A DNA stretch of 64,000 nt, from NCBI GenBank assembly GCA_020354025.1, contig CP070638.1, positions 124,001 through 188,000 of the forward strand, read 5' to 3'. Below are positions 1-64,000 of the stretch, in pieces. The notes below the pieces were generated by a model that ran no database searches, was not told the DNA's origin, and was given only the letters and a program-made list of their open reading frames with translations. Within the stretch, counting starts at the first letter, position 1; the number at the start of each line of letters is the position of its first letter. A program made the translations under genes and the position numbers. Source of the DNA: Fidelibacterota bacterium. Lineage in GTDB: Bacteria; Fidelibacterota; Marinisomatia; SCGC-AAA003-L08; TS1B11.

Positions 1-2
1 TA

Positions 3-785
3 ATCATCATGTTCTTCCTGGTCATGGCCGTCGTGATGGCCCTTATCGGGAAGATCCCCTTCTTGGGTGAAGTTATTTTCATGGGTTTATATCCCCTCTA
101 CTTCCTGGGAGCGATATTCGTGCTTTACACTACGGTAGTACTCGTAGTGTTAATCCTGTACCTGCCGGCCATAATCGGAATCTGGGAGGAGGATGTCATG
201 GGTTGCACCTTCCAGGCCTACGCTATTACTTGGAACCAGACCTGGCGTGCAGTGGTTTACTCCGCTCTGATAGGTGTCCTGGTGGTGGTGGGTACTACGC
301 TATACGGCTGGGTGATTACCGCCGGATATCACTTTATTAACTGGATTTTTGGATCGTCCTGGCTGATGGGGAGCAAGTTGAGCCCGATTCTCGCCTGGGC
401 TGAACAGATAGTCTTCTCGGGCTATAACTATCTATTTTCCTTTATCCCCGGTCAGGGTGCACCCCTGTCACCATTAACTGCTGACGTCAATCTTGCATTT
501 GTGAGCGGCTGGGAGGCATTCATGGGGAGTATACTAGCCATCCTGCTGCTGTTCATCTACGGCTCGGTGTTTGCCTACGGCTTCTCCATCATCAGCGTAG
601 GGCAGTGCCTTTCATTCCTCATCTATAAATTTAAAACCGATGATGAGAATCTCCTCGAACGCAAAGACGAGGAAGAACTAACAGAAAAAGTCGAAGAAAA
701 AGAAGTGAGCACCGACGAGGCGGAGCAGCAAGCCAGCTCTGAGGAAACCGATAAAAAACAGGGAGAGGAAGAAGCCGACGTCTAG
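3..785 (+). CDS. Integral membrane protein, 5' partial
   Basis: The reading frame is already open at the window edge, so the real start is probably upstream; the first ATG in view is at position 9. The visible part has about four to six strongly hydrophobic segments (roughly residues 1-16, 25-58, 80-108 and 170-205), then a charged cytoplasmic-type tail of about 45 residues very rich in Glu and Lys. I do not recognise a family or any catalytic motif. It ends 150 bases before the fatty-acid operon and reads the same way, but a separate promoter candidate lies between them. Function unknown; the membrane location is well supported by the sequence. Confidence 0.6.
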   Translation: MIMFFLVMAVVMALIGKIPFLGEVIFMGLYPLYFLGAIFVLYTTVVLVVLILYLPAIIGIWEEDVMGCTFQAYAITWNQTWRAVVYSALIGVLVVVGTTLYGWVITAGYHFINWIFGSSWLMGSKLSPILAWAEQIVFSGYNYLFSFIPGQGAPLSPLTADVNLAFVSGWEAFMGSILAILLLFIYGSVFAYGFSIISVGQCLSFLIYKFKTDDENLLERKDEEELTEKVEEKEVSTDEAEQQASSEETDKKQGEEEADV

Positions 786-899
786 AGACCGGCCTACCGA
801 CATCTGGCCATATTCCGTGAGGAAGGTGCAGGATTGGGTTGAAGGGATTCAGCGGGATTAATTTTTCATCAAAAGGTTGAGAGTAAAAGTAAATGTATA

Positions 900-926
900 T
901 TGTCATGACTTTGAATATTTTATAAC
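900..926 (+). promoter_or_regulatory. Candidate sigma70-type promoter for the yceD-fab operon
   Basis: TTGTCA at 900-905 and TATAAC at 921-926 are separated by 15 bases in an AT-rich stretch. Only 11 bases separate the -10 box from the ATG at 938, and no Shine-Dalgarno sequence is present, so the transcript would have almost no leader. The same geometry occurs before nfeD (50912-50949). This is a motif match only. Confidence 0.4.
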
Positions 927-937
927 TTTAAAGCTTT

Positions 938-1450
938 ATGAAAATTATTCGAAGCGACCTTCAACGTTACCACGAGCCGCAATTATTTCGAATAACTCTT
1001 TTTGACATCGGCGTCATTGATCTAGGAGCTCCAGAGACGCCGGTTGAAGTGGAGCTCACGGTTTACCAGCAGGGGGAAGATTTTCTTCTGAACGGTTTGG
1101 TGAGGACTGATCTCAGGCTTGCCTGTGACCGCTGTCTTGGTGATGTCCTATGCCCCGTAGAGGGTGCTTTTAAGGTGTGGCTGGTTTCGGAGATACCATC
1201 GGCATTGAATGTTGATGAGGAGGAAGTCCTAGTTTTTCAATCTCGTAAGCAAGAGGTAGAATTGTCCAGTATTGTCGCTGGAACGATATACATAGAACTC
1301 CCCAGCAAGACGTTGTGCCGGGAGGACTGCAAGGGTTTCTGCCCGACGTGTGGTACCGACTTAAATACAAAACCTTGCGGGTGTGTAACTGAAGAGACCG
1401 ACGAGCGCTGGTCGGTTCTTTTGGCAATCAAACAACAGTTGGAGGAATGA
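938..1450 (+). CDS. yceD: YceD/DUF177 family metal-binding protein
   Basis: The YceD family is linked to 23S rRNA accumulation and is almost always encoded just before rpmF, as here. The protein has 170 residues. It carries the family's cysteine pairs: CDRC near residue 68 and a C-terminal cluster reading CREDC, CPTC and CGC, suited to zinc binding. It starts at ATG 938, the first start after an AT-rich promoter-like region, and has no evident ribosome binding site. It is the first gene of the fatty-acid operon, and rpmF follows after 10 bases. The family assignment is firm; the exact molecular role is not settled in the family. Confidence 0.85.
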   Translation: MKIIRSDLQRYHEPQLFRITLFDIGVIDLGAPETPVEVELTVYQQGEDFLLNGLVRTDLRLACDRCLGDVLCPVEGAFKVWLVSEIPSALNVDEEEVLVFQSRKQEVELSSIVAGTIYIELPSKTLCREDCKGFCPTCGTDLNTKPCGCVTEETDERWSVLLAIKQQLEE

Positions 1451-1460
1451 GTGAGTCATC

Positions 1461-1637
1461 ATGGCTCATCCGAAAAGAAAGCATTCGCGTAGCCGCTCTG
1501 CGAAACGGCGTACTCATTGGAAGTTAACCGCACCGCAGGTCGCAACCTGCCCACAATGCGGGCAATCGAAACTACCTCACCGCGTCTGCGCCAATTGCGG
1601 ATATTATCGTGGGCGACCCGTTATTTCACCTAGATAA
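1461..1637 (+). CDS. rpmF: 50S ribosomal protein L32
   Basis: A 58-residue basic protein begins MAHPKRKHSRSRS, the classic L32 start. It contains the zinc-binding pattern CPQC near residue 30 and CANC near residue 43, so this is the zinc-type (C+) L32. Length and motif order match the family. It sits 10 bases after yceD and before plsX, the arrangement conserved in many bacteria, which couples ribosome and lipid gene expression. GGAGG at the end of yceD lies rather far upstream of the ATG, so translation may be coupled to yceD. Confidence 0.95.
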   Translation: MAHPKRKHSRSRSAKRRTHWKLTAPQVATCPQCGQSKLPHRVCANCGYYRGRPVISPR

Positions 1638-1658
1638 TCCTAACACTTGCTGATCACG

Positions 1659-2699
1659 ATGCGCATCGCGCTTGACGCCATGGGCGGGGATAATGCCCCA
1701 GAACAGACGGTGAAGGGTGCAGTTAACTACTTATGCCAGTGGCCTGATGAGAATGTTAAGGTCATTTTGGTGGGACATGAGGATGTTCTCAGAGCCGAGA
1801 TTGAAAAGTACTCTTTTGATGAAGCCCGCATCAACATAGTTCATGTACCAAAGGTAGTGGCTATGAACGATAAGCCGGCACGGATTGTCAAGACCAAACG
1901 CAATTCTTCCCTGGTGCGCATAGTTGAGCTCATGAAGAATGGGGAGGCCGATGGGGCGGTAAGCGCTGGAAACACTGGTGCGCTCCTTTCGGCGTCGTTG
2001 TTTTTGTTGGATCGCATTCCTGGTGTACGCCGGCCAGCTATTTGTCCCCTGATCCCTTCGGCTCACGGAGGATTCCTGTTGTGTGATGCTGGCGCAAATG
2101 TGGACGTGAGAGCCCGGGATCTGGTACAATTTGCACTTATGGCTAGAGCCAACTCCATCCATATTTTTAATCAGCCCCGGCCTCGCATAGGACTTTTAAA
2201 CATCGGCACTGAAGTGGGCAAGGGCAATGAGCTAACCATGAGAGCACACGACCTATTCGTTACACACGTTGACAACTTTGTTGGCAATGTTGAGGCCCGG
2301 GATGTGTTCGCCGGGGTGGCAGACGTTGTTATCTGCGACGGTTTCGTGGGCAATACGATGTTGAAGGTCGTAGAGGGCATGGTCCTGCATGTGGCCGGTT
2401 GGGCTCAGGACAAACTGAAGCAGCACCCGGTCTCAAAGTTAGCCCTGTCGCTAATCCTACGTCCCGCCCTGAAAGAGATGGCTAGGGAGCTTAACTACGA
2501 GGAACACGGTGGCTCACCGCTCTTGGGAATTAACGGTATTCTGGTCGTATGCCACGGTACATCCAATGCCAAGGCCATCATGAACGCTCTGAGGACCGCT
2601 ACCCGTTGTGTCAACGAGAACCTGATCGCCAGTATTCAGAAGGGTATTAAAGCCCACATGGACATTTTTGAGGAGCAAAATGCCTTTACCGCCAAATAG
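1659..2699 (+). CDS. plsX: Phosphate acyltransferase PlsX
   Basis: PlsX converts acyl-ACP to acyl-phosphate for phospholipid synthesis and is a peripheral membrane enzyme. The N-terminus MRIALDAMGGDNAPE is the family hallmark, and GNTGALL, the CDAGANVD block and the late EHGGSPLLG block are also present. I place the start at ATG 1659, which gives the usual N-terminus and 346 residues; an in-frame TTG at 1647 would only add four residues. The 3' end overlaps fabH by 20 bases, which suggests coupled translation. It lies between rpmF and fabH as in most bacterial fab clusters. Confidence 0.95.
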   Translation: MRIALDAMGGDNAPEQTVKGAVNYLCQWPDENVKVILVGHEDVLRAEIEKYSFDEARINIVHVPKVVAMNDKPARIVKTKRNSSLVRIVELMKNGEADGAVSAGNTGALLSASLFLLDRIPGVRRPAICPLIPSAHGGFLLCDAGANVDVRARDLVQFALMARANSIHIFNQPRPRIGLLNIGTEVGKGNELTMRAHDLFVTHVDNFVGNVEARDVFAGVADVVICDGFVGNTMLKVVEGMVLHVAGWAQDKLKQHPVSKLALSLILRPALKEMARELNYEEHGGSPLLGINGILVVCHGTSNAKAIMNALRTATRCVNENLIASIQKGIKAHMDIFEEQNAFTAK

Positions 2700-3690
2700 A
2701 ACAGCCAAGATCACCGCCGTTGGCAAGTATTTACCCGAGAGAGTAATTACAAATTTCGATCTTGAAAAGCTGGTGGATACTACGGATGAATGGATCCGTA
2801 CCCGGACTGGAATCATTGAGCGGCGACAGGTGGGTGATGGTGAGGCCACTTCGCATATGGCCACCGCTGCTGCACGTGATCTCCTTGAAAAGCGGCAGAT
2901 CGACCCGGAGGAGATTGACTGTATCATTGTAGCCACTGTAACCCCGGATATGTTCTTTCCCGCTACCGCATGTCTGGTGCAGAATAACCTGGGTGCTAGC
3001 CGGGCTTGGGGTTACGATCTCTCAGCTGCCTGCTCCGGTTTTCTGTTTGCGCTGGACGCTGGCGCTCGAATGATCGAATCGGGCAGCTCCACAAAGGTTA
3101 TGGTCATCGGTGCTGATACCATGAGCTCCATCATCGATTACACCGATCGGGCCACGTGCGTTCTGTTCGGTGACGGCGCGGGTGCCGTTTTGCTGGAAGC
3201 CTGTGAAGAAGGAAATGAGGGCATCCTGGATTCGATTTTAAGGTGCGACGGCTCGGGGGCAGAATATTTATGCATGGAAGGTGGCGGAAGTCTCCACCCA
3301 CCTAGGGCAGAAACCGTGGCCGGCAAAAAGCACTACCTATATCAAGACGGTAGGATAGTATTTAAGTATGCCATCAAACTGATGGCGGATATAACCGCCG
3401 AGGTGGCCCAACGCAACGGCCTCAAAAGTGAAGATATCCAGCTGTTTATTCCCCACCAAGCCAACCAACGCATCATTGACGCCAGCGTCGAGCGCCTGGG
3501 TCTCAGGGAAGACCAGGTGCTCTCTAACATTGACTACTATGCCAACACCACCGCGGCTACCATTCCCCTAGGTATGGCTGATGCGGTTGAGCAAGGCCGA
3601 TTAAAACCCGGTGACAATGTAGTCTTAGCCGCTTTCGGTGCCGGTTTTACTTGGGGAGGTATATACCTGCGCTGGAGCGAGGTGTTCTGA
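2680..3690 (+). CDS. fabH: 3-oxoacyl-ACP synthase III (FabH)
   Basis: FabH starts type II fatty-acid synthesis by condensing an acyl-CoA primer with malonyl-ACP. The catalytic triad is visible: Cys at about residue 118 (in SAACSGF), His in PHQANQRI and Asn in NTTAATIP. The protein is 336 residues, a normal length. The start is ATG 2680, preceded by AGGAG at 2671-2675; the upstream TTG at 2668 has no such support. The gene begins inside the end of plsX, and fabD follows after two bases. Confidence 0.95.
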   Translation: MPLPPNRTAKITAVGKYLPERVITNFDLEKLVDTTDEWIRTRTGIIERRQVGDGEATSHMATAAARDLLEKRQIDPEEIDCIIVATVTPDMFFPATACLVQNNLGASRAWGYDLSAACSGFLFALDAGARMIESGSSTKVMVIGADTMSSIIDYTDRATCVLFGDGAGAVLLEACEEGNEGILDSILRCDGSGAEYLCMEGGGSLHPPRAETVAGKKHYLYQDGRIVFKYAIKLMADITAEVAQRNGLKSEDIQLFIPHQANQRIIDASVERLGLREDQVLSNIDYYANTTAATIPLGMADAVEQGRLKPGDNVVLAAFGAGFTWGGIYLRWSEVF

Positions 3691-3692
3691 AC

Positions 3693-4616
3693 ATGACCGT
3701 TTTTCTCTTCCCGGGGCAGGGCAGTCAGCAGGTTGGCATGGGTCGTGATTTGTATGAGGCCTATCCTGAGGTGCGGGAACTTTATGACACCGCGGGGACC
3801 ATCCTGGGTTTCGACTTGGCTCAGATAACTTTCGAAGGTCCTGATGAGCGGTTACGGGATACCAGCATTACTCAACCGGCACTGTTTGTACATAGCTTGG
3901 CCGTGGACCTGCTGCTGAAGAAGCAGGGTGCTCGCCCGGAGGCAACGGCCGGTCACAGTCTGGGTGAGTATTCGGCGGTGGTATCAGCGGGGGCTATGAA
4001 CTTTACCGACGCTTTACAGGTGGTCAAAGTACGTGGAGAGGAAATGTCCCAGGCTGGTGAACGTGCTCCGGGAGCTATGACGGCGATCATGGGAGCCACC
4101 GATGAACAAGTAGAGATGATTTGCCAAAAGGCATCTTCTGCAGGAGTGGTTGTGCCAGCCAACCTCAACAGTCCCGGACAGGTGGTCCTTTCTGGTAGCC
4201 GGGGTGCCATTGACCTCGCAATAGAAGTAGCCCGGGGAATAGGTCTGCGGCGGGCAATCAAACTGAATGTCTCCGGCGCGTTCCATTCACCGTTAATGAC
4301 CCCGGCAAGAGAAGCCTTGCATATGGCCTTGGAATCTGTCGAGATTCAAAACCCAAAGGTACCCGTTTATCAGAATGTAACCGCTCAGCCGGAGGATTCC
4401 GCAGCAAGAATCAGGAAGAATCTTTTACTCCAGCTGGAAAATCCCGTACGTTGGGAAGAAATCATCCGTCAAATGGGAACTGATGGATTCACACACTTCT
4501 TTGAAGTGGGCCCTGGAAGGATCCTGCAGGGGCTGAATCGCAGAATATTGCCAGATTCAACCGCAGTCAGCATTGGGACACTCGTAGAGATTGGAGAAGT
4601 TCATGTTTTCGCTTAA
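3693..4616 (+). CDS. fabD: Malonyl-CoA:ACP transacylase (FabD)
   Basis: FabD loads malonyl groups onto ACP for chain elongation. The N-terminal FPGQGSQ motif, the nucleophile-elbow serine in GHSLGEYSA and the catalytic His in GAFHSPLM are all present. ATG 3693 directly follows the fabH stop (two bases between), giving 307 residues, the usual size; longer in-frame starts would run into fabH. The 3' end overlaps fabG by 14 bases, so the genes are likely translated as a unit. Confidence 0.95.
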   Translation: MTVFLFPGQGSQQVGMGRDLYEAYPEVRELYDTAGTILGFDLAQITFEGPDERLRDTSITQPALFVHSLAVDLLLKKQGARPEATAGHSLGEYSAVVSAGAMNFTDALQVVKVRGEEMSQAGERAPGAMTAIMGATDEQVEMICQKASSAGVVVPANLNSPGQVVLSGSRGAIDLAIEVARGIGLRRAIKLNVSGAFHSPLMTPAREALHMALESVEIQNPKVPVYQNVTAQPEDSAARIRKNLLLQLENPVRWEEIIRQMGTDGFTHFFEVGPGRILQGLNRRILPDSTAVSIGTLVEIGEVHVFA

Positions 4617-5346
4617 AGATAACGTTGCCGTAGTAACCGGTGCAGCCCGTGGGATAGGTCGTTCTATCAGTTTGGCACTGGCTGATGCGGGCGCTGATCT
4701 GGCATTAATTGACCTGTTGATCGATGACCTTGAGGATGTACGAGCCGAGGTGCAGGCAAAGGGCAGAAAGGCCAGCATACACCTGTGCGATATTACTGAT
4801 CCGGAGGTAGTAGGGGCGACATTCAATGATATAGCCGAACAACACGGCTCGCTGCATATCCTGGTGAATAATGCCGGGATGACTAGAGATAATCTGCTTA
4901 TTCGCCTCAGTCTGGAAGATTGGGAGGCGCCCATACGTATTAACCTGACCGGCACTTTCTACTGTACAAAAGCTGCTGTGCGGTTCATGATGAAGCAGCG
5001 TTATGGACGGATAATCAACATCGCGTCGGTGGTGGGCATAACCGGTAACGCGGGCCAGACAAACTACGCCGCATCAAAGGCCGGTGTTATCGGTCTTACC
5101 AAGTCGACGGCCAAGGAGTTAGCTTCGAGGGAAATTACGGCAAATGCCATTGCCCCGGGGTTTATCGCCACCGCCATGACCGCCGATCTTCCTGCAAATG
5201 CCAGAAAAAAATTGACCGAGCACATCCCTCTCGGTCGCCTGGGCAAACCCGAGGATGTGGCCCCGGCTGTGGTCTTCCTTGCTAGTGAAGAGGCCGGATA
5301 CATTACGGGCCAGACCTTGCCTGTTGATGGTGGGATGATAATCTAA
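4603..5346 (+). CDS. fabG: 3-oxoacyl-ACP reductase (FabG)
   Basis: A short-chain dehydrogenase that reduces 3-oxoacyl-ACP with NADPH. The cofactor motif TGAARGIG is near residue 14, NNAG follows, and the catalytic Ser-Tyr-Lys set is seen in IASVVG and YAASKAG. The C-terminus LPVDGGMII is typical of FabG. With the ATG at 4603 it is 247 residues, close to the usual 244-248; a GGAGAAG stretch lies just upstream. It overlaps the end of fabD, and acpP follows after 13 bases. Confidence 0.95.
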
Positions 5347-5359
5347 CGGAGGCAGTAAA

Positions 5360-5596
5360 ATGTCAGATACTTTTGAGAAAATTTCCGAGGTTGTTGCGGA
5401 CAAGCTGGGAGTCGAGCCGTCCAAGATCACTCCTGAAGCCAAGTTCGTGGAAGATCTCGGCGCCGATTCCCTGGATACGGTGGAACTCGTCATGCAGCTT
5501 GAGGACGAGTTCAATCTTGAAATACCCGATGAGGAAGCTGAAAAACTCACTACCGTCGGTTCCGTCGTTGAATATATTGATAGCCATACCCAGTAA
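5360..5596 (+). CDS. acpP: Acyl carrier protein
   Basis: A 78-residue acidic protein with the phosphopantetheine attachment site [10 protein letters not shown]; the modified serine is Ser37. It carries growing acyl chains for FabD, FabG, FabH and FabF, which surround it, and for the acyl-ACP-dependent LpxA and LpxD encoded 33 kb away. CGGAGGC just before the ATG is a good ribosome binding site, consistent with high expression. Length and helix pattern are canonical. Confidence 0.97.
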
Positions 5597-5618
5597 GACC
5601 TAGAAAGATCCGGTCCTG

Positions 5619-6854
5619 ATGCGGAGAGTTGTAATTACTGGCATGGGGGTTGTGGCTCCCATCGGTAATACGGTTGACGAATTCGAAGTGGGTTTGTACT
5701 CTGGAAAGAACGGCATTGACCGCATTACCCGTTTCGACACCGAAGGATACGGGGTTAACCTGGCTGGTGAGTTGAAGGATTTTGACGCCACTGCCTATCT
5801 GGAGCCCCAACAAATCCGCAAAATGGACCTTTTTACCATTTATGCCATGGCAGCATCGGAACAGGCCTTGTCGGAATCTGGCGTCATAGGCAATACCGAT
5901 CCGGACCGGATCGGAGTTATCGTCGGTTCGGGCATTGGAGGCATCAAGGTGCTGGAGGATTCCCACCGGATACTGATGGAGAGCGGCCCGCGCAGAATCA
6001 GTCCATTTTTTGTTCCTATGCTGATTGCCGACATCGCAGCAGGGCAGATATCTATCCACCATGGGCTGAAAGGACCTAACTACTGCGTGATATCTGCGTG
6101 CGCTACGGCCTCCAACGCGCTCGGTGATGCTTTTCGTTTGATCAGGTACGGCGATGCCGATGTCATGATAGCTGGTGGTTGCGAAGCCCCTATTACACCG
6201 CTATCGCTCGCTGGCTTCACCAATATGAAAGCGCTATCTAAAGTCCAGGACCCTGAGACCGCTTGCCGACCCTTCGACGCTGATCGTGACGGTTTCGTCA
6301 TGAGCGAAGGGGCCGGGATTCTCGTTCTGGAGGAACTGAGCCACGCCGAACGCAGGGGAGCAACCATATGTGCTGAATTAGTGGGCTATGGCGCAACCGC
6401 TGATGCCTACCATATCACAGCTCCTGCCAAGGGCGGGGAAGGGGCTGTCAGGGCTATGAGACGGGCTATAGAGGATGCCAAAATACAACCAGATGCGGTG
6501 GACTATATCAACGCGCATGGAACCTCGACACCGCTAAACGATAGAAACGAAACTATTGCTATCAAGATCGTTTTTGGCGATCATGCCAAGGACAGACTGA
6601 TTGTCAGCTCCACAAAATCTATGATGGGGCATATGCTTGGGGCTTCCGGGGGAGCAGAGGCTATCGCCACAATTATAGCCCTTAGACGGCAGGAAGCACC
6701 CCCCACTATCCACTACAATACTCCAGACCCCGATTGTGACCTTGACTATTCTCCCAACAGTCCGACTCCATTCACCAGCGAATATGGAATGAGTAACACT
6801 TTTGGCTTTGGAGGGCATAACGCCGTCCTCCTGTTCAAGCGGTTTTCCGCCTAG
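5619..6854 (+). CDS. fabF: 3-oxoacyl-ACP synthase II (FabF)
   Basis: A condensing enzyme for fatty-acid elongation. The catalytic Cys161 lies in SACATASNA, and the two active-site histidines are in AHGTSTPLND and in the KSMMGHMLGASG block. It is 411 residues and starts MRRVVITGMGVV, the usual FabF opening. The ATG at 5619 is 22 bases after acpP and has no strong ribosome binding site. The order acpP-fabF-rnc is common in bacteria. Confidence 0.95.
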   Translation: MRRVVITGMGVVAPIGNTVDEFEVGLYSGKNGIDRITRFDTEGYGVNLAGELKDFDATAYLEPQQIRKMDLFTIYAMAASEQALSESGVIGNTDPDRIGVIVGSGIGGIKVLEDSHRILMESGPRRISPFFVPMLIADIAAGQISIHHGLKGPNYCVISACATASNALGDAFRLIRYGDADVMIAGGCEAPITPLSLAGFTNMKALSKVQDPETACRPFDADRDGFVMSEGAGILVLEELSHAERRGATICAELVGYGATADAYHITAPAKGGEGAVRAMRRAIEDAKIQPDAVDYINAHGTSTPLNDRNETIAIKIVFGDHAKDRLIVSSTKSMMGHMLGASGGAEAIATIIALRRQEAPPTIHYNTPDPDCDLDYSPNSPTPFTSEYGMSNTFGFGGHNAVLLFKRFSA

Positions 6855-6888
6855 CGCTGTGGTATCGCTCCGCCGTCTGCTCGACTCT

Positions 6889-7581
6889 ATGAAAGGACGC
6901 CGGGTAAAAAAAACTGGTGATCTGGAGCAGCGGCTGGATCATCGCTTTAAGTATCCCCACCTCTTAGAACAAGCTCTCACCCACCGAAGTGTTACTGACA
7001 GCTCCAGCCATAACTTCGAACGTCTTGAGTTCCTGGGGGACGCAGTACTCAGTCAAGTGGTATCTGCCTACCTTTTCATCAACTACAGAAACGAATCCGA
7101 AGGAGATCTCACCCGGCGGCGTTCGGAGCTGGTGAGTAAGAGCTTTCTATCGCGCGTCGGGGAGGATCTGGAAGTGCATCGATACCTGCAGGTTGACGGT
7201 GGCGTGCAGCTAAGTGATACTAAAGTAAGGAGAAATCTAGTCGGTGATGCCATGGAGGCTCTGATCGGTGCTATTTACCTGGATGGCGGAATGCCGGTGG
7301 TGGAGCGGTTTATAAGACGGGTACTACTGAAACGCGAGAATGTAGCGGCCGAGTTCATTAATCATAAGGGCCGCCTTATCGAGTTTTGCCATCAGCACGA
7401 TCTAGGTAATCCCCGATTCCAGCTCCTCAAAACAAAGGGACCGGAACACGATAAAAAATTCGTGATTAGCGTAAGGATTGGCCAGCGTACATTCGAAAGG
7501 GCTCAGGCCGATAATAAAAAAGCCGCTGAGCAGGAAGCGGCTGAGCGGGCTTTGGATATTTTAATACGAGAAGTAAATTGA
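6889..7581 (+). CDS. rnc: Ribonuclease III
   Basis: A double-strand-specific endoribonuclease for rRNA maturation and mRNA turnover. The signature NFERLEFLGDAVL and the second acidic block DAMEALIGAIYLDGG provide the metal ligands, and a double-stranded RNA-binding domain fills the last 70 residues (ending ADNKKAAEQEAAERAL). ATG 6889 gives 230 residues, close to the usual length. GTG 6859, five bases after the fabF stop, is an alternative adding ten residues; neither has a clear ribosome binding site. It is the last gene of the operon and converges with the nuclease gene on the other strand, 14 bases away. Confidence 0.93.
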   Translation: MKGRRVKKTGDLEQRLDHRFKYPHLLEQALTHRSVTDSSSHNFERLEFLGDAVLSQVVSAYLFINYRNESEGDLTRRRSELVSKSFLSRVGEDLEVHRYLQVDGGVQLSDTKVRRNLVGDAMEALIGAIYLDGGMPVVERFIRRVLLKRENVAAEFINHKGRLIEFCHQHDLGNPRFQLLKTKGPEHDKKFVISVRIGQRTFERAQADNKKAAEQEAAERALDILIREVN

Positions 7582-7595
7582 ATTGCCGATGACTG

Positions 7596-8189
7596 TCAGC
7601 TGGTTTCTGTCTGAGCCTTCTTGATCTTATCGCGGATTTCCGCCGCCTTCTCATAATTCTCCTCCGTCACGGCTCGATCCAACTGCTCCTGTAATCGTTT
7701 CAGATATTTCGCTGGGGCCTGTTGTGAGGTATCATCCTGGGAAGAGGCCGCAGTTATCGGAGAAGCCGGCTGCTCTGCTACTTCCTGAACGGAGGCTTCC
7801 TCCATCACTGATTCCGATGCATATATGGGAGCACCTACTCGGAGAGCAATTGCGATAGCATCACTTGGACGTGCGTCAATGTCTGTAGTCCCCATCTGGC
7901 TGACCAAGTTGATTTTTGAGTAAAAGGTTCCTTCCAGTAGTTCAGAGATCACAACCTCGCTGACCTCCACGCTGAGGTCATCCAGAAATGTGCAGAAGAG
8001 GTCATGAGTCATGGGGCGGGGCATCTGGACCTCCTCCAGGGCAAGGGCGATGGACTGGGCCTCGAAACTACCCACGATCACGGGAAGGAATCGCTCACCT
8101 ATTGCCTCTTTCAGGAGGATCGCGTATCCCTTGCTCGGAGGATAAAAGGATATCTTCTCAACTTGAACTTGGATCATATCGATGGACAA
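7596..8189 (-). CDS. Bifunctional nuclease-domain (DUF151) protein with UVR motif
   Basis: Residues 1-135 form a BFN/DUF151 domain (LPVIVGSFEAQSIA, DARPSDAIAIALR), a family with reported DNase and RNase activity. After a low-complexity linker rich in Ser, Gln and Ala, the last 35 residues form a UvrB/UvrC-type motif (LDRAVTEENYEKAAEIRDKI), likely a protein-interaction helix pair. The TTG at 8189 is preceded by AGAGGG at a spacing of five bases, whereas the ATG at 8177 has that site 17 bases away, so I favour TTG. It is the last gene of the minus-strand cluster that starts at murQ. Confidence 0.85.
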   Translation of the reverse strand: MSIDMIQVQVEKISFYPPSKGYAILLKEAIGERFLPVIVGSFEAQSIALALEEVQMPRPMTHDLFCTFLDDLSVEVSEVVISELLEGTFYSKINLVSQMGTTDIDARPSDAIAIALRVGAPIYASESVMEEASVQEVAEQPASPITAASSQDDTSQQAPAKYLKRLQEQLDRAVTEENYEKAAEIRDKIKKAQTETS

Positions 8190-8234
8190 TATACCCTCTG
8201 CTTAAAAGCTTGTCAAGGAAACCCTCATCAAGTT

Positions 8235-9302
8235 CTAGTCCGGCCTCATCTCCTGTTTGAGCTTGGTCAGGATTTCGATATCTGAAGGATCGCGGTCGCG
8301 AAGCAGAGCTTCATAGTAAGACAGCCAATCGATCTTATGTAGCAGAGTAAGGTTTCGCTGGATTAAGCTCTTGCCGCTACCGGCCAGGGTACACTCCATG
8401 GGTGGCAGTGTTTGTGGTTGCATCTTTATTCCCATTAGTTGGGCGGAAAGGTCCTGGCGAAGCTTTATCCGGGGGTGATCATCGGAGTCCTTTAGCCAGA
8501 TGACGAGTGCGTCCCCTGGGTTCTTAATGCGTTCAGCCAGTCCAACGATTTCGTTATGGTTCTGCTCAGGGAGTACGTGATGACTGGCAAGCAGCTTGCT
8601 GTTTTCGGCAAGCTGACCTCGCAGCCGCAGAGCCAGCGCCTCCGTAGTGCTGACAGCACCATAAATAATCGGCAGTCGCTTCCCAATAAGCTTGGCCGCT
8701 TCCAGAGGCTCATTCTCGGATTGGTCTGGATCATTCCAGCGCTCACCTTCAGATGTCATAAGGCGTGCACCAGCAGCCAACTCGTCCAGAACTGATTGTG
8801 GCAGTACTCGAAATCTTACCAGAATCAGGGCGACAGCCGCCAGGGAATAACCGATGGCTGCGCGGGGTTGGAGCCCGCCCGGAATCGGGACAAAATCCCA
8901 GCCTTTAGCCTGGCAGTGTTCGGCCAGCTGGCCACCGCTGGCAATGGCCACGATCCGGCCATCCTGAGCGGCAGCCTCTTCGACCGCAGAGAGGGTTTCC
9001 TCCGTGTTGCCGGAATACGAAGATGCCAGCACAAGCGTTTCCGCACCGATCCAGCGGGGTACCGTGTAGCCCCGGACTACTACCATAGGTACCGTGGAAA
9101 ACCGTTCGGCCCATACACGAACCAGATCCCCGCCAATGGCCGATCCACCCATCCCCAGGTACAGGATTTGCTTGGGCGCATCGACGTATTTACGGGGAGT
9201 CCAACCTGTATGGGTTTCCAGGATGTTGGTAATCTGTTGGGGGCAGTCCCTGATAGCTTTTCCCATGCCCGAAGGGTCCAAACGTTCGATTCGCGTTTTC
9301 AT
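8235..9302 (-). CDS. Bifunctional phosphoglucose/phosphomannose isomerase
   Basis: An SIS-domain sugar isomerase that interconverts fructose-6-P with glucose-6-P and mannose-6-P. The phosphate-binding loop LGMGGSAIGGDL is near residue 48, SSYSGNTEET follows, and the C-terminal PEQNHNEIVG block carries the catalytic Glu/His of this PGI/PMI subfamily. Length 355 fits. AAGGA lies upstream of the ATG at 9302. It is in the same run as the phosphomannomutase/phosphoglucomutase gene, which would act on its products, so the cluster probably feeds nucleotide-sugar synthesis for the envelope. Confidence 0.9.
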   Translation of the reverse strand: MKTRIERLDPSGMGKAIRDCPQQITNILETHTGWTPRKYVDAPKQILYLGMGGSAIGGDLVRVWAERFSTVPMVVVRGYTVPRWIGAETLVLASSYSGNTEETLSAVEEAAAQDGRIVAIASGGQLAEHCQAKGWDFVPIPGGLQPRAAIGYSLAAVALILVRFRVLPQSVLDELAAGARLMTSEGERWNDPDQSENEPLEAAKLIGKRLPIIYGAVSTTEALALRLRGQLAENSKLLASHHVLPEQNHNEIVGLAERIKNPGDALVIWLKDSDDHPRIKLRQDLSAQLMGIKMQPQTLPPMECTLAGSGKSLIQRNLTLLHKIDWLSYYEALLRDRDPSDIEILTKLKQEMRPD

Positions 9303-9360
9303 CTTAATCCAATCCTTCTTTTCCTAATAGTTGGATTATGAATAGGCACCCACCGTCCGA

Positions 9361-10320
9361 TTACTTTTTCCGGTTGAGCACCAGGTGTGCAAACTCCCGC
9401 AGTGGCTCGGCTCGTTTGCCCAGGGGCAGAATCTCGGCTATAGCCCCATCAACCGTCTGACGCACGGTCGTTTCCACTTCTTCCATGACTCCTGTAGCTA
9501 GGAGTATCTCCCGCAAGGCTGCCAGCCCATCCTCTAGGTTGCCCCTGGCCATTTCGATAGCCTGTCGCACCTGATCAGGAGCCCGTTCTAGGGCGGCAAT
9601 CATAAGATAGGTCTTTTTCTCGGCCAGCAGGTCGCTGCCTAGGCTTTTGCCCATGATATGGGCATCGGAAAAGATTTCAAGCAGGTCGTCCTGCACCTGG
9701 AACGCCCGTCCCAGGAGACTCCCGAAACGGCGCACTCCCTTGATCTGCTCCCGGGAGGCTGAGGCACAAATTGCTCCAAGCTCAGCAGCCAGTCCCATCA
9801 TATAGCCGGTCTTCAGGTCGATCATTTGCAGGCACTCATCTAGCGAAACCCAGGACTGGGCTTCGAACTCCTTGTCCAAAGCCTGTCCCTCACAGACCGC
9901 TAGGGCTCCCTTCACGAAGGCACTTGTGTGAGCATCCAAGTTGCCGGGAGATAGACGAAGCTCTGAAAGGGCGAGAATGAAGAGGGCATCCCCGGCCAGA
10001 ATCCCAATACTGTCGTCCCATTTAGTATGTACCGTCGCCTGACCATGTCGGGTATGGTCCTGATCCATAATATCGTCGTGCACCAGGGTAAAGTTGTGTA
10101 GAATTTCCACCGCTACGGCGGCGTGGAGGGCATCCGTTTCCCTGCCGCCGCAAGCCTGGTAGGTTAACAGCGTGAGTATTGGCCGCAGACGCTTGCCTTT
10201 ACCGGCCAGAGCGTAGTGCACCGGCTCAGCTAGCAGGCGTGGCCCACTGGGATAGACTTCATTCAACCGGTCATTGATCCGCTGGCGAAGAGCATCAAGG
10301 TAGCTGGGTGTAAGGGTCAC
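9361..10320 (-). CDS. Polyprenyl diphosphate synthase (trans type)
   Basis: Makes linear isoprenoid diphosphates from IPP and allylic diphosphates. GKGKRLRP, the first Asp-rich motif VHDDIMDQDHTRHG and the second QDDLLEIF are present; the second motif reads DDLLE where DDxxD is usual. GSDLLAEKKTYL resembles Bacteroidetes-type enzymes. I place the start at GTG 10320, whose GTGA overlaps the stop of the preceding mutase gene, giving 319 residues; a longer open frame upstream is only the shadow of that gene. Product chain length cannot be read from the sequence. Confidence 0.88.
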   Translation of the reverse strand: MTLTPSYLDALRQRINDRLNEVYPSGPRLLAEPVHYALAGKGKRLRPILTLLTYQACGGRETDALHAAVAVEILHNFTLVHDDIMDQDHTRHGQATVHTKWDDSIGILAGDALFILALSELRLSPGNLDAHTSAFVKGALAVCEGQALDKEFEAQSWVSLDECLQMIDLKTGYMMGLAAELGAICASASREQIKGVRRFGSLLGRAFQVQDDLLEIFSDAHIMGKSLGSDLLAEKKTYLMIAALERAPDQVRQAIEMARGNLEDGLAALREILLATGVMEEVETTVRQTVDGAIAEILPLGKRAEPLREFAHLVLNRKK

Positions 10321-11675
10321 TGGGTCAGCTCGATCTGTCCTAAATCCGTTAGCTTTGTGAGCACCAGTGACTTGATTTCCTCCAGACGCTGGGGTGTCCG
10401 GGCTTCGAAACGGCAAACGATGACTGGCTGAGTGTTGGAAGCGCGCACTAGTCCCCACCCGTCGCCGAACCTGATTCGAACGCCATCAATGTCAATACAA
10501 TCATAGTTGGCCTTGAAATACGTCTCCGCTGCCTGGGCGATTTTGAACTTCTCTTCGTCCGTGGGGCATTCTAGCCGCATTTCAGGTGTGCTGTGATAAG
10601 TGGGGATTTCGGCTGTCAGGGTCGATATTGGCTGGCTATGGCGGGAAACCAGCCTGGCCAGCCGTAGAGATGCGTAGATGGCATCGTCATAACCGAAGTA
10701 CTCGTCGCCGAAAAAGAGATGCCCGCTCATCTCGCCGGCGAATGCTACCTTCCGCTCCCGCATTTTCTCCTTGATCAAGCTGTGCCCGGTTTTCCACATG
10801 AGCGGGACGGCCCCCCGGCGGGCGATTTCCTCCTCCAAGGCCTGGGAGCATTTCACATCGAAGACAATAGCCTCACCGGGGCGGGCAACCTCCTCCAGAA
10901 ACAGCGCAATCAGGATATCGGCAAAGATGATATTCCCCTGCTCGTCCACCACACCGATACGATCGGCATCGCCGTCGTAGGCTACACCGAAATCATAGGT
11001 GCCCAGCTTTACAGTGGCTATCAAGTCCTCAAGGTTCTCCACCTCGGTGGGGTCCGGGTGATGATTAGGGAAGTTGCCGTCCACCGCGCAGTACAGCTCC
11101 GTGATCTCCACCCCCAGCCGTTTGAAAAGCTCGGGCGCCGCTAGAGCAGCAGCTGCATTACCGCAGTCCATAGCTATTTTCAGGGGACGGTCCAGCTTGA
11201 TTTTCTCTGCTAACAGGTCTTTATATGGGGTCAGAAGATCCTCCTTGCGTATGTCTCCCTCACCGGACTCAAAGTCCGACTCCTCGATAATCGTCCGTAG
11301 CATCTGGATCTGTTCGCCATAGACGGCCGCTTTCTTATATGACATTTTGAAGCCGTTGAATTCCGGTGGATTGTGACTGCCTGTGATCTGCACCGCCCCA
11401 TCCACCTTCAGATGGTACATGCTGAAATAATTGGTGGGAGTGGGTACTATCCCGATATCCACTACATGGGCGCCGGTTTCCAGGAGTCCCTGGGCGAACC
11501 ACTCCTTTAGGTTCGGTGTAGTAAGGCGTACATCGCCGCTGAGCGCCACAGTCGTTCCACCTTCTCGATGAACGAAGGTCCCAAAAGCCCGCCCGAGGTT
11601 CTCAACAACCGACCGCGGGAAGTCCCGTTCCACCTCTCCGCGAATATCGTACTTGCGAAAGATATACTCATGCAT
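10317..11675 (-). CDS. Phosphomannomutase/phosphoglucomutase
   Basis: An alpha-D-phosphohexomutase moving phosphate between C1 and C6 of glucose or mannose. The N-terminal FRKYDIRG, the phosphoserine loop TGSHNPPEFNG, the magnesium loop DGDADR, the sugar-specificity motif GEMSGHLFF and the C-terminal RASNTQP phosphate site are all visible. Length 452 fits the AlgC-like class. AGGAG precedes the ATG at 11675 with good spacing. It lies nine bases after anmK and overlaps the polyprenyl synthase start. Whether mannose or glucose is the main substrate is not decidable here. Confidence 0.92.
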   Translation of the reverse strand: MHEYIFRKYDIRGEVERDFPRSVVENLGRAFGTFVHREGGTTVALSGDVRLTTPNLKEWFAQGLLETGAHVVDIGIVPTPTNYFSMYHLKVDGAVQITGSHNPPEFNGFKMSYKKAAVYGEQIQMLRTIIEESDFESGEGDIRKEDLLTPYKDLLAEKIKLDRPLKIAMDCGNAAAALAAPELFKRLGVEITELYCAVDGNFPNHHPDPTEVENLEDLIATVKLGTYDFGVAYDGDADRIGVVDEQGNIIFADILIALFLEEVARPGEAIVFDVKCSQALEEEIARRGAVPLMWKTGHSLIKEKMRERKVAFAGEMSGHLFFGDEYFGYDDAIYASLRLARLVSRHSQPISTLTAEIPTYHSTPEMRLECPTDEEKFKIAQAAETYFKANYDCIDIDGVRIRFGDGWGLVRASNTQPVIVCRFEARTPQRLEEIKSLVLTKLTDLGQIELTQ

Positions 11676-11684
11676 ATTGGTCTC

Positions 11685-12758
11685 CTATCCCGCTGTGATT
11701 TGACCAAGGACCACCAGCTCCCGGGCACCGGTAACACCCGGCATATTACTTGGTATTCCCTGGACGTGAGCAGCCGCCAGGACCGCGACTAGCAGCGCCT
11801 CCTTCGTATCCGGATCGATACCCTGTGCTTGGGAAGTGGTCACCTCCCAGCCAGGAAGTTCCGCTTCCAGGTCGGCCATGAGCAGCGGGTGGTGCACACC
11901 GCCACCACTGGCGATCAGGATTTCTATCTTATCATGAAAGTTAACAAAACGACGGATGCTGTCAGCAACCGACATGGCGGTGAAACGTACCAGGCTCCTC
12001 AGCAGGTCAGTCGGTGGAATTATGTATTTCTCTACCAGCTTCCTCACCAGCTCGCCACCGAACTCGTCCCGGCCCGTCGACTTGGGTGGACGGCTGCGAA
12101 CATAAGGGTGCGCCATGAGCTCTGATAGGATTTCGTCGCTGATTTCACCTCCAGCGCTGTAGCGGCCGTCCAGATCAGACGGGCTCTCAAACAACAGTCG
12201 GGCTGCCTCATCGATAAGACCCATCCCCGGGCCCGTATCGAAACCCACTACCTCTGTCTGGTTCATACCAGGAGCAACCGCGGAAATATTCGCAACTCCA
12301 CCCAGGTTAAGGATGATAGTAGGAGCAGGCCTCGACCGGCAGATGAGCCAATCCAGGAAGGGCATAAGTGGGGCACCGTTTCCTCCTGCCGCTATATCGG
12401 AATCGCGGAAGCTGGAGACCACTGGTGTCTTCAAGGTCCGGCTTAGATATACCGGGGTACCTATCTGCAGTGTGTAGTAGCCATCACGGTGGGCTACGGT
12501 CTGCCCGTGGCAGCCCGCCAGATCAATCGGGCGACAATTTAGGAAATCCCTGGCAACCCGGGCGTATACTTTCCCTAGGCGGAAATGCAAATCGCCTATT
12601 TCATCGGCAGTAGCGGTGAGAGCTCGAGTGATGGCCTCTTTTTCCTCCTCTGTAAAGGGAACGGTCACGAAATCGTGGATTTGAAACTTGATTTGGCCGT
12701 CTGAGAGACTGATGTTTGCTAGGCAGGCATCCACTCCGTCCATGGATGTCCCAGACAT
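11685..12758 (-). CDS. anmK: Anhydro-N-acetylmuramic acid kinase
   Basis: Phosphorylates 1,6-anhydro-MurNAc to MurNAc-6-P, the substrate of MurQ, in peptidoglycan recycling. MSGTSMDGVDA, GCHGQTVAH and NLGGVANIS are family hallmarks. From ATG 12758 it is 357 residues, but relatives carry about eight residues before MSGTS, and the matching residues (TVLGL) are encoded just upstream with no ATG, GTG or TTG available. The upstream frame is open back to the murQ TGA at 12803-12801. A TAGGAG site lies about 26 bases before the ATG. The gene is real; the true N-terminus is uncertain. Confidence 0.9.
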   Translation of the reverse strand: MSGTSMDGVDACLANISLSDGQIKFQIHDFVTVPFTEEEKEAITRALTATADEIGDLHFRLGKVYARVARDFLNCRPIDLAGCHGQTVAHRDGYYTLQIGTPVYLSRTLKTPVVSSFRDSDIAAGGNGAPLMPFLDWLICRSRPAPTIILNLGGVANISAVAPGMNQTEVVGFDTGPGMGLIDEAARLLFESPSDLDGRYSAGGEISDEILSELMAHPYVRSRPPKSTGRDEFGGELVRKLVEKYIIPPTDLLRSLVRFTAMSVADSIRRFVNFHDKIEILIASGGGVHHPLLMADLEAELPGWEVTTSQAQGIDPDTKEALLVAVLAAAHVQGIPSNMPGVTGARELVVLGQITAG

Positions 12759-12800
12759 AAGTCCCAGAACCGTCCTGGTTTGTTCTTCTCCTACCAGGGC

Positions 12801-13769
12801 TCAGTCCTCGCTCTCCAGTACCCGGCGTAGTGAGCCGTCATGATCCCCGAGCCTGCGCCGGGACTCCTCTGCCGACCATCCCCGCTGTGCCATAACCAGG
12901 GCTGTTTTCACTTCCCCATCGGCCTGCTTGAGTAGGTCAAAGGCGTCCTCATAAGTGAGCCGGGCTACTTCGGATATGATGCGCGCACCACGGTCCCACA
13001 ACTTGGTGTTAAGAGCCTTCAGGTCCACCATGAGGTTACCGTATGTCTTGTTGATCTGCACCATGGTGGTGGTAGTGATCATATTAAGTATCAGTTTGGT
13101 GGCAGTGCCTGCTTTCATGCGCGTTGAGCCGGTTACGACTTCAGGTCCAACTACCACGGGGATAATGATATCAGCATGCCCATGGACGATATCTTCGCTC
13201 GTACATACCAGGAAACCAGTGGTGGCTCCTACTTTCCGGGCATAAGCTAGTGCACCAAGCACAAAGGGTGTGGTGGCACCGGTGGCTATGCCTAGGACAC
13301 AGTCCCTGGATGAGAGCTCCAGTTCGTTCAAGCTATCCGCACCTTTCTCTGGAAAATCTTCCGCCCCCTCGATGGAACGGGTTAGGGCTGGTGCGCCTCC
13401 GGCAATAACTCCCCTGACCAGATCTGGTGGCACGGAGAAGGTGGGCGGACACTCGGAGGCATCCAGCACACCCAGCCGGCCGCTGGTTCCGGCGCCTATA
13501 TAGATCAGCCGCCCCCCTGATCTGAAACTTGCCGCTACGTGCTCAACGAACTCTGCGATCTTGGGTAATATCTTCCTAACTGCACCCGGAACAGCACTGT
13601 CCTCGTCGTTGATCAGCTCCAGAACCTCCATGACCGACATGCGGTCAAGTTCTTCGGAGCGGGGATTGCGGTGCTCGGTGATTAGGTGGCCACGGCGATT
13701 GGTGCCTTCTATGGAACTTGCCTGCACTTCAGCTTGCTTTTTTATCCTGGCTGGTCTATTATATGACAC
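12801..13769 (-). CDS. murQ: N-acetylmuramic acid 6-phosphate etherase
   Basis: Cleaves the lactyl ether of MurNAc-6-P to give GlcNAc-6-P and D-lactate, the step after AnmK. The SIS domain shows IYIGAGTSGRLGVLDASECPPTF, the near-invariant MurQ signature, and the end has the typical helical tail. From GTG 13769 it has 322 residues; family similarity begins around LITEHRNP (residue 30), and GTG 13727 is an alternative start. TATAAT at 13764-13759, read on the minus strand, falls inside the first codons of the long form, which favours the later start. First gene of the recycling cluster. Confidence 0.92.
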   Translation of the reverse strand: MSYNRPARIKKQAEVQASSIEGTNRRGHLITEHRNPRSEELDRMSVMEVLELINDEDSAVPGAVRKILPKIAEFVEHVAASFRSGGRLIYIGAGTSGRLGVLDASECPPTFSVPPDLVRGVIAGGAPALTRSIEGAEDFPEKGADSLNELELSSRDCVLGIATGATTPFVLGALAYARKVGATTGFLVCTSEDIVHGHADIIIPVVVGPEVVTGSTRMKAGTATKLILNMITTTTMVQINKTYGNLMVDLKALNTKLWDRGARIISEVARLTYEDAFDLLKQADGEVKTALVMAQRGWSAEESRRRLGDHDGSLRRVLESED

Positions 13770-13948
13770 TAATGGTTAATCACCCGCTGAGATCAAATTT
13801 AAACACGCGATCCGTGCGTCTCTGAGGAATATGTCGACCGCTTCCCTCCCTTTAAGCCAATGTCTTGGTCTCGTTCCGCTTATGATTGGATGCGCTCACA
13901 CGGCACTCCGGTTAATCGGACTAGCGCCCAGACCGAGCCTGCACGATC

Positions 13949-15244
13949 ATGCTTGAGCTGACCCTGGCTTTTATTGGACTGGCCTTATCTGCCTTTTTCT
14001 CAGGCTCCGAGCTTGCGTTCATTTCTGCTAATCCGCTACAGATGGAGGTGTGGTCCAAGCAGGAGCGCCGGGGAGCCGCCCGAGCGATCCGACTGATGGG
14101 CAACCCGGGTAGCTTCCTGGTCAGTGTCCTGGTAGGTACCACCCTATCCAATGTCGTTGCCACTAGCTTTGCTACTGTCTTCCTGGTGCGGCTCGGGTGG
14201 CATCCCATCGTAGTCCTGGTAGTAATAACCTCCACAATCCTCCTGTTCGGCGAGGTATTGCCCAAGACGCTGTCCGGGGAACGTCCCAACCACTTCCTCC
14301 GGGTCGTAGCTCCCCTCCAGCGCCCTTGGATACTGTTGTTTGCTCCTGTTGCTGTTCCACTGCGAAAAATCAGTGGTCATTTCGATCCTGGTGAACATGC
14401 AGCGCCAGGTGTTAGAACCAGGCGTACCCGACCTCGGCGTAGTGTCTCCAGTAAATCCCTCGGGCAGCCCCAGGAAACCACCCTGGAACGTGAGGATCTC
14501 AAGCTGCTGTTCGCCAGTCAGAAGGATACGCGGGTGTTGTTAGAAAGCGAGAAAGAGCTTATTACACATGTCTTTGACCTGGGTGAAACCCCGGTCTCAA
14601 AGGCTATGACCCCCCGAACCGATATCTGTGCTGTGTCGGAAGCCGATGAATTGGATAAAGTGAAGCACACTTTCATTGAGTCGGGATATTCCAAGCTGCC
14701 GGTATACCGCGACAATCTGGATAATATCATTGGCGTGGTGTACCTGTACGACATCTTCAAGGCTCCCAGTGACCTGGCCTCAATAATCCTCCCCGTTATC
14801 ATAATCCCCGACTCCAATACTACGATGGATGTGCTTAAGCAGCTCCAGCGAGCCCGGCATCCGATTGCCATCGTTCTCGATGAGTACGGCGGAACAGCAG
14901 GCCTTGTTACACCCGAAGACCTATTCGAAGGGCTATTCGGGGATTTTGAGGATGAATTTGATTCCCAGGTCTCTGAGGCGGCGCAGCTGCCCGACGGCTC
15001 AGTACTGGTTGATGGCAAAACAAAGGTGGAGGAACTCAACCGGCAGTTTCGGTTGAATATCCCTGAGGGAGAGTATGAGACCATTGCCGGTTACCTTACT
15101 GCTGCCCTCGACCGTATTCCCTATAAGGGTGAACGGATATATCTTCCCTTCGGACAAGTGGTTATCAGGAAAGCCACCCCCCAACTAATCGAAAAGGTGC
15201 AAATCTACCCGGGAGCCAGCAGCAAATCAGCCAGCGGTGGCTAG
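13949..15244 (+). CDS. CNNM/CorC (HlyC)-type transporter-associated protein
   Basis: An inner-membrane protein with an N-terminal CNNM domain (about residues 1-150, three to four membrane segments with FFSGSELAF), a CBS pair (about 205-325, including MTPRTDICAV and IAIVLDEYGGTAGLV) and a C-terminal CorC/HlyC domain after residue 345. The family is tied to magnesium or cobalt efflux and is often misnamed hemolysin. ATG 13949 gives 431 residues, the normal size. It diverges from murQ, and its 3' end overlaps the convergent antiporter gene by 18 bases. No strong ribosome binding site is seen. Confidence 0.9.
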   Translation: MLELTLAFIGLALSAFFSGSELAFISANPLQMEVWSKQERRGAARAIRLMGNPGSFLVSVLVGTTLSNVVATSFATVFLVRLGWHPIVVLVVITSTILLFGEVLPKTLSGERPNHFLRVVAPLQRPWILLFAPVAVPLRKISGHFDPGEHAAPGVRTRRTRPRRSVSSKSLGQPQETTLEREDLKLLFASQKDTRVLLESEKELITHVFDLGETPVSKAMTPRTDICAVSEADELDKVKHTFIESGYSKLPVYRDNLDNIIGVVYLYDIFKAPSDLASIILPVIIIPDSNTTMDVLKQLQRARHPIAIVLDEYGGTAGLVTPEDLFEGLFGDFEDEFDSQVSEAAQLPDGSVLVDGKTKVEELNRQFRLNIPEGEYETIAGYLTAALDRIPYKGERIYLPFGQVVIRKATPQLIEKVQIYPGASSKSASGG

Positions 15245-17149
15245 CTCCTTCTCAGGATCACGCCCCACCCGCCAGATTACCAGGACCAATACTATCGACG
15301 ACAACAGATTGCTGAGATAGGGATTCATGCCGAACCCGGCGGGGATGTATCCCAGGACCAGGGTTACGCCACCCACCAGCAGGCCGTAGGGCAGCTGTGT
15401 ACGGACGTGATCAATATGGTCTGCGCCGGAGGCGATGGATGACATGACGGTTGTATCGGAAATAGGTGAGCAATGATCGCCGAATATGGCCCCCGATAGT
15501 ATCGCCCCGATACTTCCCAGAAAAATAGCCTGCCCGGTGGCTGCGGGTATACCGCCGTCATGGGGCAGGATATAGGCCAGGGGGATAACCAGCGGGACTA
15601 GGATAGCCATGGTGCCCCACGACGTCCCGGTGGAAAAACTGGTCAGGGCGGCGATAACAAAGGTAATAGCCGGCAGCAAACGGGGATTCAGGATATCTTC
15701 GGTAACGTGGAATATATAATCGGCAGTGTGGAGATCGCTGGTCACGTGCTGAAGCGAGCGGGCCAGTGTAAGGATGATAATTCCGACAATCATGGCTTTA
15801 AAGCCCACCAGAAAGGCATCTACCGTAGAACCTACCGACAGGATCTTTCCGCCAACCGCGAGAGCGGCGGCCATCATCGTTCCCCCAAAGGCAGCCCAGA
15901 TGAGTACCTTGAAAGAATTCGCTGCCCCGATAATCTCCCTCAGGGAATAGCCATCCACCTCTCCCGGCAGGGATACTGCGGCTAAATTGGCCTTGCCATT
16001 CAAGTATAGTCCCACGACCAGAACCAGGATCATGGTCAGAATGGGCATTATGGCCGTGTACCAATGGCTTTTAATGCCCTCAGGGGGCATGAGGTTCGCT
16101 AGCTCCCTATCCAGCAGCGGTGTGGCGCCATCGCGCAGGACCTTCCCTTCAGTGAGTGTCCGCCGCTCGGCCCGGTACATAGGCCCAAAATCACGACCCA
16201 TGCCGGCGAGTAGAGCAACCATCAACAAGGCCATCAGCGAGTAGAAACCGTAAGGGATGGAATCAATAAAGGTCACATAAGCGTTGCCCTGGAGTCCCAT
16301 AACCTGAAAACTGCTGATTAAAAGGCCGAGCTCAAAGCCGATCCAGGTGGAGGCGGGTATGATGCTGGCAATAGGAGCGGCGGTGGAATCCACCAGGTAG
16401 GAGAGCTTCTCCCGGCTGATCTTCAGCTTGTCTGTAAAGGGCCGCATAGTGTTGCCCACCAGCAGGGTATTGGAATAATCGTCAAAAAAGATAAGCATTC
16501 CCATCAGCCAGGTTGCCAGCTGCCCTTTCCGGCGGTTCCGGGCGTGACGGGCCAATGCCTGAACGATGCCGTGAGTGCCGCCGCTGCGGGAAATGACTCC
16601 TACCATCCCTCCCAGGGTCATTGTAAATAGGACGATACTCATGTGATCGGGATCGGTGAGGGCTCGGATGAGATAGGTGTCTACCGTTCGCAAAAAGGCA
16701 ATGAAGGGATTATAGCCGCCCAGTGTGAAAACGGCGCCCAGCCAGATGCCGCAAAAGAGGGACAGCAACACCTGCTTTGTGAGGAGGGCCAAAGCGATGG
16801 CCATCAGGGGAGGGAGGATGCTGATCACACCCGGAAGGGAATAAATTCGGGCAATCCCAATGCCGGTGGGAGTGATGACCTCCAGCTGGCAGGCGCCCAG
16901 AACCGGGACCTCAACGTCGCGGATCCGGACCTGCCCATCGTCACGCTCTACCTGTCCGTGAGCCAGCGGGTCCCCGTTAAGGCGTACCTGTATCGAGTCG
17001 GACACCGAGTCCATTACGGTAACACTGAAGGGTACGCCTTTAAGAACAATATGGGGGGCCTGAACGGTGAGATCCTGATCCGGTGTATTGCCGGCAAATA
17101 GAATTCCTGCCCAGAAGGTCAGGATTACAGTGAGCCTGCCTGGCTTCAT
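15227..17149 (-). CDS. NhaC-family Na+/H+ antiporter with extracytoplasmic N-terminal domain
   Basis: An NhaC-family secondary transporter; blocks such as FFDDYSNTLLVGNTMRP, the STAAPIASIIPASTWIG segment and FGDHCSPISDTTVMSS mark the ion-path region. At least ten hydrophobic segments follow residue 105. The first 100 residues look like a signal sequence followed by a beta-rich Ig-like domain, which ordinary NhaC proteins lack. ATG 17149 is preferred over TTG 17161 (four extra residues). The transported ion or amino acid is not determined by sequence; several NhaC-like proteins carry other substrates. Confidence 0.85.
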   Translation of the reverse strand: MKPGRLTVILTFWAGILFAGNTPDQDLTVQAPHIVLKGVPFSVTVMDSVSDSIQVRLNGDPLAHGQVERDDGQVRIRDVEVPVLGACQLEVITPTGIGIARIYSLPGVISILPPLMAIALALLTKQVLLSLFCGIWLGAVFTLGGYNPFIAFLRTVDTYLIRALTDPDHMSIVLFTMTLGGMVGVISRSGGTHGIVQALARHARNRRKGQLATWLMGMLIFFDDYSNTLLVGNTMRPFTDKLKISREKLSYLVDSTAAPIASIIPASTWIGFELGLLISSFQVMGLQGNAYVTFIDSIPYGFYSLMALLMVALLAGMGRDFGPMYRAERRTLTEGKVLRDGATPLLDRELANLMPPEGIKSHWYTAIMPILTMILVLVVGLYLNGKANLAAVSLPGEVDGYSLREIIGAANSFKVLIWAAFGGTMMAAALAVGGKILSVGSTVDAFLVGFKAMIVGIIILTLARSLQHVTSDLHTADYIFHVTEDILNPRLLPAITFVIAALTSFSTGTSWGTMAILVPLVIPLAYILPHDGGIPAATGQAIFLGSIGAILSGAIFGDHCSPISDTTVMSSIASGADHIDHVRTQLPYGLLVGGVTLVLGYIPAGFGMNPYLSNLLSSIVLVLVIWRVGRDPEKELATAG

Positions 17150-17268
17150 AATAGGAAGCAATTTATTAGGATCAGAGTATAAATACCAAGTACCTCGAAC
17201 AGGCAGACCGGGGTGGTGCTGATATTTTGATTGGAATTGATAAATGAGGGTGAAGATTGGGCCTTATT

Positions 17269-18381
17269 ATGCGTAGCTTTCAGTATATGCTCAAACTCCT
17301 GGATCGGTATATACTATCGCGCTTTCTGGGTATCCTCCTTGGTGCCATAGTGGCTTTTGTCATCATCTTCCTGGTAGTGGACGTTGTGGAGAATCTTGAT
17401 AAGTTCATTGACGCCAAGATGCCCCGCCGTGCGGTGGTTGTCTATTATCTGTACACCTTGCCCTGGTTCGCGAGTATCGCGCTGCCGATGGCCACCCTCC
17501 TGGCCACCTTTTTTTCCATGGGGCTGCTGAATAAGCGGAATGAGATCACCGCTATGAAGGCTTCGGGTTTCAGTGTCCGCCGGATTGGTGCCTCCCTACT
17601 AATCACCGGCTTACTCATTAGTATCGTTTCATTCTTTTTCGATGACCTGGTTGTCTCGGGTAGTATGCGCCGTAAGGCCGACGTTCAAAGCCAGTACTTG
17701 GAGCGGGAGTATCGCCGTAAACATAAAATCAAGAAGAAGGATATCTTCCTGCAGCAATCGCCTACTGAACATATTGCTATCGACTACTTTGACTATCGCA
17801 ACCAGCAAGCCCGCGGTGTTTATATCCAACGCTACGAGCAGGGCCGCCTGGTAAAGCGGATAGATTTGCGCTACCTGACGTGGGATGAGGAAGTTCAGTA
17901 CTGGCGCGGAGCCGATTATCGGGCTCGGATTTTCGATAGCGCAACCGACACCGTTATAGTGACTGCCCTGGGTGCGGATACCCTCCTGTCTCTGGAGATA
18001 AGACCAGTGGACCTGATGAAGATGTCAGTAACACCGGAAGAAATGCGTTTTGGCGAGCTCCGTGACTTTGTAGCCCAGCTCATCCGTAACGGGATAGATC
18101 CAACACGCTGGGAGGTAAATATGCACTTCAAGGTGGCCTTTTCCGTGACTAGCTTAGTAATGGTTTTATTTGGCTTACCACTCAGTATGGGTCGTCCGCA
18201 GTCCAGCTTGGCGTTCGGGGCCGGTATGAGTATTTTCGTGATCTTCGGGTATTATGCGGCGATAAAACTAGGCCAGTCTCTGGGAATAAAAGGCGTGCTG
18301 GATCCATTCTCTTCGGTGTGGCTGCCTAATGTCTTATTTCTGACGCTGGGATTTTTTCTATTGTGGCGGCAGCGTAGCTAG
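17269..18381 (+). CDS. LptF/LptG family LPS export permease
   Basis: A YjgP/YjgQ-type inner-membrane permease of the Lpt ABC system, which extracts LPS and passes it to the periplasmic bridge. There are three N-terminal membrane segments (about residues 15-40, 58-85 and 100-125), a periplasmic beta domain from about 130 to 270, and three C-terminal segments. ATG 17269 is chosen; TTG 17257 and ATG 17287 are in frame. GAGGGTGAAG lies upstream. Sequence alone does not separate LptF from LptG. It stands alone, divergent from the antiporter gene and convergent with the barrel gene. Confidence 0.85.
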   Translation: MRSFQYMLKLLDRYILSRFLGILLGAIVAFVIIFLVVDVVENLDKFIDAKMPRRAVVVYYLYTLPWFASIALPMATLLATFFSMGLLNKRNEITAMKASGFSVRRIGASLLITGLLISIVSFFFDDLVVSGSMRRKADVQSQYLEREYRRKHKIKKKDIFLQQSPTEHIAIDYFDYRNQQARGVYIQRYEQGRLVKRIDLRYLTWDEEVQYWRGADYRARIFDSATDTVIVTALGADTLLSLEIRPVDLMKMSVTPEEMRFGELRDFVAQLIRNGIDPTRWEVNMHFKVAFSVTSLVMVLFGLPLSMGRPQSSLAFGAGMSIFVIFGYYAAIKLGQSLGIKGVLDPFSSVWLPNVLFLTLGFFLLWRQRS

Positions 18382-18432
18382 GGTCAAGACAATTCGTTAT
18401 TAGTTATTGGTGACTAGCGGCTAAAAGATAAT

Positions 18433-18461
18433 GGTTGACTGCTGACCACTGACAGCCAACC
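18433..18461. terminator. Imperfect inverted repeat between convergent genes
   Basis: GGTTGaCTG and CAGcCAACC form a nine-base stem with one mismatch around an 11-base loop, directly against the stop of the minus-strand barrel gene and 52 bases after the lptF/G stop. There is no T-run on either side, so its role as a bidirectional terminator is only a guess from position. Confidence 0.3.
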
Positions 18462-19883
18462 TCAGCGGACCAGGGTAAAACCGAAGGCTAGACTGATACC
18501 CTTGGTAGTATGAAGCCACAGCCCGTTGTGAAAAGCCATTGCCATGTCGAACTGGAAGGGCCCTTTATGGATGCCGAATCCGAGACCCAGCTGTTGCTTA
18601 TCCAAACCACTATAGCGTATCCCCATGCGGATTGGGAAGCTGGGCGTACGCAGTATCTCTACTCCCACCGCCAGCTGCCAACCCCTGGAGGCCCACAGTT
18701 GGTCCTGGAAACCGGTTACCAAGTCTAGAGTCAGGAGGCCAAAACCCTCGACACGCTTGGAGGCGCCCAGACGGAAAAGGGCGGGATAGTTGGTGATGAA
18801 CGGTTTCAGGTTCGCCTCCTTGGACAGCTCCTGATATGCCTCGCCCTCTAGTGTATCCGACCGTACCAAGCCTTCTTTGGTGTCCACCACTGTGTAGGTC
18901 TCGCTCTGGAACAGGCTGTCCATGGGTACGTCTTGGAGGAATTTCATGCCGGTTACATCGTTCATCCGGTAGGTGTACAGGAAGTATTCATTTTCTCGCC
19001 AGGGCATGAATCCCTGAAGGGCATCACCAAGAAGGTCTTTGGTGATAGAGGGTCCGTGCCAGCGGATGCTGCCCAGGGCGTTGATAAGTGAAATGCCCAG
19101 TCGATAGCCATTGATTTCGCTGGTAGCAAAGCCTATATCCAGACCAAAACCGCTTCCGCCCACGGCTTGCCTGAGCAGGTAGCGCCCCTCGCCCTTAAAT
19201 CCGGTAGTATCAGTGAGAAAATACCCACTGCTGGAGTCCTGATCTACACCAATGTGGAACAGACCCTGTAAATACTTGAGAGTGAATCCAATTGCAGCGT
19301 CGCCTGTTGGGACAGCGAAGCTGAAACCCCACTCAGCCGCCCCCGTTAGCTCTTCATTGAGAGTCAGTTTCAGGCTGTCTCCGACAACGTTGCCCTGCAT
19401 CAGCAGGTCAAACATGGCCTTGGGTAGACCCATGTCACCGAATATAACGATCTCACTCGAGAAGGCAGTGATACCTCTGGCCCAGTTGATGCCCGGGATA
19501 GGTAGATGCATGCTTGTATTGATCCGCAGCCCGTCGTACGGGATCCCCTCGAGGAATGTTTGTTTATTCACATATTCGTTCGAAAGAGTATCGATAAAAT
19601 CCGCACCGTTGATCAGGTTATAGTTTTCGATTGATAGTAGGTTATTTTCCAGTCCAAAGGTTAATCCCCCCAGGTTCATACTAAAGTCATTGGCGGAAAA
19701 GGCCAGTCGGGCCGGATTGTAGCCTACAGCGTGAATACCCTCGACCAAGCTAGTTGTAGCCCCCGCCAATCCCAGGGAACGTGGATCTGGGGTGGGTCCC
19801 TGTGCCCAGAGGAACCCAAAACAGACAACCGGCCACAGTATGCCATTCAGCAGCTTTATTCTATTGTTATGGTGCCTTGCCAC
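18462..19883 (-). CDS. Outer-membrane beta-barrel protein, PorV/DUF5723-like
   Basis: A 473-residue exported protein with a signal sequence (hydrophobic core GILWPVVCFGFLWAQG). The mature part begins with PRSLGLAGATTSLVEGIHAVGYNPARLA, a pattern shared by PorV/PorQ and DUF5723 barrels of FCB bacteria, and continues with alternating beta strands and Gly/aromatic turns to a C-terminal FGFTLVR. The start at 19883 lies inside the end of the large lipoprotein gene (17-base overlap), so the two are co-translated and probably function together at the cell surface. The substrate or partner is unknown. Confidence 0.7.
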   Translation of the reverse strand: MARHHNNRIKLLNGILWPVVCFGFLWAQGPTPDPRSLGLAGATTSLVEGIHAVGYNPARLAFSANDFSMNLGGLTFGLENNLLSIENYNLINGADFIDTLSNEYVNKQTFLEGIPYDGLRINTSMHLPIPGINWARGITAFSSEIVIFGDMGLPKAMFDLLMQGNVVGDSLKLTLNEELTGAAEWGFSFAVPTGDAAIGFTLKYLQGLFHIGVDQDSSSGYFLTDTTGFKGEGRYLLRQAVGGSGFGLDIGFATSEINGYRLGISLINALGSIRWHGPSITKDLLGDALQGFMPWRENEYFLYTYRMNDVTGMKFLQDVPMDSLFQSETYTVVDTKEGLVRSDTLEGEAYQELSKEANLKPFITNYPALFRLGASKRVEGFGLLTLDLVTGFQDQLWASRGWQLAVGVEILRTPSFPIRMGIRYSGLDKQQLGLGFGIHKGPFQFDMAMAFHNGLWLHTTKGISLAFGFTLVR

Positions 19884-22800
19884 GACCTAGTATGCTTCTT
19901 TTCTTTGTATCGGATATGATGTGTCGGATAGGAAGCGAAGGCGCCGGGGACATGCTTTCACTTCCGGCCTGCTGTACGGTGACCAGGAATGAAGTTGTGG
20001 CCGGATCAATATCATCATCGGGATCATCGTCGGCGGAGACGGTGACCCTGGCCGTACCCGGACCAATACCGGCTACCCGCAGCACTTTCCTGGTCACGCC
20101 ACCAGACCTTAGAGTGCGTATCGTACCTGTAGCGATGCCAGTATGGCTTGTGGTGGCAGCTAGATCTAATTCTTTGACTTCCATTCCCTCGGGAGGAGTG
20201 AATACCGAATCTAGGTAGACGGTGGCCGTGGAGTCGGTAGCTAGGATCATATTGGGAATAGACTGGACCTGGATCTCCGACGAGTCCGGTTCCTCTTCTA
20301 CGCCTAGAATATCACTGGCGAGGTTGAAGGTGATGAAGGCTGCAAAATTAATCCAGTTGGTGGTTTGCATGGTCCGGAGGCCTTCAGCGCCATATAATGT
20401 GATAAAGGTCTTGAGATAAACAGTGGTATCGGAGGCAATCCACCCCACGCGTTCGGCGTCCAGGGCGATAACCTGGGTCGTATCCCCCGGCGTTGTCACC
20501 CACCCGAGATTGTTGACATTCTTGGGTGATGGCAGCTCCATATCGAAAAGGTGACCGATCCAGAAGGAGTCACCCTGTTCAGTATAGAACTCGACTTTTT
20601 TTGCTATGGTTTCCTGGGGCAGGGAAGTTTTTCCAGCGACGGCCAGCTCAGGGTGGAAAACGAACTGGTTGACATCCATGATGGAGTCAGCCTCCAGGAC
20701 GTCAGGGACAGTGCTGTAAATGGTAGTGTCTCCGGTTCTGGCAGCGGTGGGAATACCGGCGGCAATGTCGTCCAGGTAGTCCAGGGCAAGGGTAAACAGG
20801 GTTGTGTCGGAAGCGAGCATTGAAATTTTACCCCCGAAGGGGAAGTTGGTCTCTGCACTGGACGTAAGAGAAGCTGACAGCAGAACGTTCTGGATCTGCT
20901 CGCGGGTATCCTCGGCCATAGGTGCCAACGGTATAGGAGCCACCGGCAGGAAGGAAATGTCCTGTGGCATGATAAAGGCAAACGGTGCAATCAACTCAAA
21001 CTCTCCCCAGATGCCTTTTCCCACTTCTACTACACCTTCACCCTCAACCACGGCAGCCCCCGCCACCTCGATAATGTCCGGTGGTAGGTTGAGCACATCC
21101 ACTATGGTTTTGCCCTCAGATACAACGGTGGTGTCCCACCAGGAGCTGTTGGTATCCGTAATCCCTTCAGGAAGCCAGTAGGTCCTCACTGAACTCTCGT
21201 CGAGGATAATCATGGTATAGGCGGTATCGCCGTTATCGGCATGGGCAGGTGTTCCATCGGGAGCGGTTCCATCGGGATCGGGATAATTGACATATGCAGG
21301 AATAGGGATAGCCACGCTGTCACCTTCGTAGGTCCTGCCGACCAGCCGTAGATCTAGCTGCACCGGAAGCTTGATCTGATTGCGCAAGAGCAGAGCGAGG
21401 CTTAGCCGCCCGAGCTGAAAACCCGCGAAGCCAGTAGGAATGTTCTGGATGGTAGTATTCACCGCGTCGAAGGAAAGGGAAAAATTCCCGGTGATACTTT
21501 CGAAGTGCAGATCCCCCTTTCCGTCATCATCTCCATCCCCGAACTCGATGCCAACCTGGAAGGTGCCAAGCGGCGTACCGTCTAAAGGTAGGGCAATGTC
21601 TTCTGCTATCACCTCAGCCTGTACTTCATACTGGAATTCTTCGATGGCGCTGCCACCGGCCGGATTATAGAAGGTATATCCGCCAAGGGCATTGGTAGTA
21701 TCGATCGGCGCATCACCATCCGATAGCGTATAAGGGCCGAATTTAAGGCTGTCTGTACCGGCGGGCGTCGAGGTGAAATTGGGAAAAGTCAATCCGAACA
21801 GGATATCAAATGGGAGGGTGTTGGCCAGACCATTCAGGGAGACTTCGTTTATCGGTGAGGTCACCTGTGAACGCAGGACGCCGCTTCGGATCGCAATATC
21901 CTCCGGCAAGGGTAGCGGGTCAGGTGCCTCCGGGAGAACGGATGCTTGAGAAGTGGTAATGGCCAGGCTGTCCACCCCGCCGACCAGGATCTGGACAGTG
22001 ACAGCCACCTTGGCCGAATCGCCGGCCAGGATTTTCACGGTATCCGTAGCCACCGGCAGGCGCATACTCAGACCAAAGCCCATTTCACTTCCCAGCTTTT
22101 CGGTAGCGAGGTCGGTGGAATCATCGTAGGTTGCGTTCTTAAGCAGGCTGTTCTTCTGATGGGTAACCGACAGTAGGCTACCCGAAGTGAGGTTCAGACG
22201 GATGGAATCTATACTGGTAGGAAAGCCGTTATTCTCCACCGTAGTGTGAAATTTACTATTATATGGCGTATCATCCAGCCGCAGGTAGCGCATCCGTTCG
22301 ATGAATGAAATGTCCTGGAAGGCGGTGCTGGTATCGAGTACCTGGAAGGGACCCTCGTTCTCATCTATATCAATAGAGGCCACGTAGGCGTTCCAGTCGT
22401 CCTGTAGAATATTGACATCGTATGCCGCCGGGAATGATACGGTGTCATAAAAGGCAGATAGGGCTGTGGTGCGGAGTAAGGAGTCAAGCTTGATTACTAT
22501 CTGAACGTTTTCTTCCACCGGCATTGTGATTAGACTGTCTGCGCTGATGCCATCCACTGTCTCGGATATAGTCTGGGTGGTTGCTGCCTCTGGCAGCTCC
22601 ACTTCCAGTAAGCTGGAATCAATCTTAGTTGTGTCCAAAGTCCCGCAGAACTCGATCTGGAGTGTGCTATCCTTGTCAACGGAGATGGTAGTGTCGTTTT
22701 CCGCCAGGTCCGACAGGTCGTAGGTTTCGTGAATAAGGGGTATGGTGAGGGAAATTCCCCAGCGGGGGAGTTCCGGTGATTCCAGCAGCTGGAAATCACA

Positions 22801-22893
22801 AGCCCCGGCAATAATCAAAGTGCCCAGGAACAGTGGTGGCAACAGCACTGTCGCCCAGGTCTTCCTATGTTGTGTTCTGGTTAATTCTGGCAT
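19867..22893 (-). CDS. Very large exported protein, probable lipoprotein
   Basis: A 1008-residue protein with a signal region (LPPLFLGTLIIAGACDF); the Cys in AGAC could be lipidated, though Ala rather than Leu sits at -3. It is acidic and Thr/Ser/Asp-rich with repeated short beta-strand stretches, no membrane segments after the signal and few Cys. Near residues 880-985, motifs such as GVTRKVLRVAGIGPGTARVTVSADDDPDDD resemble a bacterial Ig-like or Big-type domain. I do not recognise the family. It overlaps the downstream barrel gene, suggesting a barrel plus surface lipoprotein pair. No strong ribosome binding site precedes the ATG at 22893. Confidence 0.75.
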   Translation of the reverse strand: MPELTRTQHRKTWATVLLPPLFLGTLIIAGACDFQLLESPELPRWGISLTIPLIHETYDLSDLAENDTTISVDKDSTLQIEFCGTLDTTKIDSSLLEVELPEAATTQTISETVDGISADSLITMPVEENVQIVIKLDSLLRTTALSAFYDTVSFPAAYDVNILQDDWNAYVASIDIDENEGPFQVLDTSTAFQDISFIERMRYLRLDDTPYNSKFHTTVENNGFPTSIDSIRLNLTSGSLLSVTHQKNSLLKNATYDDSTDLATEKLGSEMGFGLSMRLPVATDTVKILAGDSAKVAVTVQILVGGVDSLAITTSQASVLPEAPDPLPLPEDIAIRSGVLRSQVTSPINEVSLNGLANTLPFDILFGLTFPNFTSTPAGTDSLKFGPYTLSDGDAPIDTTNALGGYTFYNPAGGSAIEEFQYEVQAEVIAEDIALPLDGTPLGTFQVGIEFGDGDDDGKGDLHFESITGNFSLSFDAVNTTIQNIPTGFAGFQLGRLSLALLLRNQIKLPVQLDLRLVGRTYEGDSVAIPIPAYVNYPDPDGTAPDGTPAHADNGDTAYTMIILDESSVRTYWLPEGITDTNSSWWDTTVVSEGKTIVDVLNLPPDIIEVAGAAVVEGEGVVEVGKGIWGEFELIAPFAFIMPQDISFLPVAPIPLAPMAEDTREQIQNVLLSASLTSSAETNFPFGGKISMLASDTTLFTLALDYLDDIAAGIPTAARTGDTTIYSTVPDVLEADSIMDVNQFVFHPELAVAGKTSLPQETIAKKVEFYTEQGDSFWIGHLFDMELPSPKNVNNLGWVTTPGDTTQVIALDAERVGWIASDTTVYLKTFITLYGAEGLRTMQTTNWINFAAFITFNLASDILGVEEEPDSSEIQVQSIPNMILATDSTATVYLDSVFTPPEGMEVKELDLAATTSHTGIATGTIRTLRSGGVTRKVLRVAGIGPGTARVTVSADDDPDDDIDPATTSFLVTVQQAGSESMSPAPSLPIRHIISDTKKRSILGRGKAP

Positions 22894-23078
22894 ATTGCAG
22901 GTAGTTCTACGTGATAGCTCGTAGGACTTTTCTGTAATTGTGGGAATCTAGGAAGGATTATTCCAAATACAAATGATTTCGTAAAGTGGTTTGCCGCCTG
23001 TTTCCGGCGCTAGTGATAGTCAATTACCGACCACTAGTCCTTCGCCAAGCTAAGGGCAAGCCAGCAGTGGCTAAATCA

Positions 23079-24260
23079 TTATTTCAGATAAGCTTTGAGA
23101 GCCTCCGCCTTATCGAGACGCTCCCAGGTAAAGTCATCATCTTCCCGTCCGAAATGTCCATATGCAGCGGTTTTCTGATAGATGGGGCGTAGCAGGTCCA
23201 GGTGCTGTATAATTTCCCTGGGTTTAAGGGGGAATTCCTCTCTGATGATCTCTCCGATTTTCCGGTCGTCCAACCGTCCGGTCCCGAAGGTATCCACGCT
23301 GACTGAAACGGGTTCCGCCACGCCGATACTGTACGCTAGCTGCACTTCGCACCGTCTGGCGAGCTCCGCTCCTACAACGTTCTTGGCGATATACCTAGTC
23401 ATGTAAGCGGCGGAACGATCAACTTTGGAGGGATCTTTTCCGGAAAAGGCACCACCACCATGACGAGCATAACCGCCGTATGTATCCACGATGATTTTAC
23501 GCCCCGTGAGACCTGTGTCTGCCTGGGGGCCGCCCATTACGAAGCGGCCTGTGCCATTGACGATAAAATGCTCCTCAAAATCGAGGCCGCTATCCACCAG
23601 GACTGGCAGCACGACACGATCGACAACCTCTTTGGTAATGAGCTGGTGTTCCATGCGGACATCGGGATAAGCGTCGCTCAGGTCATCGTGCTGTGTCGCC
23701 ACCACCACTTTTTTCACCGCTACCGGACGATCTCCATCGTACTCCACGGTCACTTGCGACTTACCGTCGGGTCGCAGCCAGGGTAAATCTTCGGACTTGC
23801 GCAGCTCGGCCAGACGCCGGGTGATCCGCTGTGCCAGCTGGATCGGTAGGGGCATCAGCTCAGGGGTCTCATTACAGGCGAAGCCGAACATGTGCCCCTG
23901 ATCGCCGGCCCCCTGTTCATGTTCGTTGGACTCTTCCACTCCTTGAGCAATCTCCGGACTCTGCTCGTCGATACTGGTAAGGACCGCCGCTTTCGTGGCG
24001 CTTATACCGTATGAGGCGCGGGTATAGCCGATATCGGCCAGCGTCTTGCGGACTATGTTGGGGATGTCCACATAAGTGGTCGTGGTAATCTCCCCGGAAA
24101 CTAGGATCAGACCGGTAGTGGCCAGAGTCTCGCAGGCCACCCTGCCGTAGGGATCGTCCGCCAGAATCCCGTCCAGAATGGCATCGGAGATCTGGTCGCA
24201 GACCTTGTCCGGATGACCCTCGGTTACCGATTCAGACGTAAATAGGCGGTGATCAGGCAT
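23079..24260 (-). CDS. metK: S-adenosylmethionine synthase
   Basis: Makes S-adenosylmethionine from methionine and ATP in the cytoplasm. The N-terminal [21 protein letters not shown], the ATP loop [10 protein letters not shown] and the P-loop-like [19 protein letters not shown] are complete. The 393-residue length is normal. AAGGA seven bases before the ATG at 24260 is a good ribosome binding site. I see no recognisable SAM riboswitch in the 236 bases upstream, which are shared with the divergent peptidase gene. The radical SAM enzyme encoded nearby uses the product. Confidence 0.97.
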
Positions 24261-24496
24261 TCAACTTTCCTTTGCTAATGAAGATGTAAATCCCAATAAA
24301 GGATTAAAAGTTACATAGGAAGCGATCATTTATTCCAGTCTATTACTGGCTAGCCACTGAGTAAGCCAATCCAGGGAAATATATTGCGATACATTTAACT
24401 GTCGAGGGACCTCGAGTGGTGGCAGATCAGAATAGTCATCATCGGTTACCTTTCATTAAATTGCTCACCCTTGATAACTATCCTGAGGAATATGCC

Positions 24497-25894
24497 ATGC
24501 TCAAACTGGTGTCTTTGCTTGTCCTGATCACCCTGTCCTGGGCAACAGCCCGGATCACACCGGAAATTTACCGTCAACGGCGGGCAGCGGTCCGAGCCCA
24601 GCTCGGCCCCGGTGAGCGGATAGTTCTGCTCACCGAAACCGTCACTATCCGGAACGGTGATGTGGAGCATGAATTTCGCCCCAACTCCGACTTCTGGTAC
24701 CTGACTGGTTTCGGAGAGCCCGAGGCGGCCCTGGTGTTAACCGGCGAAGACGTGAGTTTCTCCTTAGGTGATCAGGACTACCGGGGCAATGAGTTTCTGT
24801 TCCTGAGGGAGAAGAATCCGGTGAGGGAGCGATGGACGGGAATACACCTGGGGGCGGAACGTGCACCTGGAGCTCTCCTCATCGACCACGCTCTGCCTAT
24901 CGATATCTTCACCGATGCATTACCCTATCTCATGCAAGGGACCGGTACCATTTACGTTAATCTCAACCGGGATAAGCTGGAGCAGTCCCTTACTGTACTG
25001 GCCGAAGCGACGCTTCAATGGGTGCCAAAGGAGAATGGTGTATTCATCATAGCCGATGCAGTCCGACGTTTCAGGAAGCGACTCAGGGCCCGTACCAGGG
25101 GTATCAAGCCGCCCAACTGGAAGATCGCCTATAAATCGACCGATGAAATTATCCATCCCATGCGCCTCCGCAAGTCGGCTAGTGAGTTGGAGGTGCTCCA
25201 GCGGGCGGTGGATGTCACCGGTGATGGATTGGTGGCAGCCATTCAGCGGGTTCATCCCGGACTGTACGAGTATCAGGTGCAGGCAACAATTGAGTATGAA
25301 TTCAAGGATAACGGCGCGCAGCGAGAGGGTTTTCCATCCATCGTCGCTTCAGGACCCAACGCGCTCAATCTGCACTATTCAGAGAACAGCCGCCAACTTC
25401 AATCGGGTGAGCTACTGCTCATGGACGTAGGTGCCGAGGTTGACATGTACACCGCCGATGTCGCCCGCACAGTGCCCGTTAGCGGTTCCTTTTCACCTAC
25501 TCAGCGGGAGCTCTACGGCTATCTCCTGGAAGTCCAGGCAGCAGCGGCGGCTGCCCTGAAACCAGGTATCACCATTAATGAACTGAACCAGGTCGCCAGG
25601 GAAGTGCTCGAAGAGAAGGGCTATGACCAATACTTCATCCATAACTTATCCCATTGGCTGGGCATGGACGTACACGACGTAGGCCGGAAGGCAACACCCG
25701 CCGAACCGGGGATGATCTTGACCATCGAGCCTGGCATTTACATCCCGGTTGACGATCAAGCGGTGCCCCAGTCCTACCGGGGTATAGGCATGCGCCTGGA
25801 AGATGATTTCCTGGTGACAGAAAAGGGTGCCGTTATACTATCCGGGAAAATCCCCCGCACCATCGAAGAAATTGAATCCTTGATGAAACAATAA
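24497..25894 (+). CDS. Exported Xaa-Pro aminopeptidase (M24 family)
   Basis: A pita-bread metallopeptidase that removes N-terminal residues before proline. The five metal ligands are seen in order: Asp in LLMDVGAEVD, Asp in TADVARTVP, His in NLSHWLGMDVHD, Glu in TIEPGIYIP and Glu in MRLEDDFLVT. The N-terminal aminopeptidase-P domain (about residues 20-165) has the FRPNSDFWYLTGF pattern. ATG 24497 has GAGGA seven bases upstream and exposes a signal sequence (LKLVSLLVLITLSWATA), so the enzyme is likely periplasmic or surface; it has 465 residues. Longer in-frame starts lack support. Confidence 0.9.
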   Translation: MLKLVSLLVLITLSWATARITPEIYRQRRAAVRAQLGPGERIVLLTETVTIRNGDVEHEFRPNSDFWYLTGFGEPEAALVLTGEDVSFSLGDQDYRGNEFLFLREKNPVRERWTGIHLGAERAPGALLIDHALPIDIFTDALPYLMQGTGTIYVNLNRDKLEQSLTVLAEATLQWVPKENGVFIIADAVRRFRKRLRARTRGIKPPNWKIAYKSTDEIIHPMRLRKSASELEVLQRAVDVTGDGLVAAIQRVHPGLYEYQVQATIEYEFKDNGAQREGFPSIVASGPNALNLHYSENSRQLQSGELLLMDVGAEVDMYTADVARTVPVSGSFSPTQRELYGYLLEVQAAAAAALKPGITINELNQVAREVLEEKGYDQYFIHNLSHWLGMDVHDVGRKATPAEPGMILTIEPGIYIPVDDQAVPQSYRGIGMRLEDDFLVTEKGAVILSGKIPRTIEEIESLMKQ

Positions 25895-25928
25895 ACCGGC
25901 CGCCGAGACCACTCGCAACCGGCCGGTT
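25894..25928. terminator. Inverted repeat after the peptidase gene
   Basis: AACCGGCC at 25894-25901 and GGCCGGTT at 25921-25928 form a perfect eight-base GC-rich stem with a 19-base loop, starting at the last base of the peptidase stop codon. It lies between convergent genes and may terminate both. A clear T-run is missing on the plus strand. Confidence 0.5.
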
Positions 25929-25955
25929 GTTGGATTTATAGAGTAGAGGGTTGCC

Positions 25956-26156
25956 TTAGTCCTTTTCCTCGAGGACCTTATTCAAGTGCTCATCCATATT
26001 GGCATCACTCGGAACTGCTACTACACGATCCGAAAACCGCACTGCACCCGTGTCAGGATCCCTGACGCTTTTGATTACCCGCACATGTTGCGTCCCTTCC
26101 CTACGTTCTGCGTGCTTTCGGGCTTTGTCCGCAAAGGATCTCTGTCCTTTTGCCAT
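25956..26156 (-). CDS. Small conserved-looking basic protein, unknown function
   Basis: A 66-residue soluble protein: a basic first half (MAKGQRSFADKARKHAERR), then a central VRVIKSVRDPDTGAVRFSDRVVAV stretch likely to form beta strands, then an acidic end. AAGGAG seven to eight bases before the ATG at 26156 is a good ribosome binding site, and the gene starts two bases after the GGDEF gene stop, so translation is credible. I cannot name the family with confidence. It contains no cysteines. The downstream inverted repeat at 25894-25928 probably ends the transcript. Confidence 0.65.
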   Translation of the reverse strand: MAKGQRSFADKARKHAERREGTQHVRVIKSVRDPDTGAVRFSDRVVAVPSDANMDEHLNKVLEEKD

Positions 26157-26158
26157 AA

Positions 26159-27679
26159 TTATTCTCCTTTCTTCTCATTTTCTGGTTCCTCTGAGTAGGA
26201 AATCACAGCGTTACCCCCCCTGTGTTTAACCACGTACATAGCATCATCGGCGCATTTGATAAGTGTATTGATGTCATCACCATCTATGGGGTATTCCGAC
26301 ATGCCGATACTGACCGAAATCCGTGTTTTCACGCTCTGATTCTCAAACTGGTACTCAGCGATAGACTTCCTGATTCTTTCGGCTGTTGAGAGGCAGCTTT
26401 GCTTATCGGCGTTAATGATGACCACTCCAAACTCCTCACCACCGTAGCGCCCGGCAATGTCGGCCTTTCGGATGCAGGATCGAATCAGCTGGGATGTCTG
26501 CCAGAGGACGTAGTCACCAAAAAGGTGTCCGTGTGTATCGTTAACCCGCTTGAAACTGTCCAGATCAAGCATTAAAAAGGTCATCGTATCACTATAGCGG
26601 GATGCCCGTTCCAGCTCAATCCCAAAACGCTCCATAAATGATCGATGGTTCAGCAGCTGAGTCAGACCGTCAATAGTAGCAATAGCCCTGACTTCCTGGT
26701 ATCTCTGACTCCAGCAGAGAGCGGTTCCATACACTTGGCTGATGGCCTTCAGAATGCCCATATCGGTGGGGCTGAAATGATCCTTTGCGACGCTCTCTAG
26801 GGCTAATATGCCCCGGGGCACACCGGCTTCCATAAGCGGCACTCCCAGGAAGGATGTCAGTGGGGTCTTCTTGAGGTCGCCCGCTACAAATCGGCCCTTA
26901 TATCCCGATGTCTTCAACCGACCGATGTTTATGGGTCGAGCTTGCATGAATACCTCACCGTGAGCAACACCAGCGGTTGTATAAGTGTAGCCTTCTAAGT
27001 AGTCATCCTTAAGGCCCTCCACCCGGTCAATTTGCAGCCTCTCCTTCGTTTCTTTGGATAGTGTCGAGATGGTAAATCTGTCGAAAGTCATCGCCTCCTT
27101 CACTAGCCTGACAAGAGTGTCAATCAACACTTCTGAGGTGGATGAAATGTCAAGGTTGCCGGCCTTGCTCACAAGATCTGAAAGGAACGTGTTTTCGGCG
27201 TATATGGCCCCCATTTTAGAATTCAGAAGCAGGTTGTTCTCAACCATCCGGGCAGCCTGATCGATGTAGTGCTGGACCTGGGCTTTATCATCTGGTTCCT
27301 GTGGCAATTTCACCACGAGCAGTCCTGCGTGTTCTTCATCGGCGGAAAGGGAACGGGCTATGACGAGTGTGTCCGGACCTTTCCTGGAACCGGCCAGAAA
27401 CCGGGCTGCCTCCTCATCCGATATTCTTATCGGTACTGGCTGCCCGTCAGATTCCTCCGTCTTACTCAAATCTGAAATGGCGTCAGCTGGGAGAGATCTG
27501 ATGAAGATTTTTTTAGCGGCGCTGCTCTTCTGGAGGACAAGATTTTCCCCCTCCCCCTCGTAAAGGTAGACCGCCGCCTCGCTGCTGGGTAGGGCATCAG
27601 TCAGACAAGTGAACACGATCCACAGGGAATCAAGGAAGTAATCCTTAGGGTGCTGTTGATTGGAAAACGTTGCCGTCAT
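26159..27679 (-). CDS. GAF-GGDEF diguanylate cyclase
   Basis: A cytoplasmic signalling enzyme expected to make cyclic di-GMP. The first 150 residues are a weak GAF-like region, residues about 165-330 form a clearer GAF domain (FLGVPLMEAGVPRGILALES), and the last 170 form the GGDEF domain. The active motif is GGEEF in GRYGGEEFGVV. RKAD lies exactly five residues before it, matching the RxxD inhibitory site, so product feedback is likely. There are no membrane segments. ATG 27679 has no strong ribosome binding site. The ligand of the GAF domains is unknown. The small protein gene follows directly. Confidence 0.9.
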   Translation of the reverse strand: MTATFSNQQHPKDYFLDSLWIVFTCLTDALPSSEAAVYLYEGEGENLVLQKSSAAKKIFIRSLPADAISDLSKTEESDGQPVPIRISDEEAARFLAGSRKGPDTLVIARSLSADEEHAGLLVVKLPQEPDDKAQVQHYIDQAARMVENNLLLNSKMGAIYAENTFLSDLVSKAGNLDISSTSEVLIDTLVRLVKEAMTFDRFTISTLSKETKERLQIDRVEGLKDDYLEGYTYTTAGVAHGEVFMQARPINIGRLKTSGYKGRFVAGDLKKTPLTSFLGVPLMEAGVPRGILALESVAKDHFSPTDMGILKAISQVYGTALCWSQRYQEVRAIATIDGLTQLLNHRSFMERFGIELERASRYSDTMTFLMLDLDSFKRVNDTHGHLFGDYVLWQTSQLIRSCIRKADIAGRYGGEEFGVVIINADKQSCLSTAERIRKSIAEYQFENQSVKTRISVSIGMSEYPIDGDDINTLIKCADDAMYVVKHRGGNAVISYSEEPENEKKGE

Positions 27680-27899
27680 CGGATGATCGATTCGTTCCTT
27701 ATGTCGTGTGTAGGGTTTGCTCTCTATTGCGGAGGGAGATAGACAATCTCACCTCACGGAATTCCCACTATGAGAGATAAAGTTAATAAAACGTATCTTA
27801 GTTTCCATGTGAGTTTTATCACGTTTCGATGAAATTCGAATTAGGCTCTTGGTAGGCAGGCCGATAAGAGTGGATTGGGATACCAGTTCGAGGTATTCA

Positions 27900-28898
27900 C
27901 TAGCCGGTCCTGACTACCCGCAGGAAAGGCTGGCGCTTATCCAGCCGGTTCAGGCCTACAGCCTGGGCCAGCCGGACGGCATCGCGGTATTCGTCCCTAG
28001 TAGTCGGACGATCAAGGATTGGATATTCAGTCGCCCTGTATGCCGGGTGATACTGGTCCATGAGATTAAGATAGGTCTCAGGCGAAATCTCCTCGGCCAG
28101 GAACCGTAGGATCTGCTCGGTTCCGGCTAGTCGTTCGGGCAGGACTAGGTGCCGCACCAGCAGCCCGCGAGTGGCCACGCCCGCGCTATCCAGCTCCAGA
28201 TCGCCAACCTGACGGTGCATTTCCCGCACTGCCGCCTGGTTGACCTCAGGATAGTTCACTACCTTGGAGTAGCGGCTGGCCGTGTCTGAATCGGCGTACT
28301 TCATGTCGGGCATGTAAATATCCACTATGCCATCCAGCAGGTGCAGCATCTCTTGGGAGTCATAGCCACCGGTGTTATATACTAGGGGCAGGCGTAGTCC
28401 CCGCTCTGCGGCTACCAACAGGGCGGCAATTATTTGTGGCACTACGTGGCTGGGAGAGACCAGGTTAATGTTATGGCACCCATAGTCCTGCAGATCGAGC
28501 ATCATGGCGGCTAGCTCCTCCGGCTCCACCTCCCGGCCGCCCGACAGTTGACTGATATCGCTGTTCTGGCAGAACTGGCACCTGAGATTGCAGCCGGAGA
28601 AGAAGATAGTCCCTGAGCCCCGCCAGCCCCGGAGGGGGTCCTCCTCACCGAGATGGGGTCCGGCGCTGCTCACGCGGGCTTTCATACCGGTGCGGCAGAC
28701 TCCCTCCTTACCAGCGCTGCGGTCGGCCTTACAGTGCCAGGCGCAGACGTTGCACAGGGAGAGGAGCTGGTAGGCTTCCTCAACCCGCCTGGTCAGCTCG
28801 CCGTTACGCAGCAAGACCTGGTAAGCGGGTCGACGGTTGGTGCTCCTTTCCTGTATATTATCTTGAGTCATGGACCTAACCTGCGGTGTGTTGGCCAT
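27900..28898 (-). CDS. PflX-type radical SAM protein (COG1313)
   Basis: A radical SAM protein of the PflX-like group, related to pyruvate formate-lyase activating enzymes but with unknown substrate. The CxxxCxxC cluster motif is in SGCNLRCQFCQN, preceded by an extra Cys set (CNVCAWHC and GVC) typical of this group. NLVSPSHVVP and DIYMPDMKYAD are family blocks. Starts at ATG 28898 (shown) or 28871 are plausible; the frame stays open to 29075, but that extension has no family character. It reads in the same direction as the GMC oxidoreductase gene, 195 bases after it. Confidence 0.85.
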   Translation of the reverse strand: MANTPQVRSMTQDNIQERSTNRRPAYQVLLRNGELTRRVEEAYQLLSLCNVCAWHCKADRSAGKEGVCRTGMKARVSSAGPHLGEEDPLRGWRGSGTIFFSGCNLRCQFCQNSDISQLSGGREVEPEELAAMMLDLQDYGCHNINLVSPSHVVPQIIAALLVAAERGLRLPLVYNTGGYDSQEMLHLLDGIVDIYMPDMKYADSDTASRYSKVVNYPEVNQAAVREMHRQVGDLELDSAGVATRGLLVRHLVLPERLAGTEQILRFLAEEISPETYLNLMDQYHPAYRATEYPILDRPTTRDEYRDAVRLAQAVGLNRLDKRQPFLRVVRTG

Positions 28899-29093
28899 GG
28901 TCCGGCCGAAAATGAAAGTAAGTCGACGTTGGAAGTAACGGAAGTGAAATCCGGGAAAGGAGAGGCATTCCGAATGGCCTGCCGACTTGGAATAACCGCA
29001 CCGGGAGCAGGGAGATGTAATCGTACCGACTTCAATCGACTTGTACCTTCTGCCTTGAGTGATGGAAGAAAACAATATGGGCAGCGGTTGACA

Positions 29094-30710
29094 TCACGGC
29101 AGCTGCTCTCCTGCAGGCGTGGGTTGGGAAAAATCCTTGGGCGGGATCAGGCTCATGCAGCGCTCGGCCATGACCGTGATTGTTAGGGAAGGATTGATTC
29201 CCACGTTAACCGGTATCGCAGATCCATCGACTACATACAGGCTCGGATAATTGAAGACTCGGTGGTTGGTGTCGATGACTCCATCATTGGGCGAGCTGGC
29301 GATTTGGCATCCTCCTAAAAGATGCCCACTCAGAGACAGGTTTCCTATGCTATCCAACAGGACATTTCCTGGAACGCCGTCGGCGTGCTGTGCCAGGTGT
29401 CGCGCTGCCTCGTTTGCTTCGGGGATGTATGACGGCGCCCTTTTGCCGTGAGCTACTACGGAGTATAGCCTTTTACGAAATAAAGAGTACCACCGCGGGC
29501 CGTAGGCGAAAGAAAGCTGATTATCTAGGAGCTGCATCACCGTGAGGACAATTACTCTCCGGTGCCATCCGGTAGCCCGCATGGAGTATGTGGATCGCAG
29601 AGGATGGGCCAGAAAGCTTCCCAGTGTTTTCAAGGTGCGGATGGTTGGCCGGTCGTCGTCGACCAGTGGGCCCCCGATCAAGTGAAAGAAGTTGTAGCTG
29701 GGTGGGAAACGATTCTGCGTAATGTGGGTGTAGCGGTTGGGAAAGAAGCGTGAGGAAATGGTTGCCCCCTCGGTCATGTCGATTGATCGGTCTCGTGATA
29801 CTACACCCACGAAGGTCTCGCTATTGGTGCGCACGATCCTTCCTAGGGTGTCCGAGATACCGGGGAGTGCCCCAGCCCTTTTGCAGCGGAACAGCAGCTC
29901 AAGGGTTCCAAGTAGACCGCCAGCGAAGACAACCTGGGTTGCCCTGAGAGGAGAGTACTGCTGTCTGCGGTTGAGGGGATGCTTCATGGTAATCAGGTAT
30001 CCTCCCCCTTCTACCGGATTCACCAGGATTACCTTCCGGTCAGGAAGCACTTCTGCGCCGAGTTTCTCCGCTAGATAAAGGTAGTTCTTATCGAGGGAGT
30101 TCTTGGCGTTGTAGGCGCAGCCGGCGATGCATGCACCGCATGGTTCACAGCCTCGCCGTGGGAGACCTTTTCCTCCAAAATAGGGATCGGGGTGCTCCAC
30201 GCCAGGCTTCCCGAAATAGATGCCCTGCTCGACGGGGCCAAAGGTGCTCTCCGCCTGTAGGGATGCAGCCGTCTTCCGTAGATACTCGTCCATCGTGCCG
30301 AAAAGGGGATTAGATTCCACGCCCAGCATCCGCTTGGCTGTTGCATAGTGCGGCTTCAGTTCCTTCTTCCAGTTGATGCCCAGATCCCTTCGGGCAAGAT
30401 CAGTGTAGAAGTCTTCCTCTGGCTCCAGAAGCACGGCAGCATAGACGAGGCTGCCGCCGCCCACGCCCACCCCGCGTATCGCCATCAGGTGGCGGAACAG
30501 GTCCACCGATAGAATTCCCCGGAATCCCAGTACCGGTGCCCATATGAGGTGCCTGGGGCTCTGGTTGGCTTGCTCCAGGTCTGTGTCGGTCATACGGCGT
30601 CCCTGCTCCAGTACTGCCACACGATAACCCTTCTCGGCCAATCTCAACGCCGACACACTGCCGCCAAAGCCGCTGCCGATGATTGCGAAATCGAAGTTGT
30701 GTTCAGTCAC
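29094..30710 (-). CDS. GMC-family FAD oxidoreductase, cholesterol-oxidase-like
   Basis: An FAD-dependent oxidoreductase: the N-terminal dinucleotide-binding loop is IIGSGFGGSVSALRLAEKG, GVGVGGGSLVY follows, and the C-terminal FAD block VVDGSAIPVNVGINPSLTI completes the fold. Like the ChoD-like subgroup it has a four-cysteine stretch, CEPCGACIAGC, near residue 195. It has no signal sequence. The GTG start at 30710 has GGAG six bases upstream and lies 17 bases after the small gene 30728-31267, so the two form an operon. A sterol or other bulky lipid alcohol is a reasonable substrate guess, not shown by the sequence. Confidence 0.82.
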   Translation of the reverse strand: MTEHNFDFAIIGSGFGGSVSALRLAEKGYRVAVLEQGRRMTDTDLEQANQSPRHLIWAPVLGFRGILSVDLFRHLMAIRGVGVGGGSLVYAAVLLEPEEDFYTDLARRDLGINWKKELKPHYATAKRMLGVESNPLFGTMDEYLRKTAASLQAESTFGPVEQGIYFGKPGVEHPDPYFGGKGLPRRGCEPCGACIAGCAYNAKNSLDKNYLYLAEKLGAEVLPDRKVILVNPVEGGGYLITMKHPLNRRQQYSPLRATQVVFAGGLLGTLELLFRCKRAGALPGISDTLGRIVRTNSETFVGVVSRDRSIDMTEGATISSRFFPNRYTHITQNRFPPSYNFFHLIGGPLVDDDRPTIRTLKTLGSFLAHPLRSTYSMRATGWHRRVIVLTVMQLLDNQLSFAYGPRWYSLFRKRLYSVVAHGKRAPSYIPEANEAARHLAQHADGVPGNVLLDSIGNLSLSGHLLGGCQIASSPNDGVIDTNHRVFNYPSLYVVDGSAIPVNVGINPSLTITVMAERCMSLIPPKDFSQPTPAGEQLP

Positions 30711-30727
30711 GCAATGCTCCTACGGGG

Positions 30728-31267
30728 CTACGCGCTGCTCAACGCAAAGGGAAATGGGTTAAACCGGCCGCCGAAGATCGGAATGCAGCCTAGACCAAGG
30801 TAAAGGGATGCCCTGATCTGTCGTAGCTCGTCATGGAAGGTGGCCGCAAGCCCACGATTGTATGGCGAGTAATCAATGTGTAGCGAGATAAGATCATCGA
30901 ACCGGGAGGGTGCCAGATACGCCCTGAACCTACGCACCCTGTTGACGTGCCTGTCGATGCTTTCACCCCTGACAAAGATGTTGTATCCGCTTTCGATATC
31001 CCCCGTTTCACTTGCTTCAAATCCCTTGCCTATCCACCGCCCGGGCCCGAATAAACGATGCACATATAATAACACGAGGGGTGATACAAGGCCAGCAGAG
31101 AGCATCTCACCTTTGTGCTCCCCGATTAGCTCTGTTTGAGCAGGGGCATCCATTTCCCCGAAGACACGAACGATCTCGTTCCTATTCAGGCTTTTCAGGT
31201 GTTTAAGTGTGAGGTCCTCCACCGATGTGCCCACGATTTCGTCGATTACCTTCTTGCTGTCTAGCAT
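30728..31267 (-). CDS. Hypothetical protein next to the GMC oxidoreductase
   Basis: A 179-residue soluble protein without a signal sequence. The stretch PAQTELIGEHKGEML followed by GPGRWIGKGFE loosely resembles the GXWXG/DUF4334-type lipocalin-like fold, and the end (SLYLGLGCIPIFGGRFNPFPF) is glycine and aromatic rich. I do not claim the family firmly. AAGGAGAG five bases before the ATG at 31267 is a strong ribosome binding site. Its position 17 bases before the oxidoreductase suggests a lipid-binding partner that delivers or receives the substrate; that is inference. Confidence 0.65.
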   Translation of the reverse strand: MLDSKKVIDEIVGTSVEDLTLKHLKSLNRNEIVRVFGEMDAPAQTELIGEHKGEMLSAGLVSPLVLLYVHRLFGPGRWIGKGFEASETGDIESGYNIFVRGESIDRHVNRVRRFRAYLAPSRFDDLISLHIDYSPYNRGLAATFHDELRQIRASLYLGLGCIPIFGGRFNPFPFALSSA

Positions 31268-31310
31268 TTCTTCTCTCCTTTAAATCTCAATACCTGGGGC
31301 AGAAATCTGA

Positions 31311-31472
31311 TCACAGCCTTCTCAGTTCCCGTTTGCTATTAGTACCCGATTCGCTAGCCAGTCTTGAGCTATGGTCGGAGCAATAGCGTTTGATTCGGAT
31401 CAGATCGCCATTCCGAAGCAGGTCCAGGTAGGCAAGGTATACTCGTTCAGTAATGCCTTTGGATGTTCGCAT
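31311..31472 (-). CDS. Possible small protein, unsupported by homology
   Basis: A 53-codon frame starting at ATG 31472, with GAAGGA nine bases upstream. It encodes a basic peptide containing GITERVYLAYLDLLRNGDLIRIKRY, which could form helices. It reads in the same direction as the gene at 30728-31267 and ends 43 bases before it, so it could be a short leader gene of that operon. Nothing recognisable; it may be chance. Confidence 0.25.
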   Translation of the reverse strand: MRTSKGITERVYLAYLDLLRNGDLIRIKRYCSDHSSRLASESGTNSKRELRRL

Positions 31473-31938
31473 TGCCTTACATCCTTCAGATTGCATTAAC
31501 CAAATGCGGTTGGATGAGGAGAGTTCTCATGGAAAGGTAAGATGGAAAGGCGGGAAAGGCAAATGCCATAATACGCTTTCAACCGGGAAGTTCAGCCACC
31601 CATACATCGGTGGCAGTATAATCCCGCCCCTTCCTCCTTGAGTTTCCACATCCCCCTACTTTTTGTATAAATCTTTATATTGGTGAACCCGCCGTCTCTT
31701 CATTTTTACTTACGGATTGATGGAAAGAAATAGCATATCCCCAATCGCTAGCGAGACCTTCATGTGCTGGATCATAGAGGAGTGTCTTCGGCTGTGAGCG
31801 GGGTGGCAGACCCTGACTGATGCCCTTATATCTTGAACTGAAGGCCGGGTGCTGGTATTCCTGGTCGGAATGCTTCTAGTATGGAATTGTGATCCCGACA
31901 AATCAGATTTTGTTTTTGATTGTGAATCCCTAGAGGAT
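31473..31938. other. Long non-coding stretch before the ferredoxin gene
   Basis: About 470 bases without a convincing gene on either strand; the short open frames have no ribosome binding site and unnatural composition. It includes a perfect six-base inverted repeat (GCCACC at 31595-31600, GGTGGC at 31609-31614) followed by TATAAT at 31616-31621, and an AT-rich patch around 31660-31690. It probably holds promoters for the divergent units 31267 (minus) and 32020 (plus). Confidence 0.4.
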
Positions 31939-31970
31939 AAAAGTAACTTTTCCCGTGCATTTAAGTGCAC
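31939..31970 (+). promoter_or_regulatory. Tandem palindromes upstream of the ferredoxin gene
   Basis: AAAAGT-A-ACTTTT (31939-31951) is followed three bases later by GTGCA-TTTAAG-TGCAC (31955-31970). Both are perfect inverted repeats located 50-80 bases before the ferredoxin start. Two adjacent palindromes of operator size suggest regulator binding; the regulator is unknown. Confidence 0.35.
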
Positions 31971-32019
31971 TTATTATTGCTGCCATTACATTTTAAAATT
32001 CTAATGGAGGATGATTCTG

Positions 32020-32298
32020 ATGGCGTACATTATCTGTGAGCCCTGTTTTGGTGTTTGCGATACGGCCTGTGTTGAAGTGTGTCCGGTCGATTGTATCCTA
32101 CCGGACGAGGGCTGGGAAAAAGGGGATGATCCCGCTGGCCACATGCTGTACATCGATCCTGAAGAGTGCATTGATTGCGGAGCCTGTGAACCGGAATGTC
32201 CGGTTGAGGCCATTTTTGAGGAAGACGCAGTTCCTGAAGAGTGGAAAAAGTACATCAAAATGAACTATGACCACTTCGGGCGCGAGTATTCCGGATAA
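32020..32298 (+). CDS. 7Fe-type ferredoxin
   Basis: A 92-residue, strongly acidic electron carrier with two iron-sulfur motifs. The first half holds CEPCFGVCDTACVEVCPVDC and the second CIDCGACEPECPVEAI, matching the FdxA-like ferredoxins that bind one [3Fe-4S] and one [4Fe-4S] cluster; LYIDPEECIDCG between them is typical. I choose ATG 32020, because TGGAGG (32005-32010) is nine bases upstream; the ATG at 32011 directly abuts that site. A strong terminator follows, so the gene is transcribed alone. Confidence 0.93.
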   Translation: MAYIICEPCFGVCDTACVEVCPVDCILPDEGWEKGDDPAGHMLYIDPEECIDCGACEPECPVEAIFEEDAVPEEWKKYIKMNYDHFGREYSG

Positions 32299-32325
32299 AC
32301 TTCTGAATTTATCTTACTTTTGGAG

Positions 32326-32358
32326 GCGGCTGTTCGGGATGCGGACAGCCGCTTTCTT
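32326..32358 (+). terminator. Rho-independent terminator after ferredoxin
   Basis: GCGGCTGT (32326-32333) and ACAGCCGC (32345-32352) form a perfect eight-base GC-rich stem with an 11-base loop, followed directly by TTTCTTCT. It begins 28 bases after the ferredoxin stop. This is the clearest intrinsic terminator in the window. Confidence 0.85.
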
Positions 32359-32434
32359 CTGTGCATAATCAACGGTAATATCAGACAAATTACTACCAGT
32401 AAGTCTTACTACTCGACTGAAAAGGGAATCATAA

Positions 32435-33613
32435 ATGAAGCGCGATGATATAATGGCCGTGCTGAAAACTGTAAATTATCCCGGCTACAGTCGGGATATC
32501 ATCTCGTTTGGGATGGTTACCGACGTGCAAATATCGGGCAGCGATGTCAAGGTGGTGCTGGCGGTGGCTACCAGCAATCAGGAGCAGAAGGCCCAACTTG
32601 CCGCTAGTATCAAGTCGGCGCTTTCCGAGCGGCTGAAGCTATCCCATGTGGAAGTGGAAACTGTGACGCCAAAACCTGCGGCAAACGCTGGAGCTTTTGC
32701 CGCGGCAGGACCGAATCTGGTCCGGACTGCCATCCCCGGTGTAGAGCGGACCATCGCCGTGGCCAGTAGCAAGGGGGGTGTGGGGAAATCCACTGTGGCG
32801 GTGAATCTGGCCGCTGCCATGTCCCTAGCCGGAGCTAATGTGGGCATCCTGGACCTGGACATTTACGGTCCCAGCCTGCCCATGATGGTGGGCATCGACG
32901 AACGGCCTTCCCTGAATGACCAACAGAAAATCGTTCCCCTAAAACGCCACGGTCTGCGCATCATGTCATTTGGATTCATCAGCGGCAACCAGGCGCCTAC
33001 TATCTGGCGGGGACCATTAGTAGCAAAGCTGACCGAGCAGTTCTTCGAGGATGTGGATTGGGGAGAGCTAGATTATCTGATTCTTGACCTACCCCCCGGA
33101 ACGGGCGACATACAGCTGACTATGGTTCAACGGTTGATCCTTACCGGCGTGGTTATTGTGACCACTCCCCAGAAGCTGGCTCTCCTGGACGTGCGTAAAG
33201 GGGCGGACATGTTTAAAAAGGTGGACACACCGGTTCTGGGGGTTGTGGAAAACATGTCGGGTCTTTCCCTGACGGGTGTGGTAAAGGATGCCGGGCGCAG
33301 GGCCGTACCAGAGGCTATTCTGGAACTGGAGGGATTGAGTGAAGTTTCCCGTATTACGGCGGATAAACAGGGATACTTCGAGGCAACCTTGCCCATCTTC
33401 CGAAGTGGCGGCGGTAACCAGGAGAGTAATCGACTGGGAGTGCCCCTGCTGGGCAGGATACCGCTGGCCTCGGACCTGGTCATAGCCTCAGATTCCGGTG
33501 AACCATATGTCCTTAGTCATCCGGATACACCAGTGGGAAAGGCGTTTAAGCACATCGCCGATACGCTTATGAAACAAACGGATAGTCCTGAGGATCGAAA
33601 ATATGGAGCCTGA
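32435..33613 (+). CDS. Mrp/ApbC-type P-loop ATPase lacking all cysteines
   Basis: A Mrp/NBP35 family ATPase, a group that carries and transfers iron-sulfur clusters. An N-terminal MIP18-like domain (about residues 1-85) is followed by the deviant Walker A SSKGGVGKST, the LDLDIYGPSLP block and LDLPPGTGDIQLT. Relatives have a CxxC after the ENMS motif; here ENMSGLSLTGVV leads into an insertion of roughly 45 residues, and the whole 392-residue protein contains no Cys. ATP binding should be intact, but cluster bridging by the usual cysteines cannot occur. AAGGGA precedes ATG 32435. It lies after a terminator, so separate from the ferredoxin transcript. Confidence 0.85.
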   Translation: MKRDDIMAVLKTVNYPGYSRDIISFGMVTDVQISGSDVKVVLAVATSNQEQKAQLAASIKSALSERLKLSHVEVETVTPKPAANAGAFAAAGPNLVRTAIPGVERTIAVASSKGGVGKSTVAVNLAAAMSLAGANVGILDLDIYGPSLPMMVGIDERPSLNDQQKIVPLKRHGLRIMSFGFISGNQAPTIWRGPLVAKLTEQFFEDVDWGELDYLILDLPPGTGDIQLTMVQRLILTGVVIVTTPQKLALLDVRKGADMFKKVDTPVLGVVENMSGLSLTGVVKDAGRRAVPEAILELEGLSEVSRITADKQGYFEATLPIFRSGGGNQESNRLGVPLLGRIPLASDLVIASDSGEPYVLSHPDTPVGKAFKHIADTLMKQTDSPEDRKYGA

Positions 33614-33675
33614 TCTTATTCTGGCGGGAGAACACACCGGGAACCGACACCCCTGGCAGGACGTTGGAAATGGGC

Positions 33676-33699
33676 CAACTCCGTTATAGTATGGAGTTG
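33676..33699. terminator. Inverted repeat between mrp-like gene and uppS
   Basis: CAACTCC (33676-33682) and GGAGTTG (33693-33699) form a perfect seven-base stem with a ten-base loop, 62 bases after the ATPase stop. An AT-rich but not T-rich tail follows. It could be a weak terminator or a regulatory hairpin. Confidence 0.35.
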
Positions 33700-33792
33700 A
33701 GAGATTTATTACCATTACCATAAGAGTGAGATGGATCAACCGCATGGTTGCCTAAGGCGTGGGTGAAAGGTAATTTAGCTTAAATAATATAG

Positions 33793-34572
33793 ATGGAATC
33801 CAAGATCGAAACGGAGCTAAAAGATCTCGTCCTGGATCAGGGGAATCTACCAAGGCACATCGCTATCATAATGGATGGTAATGGCCGTTGGGCGAAATCC
33901 AGAGGACTGCCCAGAGTAGCGGGGCACAAGGAAGGTGTGAACTCCGTCAGGGAGATCACCCGGGCTTGTGGTGAGCTAGGCATCGAGATTCTGACCCTCT
34001 ATACATTCAGCTCGGAGAATTGGAAGCGCCCTCGCGCGGAGGTGGACGCCCTTATGCGGTTGCTGGTGACCACTATCAGGGGAGAGGTGCAGGAGCTGAT
34101 GGAAAACAACGTACGCCTTACCGTTATTGGTCATCTGGGTGATCTTCCGGCAATAGCGCGTCAGGAAATGCAGAATGCTATGGAGCTTACAGGGTCCAAT
34201 ACTGGATTGAACCTCAACCTAGCCCTCAGCTATGGCGGCCGTCAGGAAATCCTGGAGGCGGTCCAGCGAGTCTCCCGCAGGGTATCTGATGACAGCCTTG
34301 AACCAGAAGATATTGATGAGGAGTATTTTGAAAGTTGCCTGTTCACCCACGACATGCCCGATCCGGAGCTCATTGTTCGTACAAGCGGTGAAACCCGCCT
34401 GAGTAATTTCCTTTTGTGGCAGTCCGCTTATAGCGAATTGATTGTCTCGGACACCATGTGGCCGGCGTTCCGGCGGAACGAACTCTACAAGACACTCTTG
34501 GAATACCAGCATCGCGAGCGGCGCTTCGGCCGGCTGAGTGAACAGGTAAAACCATCTTCGGTAATGGGATAA
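33793..34572 (+). CDS. uppS: Undecaprenyl diphosphate synthase (cis type)
   Basis: Builds the C55 lipid carrier for peptidoglycan and LPS sugars. The catalytic IAIIMDGNGRWAKSRG block, the GHKEG segment, FSSENWKRP and the C-terminal RTSGETRLSNFLLWQ are all intact. Length 259 is normal. It opens the envelope operon and lies five bases before bamA. No ribosome binding site is evident before ATG 33793; TTGCCT at 33748 and TAATTT at 33771 (17-base spacing) form a promoter candidate close to the start. The usual neighbour cdsA is absent. Confidence 0.95.
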   Translation: MESKIETELKDLVLDQGNLPRHIAIIMDGNGRWAKSRGLPRVAGHKEGVNSVREITRACGELGIEILTLYTFSSENWKRPRAEVDALMRLLVTTIRGEVQELMENNVRLTVIGHLGDLPAIARQEMQNAMELTGSNTGLNLNLALSYGGRQEILEAVQRVSRRVSDDSLEPEDIDEEYFESCLFTHDMPDPELIVRTSGETRLSNFLLWQSAYSELIVSDTMWPAFRRNELYKTLLEYQHRERRFGRLSEQVKPSSVMG

Positions 34573-34577
34573 TCGAA

Positions 34578-36995
34578 ATGCGCGACCGGTATCTCATTGG
34601 ATTACTGGTCCTGCTCACTACGAGCTGGGCTCAGCAGGCGCCCAGTTTCAATCTGAAGGAAGTAGTGGTTGAAGGCAATGAGCGAGCCTCCGCCCAGGTT
34701 GTACAGACCACTTCCCGGTTGTATCCCGGCCGCACTGTTACGGCTATAGATATACAGCGCGGCATCCGCCGCCTGTGGAATCTGGGTTTCTTCGCGGATA
34801 TTCAGATCTACCTGGATGAAAACACCGATGATGGGATAGTGCTCCGCATCACGGTTGAGGAGTATCCTTCGTTGGAAGAGATTATCATTGAGGGCAACAG
34901 GAAGATCGGCAAGAATAAAATTCTGGAAACCATCGAACTGAGACCACCCCAAATCCTGTCGGAGTATGCCGCCTCTGAAGTGATTCGTAAAATCAAGAAG
35001 CTATATCGGGAAGATGGCTATCTGAATGTGGAAGTTACCGTTGAGCAGAAACCCGGAAAACATCCCTATGGACAAATCCTTACCGTCACGATTATAGAGA
35101 ATAAGAAGGTTCGGCTTCGGAGCATCCGGTTTGAAGGCAACGAACGATTCTCCTCTTTTGTGCTGCGCTACAAGATGAAGGACACCAAGCAATGGCGCTG
35201 GTACATGTTCTGGCGTTCTTCTTTTGACCGTGACAAACTTGAAGACGACTTGAATTTGATCGTGGCTCATTATAACAACAATGGCTATCGCGACGCTAGG
35301 GTACTTAGCGACTCGGTCCTGGTTACCCCTGACGGCAAAGGATTGGAGCTGCTGATTCAGATTCACGAAGGTAATCCTTATTATTACCGCAACTTTTCAT
35401 GGGAAGGCAATACTCTGCATACCGATGAAGATCTGGAGGCTGCCCTGCGATTTGTTAAAGGCGACCTTTACAACAAGGAAGCATTCCAAATGGCCGTTAG
35501 CCAGAGAGTACATCCGATTTATATGGACGAGGGCTATCTTTATTCCAGAGTGGATCCGGTCGAGTATCCTGTCGGTAAAGATTCGTTGGACGTGATCTTT
35601 AACATTGTTGAAAACCAGAAAGTGTCGGTCAGGTATGTTAACATCGCCGGGAACGAGAAGACCCGGGATTATGTAATCCGGCGTGAGCTGCGTATCAATC
35701 CGGGAGATACCTTCAGTTACGAAAAACTCAGCCGGAGCCAACGGGACGTGTGGATTCTCAACTTTTTTGAAAACGTGGAACCCAATGTACTACCGGTGGA
35801 CGAGGATGAGGTGGATCTAAGCATCAAGGTGACGGAGAGGTCCACCGACCGGGCGAACTTGTCCATTGGTTATACGGAGCAGTTCGGTATGATTGGCGGC
35901 GGCGGTCTGCAGTTCACTAACCTGCTGGGTACCGGGCAGCAGCTCAACCTGAGTTATAATCGCGGCGCGCAAACTGGCTACGGTTTAATACCAGGCGCCG
36001 GCCAAGCGGCAGCCTATGAATCCTTTTCCGTAAGTCTGCTCAATCCCTGGCTGCTAAACACCCCGAATACAGTGGGGCTGTCGGCTTTCTATACCGAGCG
36101 GGGACAGTCAAGGTATGTCAGCTACTTCCCGTTCGATATTGTCCAGTGGGGTGGTACTGCGAGGTGGGGACGCCGTTTCCGGTGGCCTGACTCCTTCTTC
36201 CGGGGAGCTTGGATCTTCCAGGGAGCCGATAAAAAATATATTGGATATAGAGAGGACCTGACAAGGTATCTGGTCGGTGTCCGACCTGATGAAGATATTC
36301 AACCGTACGAGGGAGGTAAAGAATTCATCTCTACGGTAGGTATATCGTTCACCCAGGCGATAACGCGGGACAGTCGGAATCGGCCCGAGTTTCCTACTAT
36401 GGGCTCCGAGATGAGTTGGGTGTCTACTCTCTCGGGCTCAATCCTGGGAGGTAATGAGGACTTCCAGAAGCATGTATTTACGCTCAAATGGTACATACCT
36501 ACCGTCGAGAAACTGGTGTTCCGTCAAATGATGAAAATCGGGGCTATCAGACAGATACCCGATCCACAAGGCGAACGTTCCATACTTCCCCCGGATGAAA
36601 AGTTTTTCATGGGTGGGAGTGGGATTCCATTCGGTGAGATGCTCCGTGGCTACCCTGATAATACCGTGGGGCCATTGACCGTGGGGCCATTGACCGGGGG
36701 GCGTCCCCTCGGTGGTACAGTAATGCTGAAATACTCGGCCGAACTGCGGCTGTCATTGTCTGAGAATCCTACTATCTATGTTCTGGCATTCATGGATATG
36801 GGGAATACGTGGCTCGATTTCAGCTATGTAGATCCCTTCAATCTCAAACGGTCGGTGGGTGTGGGTGTTCGAATGTTCATGCCCATGCTGGGGATGTTGG
36901 GACTCGACATGGGATACGGCTTTGATTCGGTCGAAAGTGAGGAACCGGGCCCCCACGGCTGGGAGCTGCATTTCATTTTTGGACAACCATTCTAA
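34578..36995 (+). CDS. bamA: Outer membrane protein assembly factor BamA
   Basis: The central Omp85 protein that inserts barrels into the outer membrane. A signal sequence ends near WAQQA (residue 20), five POTRA repeats follow to about residue 420 (repeated hydrophobic, GN and GYL-type motifs), then the 16-strand barrel. The conserved L6 motif is LRGY near residue 693, and the last residue is Phe, as needed for barrel recognition. A 15-base exact tandem duplication at 36666-36695 repeats the residues VGPLT just after LRGY. It is 805 residues, between uppS and the chaperone gene. Confidence 0.95.
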   Translation: MRDRYLIGLLVLLTTSWAQQAPSFNLKEVVVEGNERASAQVVQTTSRLYPGRTVTAIDIQRGIRRLWNLGFFADIQIYLDENTDDGIVLRITVEEYPSLEEIIIEGNRKIGKNKILETIELRPPQILSEYAASEVIRKIKKLYREDGYLNVEVTVEQKPGKHPYGQILTVTIIENKKVRLRSIRFEGNERFSSFVLRYKMKDTKQWRWYMFWRSSFDRDKLEDDLNLIVAHYNNNGYRDARVLSDSVLVTPDGKGLELLIQIHEGNPYYYRNFSWEGNTLHTDEDLEAALRFVKGDLYNKEAFQMAVSQRVHPIYMDEGYLYSRVDPVEYPVGKDSLDVIFNIVENQKVSVRYVNIAGNEKTRDYVIRRELRINPGDTFSYEKLSRSQRDVWILNFFENVEPNVLPVDEDEVDLSIKVTERSTDRANLSIGYTEQFGMIGGGGLQFTNLLGTGQQLNLSYNRGAQTGYGLIPGAGQAAAYESFSVSLLNPWLLNTPNTVGLSAFYTERGQSRYVSYFPFDIVQWGGTARWGRRFRWPDSFFRGAWIFQGADKKYIGYREDLTRYLVGVRPDEDIQPYEGGKEFISTVGISFTQAITRDSRNRPEFPTMGSEMSWVSTLSGSILGGNEDFQKHVFTLKWYIPTVEKLVFRQMMKIGAIRQIPDPQGERSILPPDEKFFMGGSGIPFGEMLRGYPDNTVGPLTVGPLTGGRPLGGTVMLKYSAELRLSLSENPTIYVLAFMDMGNTWLDFSYVDPFNLKRSVGVGVRMFMPMLGMLGLDMGYGFDSVESEEPGPHGWELHFIFGQPF

Positions 36996-37013
36996 CCCAT
37001 AAAAGGAGGCACG

Positions 37014-37553
37014 GTGAAAAAGAGCAGATTAATTGGATGTCTAGTTAGCCTGACAATGATAATACCCTCGGGGATGTTCGGTCAGCTTAAGATAGGGTAT
37101 ATCGATTCTAATCGTATCATGCAGGAATATGAAGAGGTTCGAGACGCCCAGGCCAAACTGGAGAAGGAGACCCGACGCCTGCAGGTGGAGTATAACACCT
37201 ATGTGGAACGGCTGGATAGCCTGAACCGGGAATTTGAGCGCCAGCGCCTGTTGCTGAGTAATGAAAAAATCCGGGAGAAGGAACAGGAGATTCAATCTCT
37301 CTATCAGAACACCCAGGCATTCCAGCAGTCCAAGTTTGGTCCCGAGGGGGAACTCTACCGCTACCAGGCACAATTAATGGCGCCGGTTCTGGACAAGGTT
37401 GATGCAGCGGTGAAGCGGATCGGAGCGGAGCGATCCTTCGATTATATTGTTGATGCTGCCGGTGGGGCCCTGGTGTATGCCTTGCCAGCCCACGACCTCA
37501 CGGATGACGTTATTGCCGAACTACGCCGTTCTGCTGCACCAAAGCAGCAGTAA
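37014..37553 (+). CDS. skp: OmpH/Skp-like periplasmic chaperone
   Basis: Skp-type chaperones hold unfolded outer-membrane proteins in the periplasm. A signal sequence ([15 protein letters not shown]) precedes [16 protein letters not shown], the family's first strand, then a long charged coiled coil (about residues 40-115) and a C-terminal strand [14 protein letters not shown]. It is 179 residues. The GTG start at 37014 has AGGAGG at good spacing. Its position between bamA and lpxD is the classic order. The symbol is by family and context. Confidence 0.88.
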
Positions 37554-37567
37554 CTGCACCTTCTGAC

Positions 37568-38605
37568 TTGCCTACTCTGGCCCAGATTGCTGAAGTGGTT
37601 GGTGGGGAGGTGGATGGGGATGGATCAATAGAGATCACCCATGCTTGTGAAATTACCTCTGGAAGCACAGGCGGAATTACCTTCCTGGCTGATCCCAAAC
37701 ACGACCGCGATTTGGCTTCATCCCCAGCCAGTGCGATAATACTAAAAGCTGACGCTGAATCACACGGCAAGCCGGCCATCCGGGTGGCGAATCCCGCCAA
37801 GGCTTTTGCTGACGCGCTGGCTTTTCTTTATCCCGAAGTTCCTTACCTTTCAGGGGTTCACTCTTCGGCTACTTTGGGTCGGGGAGTTAAGCTAGGCCGA
37901 GAGGTATGCATCGGTCCCTGTGCTGTGATCGGTAATGAAGTAACTATAGGCAAAGGATCGATTATCGAAGCCGGTGTTAGTGTGGGCTCAGGCACAACCA
38001 TTGGTAGTCGGGTTCGGCTCCATCCAAATGTGGTCATTTATGACGGCATGCGACTGGGGGACGAGGTTATCATCCATAGTGGTACTATTATCGGAGCCGA
38101 CGGTTATGGCTATGTCACCGAAGAAAATGTCCATCATAAGATTCCCCAGGTAGGCCGGGTTGTTATCGGGAATCGGGTGGAAATTGGCGCCAACAGCGCT
38201 GTGGACCGGAGTACTATCGGCGATACAATCATCGGTGACGGTACTAAAATCGACAATCTGGTGCACATTGCCCATAACGTGAAGATCGGAAGCGGCTGCC
38301 TGTTTGCCGGTATGGTAGGGATCGCTGGATCGACAACTATCGGCAATTTTGTCACTCTGGCGGGCCAGGTGGGTGTTGCGGACCACCTTACCATTGGTGA
38401 TCGGGTGGTGGTAGCCGCTAAAGCAGCCGTCAGGCAATCGATCCCCGCCGGGCGATTTTACGCAGGTGATCCCGCGGTTGAACACCAGAAGTGGCTTCGG
38501 CAATATGGAGCCATCAAACAGCTGCCGGAGCTGACCCGGCGGCTGCGCAAGCTGGAGGCCAGCCTGGCCCGGCTGGAAAAAGCGCCTCAAGAGGAAGGAG
38601 ATTAA
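37568..38605 (+). CDS. lpxD: UDP-3-O-acylglucosamine N-acyltransferase
   Basis: Adds the second acyl chain in lipid A synthesis, using acyl-ACP. The N-terminal uridine-binding domain (about 1-95) begins [13 protein letters not shown], a left-handed beta-helix of hexapeptide repeats spans about 100-310, and the catalytic His lies in [10 protein letters not shown] helical tail ends the 345-residue protein. The start is TTG 37568, 14 bases after the skp-like gene; no better start fits the conserved N-terminus. lpxC-fabZ follows after five bases. Confidence 0.94.
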
Positions 38606-38610
38606 CCTAT

Positions 38611-40011
38611 ATGGCCGGATTTCAACATTCCATCAGGAAGGAAGTATCCGTTACCGGAGTAGGGCTGCATACAGGACTGGATTGCACCGCTATTTTCAAA
38701 CCTGCAGACGTCAATTCGGGTATCCGTTTCATTCGAACCGATCTGGAAGACTTTCCACCTGTCCTATCCGATATTGACCATGTGGTGGATATCTCCCGGG
38801 GTACCACCATTGCACAGAATGGCCATCAGGTTCATACGGTGGAACATATCCTTGCGGCCGTCAGCGGTCTGGGAATTGACAACCTACTGGTCGAGCTCAG
38901 TGCTAAAGAACCGCCGGTGATGGATGGCAGCGCCAAACCCTTTGTGGAGGTTCTGCTGGAAGCGGGCCTTGCGGAGCAGAGTGCCGAACGCAAGGTGCTG
39001 GTCATTGATAAGACCGTCTCCTACTCCGACCCCGGTAAGAACATCGATATGCATGTAATCCCGTCCGAGGCTTTCCGTATTACCTTCATGATGGACTATC
39101 ACCATCTAACGCGGAACGGTACCCAGACCATGTCTGTCTACAGCATGGAAGAAGATTTCGTAAAACGCATCGCTCCAGCACGAACCTTCTGCTTGTTCAG
39201 TGAGGTAGAACAGCTGAAAGATCAGGATCTGGCTAAGGGGGGTAGTTTGGAGAATGCGTTGGTTTTTGTGGACCGACCTATTGAACCGGGCGAAATAGAC
39301 CATCTGAAGCAGCTTTTCAATATCAAAGGCGAAGTAATACCAGGTGATGACGGCATCCTGAAGGGACAGATACTCCGCTTTGAGAATGAGGCGGTGCGAC
39401 ACAAAATCCTCGATCTCATCGGTGACCTGGCCTTGCTCGGTATGCCAATCCAGGGTCATGTTGTGGCTACTCGCAGCGGGCATGCTTCCAACGTGGAGCT
39501 GGTTAAGCGCCTGAAACAGGTTTATGGTAGACGTTTGCAGCGGAAACGAGTGCAGAGTGCCAGCGCTAAAATAAAGTTTGATGTCCGAGCCATCTCCGAC
39601 ATCCTCCCCCATCGCTACCCGTTCCTCCTGGTGGATCGGGTACTGGATGTTGAGCCTGGTGAGCGCATTCGAGCGGTGAAGAATGTGACTATAAACGAGG
39701 AGTTATTCCAGGGGCACTTCCCTGACAGGCCCATTCTGCCGGGTGTGCTGATCCTTGAAGCTTTAGCCCAGGCGGGGGGCTTCATGCTGCTTAATACGGT
39801 ACCTGACCCTAATACTAAGCTAATTTACTTCACCGCAATCGACAAAGCCCGTTTCCGCCGGCCTGTAGTCCCCGGCGACCAGCTCGTCCTGGAGGTAGAA
39901 TTAATAAAAATACGCCTGAATACCTGCAAGCTAGCTGGCAAAGCGCTGGTGGATGGTGAACTGGCGGCAGAGGCCGAAATGATGGCCATGATCGCCGATC
40001 GTGAGGAATAG
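38611..40011 (+). CDS. lpxC/fabZ: LpxC-FabZ fusion: UDP-3-O-acyl-GlcNAc deacetylase / hydroxyacyl-ACP dehydratase
   Basis: A single 466-residue chain. Residues 1-310 are LpxC, the zinc deacetylase committed to lipid A: SVTGVGLHTG, the zinc site HTVEHILAA, and the later HKILDLIGDLALLG, including the third zinc ligands. Residues 325-466 are FabZ: HRYPFLLVDRV, GHFPDRPILPGVLILEALAQ with the catalytic His and Glu. This fusion is typical of Bacteroidetes and other FCB bacteria. ATG 38611 has AAGGAG ten bases upstream. The longer open frame upstream is a shadow of lpxD. It joins fatty-acid and lipid A synthesis in one protein. Confidence 0.96.
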   Translation: MAGFQHSIRKEVSVTGVGLHTGLDCTAIFKPADVNSGIRFIRTDLEDFPPVLSDIDHVVDISRGTTIAQNGHQVHTVEHILAAVSGLGIDNLLVELSAKEPPVMDGSAKPFVEVLLEAGLAEQSAERKVLVIDKTVSYSDPGKNIDMHVIPSEAFRITFMMDYHHLTRNGTQTMSVYSMEEDFVKRIAPARTFCLFSEVEQLKDQDLAKGGSLENALVFVDRPIEPGEIDHLKQLFNIKGEVIPGDDGILKGQILRFENEAVRHKILDLIGDLALLGMPIQGHVVATRSGHASNVELVKRLKQVYGRRLQRKRVQSASAKIKFDVRAISDILPHRYPFLLVDRVLDVEPGERIRAVKNVTINEELFQGHFPDRPILPGVLILEALAQAGGFMLLNTVPDPNTKLIYFTAIDKARFRRPVVPGDQLVLEVELIKIRLNTCKLAGKALVDGELAAEAEMMAMIADREE

Positions 40012-40013
40012 AC

Positions 40014-40784
40014 ATTTCTACCCTCGTCCATCCCACTGCCGTTGTTGATCCCGATGCCCAACTGGCCCCCGAAGTAAAAATCGGCCCTTTTGCTGTTGTT
40101 GAAGGAGGCACCGTTGTGGGTGAGCGGACCGAGATCATGGCTCATGCCCAGGTCTTACAGGGAACTACCTTGGGGATTGATTGCCAGGTATTTCAAGGGG
40201 CGGTGATTGGTGCTCCTCCCCAGGACTTGAGTTTCGAGGGCGGCAATACTCCAACCTCCATCGGGGACGGGACCGTCCTGCGGGAATATGTGACGGTCCA
40301 TCGGGGAACTCATGAAGAAGGGACCATCATTGGCTCCCAGGCCTACTTGATGGCGTATGTTCATGTCGGGCATGACGGCCGGGTTGGTGATAACGTGATC
40401 CTGGCTAATATGGTGCAACTAGGGGGCTTTGCGCAAATCCACGAGTTCGCTTCTATTGGGGGCTGCACACCCGTGCACCAGTTCTGCCGCGTGGGAGCCC
40501 ATGCCTTTGTTGGTGGCGGCTACCGGGTGGTACAGGATGTCCCGCCCTACGTTATAGCTTCCGGGGAACCCCTCAGGTTTGGCGGGTTGAATGTTGTAGG
40601 TCTGCGACGTCGCGGTTTTCCGGCAGAAGTGCGGGGCCAGATCAAGATGGCCTACAAACTCATTTACCGTTCGGGACACAACTTGAGCCAGGCTGTAGCG
40701 ATCATCAGGGAGGAGCTGGAGCCATCGATGGAAATCCAGAAGATTCTGGAATTCATCGAGCAGGGCAGTCGTGGGCTTATCTAA
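40014..40784 (+). CDS. lpxA: UDP-N-acetylglucosamine acyltransferase
   Basis: The first enzyme of lipid A synthesis, a trimeric left-handed beta-helix. Read from ATT 40014 it gives STLVHPTAVVDPDA..., the exact conserved LpxA start, and 256 residues, the family length. GAGGA lies six bases before that ATT. No ATG, GTG or TTG occurs in frame after the stop at 40002 until GTG 40116, which has AAGGAGG seven bases upstream but would remove 34 residues including the first helix coils. The catalytic His lies in AYVHVGHDG. It begins three bases after the lpxC-fabZ stop. The choice of ATT is inference. Confidence 0.9.
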   Translation: MSTLVHPTAVVDPDAQLAPEVKIGPFAVVEGGTVVGERTEIMAHAQVLQGTTLGIDCQVFQGAVIGAPPQDLSFEGGNTPTSIGDGTVLREYVTVHRGTHEEGTIIGSQAYLMAYVHVGHDGRVGDNVILANMVQLGGFAQIHEFASIGGCTPVHQFCRVGAHAFVGGGYRVVQDVPPYVIASGEPLRFGGLNVVGLRRRGFPAEVRGQIKMAYKLIYRSGHNLSQAVAIIREELEPSMEIQKILEFIEQGSRGLI

Positions 40785-41511
40785 GAACGAGCGCTACCTG
40801 ATAGTCGGTTTCTTAGGAGTGCTTTTACTAGCAGTTCCTGCCTCCGCACAGAGTACACCAGAGACAACAGATTTCAAGTACCTGGCTCAAGAGATGGCCG
40901 CCGATGTCACTTTTGGCCCCTTGCCCAGGGGGGACTTCAGCCCGATAAGTGTTACTATTTTCCCGGCCCACTACCAGCCTACTGGGAAAAACAGACACTT
41001 CCTGCCATTGATGGGTCTCCAATGGTGGGTATCACCCAACCTGGCTTTCCTGGGCGGCCTGGGTGCTGGTATTACTGATCAACTTGTTGTCCAATATGCT
41101 CGCATAGGCCTGTGCTATCTCCCGTCCTCACTTTCGATCGGGTCATTCACCCCGGAATTCTACTTTACGCAGAATAACATGGAAGGTCTCAGCCGGTTTA
41201 TCGATCACACGATTCTGGATTCGCTGGGTAATGAAATCGAGGTCAGCCCCACCCCGGACAGATATGATTCGGGATGGAACGAGATAGGATGGGGCTATAC
41301 CGGCCAGGTGGGTGCCTATTGCCTGTCGGGGGCAGTGATATTCCTATTCCAAAAAACCTTTATTGGGAGCGGGCAGAAGCTACGTTTGAACTCCAAGCTC
41401 ATTAGACTATCCATAGGGCGCGATATTTTCGGGTGGCTGAGGGTGTCGATCCAGGCCAAGGCTAATCCCGATTTCATCACCGGAGGGGTTCAGCTGAGCC
41501 TGGCTATCTGA
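40771..41511 (+). CDS. Exported protein, probable outer-membrane barrel, unknown function
   Basis: A 246-residue protein with a clear signal sequence (YLIVGFLGVLLLAVPASAQS) and then alternating aromatic/glycine beta strands (LMGLQWWVSPNLAFLGGLGAG, WNEIGWGYTGQVGAY), with the end VQLSLAI typical of a small barrel. The GTG start at 40771 lies inside the end of lpxA, and its stop overlaps the dxr start (TGATG), so it is embedded in the lipid A/isoprenoid operon. I do not recognise the family. Its place suggests an outer-membrane role. Confidence 0.7.
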   Translation: MGLSKNERYLIVGFLGVLLLAVPASAQSTPETTDFKYLAQEMAADVTFGPLPRGDFSPISVTIFPAHYQPTGKNRHFLPLMGLQWWVSPNLAFLGGLGAGITDQLVVQYARIGLCYLPSSLSIGSFTPEFYFTQNNMEGLSRFIDHTILDSLGNEIEVSPTPDRYDSGWNEIGWGYTGQVGAYCLSGAVIFLFQKTFIGSGQKLRLNSKLIRLSIGRDIFGWLRVSIQAKANPDFITGGVQLSLAI

Positions 41512-42662
41512 TGCGGCGTCTGAGCATCCTTGGTTCCACGGGTTCCATCGGTACGCAGGCTGTAGAGGTCATCACCAGTCTCCCCGGTGAATTCCAGGTG
41601 GTAGCCCTCACGGCCCGTAGGAGCGCCCACCTGTTGGCTGAGCAAGCCCTGCGCTTAAGGGTTAAAACGGTAGCAATTACTGATGAATCTGCTGCTGAGG
41701 AGCTCCAGGAACGATTGTCCGGGAGCGATATCGAGGTCCTGACCGGCCCGGAAGGTGTTTTGGCTGTCGCCGACCGGGACGATGTTGATCTCTGTCTCAA
41801 CGCTCTGGTGGGTGGTACGGGCATGGCGCCTACCATAGCCGCCCTGGAGGCTGGGGTGAATGTGGCTCTTTCAAACAAGGAGAGCCTAGTCATGGCCGGG
41901 GAGCTGATCGCTGAACTTGTCCGCCGAAAGAAAGCCCATCTTTACCCCGTGGACAGCGAACACAGTGCCATCTGGCAGTGCTTGGTCGGGGAACCTACCG
42001 ATCAGGTTCGACGGCTTGTACTCACGGGTTCCGGTGGACCCTTCAGGACCTGGCCACGGAAGAAGCTCACCGAGGTAACCAGGACCCGGGCCCTCCAGCA
42101 CCCCAACTGGGACATGGGTCCCAAGATCACCATTGATTCGGCTACCATGATGAACAAGGGACTGGAAGTGATCGAGGCTCACTGGCTGTTCGACCTGGCT
42201 CCGGAACAGGTGGATATCGTGATTCATCCCCAATCAGTCATTCACAGCATGGTGGAGTTCACTGACGGATCGGTAAAAGCCCAAATGGGGGTCCCCGACA
42301 TGAAAGTCCCTATCCAGTACGCCCTTACCTACCCGGACCGCAAGCCGTCCAGCTGGCCTCGCCTCGATCTGGTTCAGATAGCCACCCTCACATTCGAGCC
42401 GCCGGACCGGGAGAAGTTTCCCTGTATCTCTCTGGCTTACGAAGCCCTCCGACGGGGTGGTTCGGCTCCGGCTGTACTAAACATGGCCAACGACCTAGCC
42501 GTGCAGGCCTTCCTGGAAGACCGCATAACCTACCTGAAAATCCCGACCACCCTGGAAAAAGCTCTGGGGGAACACCCCTTCGTTGAGCACCCGAGCCTGG
42601 AAGCTATAGAGGAGCTCCTGGGATGGACCCGGCGCTTTGTGGCAACGGCCCTGGACTTATAG
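41511..42662 (+). CDS. dxr: 1-deoxy-D-xylulose 5-phosphate reductoisomerase
   Basis: The second enzyme of the MEP isoprenoid pathway, converting DXP to MEP with NADPH. The NADPH loop LGSTGSIGTQA is at the N-terminus, NKESLVMAGE and the metal-binding DSEHSAIWQ follow, and SATMMNKGLE completes the active site. Length 383 is canonical. The ATG overlaps the stop of the upstream gene by one base (TGATG). It provides precursors for UppS in the same block and for the polyprenyl synthase at 9361-10320. Confidence 0.96.
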   Translation: MRRLSILGSTGSIGTQAVEVITSLPGEFQVVALTARRSAHLLAEQALRLRVKTVAITDESAAEELQERLSGSDIEVLTGPEGVLAVADRDDVDLCLNALVGGTGMAPTIAALEAGVNVALSNKESLVMAGELIAELVRRKKAHLYPVDSEHSAIWQCLVGEPTDQVRRLVLTGSGGPFRTWPRKKLTEVTRTRALQHPNWDMGPKITIDSATMMNKGLEVIEAHWLFDLAPEQVDIVIHPQSVIHSMVEFTDGSVKAQMGVPDMKVPIQYALTYPDRKPSSWPRLDLVQIATLTFEPPDREKFPCISLAYEALRRGGSAPAVLNMANDLAVQAFLEDRITYLKIPTTLEKALGEHPFVEHPSLEAIEELLGWTRRFVATALDL

Positions 42663-42784
42663 ACGCTGGCCTGATCACCAGCTACAATGTAAACCGTGAA
42701 ATGGTGGGTTTTTTCTGTTATATTGCATCTGCTATGGCAATCCATAGCTACTGCTGATATGCAAGGAGTAATCTGGAGTAAGTA

Positions 42785-43852
42785 ATGACCACGATTCTGG
42801 CAATGATATTTGTGCTGGTGGTATTGATATTCTTCCACGAGTTGGGCCATTACCTGGCAGCCCGGTCGGTTGGTATCCGGGTGGAGCGGTTTTATGTGGG
42901 ATTTAACCTCTTCGGGTTGGGCATCAAGAAAAAGATCGGCCACACCGAGTACGGCTTGGGACTGATCCCCTTGGGAGGCTATGTAAAGGTGGCCGGGATC
43001 GTAGATGAGAGCATGGACACCAAGCTCACCGGGGCCAAGTGGGAATTCCAATCCAAGAACAGCCTGCAGAAAATCTGGTTCATGTCCTCGGGGGTACTGG
43101 CCAACCTGTTACTGGCGGTAGTGATCTTTGCCTCTTTAACCCTGGCAAACGGCGTAGCCGAGGCAGATCCTTCCTCTGTGGTAGGTTCCCTCGCCAGGGA
43201 CTACCCGGCCGTTGAAGCTGGAATTCAGAATGGTGATGAGATAACCGCTATAAATGGCGAATCCGTAAGCTCCTGGGATGAACTCACAGATATTATTCAC
43301 GCCAGACCCGGTGAGACCATAGAGGTTACTTGGATTCGGGATGGCAAGACCTTCCAGCGAGTCATGGAAACCCGCGCCACCGATACACTGGTGGATGACG
43401 AGATCAAGACGGTGGGCATGATCGGCATCGGTCCGGTCGTGACTACCAGGCCGGCGGGATTCGGCGATGTGGTAGTCGGCGGCTTTGCCCTTACCAAGCG
43501 TTGGCTCGTTCTCACGGTTAAGTCGCTGGTGATGATAATTACCGGCAAGGCCAGCCTGAGGGATGTGGGTGGTCCGATCTTGATCGCCCAACTGGCTGGC
43601 CAGTCGGCTCAGAGCGGATTCTCAGCCTTGCTGGGACTGCTGGCAATTATAAGCATCAACCTGGCTCTCATCAACATACTGCCAATCCCTGCGCTAGATG
43701 GAGGGCATATAGCAATCGTCCTGATTGAAGCCGCCTTGCGCCGGTCCCTTTCCCTGCGAGCACGCATGGTTGTGCAGCAGCTGGGAGTGGTGCTGCTCCT
43801 GACCTTGATTGTCGTGATTCTTTATAACGACATCATGCGGATTATCAGGTAG
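42785..43852 (+). CDS. rseP: Site-2 intramembrane metalloprotease RseP
   Basis: An inner-membrane zinc protease of the S2P family, used in envelope stress signalling and signal-peptide clearance. HELGH lies in the first membrane segment (FFHELGHYLAARS), a single PDZ-like domain covers about residues 115-200 (PAVEAGIQNGDEI), and the third zinc ligand is in LPIPALDGGH. It has 355 residues, shorter than two-PDZ enterobacterial RseP. GGAG precedes ATG 42785. A 122-base gap separates it from dxr. Confidence 0.93.
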   Translation: MTTILAMIFVLVVLIFFHELGHYLAARSVGIRVERFYVGFNLFGLGIKKKIGHTEYGLGLIPLGGYVKVAGIVDESMDTKLTGAKWEFQSKNSLQKIWFMSSGVLANLLLAVVIFASLTLANGVAEADPSSVVGSLARDYPAVEAGIQNGDEITAINGESVSSWDELTDIIHARPGETIEVTWIRDGKTFQRVMETRATDTLVDDEIKTVGMIGIGPVVTTRPAGFGDVVVGGFALTKRWLVLTVKSLVMIITGKASLRDVGGPILIAQLAGQSAQSGFSALLGLLAIISINLALINILPIPALDGGHIAIVLIEAALRRSLSLRARMVVQQLGVVLLLTLIVVILYNDIMRIIR

Positions 43853-43882
43853 TGAGTCTTCTCTAGCGTAGAACAGGCTCCC

Positions 43883-44587
43883 CTACTTTACCTCCGCTAG
43901 CTTCAGTACTATCGTCCCAAAACTGGCTTTTTGCTCTATCCTCACCGGTATTCGCCTTTGATCGTCTGTCAGCCACAAGTGCAGGATGCCGTCTGCAGAC
44001 GTTAGTCGCTTGTTGTCCAGAGGAGTTGGTTTCAGGACTAGGCATTCGAACTCGCCGGCCGGTACTTTTATCAGTTCTACACCGCTAACGGTAATGGCTA
44101 TTTTCCTCAGGCGTCGCCCGTCAAAAATGGCCAGATGAACCTCGTCATCGATTGCTAGCGGCAGCGTTCTAAAATAATAGATTGCACCGATAGGATCAAA
44201 CACCGGCTCTGCTACCGTTAGAGTGTCTCGCCGGGCGTAGATGAGCCCCGCTTCCCGATCGACGTAGGTTGTATCCCTGCGCTCATACCCCCCCTCATAA
44301 ATATCTCGCAGCATATGCCGCAATTCCAGAGTGCGGGAGTCAAGCCACAGATCGATACGATCCCGGATGCGGTAGAGGTGGTCAAAGAAATCGCCAGTCC
44401 TGACCTGTGAAACGATGTGCAGGACTGAATCTTCATCCTGCTTCACAATTTCCATGGTAGATGTACCGGCGGAGAACAGGCGGAATCCGGTAGTGTATAT
44501 GAGTGTTTCACCAACTTTGAAAGGGAGGTCCTGACCCCAGGTGGCGCTGAAACAAGCGAGAATTACCAATAAAAGACGATAGCTCAA
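43883..44587 (-). CDS. DUF3108 exported protein
   Basis: A 234-residue exported protein of the DUF3108 family, function unknown. The signal sequence (LLLVILACFSATWGQ) is followed by PFKVGETLIYTTGFRLFSAGTS, the usual start of this domain, and the later DPIGAIYYFRTLPL and PAGEFECLVLKP blocks. TTG 44587 has GGGAG five bases upstream and gives a compact signal sequence; TTG 44608 would add seven residues. It is the last gene of the minus-strand glycan cluster and converges with rseP. Likely periplasmic. Confidence 0.85.
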   Translation of the reverse strand: MSYRLLLVILACFSATWGQDLPFKVGETLIYTTGFRLFSAGTSTMEIVKQDEDSVLHIVSQVRTGDFFDHLYRIRDRIDLWLDSRTLELRHMLRDIYEGGYERRDTTYVDREAGLIYARRDTLTVAEPVFDPIGAIYYFRTLPLAIDDEVHLAIFDGRRLRKIAITVSGVELIKVPAGEFECLVLKPTPLDNKRLTSADGILHLWLTDDQRRIPVRIEQKASFGTIVLKLAEVK

Positions 44588-44635
44588 TGGATCTCCCAGG
44601 TGGAACAAGGGCTGTTCATTGACTTGATGGTGTAT

Positions 44636-45631
44636 TTACAGGGCATGATAGGATTCCCAGACGGCTTTGGTAGGGATAACGCTAAGGCAAAGCAGAGGTT
44701 CATCCCGGTTAAGACAGACATTTTTACGGCACGGACTGCAGTGTACTGCTTCGGAGATGACAGCTGCTCGGGACCCTAAGGGGCGGGTTACTTTAGGATC
44801 ACCAGCGCCGAAGATGGAGATGGTCCTGATTCCTAGGTTGGCGGCGATATGTCCCAGCCCGGAGTCGGTGGCCAGAGCCCCCCGGCACTTAGAGATAAGA
44901 GCCATAGCTTGTCGCAGGGTGGTTTGTCCACAAACGGTGACCACACCGGGACGGTTGAGCCGCTCCACCAGAACCTCAGTATCGGGGCGATCCTGCTGGC
45001 TGCCGATGAAAAGGATCTCTTGATGGTCGTCGAAGTACGGTTCTAGAATTTCGGTCCATTTTGCCAGTGGTACCCGCCGGGACTCGGCCACGCTGGAGAT
45101 AAACACTGCTATCGGTTCGGTTAGATGCAGCTGTGCCAGCTGTTCAACAGCCCAGGAGCTTTCGTTTTTAGTGAGCGTGATACCAGGAGCGGCGGTCTCT
45201 TCAGCGGTGGCGGAGTCACCTAGCAGCCTCAGGTACCGGTCCGCCCGGTGCATACGACCCCCGGGCGCTGAGACGGATTGGCTAAGGAAGGGAGCCCGGA
45301 ATTGTCCCCGGAAGCCGATCCGTTCCTGGATTCGGGCAAGCCAGGCCAGGTAGGCGGATCGGAGCGAATCTGAGAGCAGGTAGAACCGGTCAAAGTCGGC
45401 TGCCCTCAGGCTTCGGCCGCTGTGTGTGGTGGGGAAAAAGCCTTTGAGCTGAGCACCGCTGAAAGGGACTGTGCTGTCAATACTGGGGTGATGCATAAAT
45501 ATTGCGGCCACCCTCGTTTTGGCGATAACGGTGATATGGGCTTTGGGAAAACTACGGCGGCATCGATTTAAAAAGGGAAGCGAGAGTACCGCATCTCCGA
45601 TCCAATTGGGAGCGTAAATTCCGATTCTCAC
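44636..45631 (-). CDS. Glycosyltransferase family 9 (heptosyltransferase-like)
   Basis: A WaaF-type GT9 transferase, which adds heptose or a similar sugar to the LPS core. NWIGDAVLSLPFL at the N-terminus, the TDSGLGHIAANLG nucleotide-sugar site and the FGAGDPKVTRPLG segment match the family. It is 331 residues and cytoplasmic. The GTG start at 45631 overlaps the stop of the upstream gene (GTGA). The end, with CSPCRKNVCLNR, also fits the family. The exact sugar is not determined. Confidence 0.87.
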   Translation of the reverse strand: MRIGIYAPNWIGDAVLSLPFLNRCRRSFPKAHITVIAKTRVAAIFMHHPSIDSTVPFSGAQLKGFFPTTHSGRSLRAADFDRFYLLSDSLRSAYLAWLARIQERIGFRGQFRAPFLSQSVSAPGGRMHRADRYLRLLGDSATAEETAAPGITLTKNESSWAVEQLAQLHLTEPIAVFISSVAESRRVPLAKWTEILEPYFDDHQEILFIGSQQDRPDTEVLVERLNRPGVVTVCGQTTLRQAMALISKCRGALATDSGLGHIAANLGIRTISIFGAGDPKVTRPLGSRAAVISEAVHCSPCRKNVCLNRDEPLLCLSVIPTKAVWESYHAL

Positions 45632-46728
45632 CGTCGGTTCTGCTCCTGTAGCATATTCTCAATGGCGTCAACCAGCCTGGAGGAGCTCCTGCCATCTAGA
45701 CGGTAAAGATATCGCTCGACTGCCTGTTCTCGCTTGGCCTTCATTTCCTCTGGATGCTGCAGTGTATGGGCGAGGAGCTCGCGAAGTCTCGAAGGGGTTT
45801 TCAGGCGATTAGCAAAATCGATGTCCGCTTCCCACTCCCAGTTGATCCGTCTACGGATACGCCATGGGAAGATACGGTGCTTGAGCCGGAGGGAGTAGTA
45901 CTCGGTCTTAATAATAGGGCGATTGAGGGCTAGGAATTCAAATAGGGTGGAGGAGATGTTCGAGACCAGAACGTCAGCGAGAGGATAGTACGGCAAGATA
46001 TTATATTCCTCGCCGGGGACCAGGTGGATGCGGGAGTACCTGTCGGCGATTTCCGCTGCCTTCAGGCTTTGGTACCTGTACCGCTGTTGAAACCAGCTGA
46101 AGTGGTGCAGCTTGATCACAACATTCAGATCCTCGGCGATCCCAGGCAGGTAGGGCAGGGTCTTGTCAAGGGATGAAGGGTAGAACGTGGGAGCGTAAAG
46201 TATGGTCTGGACATTCGGTTCAAGCCCCAGCTTCTGGGCTAGCTCTGCCGATTTATCCTTTTCATCAGCCAGGGCATCAAGTTTGGTATAGCCAGCGAGG
46301 ACTCCATTAGTCACCACTTGAGTACAGAGATCTTTCCAGCGCAAGGGACAGTCAACAGCCCGCAGATCGATCCGGTCTGAGATGTCCCGGTAAAAGGAAC
46401 GTTTCAGTCCCGTGCCGTGATAGACCATCACCGCAAGGGAATGGCCGGCAACGATATCATTTAGTCGGCCTACGTTGCCCACTATGACCACGTCAAAGGC
46501 TTCCTTACGCAGGATGCTAGTGCGCGCTTCTTCCGATTCGCCGGTAATGAATTCAATCCCGAGGTTCGCCATCTCCTGGGCAAATATCTCCTGCTCGGTA
46601 GGATGAACGGTCCTGGAGATGGAAGCCGCTATGCGGTAACCGGACCGTCGCCGCAGCTCCGCCACGATTGGTAGAAAATGGGGCAGATAATAGAGATGGT
46701 GGTTTTCAAAAAGAACCGAAGTCATCAT
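45628..46728 (-). CDS. CDP-glycerol glycerophosphotransferase-like protein
   Basis: Resembles the TagB/TagF glycerophosphotransferase family (GT-B fold): YHGTGLKRSFYRD matches the substrate-site HGTxxK motif, VIKLHHFS and the late VSNISSTLFEFLALNRPII match the C-terminal binding block. In a diderm it probably decorates LPS or another surface glycan with a polyol phosphate. It is 366 residues, without a membrane segment. GGAG precedes ATG 46728. It overlaps the GT9 gene, so the two should act on the same glycan. Confidence 0.78.
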   Translation of the reverse strand: MMTSVLFENHHLYYLPHFLPIVAELRRRSGYRIAASISRTVHPTEQEIFAQEMANLGIEFITGESEEARTSILRKEAFDVVIVGNVGRLNDIVAGHSLAVMVYHGTGLKRSFYRDISDRIDLRAVDCPLRWKDLCTQVVTNGVLAGYTKLDALADEKDKSAELAQKLGLEPNVQTILYAPTFYPSSLDKTLPYLPGIAEDLNVVIKLHHFSWFQQRYRYQSLKAAEIADRYSRIHLVPGEEYNILPYYPLADVLVSNISSTLFEFLALNRPIIKTEYYSLRLKHRIFPWRIRRRINWEWEADIDFANRLKTPSRLRELLAHTLQHPEEMKAKREQAVERYLYRLDGRSSSRLVDAIENMLQEQNRR

Positions 46729-46804
46729 TCACTCCGGATTTGAATTTTCCCGCTGATGTACCTGGCTATTGGCCATCTCATGCTCTTGCGCTATGTTATA
46801 ACAA

Positions 46805-47419
46805 TTAAGGTCTGATAATCGAATCTTTGACGATCGCATGATCATCTTCCAGATGATCCCATTCCCTTACGGGAGTTCGCCAATCTCTATAGCGGTAGGT
46901 TAGGTATTCATCGTAAGCTTCAGGGATCCAATATTCTTTGCCATCGAACTCTGTTAGAATAAGTTTCCTGAAGAAATGGGCCGGGACTGATTTATTAGCA
47001 TTCTTGCCTCTTCCACCTTCCGACCAGTAGTAGTCATCCCCGATGCGATATTTAATAAAGATATCCAACCTGACAGGTCCTGCGTAAGAATAATACTCTC
47101 TATTTCTGATCTTAATTATCCGCGGATCACCCTTCTTGAACGGCGGCTTATCCTGTTTATGTTTCCTGACGGATACCCAATAGCCAGAAAGTCGGAATTT
47201 CCAGGTGAGCGACGCTACTTTCTTATATTCATCCTCAGTCACAAACATATCCAGATCCTTATCCCAGGGTAGAAGTCTTTTTTCCCGTACGATCCCAAGT
47301 AATGTTCCGCCATCGAGACAATAAAGAATATTTTTTTTCTCAAGAATCGTTGTGACGTCCTTCAGCATTCTCTCGGCGATGGCAAGGTTTTTCCCTGTTA
47401 ACTTTGGTACTTCGGTCAT
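46805..47419 (-). CDS. LicD-family phosphotransferase-like protein
   Basis: LicD/fukutin-type proteins attach phosphocholine or other phospho-groups to glycans. The key motif is visible: CLDGGTLLGIVREKRLLPWDKDLDMFV, with the DxD-like acidic residues, then PVRLDIFIKY. It is 204 residues and soluble. The gene and its flanks are visibly richer in A and T than the surrounding glycan genes, and it has separate gaps on both sides (76 and 81 bases), which suggests later acquisition. Expected to modify the same surface glycan as its neighbours. Confidence 0.82.
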   Translation of the reverse strand: MTEVPKLTGKNLAIAERMLKDVTTILEKKNILYCLDGGTLLGIVREKRLLPWDKDLDMFVTEDEYKKVASLTWKFRLSGYWVSVRKHKQDKPPFKKGDPRIIKIRNREYYSYAGPVRLDIFIKYRIGDDYYWSEGGRGKNANKSVPAHFFRKLILTEFDGKEYWIPEAYDEYLTYRYRDWRTPVREWDHLEDDHAIVKDSIIRP

Positions 47420-47500
47420 TATTTCGGATCCTGTTTTGCTATAAAGAAATCGAAAATACTCGAAATAACATTCATCAACCGCTACACCAGATACTACCGG

Positions 47501-49324
47501 TCAGGTGCTGAATTGCGTATGGTGAAGTTTATGATAACGACCTCCCTGGCGCAGTAGTTCCTCATGTGTCCCCGATTCTACTAATCGGCCTTCGTCCAGG
47601 ACAAGTATTCTATCGGCGTTCTGGATAGTGGACAGACGATGCGCGATAACAATAACCGTTCGCTCTTGTACCAGCGCATCGATAGCTTCATGTACCTGTT
47701 TCTCCGATTCGGAATCCAGAGCGGAAGTGGCTTCATCCAGGATGAGAATAGGAGGGTTTTTCAGCAGGGCTCGGGCGATAGCCAGTCGCTGGCGCTGCCC
47801 ACCGGAGAGCTGTCCCCCCTGCTCGCCGATAATACTATCCAGCCCCTGGGGTAACTCTCTGATAAAATCTAGAGCATTGGCTGCTTCTGCTGCTGCAACT
47901 ATCTGATCCTCTGAGGCTAGCGGGTTTCCATAGAGAATATTATCCCGCACGGTAGTGTTGAACAGTAAGGTCTCCTGAGTTACAATCCCGATCAAGCTTC
48001 TCAGTGAACTGAGCGTAACATCCCGAACATCATAGCCGTCAATAGTAACCCGCCCCTGGGTGGCATCATAAAACCGTGGAATAAGATCGACAAAAGTTGA
48101 TTTACCCGAGCCGCTCATTCCCACTAGCGCCACTACCTCTCCCTTATTTATTTTGCTGTCTATATCGTATAGAGCTGGTTTCCCGCTACCCTCGTAGGTG
48201 AAGGTGATGTTTTCCAGTCGAATAGCATCATTAAATCCGGGAAGCTCCACGGCATCGGATTTTTCGGTGATGATTGATGGTACATCGAGCAGGCCGAAAA
48301 CTCGTTCCGCTGAAGCCAGTCCAACCTGGATATCGGCATGCACGTTGCTAAGGTTGCGCAGGGGCTGCAACATGGCAAAGAGAAAGATGATATAGCTCAT
48401 GAACTCTTCAGGCCCCACCCCTCTTCCTATCAGTACCTGTTGACCACCAACCCAGAGGAGTACTACACCAAAGAAAACTCCGATAGTCTCATTAACCGGT
48501 GTGCTGAGGTTTCTCAGGCTGAGACGTCGGAATACTAGCTGATAATAACGCCGGTTCTCCTTCTTAAACCGTCGGATTTCACTCTTTTCCATGACAAAAG
48601 CTTTTACGATCCGCATCCCACGTAGGGACTCCTGCAGTACGTTCATTACTCCGGCGATCTGCTTGGTGGAACGTCTTGATCGACGCCGGAGACTCCCGCC
48701 CAGACGGGTAGTTATAAATCCAGCTAGGGGAATCATCGGAATGGCCAGGAGGGAAAGTTCCCAGCTGATGATAAACAGCATCGTGGCAAAAACGGCTAAG
48801 TTGACAGGTTCCACTACCAGCTTCTGAAGACCAACTCTAAAAGCGCGCCGCACAGCTGTCACGTCGTTCAGGACAATAGAAGAGATCTCTGCAGTTTTCT
48901 GCCGCTCAAAATAGGACAGGGACAGGGTTTGGATATGGCTGAACAGGTTATTTCGGAGGTCCCGGATGAGGCGACTTCCCATTACCCCTGCAGCCATATT
49001 TTTCAAATAGAAAAATACATTCTTTGCCAGGAATACTCCCAGCAACAGCCAGCACAGGCGGGCAAGGGTTCTTAAAGGTGTAGGTTGCTGGATCAGGTTG
49101 GCGGTCCAGGTTCTAAGGGAATCGAGAAAGCTGGCACCGGCCACTAGCTCAACCGGCTCAGTGGGGATATTTTCCGGGCTCACCAGGACCGTATTGATGA
49201 GGGAAGCGATCATCCAGAGGGAGAGGGAATTGAGGATAACGAACACCACCGATAAAATGGTCGTTAGAACAATCAGGTACCAGTAGCGGCGGAGATATTT
49301 TAAAAGACGACTCAGGATAGTCAT
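47501..49324 (-). CDS. msbA: MsbA-type lipid A ABC exporter
   Basis: An ABC half-transporter of the MsbA group, which flips lipid A-core across the inner membrane. Residues 1-330 form the six-helix membrane domain. The ATPase shows Walker A GMSGSGKST, Q-loop GIVTQETLLFN, signature LSGGQRQRLAIARALL, Walker B ILILDEATSALD and the switch His in IAHRLS. It is 607 residues, longer in the first part than E. coli MsbA. Substrate is inferred from the surrounding LPS genes (lpxL, GT9); other lipids are possible. Confidence 0.88.
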   Translation of the reverse strand: MTILSRLLKYLRRYWYLIVLTTILSVVFVILNSLSLWMIASLINTVLVSPENIPTEPVELVAGASFLDSLRTWTANLIQQPTPLRTLARLCWLLLGVFLAKNVFFYLKNMAAGVMGSRLIRDLRNNLFSHIQTLSLSYFERQKTAEISSIVLNDVTAVRRAFRVGLQKLVVEPVNLAVFATMLFIISWELSLLAIPMIPLAGFITTRLGGSLRRRSRRSTKQIAGVMNVLQESLRGMRIVKAFVMEKSEIRRFKKENRRYYQLVFRRLSLRNLSTPVNETIGVFFGVVLLWVGGQQVLIGRGVGPEEFMSYIIFLFAMLQPLRNLSNVHADIQVGLASAERVFGLLDVPSIITEKSDAVELPGFNDAIRLENITFTYEGSGKPALYDIDSKINKGEVVALVGMSGSGKSTFVDLIPRFYDATQGRVTIDGYDVRDVTLSSLRSLIGIVTQETLLFNTTVRDNILYGNPLASEDQIVAAAEAANALDFIRELPQGLDSIIGEQGGQLSGGQRQRLAIARALLKNPPILILDEATSALDSESEKQVHEAIDALVQERTVIVIAHRLSTIQNADRILVLDEGRLVESGTHEELLRQGGRYHKLHHTQFST

Positions 49325-49330
49325 AGTTAA

Positions 49331-49921
49331 CTAGTACTTTCCATCACCCTGTCGGATAACCTGCCAGGGAGCGGTGGTCGGATCTACTACGGTGCTTCCC
49401 CTTGAAGGGGACAGTGTCCCGCCATCCACCAGCAGGTCGATCTGCTCTTTGAATTGAAGCTGAATGGTTTCCGGGTTCTGGAGCGGCGGCTGTCCGGCCT
49501 CGTTCACACTGGTAGTGATCACCAGTCCCCGTGCCTGATGGAAGGCCGCCTGGATGAATGGGTGTCGGGGGACGCGGAAGCCTACCTTACCCTTATGGCC
49601 TATTATCAGTGACGAGAGCTTTTCCGGGTAACGCGGTTGCAGGAGGATCGTATACGGCCCGGGAAGCATACTAGCTAATTTGTCAGCAATCTCCGTTGAA
49701 ACCAACCCATATTCTTCCAGCTGCTCTAAGTGACCTACCATCACGCTGAATGGTCCTCTCCGTCCCTTGACTTCTGCCAGGTCCCCGGCGGCAGTATGGT
49801 TCTCGGCATCCACACCCAGACCATAGAGCGTATCAGTGGGATACGCCACCAGACCTCCGGCTCGGATGGTCTGCCAAAACATAGCCGGAGCAGCGGGATC
49901 AGTGACTGCGATCCTTTTCAT
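49331..49921 (-). CDS. YrdC/Sua5-domain protein
   Basis: A YrdC-type domain that forms threonylcarbamoyl-AMP for the t6A37 modification of tRNAs. PTDTLYGLGVDA, the KGRRG segment and the GFRVPRHPF block are diagnostic. It is 196 residues from ATG 49921, the short form without the Sua5 C-terminal domain. Upstream in-frame starts at 49945 and 49948 lie inside the end of lpxL; AAGGAG there is 15 bases before ATG 49921, so the exact start is open. It is placed between lpxL and msbA with six to seven base gaps, a chance neighbour in function. Confidence 0.88.
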   Translation of the reverse strand: MKRIAVTDPAAPAMFWQTIRAGGLVAYPTDTLYGLGVDAENHTAAGDLAEVKGRRGPFSVMVGHLEQLEEYGLVSTEIADKLASMLPGPYTILLQPRYPEKLSSLIIGHKGKVGFRVPRHPFIQAAFHQARGLVITTSVNEAGQPPLQNPETIQLQFKEQIDLLVDGGTLSPSRGSTVVDPTTAPWQVIRQGDGKY

Positions 49922-49928
49922 GTACTTA

Positions 49929-50816
49929 TCAATCGACTCCTTCATCAAGCTCAGTGGAAGACTCAGGGCAAGTTTTCCACATGCGGTGAAACCATAAATA
50001 CTGTTCCGGGTATTGTTTGACTACTTCCTCCAATGCGTCCATGCAGCGCTGGGTGAGGTTCTGGACTGCTTGATCCCGATTGCCAGGTAAATTTTTTAAG
50101 CTGATGGGAGTAAAATTCAGGCGATAGCGTCCGTTGCTTTGTAGAATACACCAGCCAGCAAGTATGGGGACGCCGGTATTAATGGCGAAGACGGCACTGC
50201 CACGAGGTCTGGAAGAGAATTGGCCTAGGAAAGTAACCCACACGCCGCTCTTCCGGGCGTCCTGATCGCTGGCAAGACCGAGAAAGTTCCCCTCCTTCAA
50301 CAGTCGTAGCATAGTACGTGAGGAAGTCCGACTGGAAATGTAGCGGGAACCGGTGCTTCCCCGGATGGTCTTAACTATAAGGCCGCCGGAGCCTCGCTGC
50401 GGGACTATAACCGGGATAATGGGATAGCCGAGCAGAGTCAGGGTCGGGACAATCAACTCCCAGTTGCCCAGATGTCCGGTCATAATCACAGCCCCGGTAC
50501 CCTGCTCTCGAGCTTCCCGGACATGGGATTCGTCGAAATCAACAATAGTATCCAGAGATTTGGCGGAAAGCGCGGGTATGCGTATAAAGTCCATAAGTAC
50601 CATGCCGAAATGCTGGTAAGTACGTCTCAGGAGGGTCCGCTGTTGCCGGATTGAAAGGTGTGGGAAAGCCCGTGTCAGGTTTTTCCGGGCCACATCTTTG
50701 CGGTATGACATAGTCAGATAAATCAGAAAGCCCAGCAGACGCCCCAGGATGAGCACCCAGGGGCGCGGTAGGCGGTTCAAAATCCAGGTTGTAATTATAA
50801 GCAGCTTATGAATCAA
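49929..50816 (-). CDS. lpxL: Lipid A biosynthesis acyltransferase (LpxL/HtrB family)
   Basis: Adds a late acyl chain to lipid A at the inner membrane. One N-terminal membrane segment (about residues 15-38), then the catalytic HxxxxE in TGHLGNWE near residue 115, VPQRGSGG, and the final YPEQYLWFHRMWKT block, all typical. It is 295 residues, starting at TTG 50816. It diverges from nfeD. First gene of the minus-strand run lpxL-yrdC-msbA. Confidence 0.9.
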   Translation of the reverse strand: MIHKLLIITTWILNRLPRPWVLILGRLLGFLIYLTMSYRKDVARKNLTRAFPHLSIRQQRTLLRRTYQHFGMVLMDFIRIPALSAKSLDTIVDFDESHVREAREQGTGAVIMTGHLGNWELIVPTLTLLGYPIIPVIVPQRGSGGLIVKTIRGSTGSRYISSRTSSRTMLRLLKEGNFLGLASDQDARKSGVWVTFLGQFSSRPRGSAVFAINTGVPILAGWCILQSNGRYRLNFTPISLKNLPGNRDQAVQNLTQRCMDALEEVVKQYPEQYLWFHRMWKTCPESSTELDEGVD

Positions 50817-50883
50817 GGGCTTACGGGCTTCTTATTATGGGATCAATGTTCGTTGCAGTAAGTTACCGATACAGAATGTTCCA

Positions 50884-50901
50884 TCAGAAACGTTTTTCTG
50901 A
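50884..50901. repeat. Perfect hairpin in the lpxL-nfeD divergent region
   Basis: TCAGAAA (50884-50890) and TTTCTGA (50895-50901) form a seven-base stem with the loop CGTT, 11 bases before the -35 box of the nfeD promoter candidate. An operator between the two divergent genes is possible. Confidence 0.4.
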
Positions 50902-50911
50902 CGGAAACACA

Positions 50912-50938
50912 TTGACTTTGGCGGGGAAGACATATAAT
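50912..50938 (+). promoter_or_regulatory. Candidate promoter of nfeD-floA
   Basis: TTGACT (50912-50917) and TATAAT (50933-50938) with 15 bases between. The -10 box ends 11 bases before the nfeD ATG, so the transcript would begin only about five bases before the start codon. Same geometry as the promoter at 900-926. Confidence 0.5.
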
Positions 50939-50949
50939 ATCATTCCGGG

Positions 50950-52305
50950 ATGAGAACGGCTTTACTCCTCTGTACTTTTGCGGCTGTTTCGGTTGCTTCC
51001 CCCGCTGGATTAGTCTATCGGGTTCCTATCCAGGGCACCATTGACCTGGGATTGCCGCCTTTCGTTGAGCGGGTCATCAAACAGGCTGACCGGGAATACC
51101 CGGATGCCATCATCTTCGATATTGATACCTTCGGCGGTCGGCTTGACGGCGCTACCCGCATCAAAGACGCTATCATGTCTTCCTCTGTCCCTACGATAGC
51201 CTTTATCAACCGCCGGGCCATCTCCGCCGGGGCCCTCATCTCCCTTTCCTGTGAAAAAATAATCATGTCCAAAGGGGCCACCATCGGCGCCGCTACCGCC
51301 GTGGACCTGGAAGGCAAGAAAGCCAGTGAGAAAGTTATCTCCTATATGCGGGAAGAGATGTCCGCCACCGCTGAAGCCCGGGGCCGCCCTACCCGCATCG
51401 CTGAAGCTATGGTGGACGAGGAGCTGGAGGTGCCCTACGTCATAATCCAGGATGATACCGTGCGCCTGGAGGAGATCGAGGGGAGTAAGGTTGGTAAACT
51501 CATCACCCTTACCACTGAGAAAGCCCTGCGGTTGGGGATGGCCGATGATATGCGTGACTCTTTCCAGGAAGTTCTGACATCCCTCGGGCTGGAAGATGCA
51601 GAAATCGTATCGTTCGCCCCCAGCTGGTCGGAATACATAGTTCGCTTTCTTACCGATCCCATCGTGAGCAGTTTGCTTATGACCATCGGCTTTCTGGGAC
51701 TGCTGTTCGAGCTCAGGACACCCGGCTTCGGTGTCGGCGGGATCATCGGCACCATTGCCCTGCTGCTCTTTTTCAGCACCAGCTTTATCGCTCAGCTGGC
51801 CAATTTCACCGAGGTGCTCATTTTTCTGGCGGGCCTCACTCTGCTGATCCTGGAAATAGTAGCGATACCCGGCTTCGGGCTGGCCGGGATCGGTGGCATT
51901 GCGCTCATGCTTTGGGGCATGTATAAAATGTTACTGGGGGAATATCCCACCCCCGATCAGATAGAGCGGGCTTTTATTGGCCTGAATATCGGCATCCTTG
52001 GTGCTATCATCGGCACCATTCTTCTTCTCCGAGTCTTCGTAACCAGTAGTTTTTTCAAAAAACATGTACCGTTTATGGCTGAGGAATACAGCGTGGCGAT
52101 GGGAGTAGAGTCCCTGGTAGGCCAAGTCGGTGAGGCTATCACTGAGTGCGTGCCCACTGGCAAGGCAGATTTCACCGGCCGCCATGTGAATGTCACCACC
52201 CGGGGCGAGCATATACCAAAAGGATCCCACGTAGAGGTTATCAAGGTAGAGGGCAATACAGCCTTTGTGCGCCTGGCCTCACAGACCAAAAAAAGGAGTA
52301 ATTGA
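50950..52305 (+). CDS. NfeD-type membrane serine protease
   Basis: A long-form NfeD protein: a signal sequence, a ClpP-like protease domain (about residues 20-225; catalytic Ser in AISAGALISLS with the Lys in the segment KASEKV), four to five membrane segments (about 235-365), and a C-terminal OB-fold (about 385-448, GQVGEAITECVPTGKADFTG). Such proteases work with flotillin/stomatin partners, here FloA encoded three bases downstream. ATG 50950 has no Shine-Dalgarno site and a promoter candidate immediately before it. It is 451 residues. Confidence 0.9.
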   Translation: MRTALLLCTFAAVSVASPAGLVYRVPIQGTIDLGLPPFVERVIKQADREYPDAIIFDIDTFGGRLDGATRIKDAIMSSSVPTIAFINRRAISAGALISLSCEKIIMSKGATIGAATAVDLEGKKASEKVISYMREEMSATAEARGRPTRIAEAMVDEELEVPYVIIQDDTVRLEEIEGSKVGKLITLTTEKALRLGMADDMRDSFQEVLTSLGLEDAEIVSFAPSWSEYIVRFLTDPIVSSLLMTIGFLGLLFELRTPGFGVGGIIGTIALLLFFSTSFIAQLANFTEVLIFLAGLTLLILEIVAIPGFGLAGIGGIALMLWGMYKMLLGEYPTPDQIERAFIGLNIGILGAIIGTILLLRVFVTSSFFKKHVPFMAEEYSVAMGVESLVGQVGEAITECVPTGKADFTGRHVNVTTRGEHIPKGSHVEVIKVEGNTAFVRLASQTKKRSN

Positions 52306-52308
52306 ATC

Positions 52309-53346
52309 ATGACACCACTCGTCTTCATCCTTCCAATCGTCCTGGTCTTCTTTATCCTGCTTATCTATCTGGTACCGGTGGGATTGTGGCTCCAGGCCAA
52401 GGTATCCATCCACTGGAGAGAGATTTCCCTCATCAGTCTCATCATTATGCGCATTAGGAAGATCCCTCCCCGGCAGGTGGTAAACGGGATTATAAACCTG
52501 CACCGGGCTGGATTGTTGTCGATCAAGTCCCAGGACCTGGAGACTCACTTCCTGGCTGGCGGTTCCCTTTCAAAGGTGGTTTATGCCATGATCGCCGCCG
52601 ACAAGGCCAACATCGACCTTTCCTTTGCCGTCGCGACCGCTATCGACCTGGCGGGCCGGAACGTGCAGGAAGCAGTGCAGACCAGCGTGTATCCTAAAGT
52701 TATTGACTGTCCTAAGACTGGCAAGATCAGCGCGGTGGCCAAGGATGGGATTCAGCTCATGGTTCGGTCACGGGTGACGGTACGCACCAACATCGAGCAG
52801 TTGGTGGGGGGTGCCACGGAAGAGACCATTATCGCCCGGGTGGGTGAAGGGATCGTCAGCGCTATTGGGTCCTCTGGCGATTACAAGGCGGTGCTGGAGA
52901 ATCCCGATACTATCTCCCGGTCGGTACTTGGCCGGGGTCTTGACGCCGGGACAGCCTACGCCATCCTGTCCATTGACATAGCCGATGTGGATGTTGGCAA
53001 GAACATAGGCGCCGATTTACAGACTGAGCAGGCTGAGGCCGATCTGAAGGTGGCCCGGGCCCGGGCGGAGACCCGCCGCGCCATGGCCGTGGCTGCCGAG
53101 CAGGAATTTATGGCTACTGTCCAGGAGATGCGGGCAAAGGTGGTGGAGGCCGAGGCGGAAGTCCCCAAGGCCATGGCCCAGGCCTTCCGGGAAGGAAACT
53201 TGGGCGTCATGGATTACTACCAGATGCAGAACGTCCAAGCGGATACTGGCATGCGCCGGTCCATCGCTGGACCTGAAGAGACTCAAAAGCCCCCGCCTGA
53301 AGAAAAGCCAGGCCCCGAAGCTGGATCGACCAAATCAGGTGAGTAA
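52309..53346 (+). CDS. floA: Flotillin-like protein FloA
   Basis: A scaffold protein of bacterial membrane microdomains. The N-terminal hairpin segment (about residues 3-28) anchors it, [13 protein letters not shown] and the SPFH-like core ([22 protein letters not shown] in pieces) follow, then the long Ala/Glu-rich coiled coil (about 240-310) and [16 protein letters not shown], a signature of FloA. It is 345 residues. AAGGAG ten bases before ATG 52309 supports the start. Co-transcribed with nfeD and the next gene (TAATG overlap). Confidence 0.95.
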
Positions 53347-53975
53347 TGGCGTCGATTTTTGATAGCCCCCTGTTCTGGATCATAGCCGTCTGGTGGCTGT
53401 TGACCACCCTGCTGGGGAGTAAGGCCCGGCGACGGAGGGCGATGCAGGCACGGTCCGCGCAACCGCCGGACCAACCAGCTACTCCTTTCGAGAAGGTACA
53501 ACAGAAAGTAGACTCAGAGTTCTCGCCAGAACAGGAACAACCCGCTGAGGTCGAGATTGAGGGTGAGGTGCTGGAAGCGAAGCCGATGACATCGGCTCCT
53601 GGACTTCAGGAGTATCCGGACGGAACACGAGCGGCTCCACCTACAAGACCGACTTCCCCCCTGGAAGATCTCTTCCGCAAACTGGGCATTTCCGAGGAGC
53701 TGGTCCCGGGAGTACTTCGTCCTGAGGAGGAAGAAGCCCCTCTGGTCGAGGAGCTGGAAATCACTACCACACCTGAATACGCAGAAGAATCGCCCACGCT
53801 ACAGCCTGTGGAACCTCCACCGACAGGTGCCAGGGAGTATATCCCTGCTCCCACGCGCTACCACTATCCGCTGTTGGCTGAAACAACTCGGGCGCGGTTG
53901 ACACCTCTCCAGCAGGTTGTAGTATTTAAGGAGATCCTGGACCGCCCCTGGGCTTTGCGGCGGCTAGTACGATAG
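53346..53975 (+). CDS. Membrane-anchored protein with acidic Pro-rich linker, floA neighbour
   Basis: A 209-residue protein: one N-terminal membrane segment (SPLFWIIAVWWLLTTLLG) followed by a basic stop-transfer stretch, then about 140 residues rich in Pro, Glu and Thr, predicted disordered, and a conserved-looking end LTPLQQVVVFKEILDRPWALRR. The ATG overlaps the floA stop (TAATG), so it is translationally coupled and probably part of the FloA/NfeD assembly. I do not recognise a named family. The C-terminal helix could be an interaction motif. Confidence 0.75.
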   Translation: MASIFDSPLFWIIAVWWLLTTLLGSKARRRRAMQARSAQPPDQPATPFEKVQQKVDSEFSPEQEQPAEVEIEGEVLEAKPMTSAPGLQEYPDGTRAAPPTRPTSPLEDLFRKLGISEELVPGVLRPEEEEAPLVEELEITTTPEYAEESPTLQPVEPPPTGAREYIPAPTRYHYPLLAETTRARLTPLQQVVVFKEILDRPWALRRLVR

Positions 53976-54026
53976 TCAGTCAGGGCGAGCATAGTCACTC
54001 TTGTTAGCTGCCGGCCCGTTCCCTTA

Positions 54027-54626
54027 CTAAGGCTGGATAGGCAGGCTATCGTAAATCGCCTGCAGTTGCTCATGGAGCTCCTCAAGGGTGCCGTTGTTCT
54101 GGACAACAAAGTTGGCTCGGGCTGCCCGCTCTTCATCGGTGAACTGTAGGCGCATGCGCTTGCGAATATCCTCTTCGGTCAGAATTCCTCGTGCCACAGT
54201 CCGCTCAACCCGCAGCTCCTCATCGGCTACTAGCGCCAATGTGTAATCTAGGTGGTGCTCCAGATGGGCTTCAAAAAGCAGAGGAGCGTCCACTATGAAT
54301 ATGGCAGCTCCCTTCTGGTCGGCGGTGGCAAACTCACGCTTGGCTACCCATATTACCTCGTGGTGGACGATATCGTTGAGCTGCTGCTGCTGCTCCGGTG
54401 TGGAAAAGGCATAAGCGGCTAGCCGCCCGAAGTCGATTTCCCCTGCTTTGTTGAGTACTGCCTCCCCGAAGGCTTCAATTACCGCCTTACGCGTTGGCTG
54501 GTGGTGCTGAAGGATAAGTTTGGCTTCCACGTCGGCATCGAATACCTGAGCGCCTCGCTCCTTGAAAAAACGGGCCGCAGTGGACTTACCCGAACCGATC
54601 CCGCCCGTGATCCCGATGCGTAGCAT
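54027..54626 (-). CDS. coaE: Dephospho-CoA kinase
   Basis: The last step of coenzyme A synthesis. The P-loop GITGGIGSGKST begins at residue 5, DADVEAK and VDAPLLFEAHLE follow, and the C-terminal half carries the family's RxRLQFTDEERAARA-type segment. ATG 54626 has AGGAGG six bases upstream and gives 199 residues, the usual size; the longer upstream frame overlaps adk and is a shadow. It follows adk by 19 bases. Confidence 0.94.
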   Translation of the reverse strand: MLRIGITGGIGSGKSTAARFFKERGAQVFDADVEAKLILQHHQPTRKAVIEAFGEAVLNKAGEIDFGRLAAYAFSTPEQQQQLNDIVHHEVIWVAKREFATADQKGAAIFIVDAPLLFEAHLEHHLDYTLALVADEELRVERTVARGILTEEDIRKRMRLQFTDEERAARANFVVQNNGTLEELHEQLQAIYDSLPIQP

Positions 54627-54645
54627 ACTCAGCCTCCTGGAGTGA

Positions 54646-55308
54646 TCAGCTCCTGTTTGGTTTATCAGGCAGGACTGCCTGGATGTTTTGGAAAATCTCG
54701 TCCACCGTCCCGTCCCCAGCCACCTCTTTGAGTAGACCGGTGGGACTGTAGTAGGCCAGCAGTGGAAAGGTCTGTTCCTGGTAAACGTCAAACCGCTTCC
54801 TGATAGTCTCAGGTCGGTCATCCTCACGCAGGATAAGCTCGGTAGCGCCGCAGGCGTCACATACACCAATAGTCTTTGGTGGATTGATGACTAGGTTGTA
54901 TACCGCCCCGCACCGTGCACAAGAGCGGCGGGCGGCAAGGCGGGTGAGAATCATGTCCTGGTTAACCGATATGGCAACAATGATGTCAAGAGTGACGTCC
55001 AACCGCTCCAGAATGACGGTCAGGCCTACTCCCTGGGGCACCGTGCGAGGGAAGCCGTCCAGAATGAAGCCGCCAGCGGCGTCCTTCTCTCGTAGCCGGA
55101 CCTCCACCATAGCCAGGATGACGTCATCGGGCACCAGCTGGCCTTTATTCATATATGACTGGGCTTTCTGGCCTAGTTTCGTCTTCTTCCTGACATGGTC
55201 CCGTAACATGTCGCCGGTGGCAACCTGGGGAATGCCGAGGTGTTCTGCTAGGCGCCGGGCCTGGGTTCCCTTACCTACTCCCGGCGGGCCGATGAGAATC
55301 AGGCGCAT
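54646..55308 (-). CDS. adk: Adenylate kinase with zinc-binding LID
   Basis: Interconverts ATP+AMP and 2 ADP. The P-loop GPPGVGKGT, ATGDMLR, the DGFPRTVPQ block and the LID domain with a four-cysteine zinc site (CARC and CDAC) are present. It is 220 residues, the long-LID form. ATG 55308. It is followed by coaE and sits downstream of the nucleoside transporter gene by 25 bases, so it is likely part of a nucleotide metabolism run. Confidence 0.96.
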   Translation of the reverse strand: MRLILIGPPGVGKGTQARRLAEHLGIPQVATGDMLRDHVRKKTKLGQKAQSYMNKGQLVPDDVILAMVEVRLREKDAAGGFILDGFPRTVPQGVGLTVILERLDVTLDIIVAISVNQDMILTRLAARRSCARCGAVYNLVINPPKTIGVCDACGATELILREDDRPETIRKRFDVYQEQTFPLLAYYSPTGLLKEVAGDGTVDEIFQNIQAVLPDKPNRS

Positions 55309-55333
55309 ACAACTATCCTCATTTTAAATGAAT

Positions 55334-56962
55334 TCACAATATTAGCCCTGCTACGGTAGCGGTAAGCCAGGAGGCAATAGCCCCGCCGAACATGGCACGC
55401 AGAGCGATGCGACCTAGCTCCCCTCGGCGTTTGGGTATGAACGCGCCGATACCGCCCAGTTGAATGCCTATCGATGAAAAATTAGCGAATCCGCACAGAG
55501 CATAGGTGGCGATAATCTGGGCGCGCTCATCCAGGATATTTTCGTGAATATACCCCCCCAAGGTGCCATAGGCCACGAACTCGTTGAGTGAAATCTTGAT
55601 ACCAAGCAGGTTGCCCACCTCATCAGCGTGTTCCCAGCTGACACCCATAAGCCAGGCCAGGGGACTTAGGATGGATCCGAACAGCGTCTTCAGGGAACCG
55701 GGGAAAATGCCGCTGTATTCCTGCTTGATGGGAGAGAAGATCGACGTATAGTCGTACTGGGTTAGCTGGCCGCCCAGAAGTGTGCCGTCAATGATTCGGT
55801 CAAGCCAGTTAAGCATCACGTCGGCTACTGCGATAAGGGCGATAAAGCCTATTAGCATGGCCCCCACATTGACGGCCAGCTTCAGCCCGTCTCTGATCCC
55901 CCGAGCCGCTGCTTCGATAACATTCGAGCCGCTTTCGATGGGGGGTAAGTCCACGTCTCCGGCCGTAACGGAGTGCTCGGTTTCGGGATAAATAAGCTTG
56001 CCCACAGCCAGGGCCGCCGGAGCCGACATGACCGAGGCCGCCACTAAGTGGCCCGCGCTAATGCCCATGGCGATGTAACCTGCCAGAACCCCGCCGGCGA
56101 TGGTGGCGAATCCCCCTACCATAATTGTAAGCAGCTCGGACGTGGTCATTTCCGGGAGAAATGGCTTGATCAACAGGGGGGCTTCTGTCTGGCCGACGAA
56201 AATGTTGGCGGAGCAGGAGAGAGTTTCTGCACCGCTGGTGCCGATTGTCCATTGCATGAAGCGGCTCATGGCGAGAATGACCCGTTGCATAACGCCCAGG
56301 TAGTACAGGACGGACATGAAGCCACCGAAGAAGATGATGGTGGGTAGGACTACGAAAGCGAACTGGTAGCCGAAGCCGGGCCAGCTGCTCCCGCTGGGGG
56401 TAGAGAAGTATTCGCTGTTCACCAGGTTCCCGAAAAGGAATGCGGCGCCGTAATAGGAAAGGTTTAAGAAGTCGGCGATTTTATTCGAGAAAGCATGGAA
56501 AATGGTTTTACCGTAGTTTCCGGAAGCGATTGCACCGGCCACCAGGGCAACCACCAATGCTGCACCCAAGTAGCGGCTGACTAATGAACGCCGAAATCTC
56601 CAGGCATTGACGACAAGGGCAAGTACCAGCAGTAGCATGATCCAGACTGGATTGACGGCGCTTCCGAGGATGACCAGTATACAGCCTAAAACCACAGCCC
56701 CCGCCACCACGGCCAGCGTATAGAGGTTGCCGTTTGTAGCGTTCCTGATGTCCTGCTGAAACAGGTACAGGACCACTAGCAGGCCCAGTAGCATCATCCC
56801 TATATAGCTCCAGGCATTTTCCTGAAGAATTACGATGGCGAAGAGGAACTGAAGCGCCAGCCCCCACATGATAGGCCGGAGCCTGACTTTGCGGCGGTTC
56901 ACCGATATCCCCCAGGCAATGGTCAGTAAGACCAGCATGCCGGCCAGGCTGATCAATCGCAT
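55334..56962 (-). CDS. nupC: Concentrative nucleoside transporter with extra N-terminal membrane region
   Basis: A CNT/NupC-family symporter. GGFMSVLYYLGVMQRVI, the GTSGAETLSCSANIFVGQTEAPLLI block and SNEFVAYG-like SLNEFVAYGTLGG mark the transport core. It is 542 residues; usual bacterial NupC is about 400, and the extra 120-150 residues at the N-terminus add membrane segments. AAGGA six bases before ATG 56962 lies inside the short thymidine-kinase-like frame upstream. With udk and cdd downstream of the same promoter it forms a pyrimidine nucleoside uptake and salvage set. Confidence 0.9.
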   Translation of the reverse strand: MRLISLAGMLVLLTIAWGISVNRRKVRLRPIMWGLALQFLFAIVILQENAWSYIGMMLLGLLVVLYLFQQDIRNATNGNLYTLAVVAGAVVLGCILVILGSAVNPVWIMLLLVLALVVNAWRFRRSLVSRYLGAALVVALVAGAIASGNYGKTIFHAFSNKIADFLNLSYYGAAFLFGNLVNSEYFSTPSGSSWPGFGYQFAFVVLPTIIFFGGFMSVLYYLGVMQRVILAMSRFMQWTIGTSGAETLSCSANIFVGQTEAPLLIKPFLPEMTTSELLTIMVGGFATIAGGVLAGYIAMGISAGHLVAASVMSAPAALAVGKLIYPETEHSVTAGDVDLPPIESGSNVIEAAARGIRDGLKLAVNVGAMLIGFIALIAVADVMLNWLDRIIDGTLLGGQLTQYDYTSIFSPIKQEYSGIFPGSLKTLFGSILSPLAWLMGVSWEHADEVGNLLGIKISLNEFVAYGTLGGYIHENILDERAQIIATYALCGFANFSSIGIQLGGIGAFIPKRRGELGRIALRAMFGGAIASWLTATVAGLIL

Positions 56963-57156
56963 CTGGATTCCTTATCGGTATTAAATTTTTCCACGGGTAG
57001 AGGTTCAAAACACCGTCGGCGGCGGGCTTCGTGGATGTTGGTCTTGCCGCTGAACATACCGCCGCTTATTGCTTCGATCGGGCCTACCCAACTGTCAGGC
57101 AGGTCTGTTTGACTTGAACCGTCGTATGGGCTACTATGATCGGATAAGCGGATCAT
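56953..57156 (-). pseudogene. Truncated thymidine-kinase-like frame
   Basis: A 67-codon frame starting at ATG 57156, which overlaps the udk stop (ATGA) and has GGAGG ten bases upstream, so it should be translated. After about 22 non-conserved residues it reads GPIEAISGGMFSGKT, very close to the P-loop of TK1-type thymidine kinases (usually GWIEVI.GPMFSGKT), then ARRRRCF, where those enzymes have IRR.RRA. It stops inside the first codons of nupC, so about two thirds of the kinase is missing. I read it as a deletion remnant in a salvage operon; a short functional peptide is possible. Confidence 0.5.
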
Positions 57157-57821
57157 GGTGTGATCACCTCCCCCTTAGCTTGGTCCTCGCCCAGCAGAGC
57201 GGCGATTTTTGTCGTCAGGATGTCGATAGCCACCCGGTTATGGCCTCCTTCAGGAATGATAATGTCCGCGAACCGCTTGGTGGGCTCTACGAACTGGGTG
57301 TGCATAGGGCGTACCGTCTTGTAGTACTGATCTACCACCGATTCAAAAGAGCGCCCCCTGGTCTTGATGTCCCGCGTCATCCGGCGGATGAAGCGTACAT
57401 CATCGGCAGTGTCCACGTAGATTTTAATATCCATGAGCTCACGGACGGCGGCGTCGGCCAGTACCAGGATGCCCTCGAGAATGAGAATCCGGTGGCCGCT
57501 TATCTGTCTGGTATCGTCCTTGCGCGTATGGGTGGTATAGTCGTAGATAGGAACGTCCACGGACCTGCCGCTCAGGAGGGCTTGCATGTCCTGTCGCATA
57601 CGCTCGAAATCCACCGATTCGGGGTGGTCGAAATTGATCCGCATGCGCTCGGCGGGCGGCAGATGGCCCAGGTCGTGGTAGTAGGAATCCTGTTCCAACA
57701 CCACCACTTCATCGCGCCCCAGCTCTTTCATCAAGGCCTTGGCTATAGAGGTTTTACCCGACCCGGTGCCGCCTGCGATGCCGATTAGTATGGCTCTTGA
57801 ATTAGGATTTTCCGAGGTCAA
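57153..57821 (-). CDS. udk: Uridine kinase
   Basis: Phosphorylates uridine and cytidine in pyrimidine salvage. The P-loop GIAGGTGSGKTS is near the N-terminus, QDSYYHD, NFDHPESVDF and YDYTTHTR follow, and RRMTRDIKTRGRS is the family's LID-like block. The best start I see is TTG 57821, giving 222 residues and overlapping the end of cdd by 20 bases; there is no ATG near, and translation may be coupled to cdd. The longer frame upstream is a shadow of cdd. The thymidine-kinase-like frame begins at its stop codon. Confidence 0.93.
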   Translation of the reverse strand: MTSENPNSRAILIGIAGGTGSGKTSIAKALMKELGRDEVVVLEQDSYYHDLGHLPPAERMRINFDHPESVDFERMRQDMQALLSGRSVDVPIYDYTTHTRKDDTRQISGHRILILEGILVLADAAVRELMDIKIYVDTADDVRFIRRMTRDIKTRGRSFESVVDQYYKTVRPMHTQFVEPTKRFADIIIPEGGHNRVAIDILTTKIAALLGEDQAKGEVITP

Positions 57822-58188
57822 AGGGATACGGCAAAAGTTGCGAAGTGGAAAACTCTTGTTGCGACTGACCATCCGGTCCCGTGACATAGATGGGAATCTC
57901 GCCGCACTGCTCATAGATCACCTGGCGACAGGCACCGCAGGGCGGGGCACTATCATTCGATACGATAACCAGGGCTGTAAAGCTATGCTCGCCCGAGGCG
58001 ATGGCGTTGAAAATTGCTGCCCGCTCGGCGCAGATGGTAGTGGAAAAGGCGCTGGATTCGATGTTACAACCCGGATAGACCTTGCCGGAACCGGTCAGGA
58101 CAGCTGCGCCTACGGGGTAGTGGCTGTAGGGTACTCTGGCTCGTCCCCGGGCTGACTGCGCCTGCTGGACGAGATCAGCTATATCCAT
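57802..58188 (-). CDS. cdd: Cytidine deaminase
   Basis: Deaminates cytidine and deoxycytidine to the uridine forms. The zinc site is complete: CAERAAIFNAI with the catalytic Glu, and PCGACRQV with the two other cysteines; YSHYPVGAAV and GCNIESSAF bind substrate. It is 128 residues from ATG 58188 (GTG 58191 would add one), the usual length for the small tetrameric form. It begins inside the end of the rhomboid gene and overlaps udk. Confidence 0.95.
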   Translation of the reverse strand: MDIADLVQQAQSARGRARVPYSHYPVGAAVLTGSGKVYPGCNIESSAFSTTICAERAAIFNAIASGEHSFTALVIVSNDSAPPCGACRQVIYEQCGEIPIYVTGPDGQSQQEFSTSQLLPYPFDLGKS

Positions 58189-58918
58189 CACGTCTGAAAA
58201 GAAATGTTCGGCCCCGGCTGGAAATTATCATGTAGGAAAAACCGGTCACAAATCCGCCAATATGCTCAAACCAGGCCACGCCGCCAACCAGCTGCCCCTG
58301 CAGGCTGACAAGCCCGTTAATCGCCTGGACTAGGAACCAGAATCCAAGGACTACCATGGCCGGCAGGCGGATGGTGGTGATGAAAATCACGATGAAGACC
58401 AGAACGTGGATACGGGCCCGGGGATAACGCACCAGGTAACCCCCCAGGACACCGGAAACGGCACCGCTGGCCCCCACTACCGGTAGCATGCTGCCGGGGA
58501 TCACGATCAGATGCAAAAGACCAGCGGCCAGGGCTGTCAGGAAGTAGAACAGGGCGAACCGCACATGCCCTAGCGCTCCTTCCACGTTGTCGGCGAAGAC
58601 GTATAGGAAGAGCATGTTGCCTATGATATGCATCCACCCGGCATGGATGAAAGGGGAGGTGAAGAGTGTTACTATTCCCGGCATGAGCCGTACCTCCGTG
58701 TACCCCAGCAGCTCACGATGGTATTCGAGAACAGTCTGGGCTTCGCTGCCCCAGAAATGCGCCGGGATAAGCCCGAATCGTAGTATAAAGACCTGCTGGG
58801 CCATAAGATCCATCAGGAATGTCTGATAGACAAAAACCAACACATTCATAACCAGTATTGAATAGGTCACGTACGGGATGAGGATGCGGGGATTGTCGTC
58901 TTTGTAGGGGAAGAACAT
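58175..58918 (-). CDS. Rhomboid-family intramembrane serine protease
   Basis: A six-helix rhomboid protein. The catalytic Ser lies in VGASGAVSGVLGG (GxSG), the His in WFEHIGGFVTG, and HIIGNMLFLYVFADNVE is the usual first-helix signature with the HxxxN pair. It is 247 residues. ATG 58918 shares one base with the stop of the M23 peptidase gene, so the two are coupled. Substrates are unknown. Confidence 0.9.
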   Translation of the reverse strand: MFFPYKDDNPRILIPYVTYSILVMNVLVFVYQTFLMDLMAQQVFILRFGLIPAHFWGSEAQTVLEYHRELLGYTEVRLMPGIVTLFTSPFIHAGWMHIIGNMLFLYVFADNVEGALGHVRFALFYFLTALAAGLLHLIVIPGSMLPVVGASGAVSGVLGGYLVRYPRARIHVLVFIVIFITTIRLPAMVVLGFWFLVQAINGLVSLQGQLVGGVAWFEHIGGFVTGFSYMIISSRGRTFLFRRDGYS

Positions 58919-61236
58919 TATTCGATGAAGAAGGTTACATTCCTGGCGGCGGTGTTGCCCAGCTGATCGGTGGCTGTGATGGCCATTTTGTGCTTTCCCC
59001 GCTGCAGTAGGGTCGGCAGCACATAAGTTACTGCCTTCCGGGAGGTGTTGTACTCGAAAATCCGGGATTGGTCGTCCAGTGTGAGAGAAATGGCGGTCTC
59101 GTCTTTGATGCCTGCCACCCGGTCCTCGATATTGAAGCGGATTCTCCGTAGGTCAGCCTGGCGGTAAGTGGCGCCGTCTCCGGGCCTCAGGAGGTCAATG
59201 ACCGGCGGCTCGGTCTCTTCCAGAAGAGCAAAAACCTCTCCGCTGGTGAATAGGGTACGGTATGCCCGTGTTCTGATTAGATTGTCGGGATCAGCAGCTC
59301 CTGTGGGTGTCATGAATTCCCACCCCGTTCGCTGGTCCAGATAAAAGATGCCGGCATGGTCAGGAAGTAGTCGATTGGTGGGTGCCAGCATCTTTAGGCC
59401 AGCAGGCCCTTTATAGGGTCGCGTAAAAGGCCCGACCTTTACTGGAAGCATCACGAGTCGGGCGCCTTTGGGCGGGGGTGTCTCGCTCATAGAAAGCCAG
59501 ACGAAGGTGCTGTCATAAAATGTGCCCGGGCGAAAGTCCAGCTGGAAATCCCCAGTGACGTCGGATAGCCGTCCTCGCTTGGTAGGCGGCACTACCACGC
59601 CCGTAATAGGCAGGCGTATCTCGTATGTCGGATCTCCTGTAGGACCCACTTCCCGAGGGGAATCCTTTCGGAATTGGGAGAGACTCACCCGTATGATGAC
59701 TTCCTCCAGGCCGGACAACTGGGATAGGTAGAAGGTAGGTGATACGAAATCCACGGGACTGACCATCCGGGTCGAGTACCGTTGCACACCACCACCGGTC
59801 CGAAGCAGCAGCTCAGGTGGCAGGGGCAGGTAGTAATCACTGCTCACCTGAAAAATGACTCCGCTGTCAAGGTGTTCGATCTGGAGGGTAAACTTGCGCT
59901 GATTGGATAAATGCTTATCAGGGACCAGGCTGAGATGGACCGGTTCGAGTCTGGCTCCCCAGCGGTCCACCCCCACGATCTGGACAATGCGCCGCTGGCC
60001 GGTATTTCTAGGTACCACAAACCGCTGTTGCCGTCCGGCAGGCTGTTTGGCTCGATGGCTGAACTGGTCAACCTGTCGCCCCCGGATATCGAAGAGAAAG
60101 ATATGATACTGACGCAGAGGGGTGCTGGAATCCAGCGTAATAACCCAGCCGTCTTCATTGTCAGACCAGACCGCCGAGGCTTCCAGCCGGGTGGGAGGAG
60201 TATAGGCTAGCACTCCTTGGAGAACGGCTGTGTTACCGCCTTGGTCCCACACCTTGATATGGAAGCGATGATATCCCGGCCCTAACTTGAGCTTAGTGCT
60301 GGAACGGGATTGTACAAATGAAAGGGAGTCGTTGTCGGGGGCAGTGAATAGGCGGTGGAAGTCCGTACGCTGCCGTCGCCACTGGGCATAGTCCCGTTCA
60401 AGTTCCACGAGCTGACCTTCCTCGAAACCGTAGTGGTCGAACTGGATACAGTAGCGCCGGATGCCGTCCACTGTAAGGCTAAGCCCGTAAAGGGTGGGGC
60501 GATAGCGCACTTCAGGCAGCCGGTCGTAAGCCTCCACTGCCAGACCGAAAGGTCCCGCAACAGCGATGGTATCAGCTATAACATACCGTCGGCTTCCGGT
60601 TCTGAGCGCAGGGATGATCGAGGGCAGTGGGCTTCCGTGCGCCACCGTTTCCGGCGAGAGGGGGATTATTGCCAGGGAAGCGATTTCCGGTCCGGCCTCG
60701 TCTTCAAATTCAATACCGTTGGCCAAGGGATTAAGGGGCCGGTTTTTAGCGTCTCGCAGCTCGAAATGCAGGTGGGGGCCGGAAATGGTGCCTGTATCCC
60801 CGGTATACGCGATAACGTCACCCCGCCGTACTGGAATGTCAGAGCGCCCGAACCTCAGGTCCAGAGCGTATTTCCCTTGGCGTTCCTGAAGTGTACGGAC
60901 CCGTCGTTCCAAGCCCGGGGCGAACTTCTGCAGGTGCGCGTATACGGCCAGCCGACGGTCCTTCAGACGCAGATAGATTGCTTTCCCGTAGCCCTGGGTA
61001 CCGACCAGTAGCCGCTCCACGTAGCCGTCCTCGACGGCATAGACCTCATACCCGCTGGTGCCTCTGGTGGCGATATCCAGACCAGCGTGATACCGGCGCG
61101 GGCGCATATCGCCGAAAGTGGCTGTAATCTTGCGGCTGGCTTCAGTAGGCCAATGGTAATCCTGTGCCAGGCCGGGAACTGCAAGCAGGAGCAGTCCAAA
61201 AGCGGCAAGATGATGATAGCGGCAGGAAAAGTACAC
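58918..61236 (-). CDS. Large exported M23 (LytM-type) peptidase
   Basis: An exported 772-residue protein. A signal sequence (AAFGLLLLAVPGLAQ) precedes an M23 domain (about residues 28-165) with the zinc ligands in YHAGLDIA and GPHLHFELRD and the catalytic His in YAHLQKF, so activity on peptidoglycan crosslinks is likely. The remaining 600 residues are beta-rich with several Ig-like segments and end in DQLGNTAARNVTFFIE, resembling a C-terminal Ig-like domain. The start is GTG 61236. It is the first gene of the long minus-strand run through the rhomboid gene. Confidence 0.88.
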   Translation of the reverse strand: MYFSCRYHHLAAFGLLLLAVPGLAQDYHWPTEASRKITATFGDMRPRRYHAGLDIATRGTSGYEVYAVEDGYVERLLVGTQGYGKAIYLRLKDRRLAVYAHLQKFAPGLERRVRTLQERQGKYALDLRFGRSDIPVRRGDVIAYTGDTGTISGPHLHFELRDAKNRPLNPLANGIEFEDEAGPEIASLAIIPLSPETVAHGSPLPSIIPALRTGSRRYVIADTIAVAGPFGLAVEAYDRLPEVRYRPTLYGLSLTVDGIRRYCIQFDHYGFEEGQLVELERDYAQWRRQRTDFHRLFTAPDNDSLSFVQSRSSTKLKLGPGYHRFHIKVWDQGGNTAVLQGVLAYTPPTRLEASAVWSDNEDGWVITLDSSTPLRQYHIFLFDIRGRQVDQFSHRAKQPAGRQQRFVVPRNTGQRRIVQIVGVDRWGARLEPVHLSLVPDKHLSNQRKFTLQIEHLDSGVIFQVSSDYYLPLPPELLLRTGGGVQRYSTRMVSPVDFVSPTFYLSQLSGLEEVIIRVSLSQFRKDSPREVGPTGDPTYEIRLPITGVVVPPTKRGRLSDVTGDFQLDFRPGTFYDSTFVWLSMSETPPPKGARLVMLPVKVGPFTRPYKGPAGLKMLAPTNRLLPDHAGIFYLDQRTGWEFMTPTGAADPDNLIRTRAYRTLFTSGEVFALLEETEPPVIDLLRPGDGATYRQADLRRIRFNIEDRVAGIKDETAISLTLDDQSRIFEYNTSRKAVTYVLPTLLQRGKHKMAITATDQLGNTAARNVTFFIE

Positions 61237-61440
61237 CGGGCGGAAATTTAAAGCATCGGAAAGGGGCAGATTGGGATAATCTGGTAGGAGCAGGCGACCG
61301 ATTTACCTATCAAATATCAGGGGGAATGAGTTATCATCACTGCAAAACCGTCGATGACTAGATCCGGCTAACCTGGGTCATGGGTGATATAAACCGGATT
61401 GCTACGTGCTGTTAACCGCCAAAAAAAGCTATCCGCTCAT

Positions 61441-61480
61441 TAGCAGTGTGGCGCAATATCCACTGCTAGTAACGATATTG
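61441..61480. ncRNA. Possible H-type pseudoknot element
   Basis: TAGCAGTG (61441-61448) pairs with CACTGCTA (61461-61468). Inside its loop, CAATATC (61454-61460) is the exact complement of GATATTG (61474-61480) just outside. The pairings cross, so they make either an H-type pseudoknot (stems of 8 and 7 bases, five-base linkers) or two alternative structures. I do not know which strand is transcribed. Recognition is by base pairing only. Confidence 0.35.
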
Positions 61481-61487
61481 TAGGTAC

Positions 61488-61511
61488 CTCGTAATCCTTC
61501 AGGACTACGAG
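61488..61511. repeat. Near-perfect 24-base inverted repeat
   Basis: CTCGTA-a-TCCT-tc-AGGA-c-TACGAG is symmetric except for one A/C pair, eight bases after the possible pseudoknot. It could be a hairpin belonging to the same RNA, or a protein-binding palindrome for the downstream TetR regulator. Confidence 0.5.
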
Positions 61512-61619
61512 CGACCAACGGCTATAGGATAAAAAAGTACTTGCATGGGGAGTTTACGATATAGTAAATTAATGACAGAAAATGTAAAGTAGTACCAAGA
61601 TCGTAAATTATGTAAACAG

Positions 61620-62243
61620 ATGAAATCGGGTATGAATGAATCACTTGACCATGAAGCAAACCAGTCGCCGAAATACCATCAACTGTTAAAGACAGCCGAG
61701 GAGCTGTTCACGCGACATGGGATCAAACGTGTCACGGTGGGCGAGATCTGCGAAACCGCTGGGGTCAGCAAGATGACGTTTTACAAGTTCTTTAAGAACA
61801 AGGATGACTTGGCGAAGCGAGTGACCGTTGCCATCTTCGACGAGGGACAAGCCAGATTCAATGCTATTATGTCCCAGGAGATACCATTTGTGGATAAGAT
61901 GAGTCTATTCGTTGATTTCAAGCTCGATTACGGCAAGCGGATCAGTACAGAGTTCTATTTCGATATGCTTGGCACTAATCCGGAGATCCATGAATTCCTG
62001 GCGGAAAGGTCCCAAAACAATCTGCACCAGATACTTGAAATTTTCCGTGAAGCCCAGAGGAAGGGGGAGATAAGGAAAAACCTGAACTTGGAATTCGTAG
62101 CGTTCATGCTCGATCATACCTTGGAATTGAGCGAGGATCCCCGCCTCCAAGTTATTTTTCCAAGCACATATGAACTGGTGCGTGATTGGCTGGACTACTT
62201 CTTCTACGGCATTATGGGTAAAGAAGGAGAGGTAAATGCGTGA
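61620..62243 (+). CDS. TetR-family transcriptional regulator
   Basis: A 207-residue repressor-type protein. The N-terminal helix-turn-helix (about residues 20-65) shows ELFTRHGIKRVTVGEICETAGVSKMTFYKFFKNKDDL in pieces, the standard TetR pattern; the rest is a helical ligand domain with no recognisable specificity. Starts at 61620 (shown) and 61632 are both possible, without a clear ribosome binding site. The AT-rich repeats just upstream are plausible autoregulatory operators. It precedes the lipoprotein-sorting gene and porin gene, whose export system it probably controls. Confidence 0.88.
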   Translation: MKSGMNESLDHEANQSPKYHQLLKTAEELFTRHGIKRVTVGEICETAGVSKMTFYKFFKNKDDLAKRVTVAIFDEGQARFNAIMSQEIPFVDKMSLFVDFKLDYGKRISTEFYFDMLGTNPEIHEFLAERSQNNLHQILEIFREAQRKGEIRKNLNLEFVAFMLDHTLELSEDPRLQVIFPSTYELVRDWLDYFFYGIMGKEGEVNA

Positions 62244-62372
62244 CGATCCCGTAATTTTGCCTCGTGGAAGCGATCACCTGCACCCGATTAAATACATTCT
62301 TGCGGCCGTAATAAGGTGTGACTGTTCACATGGATATGATAAATTAGCGTCCCGGAGAGAAAGGATTTTAGG

Positions 62373-63149
62373 ATGAAGTTCAATTTAGGCCTTAAGAGGC
62401 CATTCATTATCTATCTGGCTGCCCTGCTTGTACCTATCAACTGGCTCCCAGCCCAGCAGCCGACCGGCCAGGAAATCCTGGACCGGATAAACGAGATCAC
62501 AAACGTCACCAATTCCAGTAGCGTAATGACGCAAACCATCAAGACCTCCTCCGGCCAGCTCAGGACCTTCGAGCTGGAGTCATATTCTGCCAACAAGGGG
62601 GAAAAGACCCTCATGCGCTACCGCAAGCCATCCAGCGTGAAGGGGCAGGCGTTCTTGATGCTGAACCACGCCGATGATATCTGGACCTACTTCCCCCGGA
62701 CCAAGCGGGTGCGCAAGCTGGCCTCCCACGCCAAGAAGCAGAGCGCCCAAGGCAGCGACTTCACCTACGAGGACATGGGCGGCGGGGACACCTGGAAAGA
62801 GGAGTTCGAGCCCACCAACCTCGGCGAGGTGGAGCTGGAGGGACAGTCCTGCTGGAAACTGCAGCTGGACGGGATTCCCGAAAAGGAGCCGCCCTATCCC
62901 AAGATGACCATCATCGTCCGGCAGGAGGACTATCACCCGCTGCAGGTGGACTATTACAGCGACCGGGAGGACGTGATGAAAAGCCTCTACATGGGAGACA
63001 TCCAGGAGGTAGACGGCATCCCCACGGCCATGAAGCTGACTATGCGCAACCACGACAAGGCTACTGAGACCAAGATGGAGGTCCTGTCTATTACCTATGA
63101 CTGGGAGCCGCCCAAGGGATTCTTTTCTGAGAGGAATCTGAAAAAATGA
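62373..63149 (+). CDS. Outer-membrane lipoprotein-sorting protein (COG2834, LolA-like)
   Basis: An exported, 258-residue LolA-like beta-sheet protein. The signal sequence (FIIYLAALLVPINWLPAQQ) precedes QEILDRINEIT, RYRKPSSVKGQAFLML and DDIWTYFPRTKRVRKLASHAKKQS, blocks characteristic of the COG2834 group that often accompanies MMPL/RND lipid exporters and porins. The middle of the gene is clearly more GC-rich than the flanks. Its TGA overlaps the ATG of the next gene, so the pair is coupled. The regulator gene lies 129 bases upstream. Confidence 0.88.
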   Translation: MKFNLGLKRPFIIYLAALLVPINWLPAQQPTGQEILDRINEITNVTNSSSVMTQTIKTSSGQLRTFELESYSANKGEKTLMRYRKPSSVKGQAFLMLNHADDIWTYFPRTKRVRKLASHAKKQSAQGSDFTYEDMGGGDTWKEEFEPTNLGEVELEGQSCWKLQLDGIPEKEPPYPKMTIIVRQEDYHPLQVDYYSDREDVMKSLYMGDIQEVDGIPTAMKLTMRNHDKATETKMEVLSITYDWEPPKGFFSERNLKK

Positions 63150-64000
63150 AGTCCGGCCACCTTATTGTTGTGATCAGCTTGCTTCCCATGACCCTTTCGG
63201 CTCAGACCGAGTTTTTCGGGTACTTTGAGACCGAACAGGATCTGGCCAGGATCAGCGGGCAGCAGTACAACTACGGCTACAGCAAGCTGCGCCTGGACAT
63301 GATGGCCTACCCGGCCGAGTCCGTCACCATCGGGGCCAACCTGAACATCCGGCGTCTCAGTGGGCAGAAAACGTGGAATATGCTGGACTTCCTCCCTAAG
63401 AGGATCTGGGAGCCCGTGTTCGGCGACAGCGGCGAGTTTCCTATCACCCTGGCCGACACCCTCTATCTTGATAACGTCTTTATAAAATTGAACTTCCCCC
63501 TCTTTGATATTACAGTCGGGAAGCAACAGATCTCCCTGGGCACGGGGTACGCCTGGAATCCGGTGGATATTTTCAACATTAAGGAGCTGCTTGATCCCAC
63601 CTACGAACAAGCCGGTGTCACGGCCCTGAGGATGGAGCTGCCGCTGGTGGGCCGCTCGGGATTGGACCTCATCCTGGTCCCTGAGGATTCGTGGGAGAAT
63701 TCCGCCAAGATGGTTCAGGGAAAGGTAGGCTTGGGCAGCTTCGACTTGACGGCAAACATTACTGAATACAAGGCCCCAAATCCCTATTGGCGTTTGCCAA
63801 TTGACACTACCACACCCCCCTCCACCCACACCGTCCGGCAGAGGATCGGCGGCTCTCTGGTTGGAGAGGTTCTCGGTATCGGTATCTGGGGCGAGGGCTT
63901 GTGGGATCTGAAAGATCAACCAATAGAATTCGACGAGTATCTCATCGGTATTGACCATACCTTTGATTTCAGGACCTACCTCATGGTGGAGTACTATCAC
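63146..64000 (+). CDS. Outer-membrane porin-like protein, 3' partial
   Basis: The frame starts at ATG 63146 (ATGA overlap with the upstream stop) and is open for all 285 codons to the window edge. The product has a signal sequence (LIVVISLLPMTLSAQ), then amphipathic beta strands. VGKQQISLGTGYAWNPVDIFN and LLDPTYEQAGVTALRMELPL resemble alginate-export or DUF1302-type barrels that occur next to lipoprotein-sorting proteins and RND exporters. The rest lies outside the window. An open frame on the opposite strand here is a shadow. Confidence 0.82.
   Translation, partial: MKSGHLIVVISLLPMTLSAQTEFFGYFETEQDLARISGQQYNYGYSKLRLDMMAYPAESVTIGANLNIRRLSGQKTWNMLDFLPKRIWEPVFGDSGEFPITLADTLYLDNVFIKLNFPLFDITVGKQQISLGTGYAWNPVDIFNIKELLDPTYEQAGVTALRMELPLVGRSGLDLILVPEDSWENSAKMVQGKVGLGSFDLTANITEYKAPNPYWRLPIDTTTPPSTHTVRQRIGGSLVGEVLGIGIWGEGLWDLKDQPIEFDEYLIGIDHTFDFRTYLMVEYYH

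Follow-up and report, generated by a model that had tools for sequence, protein, structure and literature searches.

A rare, single-copy arrangement of crossing inverted repeats beside a tetR gene in a Fidelibacterota genome: a possible orphan small RNA

The spacer at positions 61237-61619 of the analyzed window, a 64-kb stretch of a 3.40-Mb single-contig genome of a Fidelibacterota bacterium, raises the question whether the crossing inverted repeats and the hairpin that it contains belong to a structured RNA and, if so, on which strand and in which transcript. This 383-bp spacer separates the minus-strand gene of an M23 peptidase (58918-61236, 772 aa) from the plus-strand gene of a TetR-type regulator (61620-62243, 207 aa), whose nearest relatives among named records come from Candidatus Neomarinimicrobiota and the FCB group. 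Six small open reading frames of 21-65 aa touch the spacer. The tetR gene precedes a LolA-like gene, followed by what we take to be a porin-like gene and an RND/MMPL-like exporter gene. A different operon is headed by the nearest TetR relatives (L027, L028 and L029, 57-62% identity); it presumably comprises genes for an outer-membrane-like protein and an ABC exporter, with a LolA-like gene in last position. In the congener locus L096 a shorter LolA-like gene (850-1320) lies just ahead of the full-length one, perhaps as a partial duplication, and L097 harbors a short frame (1008-1466) that is similar to this shorter gene.

All repeats that an earlier note on this DNA had listed were found in place by a repeat search and a script check of the coordinates. 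The first crossing repeat consists of TAGCAGTG (61441-61448) and CACTGCTA (61461-61468), which form 8 perfect base pairs, and the second of CAATATC (61454-61460) and GATATTG (61474-61480) with 7 perfect pairs. The two stems follow each other in the order of an H-type pseudoknot (S1 5', S2 5', S1 3', S2 3') with loops of 5, 0 and 5 nt, an assignment that is based on the stem order in the sequence, as folding was done with nested folds only. Seven bases separate the second arm of the 7-bp repeat from the hairpin CTCGTAATCCTTCAGGACTACGAG (61488-61511). The set is enclosed by TATCC (61430-61434), which lies beside seven A residues (61421-61427), and GGATA (61527-61531), whose last A opens a run of six A (61531-61536). 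The element as defined here spans positions 61424-61533.

Read 5' to 3' on the minus strand, the element begins with a U-run and the 5' arm of stem P1 (UAUCC, 61527-61531), followed by P2, the 5' arm of the pseudoknot helix and the 5' arm of P3. The 3' arm of the pseudoknot helix lies in the P3 loop; the 3' arms of P3 and P1 (GGAUA, 61430-61434), the dinucleotide GC and a run of seven U (61421-61427) complete the order. The P2 hairpin (61480-61519) has a 10-bp core with a UGAA loop and one G-U pair. It extends outwards by pairing of GGT (61483-61485) with ACC (61514-61516) and by two further pairs, so that P2 comprises 15 pairs on the minus strand. P3 (61441-61468) is an 8-bp stem with a 12-nt loop and a predicted stability of -10.6 kcal/mol, in which the third pair has a probability of 0.995. 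For the seven pairs of the pseudoknot helix (61454-61480) the summed stacking energy amounts to -8.92 kcal/mol. The two helices abut with zero gap, which would allow a coaxial stack, and a single nucleotide (61480) belongs both to the pseudoknot and to the remaining fold, namely to P2.

The two strands are not equivalent as potential RNAs. On the minus strand 10 of 10 pairs of the hairpin core can form, one of them the G-U, which corresponds to an A-C mismatch on the plus strand. Accordingly, the energy of the P2 core is -13.5 kcal/mol on the minus versus -9.6 kcal/mol on the plus strand, and the same pair set over the whole fold yields -36.3 versus -32.7 kcal/mol. Only on the minus strand can the run of seven U be understood as a 3' end. 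This suggests, on the basis of one sequence, that the minus strand makes the more plausible RNA.

The earlier note considered three such stems in close succession unlikely to be chance. A tight pseudoknot with stems of 8 and 7 bp was found in 5 of 100,000 dinucleotide shuffles of the spacer, and a 10-bp hairpin with at most one mismatch in 3,328. Both within 20 nt of each other occurred in none of the 100,000, which bears out that judgement; the joint pattern was defined after it had been seen, and the note could have singled out any other pattern, which means that these shuffle figures are not clean probabilities. When the whole 64 kb were shuffled 600 times, 17 pseudoknots with at least 15 pairs and loose loops were obtained. 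Four of them were tight, a rate that would give one such pseudoknot in roughly every third genome of 3.40 Mb. A 10-bp hairpin was flagged near 3 of the 17 and 2 of the 4 tight ones, counts that may include overlaps with the pseudoknot itself; at 1,500 random places the background of this flag was 0.8%. Under a looser rule (stems of at least 7 bp, longer loops) the real window contains eight overlapping matches at four places, compared with a mean of 1.0 in 20 shuffles. The nested fold of the 110-nt element has a z score of -3.70 on the minus and -3.38 on the plus strand, and values as low as these occur in 3 and 6 of 1,162 window tiles, respectively. Other cuts of the element gave z scores from -2.63 to -3.65. 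Thus, the fold energy by itself is unexceptional and the joint pattern is exceptional. The lowest z score of the tiled window (-3.96) is located at 24531-24640 in a coding frame which we take to be aminopeptidase-P-like and which adjoins a presumably metK-like gene on the other strand.

These figures also bear on a reading without any RNA function, in which the dyads would have arisen by chance or be decayed remnants, in a spacer created by the rearrangement that brought the tetR operon next to the peptidase gene. Equally low z scores in coding DNA agree with it, and scanning many windows for unlike patterns always yields some rare ones. The absence of the joint pattern from all 100,000 shuffles argues against it, as such a pattern would be unexpected even with the roughly 2,000 spacers estimated, not counted, for a genome. 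The genomic context in turn favors it. In all three congeners compared, the peptidase gene is adjoined by a divergent gene that is presumably glycosyltransferase-9-like, whose homologue is located about 90 kb away in the present genome; therefore, the tetR side of the spacer differs from that of the congeners. The element may be no older than this rearrangement. Together with the lack of detectable conservation in the searches described below, this makes an absence of RNA function a serious, tentatively held explanation.

If the element is an RNA, its position relative to the neighboring promoters determines what kind of RNA it could be. The tetR promoter was recognized by alignment of the region upstream of the start codon with five relatives (L027-L031 of 65 TetR loci). 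The -35 box of the relatives, TTGAC in four and TTGAT in L027, aligns with TTGCAT (61541-61546), and the -10 box of L029 (TATATT) with TAAATT (61565-61570). With a spacing of 18 nt the pair is in register with TTGACA..TATATT of L029. A consensus promoter scan missed this promoter. Since it begins at 61541, the element ends before the likely transcription start of tetR. On the other side of the spacer, a block AGATTATCC..GCTTTAAATTTCC on the minus strand (61282 down to 61242) is kept in three of three congeners and stops five bases short of the GTG start codon of the peptidase gene. Because of this short distance, the block is read as the probable promoter of a peptidase mRNA with almost no leader. 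The element would thus lie between two promoters that were predicted, not mapped, and in neither of the usual 5' leaders, the place where a riboswitch or attenuator of tetR or of the peptidase gene would be expected.

The proposal of a leader RNA or attenuator made in the earlier note is disfavored by these positions. A plus-strand 5' leader of tetR would be in keeping with an element upstream of the gene on its coding strand. Its promoter starts beyond the element, and the plus strand has the A-C mismatch in the hairpin, lacks terminator-like sites within the spacer and would have to bridge the 8-bp stem with a loop of 5 nt, all of which leaves this reading scarcely credible. A leader or attenuator of the peptidase mRNA, starting at a distal minus-strand promoter, would have the element on the correct strand, some 190 nt ahead of the start codon, and a U run at its 3' end. 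Against this stand the conserved block abutting the start codon in all three congeners, where the element was not detected, and the placement of the element past the synteny break; such a leader is quite improbable. For a switch between mutually exclusive folds, also suggested in the earlier note, no support has been obtained so far. The competing stems, which were looked at individually and not by a systematic search, reach about -5 kcal/mol versus -10.6 kcal/mol for P3, and the pseudoknot has just one nucleotide in common with the nested fold. Among the options of the earlier note, the small RNA survives, as a candidate on the minus strand only.

Relatives of the element were sought with the whole spacer and with R2, a covariance model of its structure. 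In a DNA search of its own genome the element is single copy. Searching 60 genomes with the spacer gave some match at E values up to 1 in 34, own genome included. In other genomes, matches with E below 1e-5 were confined to three further members of the genus and to query positions 3-48 at the peptidase-proximal end; the next-best match had an E value of 0.014. R2 retrieves its own element and, on the opposite strand, the palindromic part of it (E 0.025). Across 244 other genomes of the phylum, a search of a size (more than 40 genomes) at which stricter filters lose weak matches, it found nothing convincing. Five matches with per-genome E values of 0.045 to 0.28 are taken as chance on these values only. 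The genomes of the same genus, two of whose three congeners are just 67-70% complete, and of the same family were all without a match in this search. A search of 23 genomes from the 65 that carry TetR relatives gave a single match (E 0.30). In 91 of 109 loci and the window, nothing outside the window fell below E 0.19; the matches in L093 (own genome, E 0.19), L051 (E 1.1) and L088 (E 2.1) are at chance level. No homologue with compensatory changes, as expected for a conserved structured RNA, was therefore found by R2 in the 244 genomes of the phylum, the 23 TetR genomes or the 91 loci.

A link of the element to the tetR family was rejected, as R2 finds none in the 65 TetR loci, five of which (L033, L038, L080, L082 and L088) have less than 400 bases upstream of the match. 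The same applies to a link to the LolA-like operon, with none in 14 loci (L096-L109) drawn from 66 genomes with a match. Rfam 15 gave no match in the whole window at the gathering score. At E values up to 5 over 61230-61660 there was none in the element and one snoRNA match outside it (61303-61345, E 3.8). The window contains neither tRNA nor tmRNA genes, phage and plasmid records yielded no match to the element, and three patterns tried on viral contigs had no exact match. A search of the literature on Marinimicrobia riboswitches revealed nothing on such an element by title.

The single copy also bears on two explanations at the DNA level. The crossing repeats and the 24-bp dyad could be three protein binding sites just upstream of the tetR promoter. 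Such operators would be consistent with the location directly upstream of the -35 box and with the arm centers of both crossing repeats, which are 20 bp, or two helical turns, apart. However, the 24-bp dyad has no second genomic copy at up to 3 mismatches, and the 8-bp dyad shows no excess (6 forward matches, itself included, versus 7 in a reversed control), so that genome counts do not support a multi-copy operator. No copy was found beside TetR relatives, and the 40 bp of the extended dyad with its symmetric internal gaps are, in our judgement, more like an RNA stem. Operators are thus unlikely. Less probable still is the relic of a small mobile element such as a REP or MITE, IS200/IS605-type ends or an integron attC site. 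Paired hairpins recall the ends of REP/MITE and IS200/IS605-type elements, and the element is located at a synteny break in a genome with one Y1 transposase match that has CCCAGCCATTCATGGCTGGG repeats on both sides. This transposase, of the RAYT type, is encoded at 1197-2045 of L092 and is the sole Y1 match of the genome at E 0.001. Like REP elements of such transposases, the element is an intergenic hairpin structure; unlike them, it is single copy and its sequence is unrelated to the repeats of the resident transposase, and a REP/RAYT element was rejected for these reasons. Moreover, its ends are not mutual inverted repeats beyond TATCC and no attC boxes were recognized, both as judged by eye, and there is no match in phage or plasmid records.

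In comparison with known systems, the element resembles H-type pseudoknots in its stem order, zero-length junction and two short loops. It differs in that no homologous family was found and that the crossing loop is short, with 5 nt spanning 7 bp on the minus and 8 bp on the plus strand. The loop sizes are included in the search ranges of PMC3835772, which according to that paper cover the majority of established H-type pseudoknots. A long spacer and the lack of a known family are shared with the orphan structured-RNA candidates of intergenic scans, such as PMC2864571 and the 26-genome survey PMC8632094. According to PMC8632094, spacers with structured RNAs generally exceed the average length and are richer in G+C, and its motifs are based on G+C-rich spacers and on several representatives, some with little covariation. 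The spacer described here is 383 bp long, but its G+C content is 43% (45% in the element) against 54% in the window, and the element has one representative.

The best explanation, to which we assign a probability of roughly one in three (0.35), would be a lineage-specific, pseudoknotted small RNA on the minus strand that is repressed by TetR from a divergent promoter. It is ranked narrowly above an absence of RNA function. A possible minus-strand promoter (TTTACA-16-TACTAT, 61561-61588) matches the consensus at 9 of 12 positions and would place the RNA start near 61554. It is a weak candidate, no better than chance, as three promoter-like sites were found where 2.5 were expected. It overlaps a candidate TetR operator, GTTTACGATATAGTAAA (61552-61568), which has one match in the 64 kb at a shuffle mean of 0.02. 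The motif GTTTACG inside the tetR promoter is common to the window, L028 and L029. A second candidate operator of the TTTAC/GTAAA type lies nearer to tetR (within 61541-61617), and GTTTACG and CGTAAA half-sites recur upstream of the TetR relatives L028 and L029.

In such a model, a promoter overlapping the TetR operator would drive transcription in the direction opposite to tetR and give an RNA of some 110-130 nt, with its start near 61554 and its end near 61421. TetR would repress it along with its own operon, and the RNA would end at the run of seven U. That it acts on the export operon linked to TetR, or on other mRNAs, is conjecture. The proposed small RNA is supported by the joint pattern that none of the 100,000 shuffles contained, the better pairing of the minus strand, its U run, the z score of -3.70 and the possible coaxial stack, as well as by the overlap of promoter and operator on one flank and a terminator-like stem before the U run on the other. 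This 3' end is the weakest step. The stem, CUGCUAAUGAGCGG (61446-61433 on the minus strand), has 5 pairs and -5.0 kcal/mol and would compete with the 3' arm of P3, and three terminator-like sites were found compared with 1.6 expected. P3 ends 13 nt before the U run, P1 has 5 bp with a pair probability of 0.71, and no strong stem adjoins the run. The small RNA is further opposed by the lack of any relative in the genomes searched, and hence of covariation, by the lack of an Rfam match and by its low G+C content, opposite to the G+C-rich spacers described in PMC8632094.

The sequence pattern is thus real and unusual, its function is unproven, and the element is regarded as a single-case candidate and possibly an orphan small RNA. 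The wider claim of a new class of pseudoknotted small RNAs in a narrow lineage, co-regulated through overlapping divergent promoters with a TetR-controlled operon for lipoprotein sorting and export, is rather doubtful. If the element is transcribed, it would represent a folded RNA confined to one lineage of a poorly studied group, and a case in which a TetR regulator governs a divergently transcribed small RNA. If it is not, it shows how a rare pattern in a single sequence misleads when relatives are absent.
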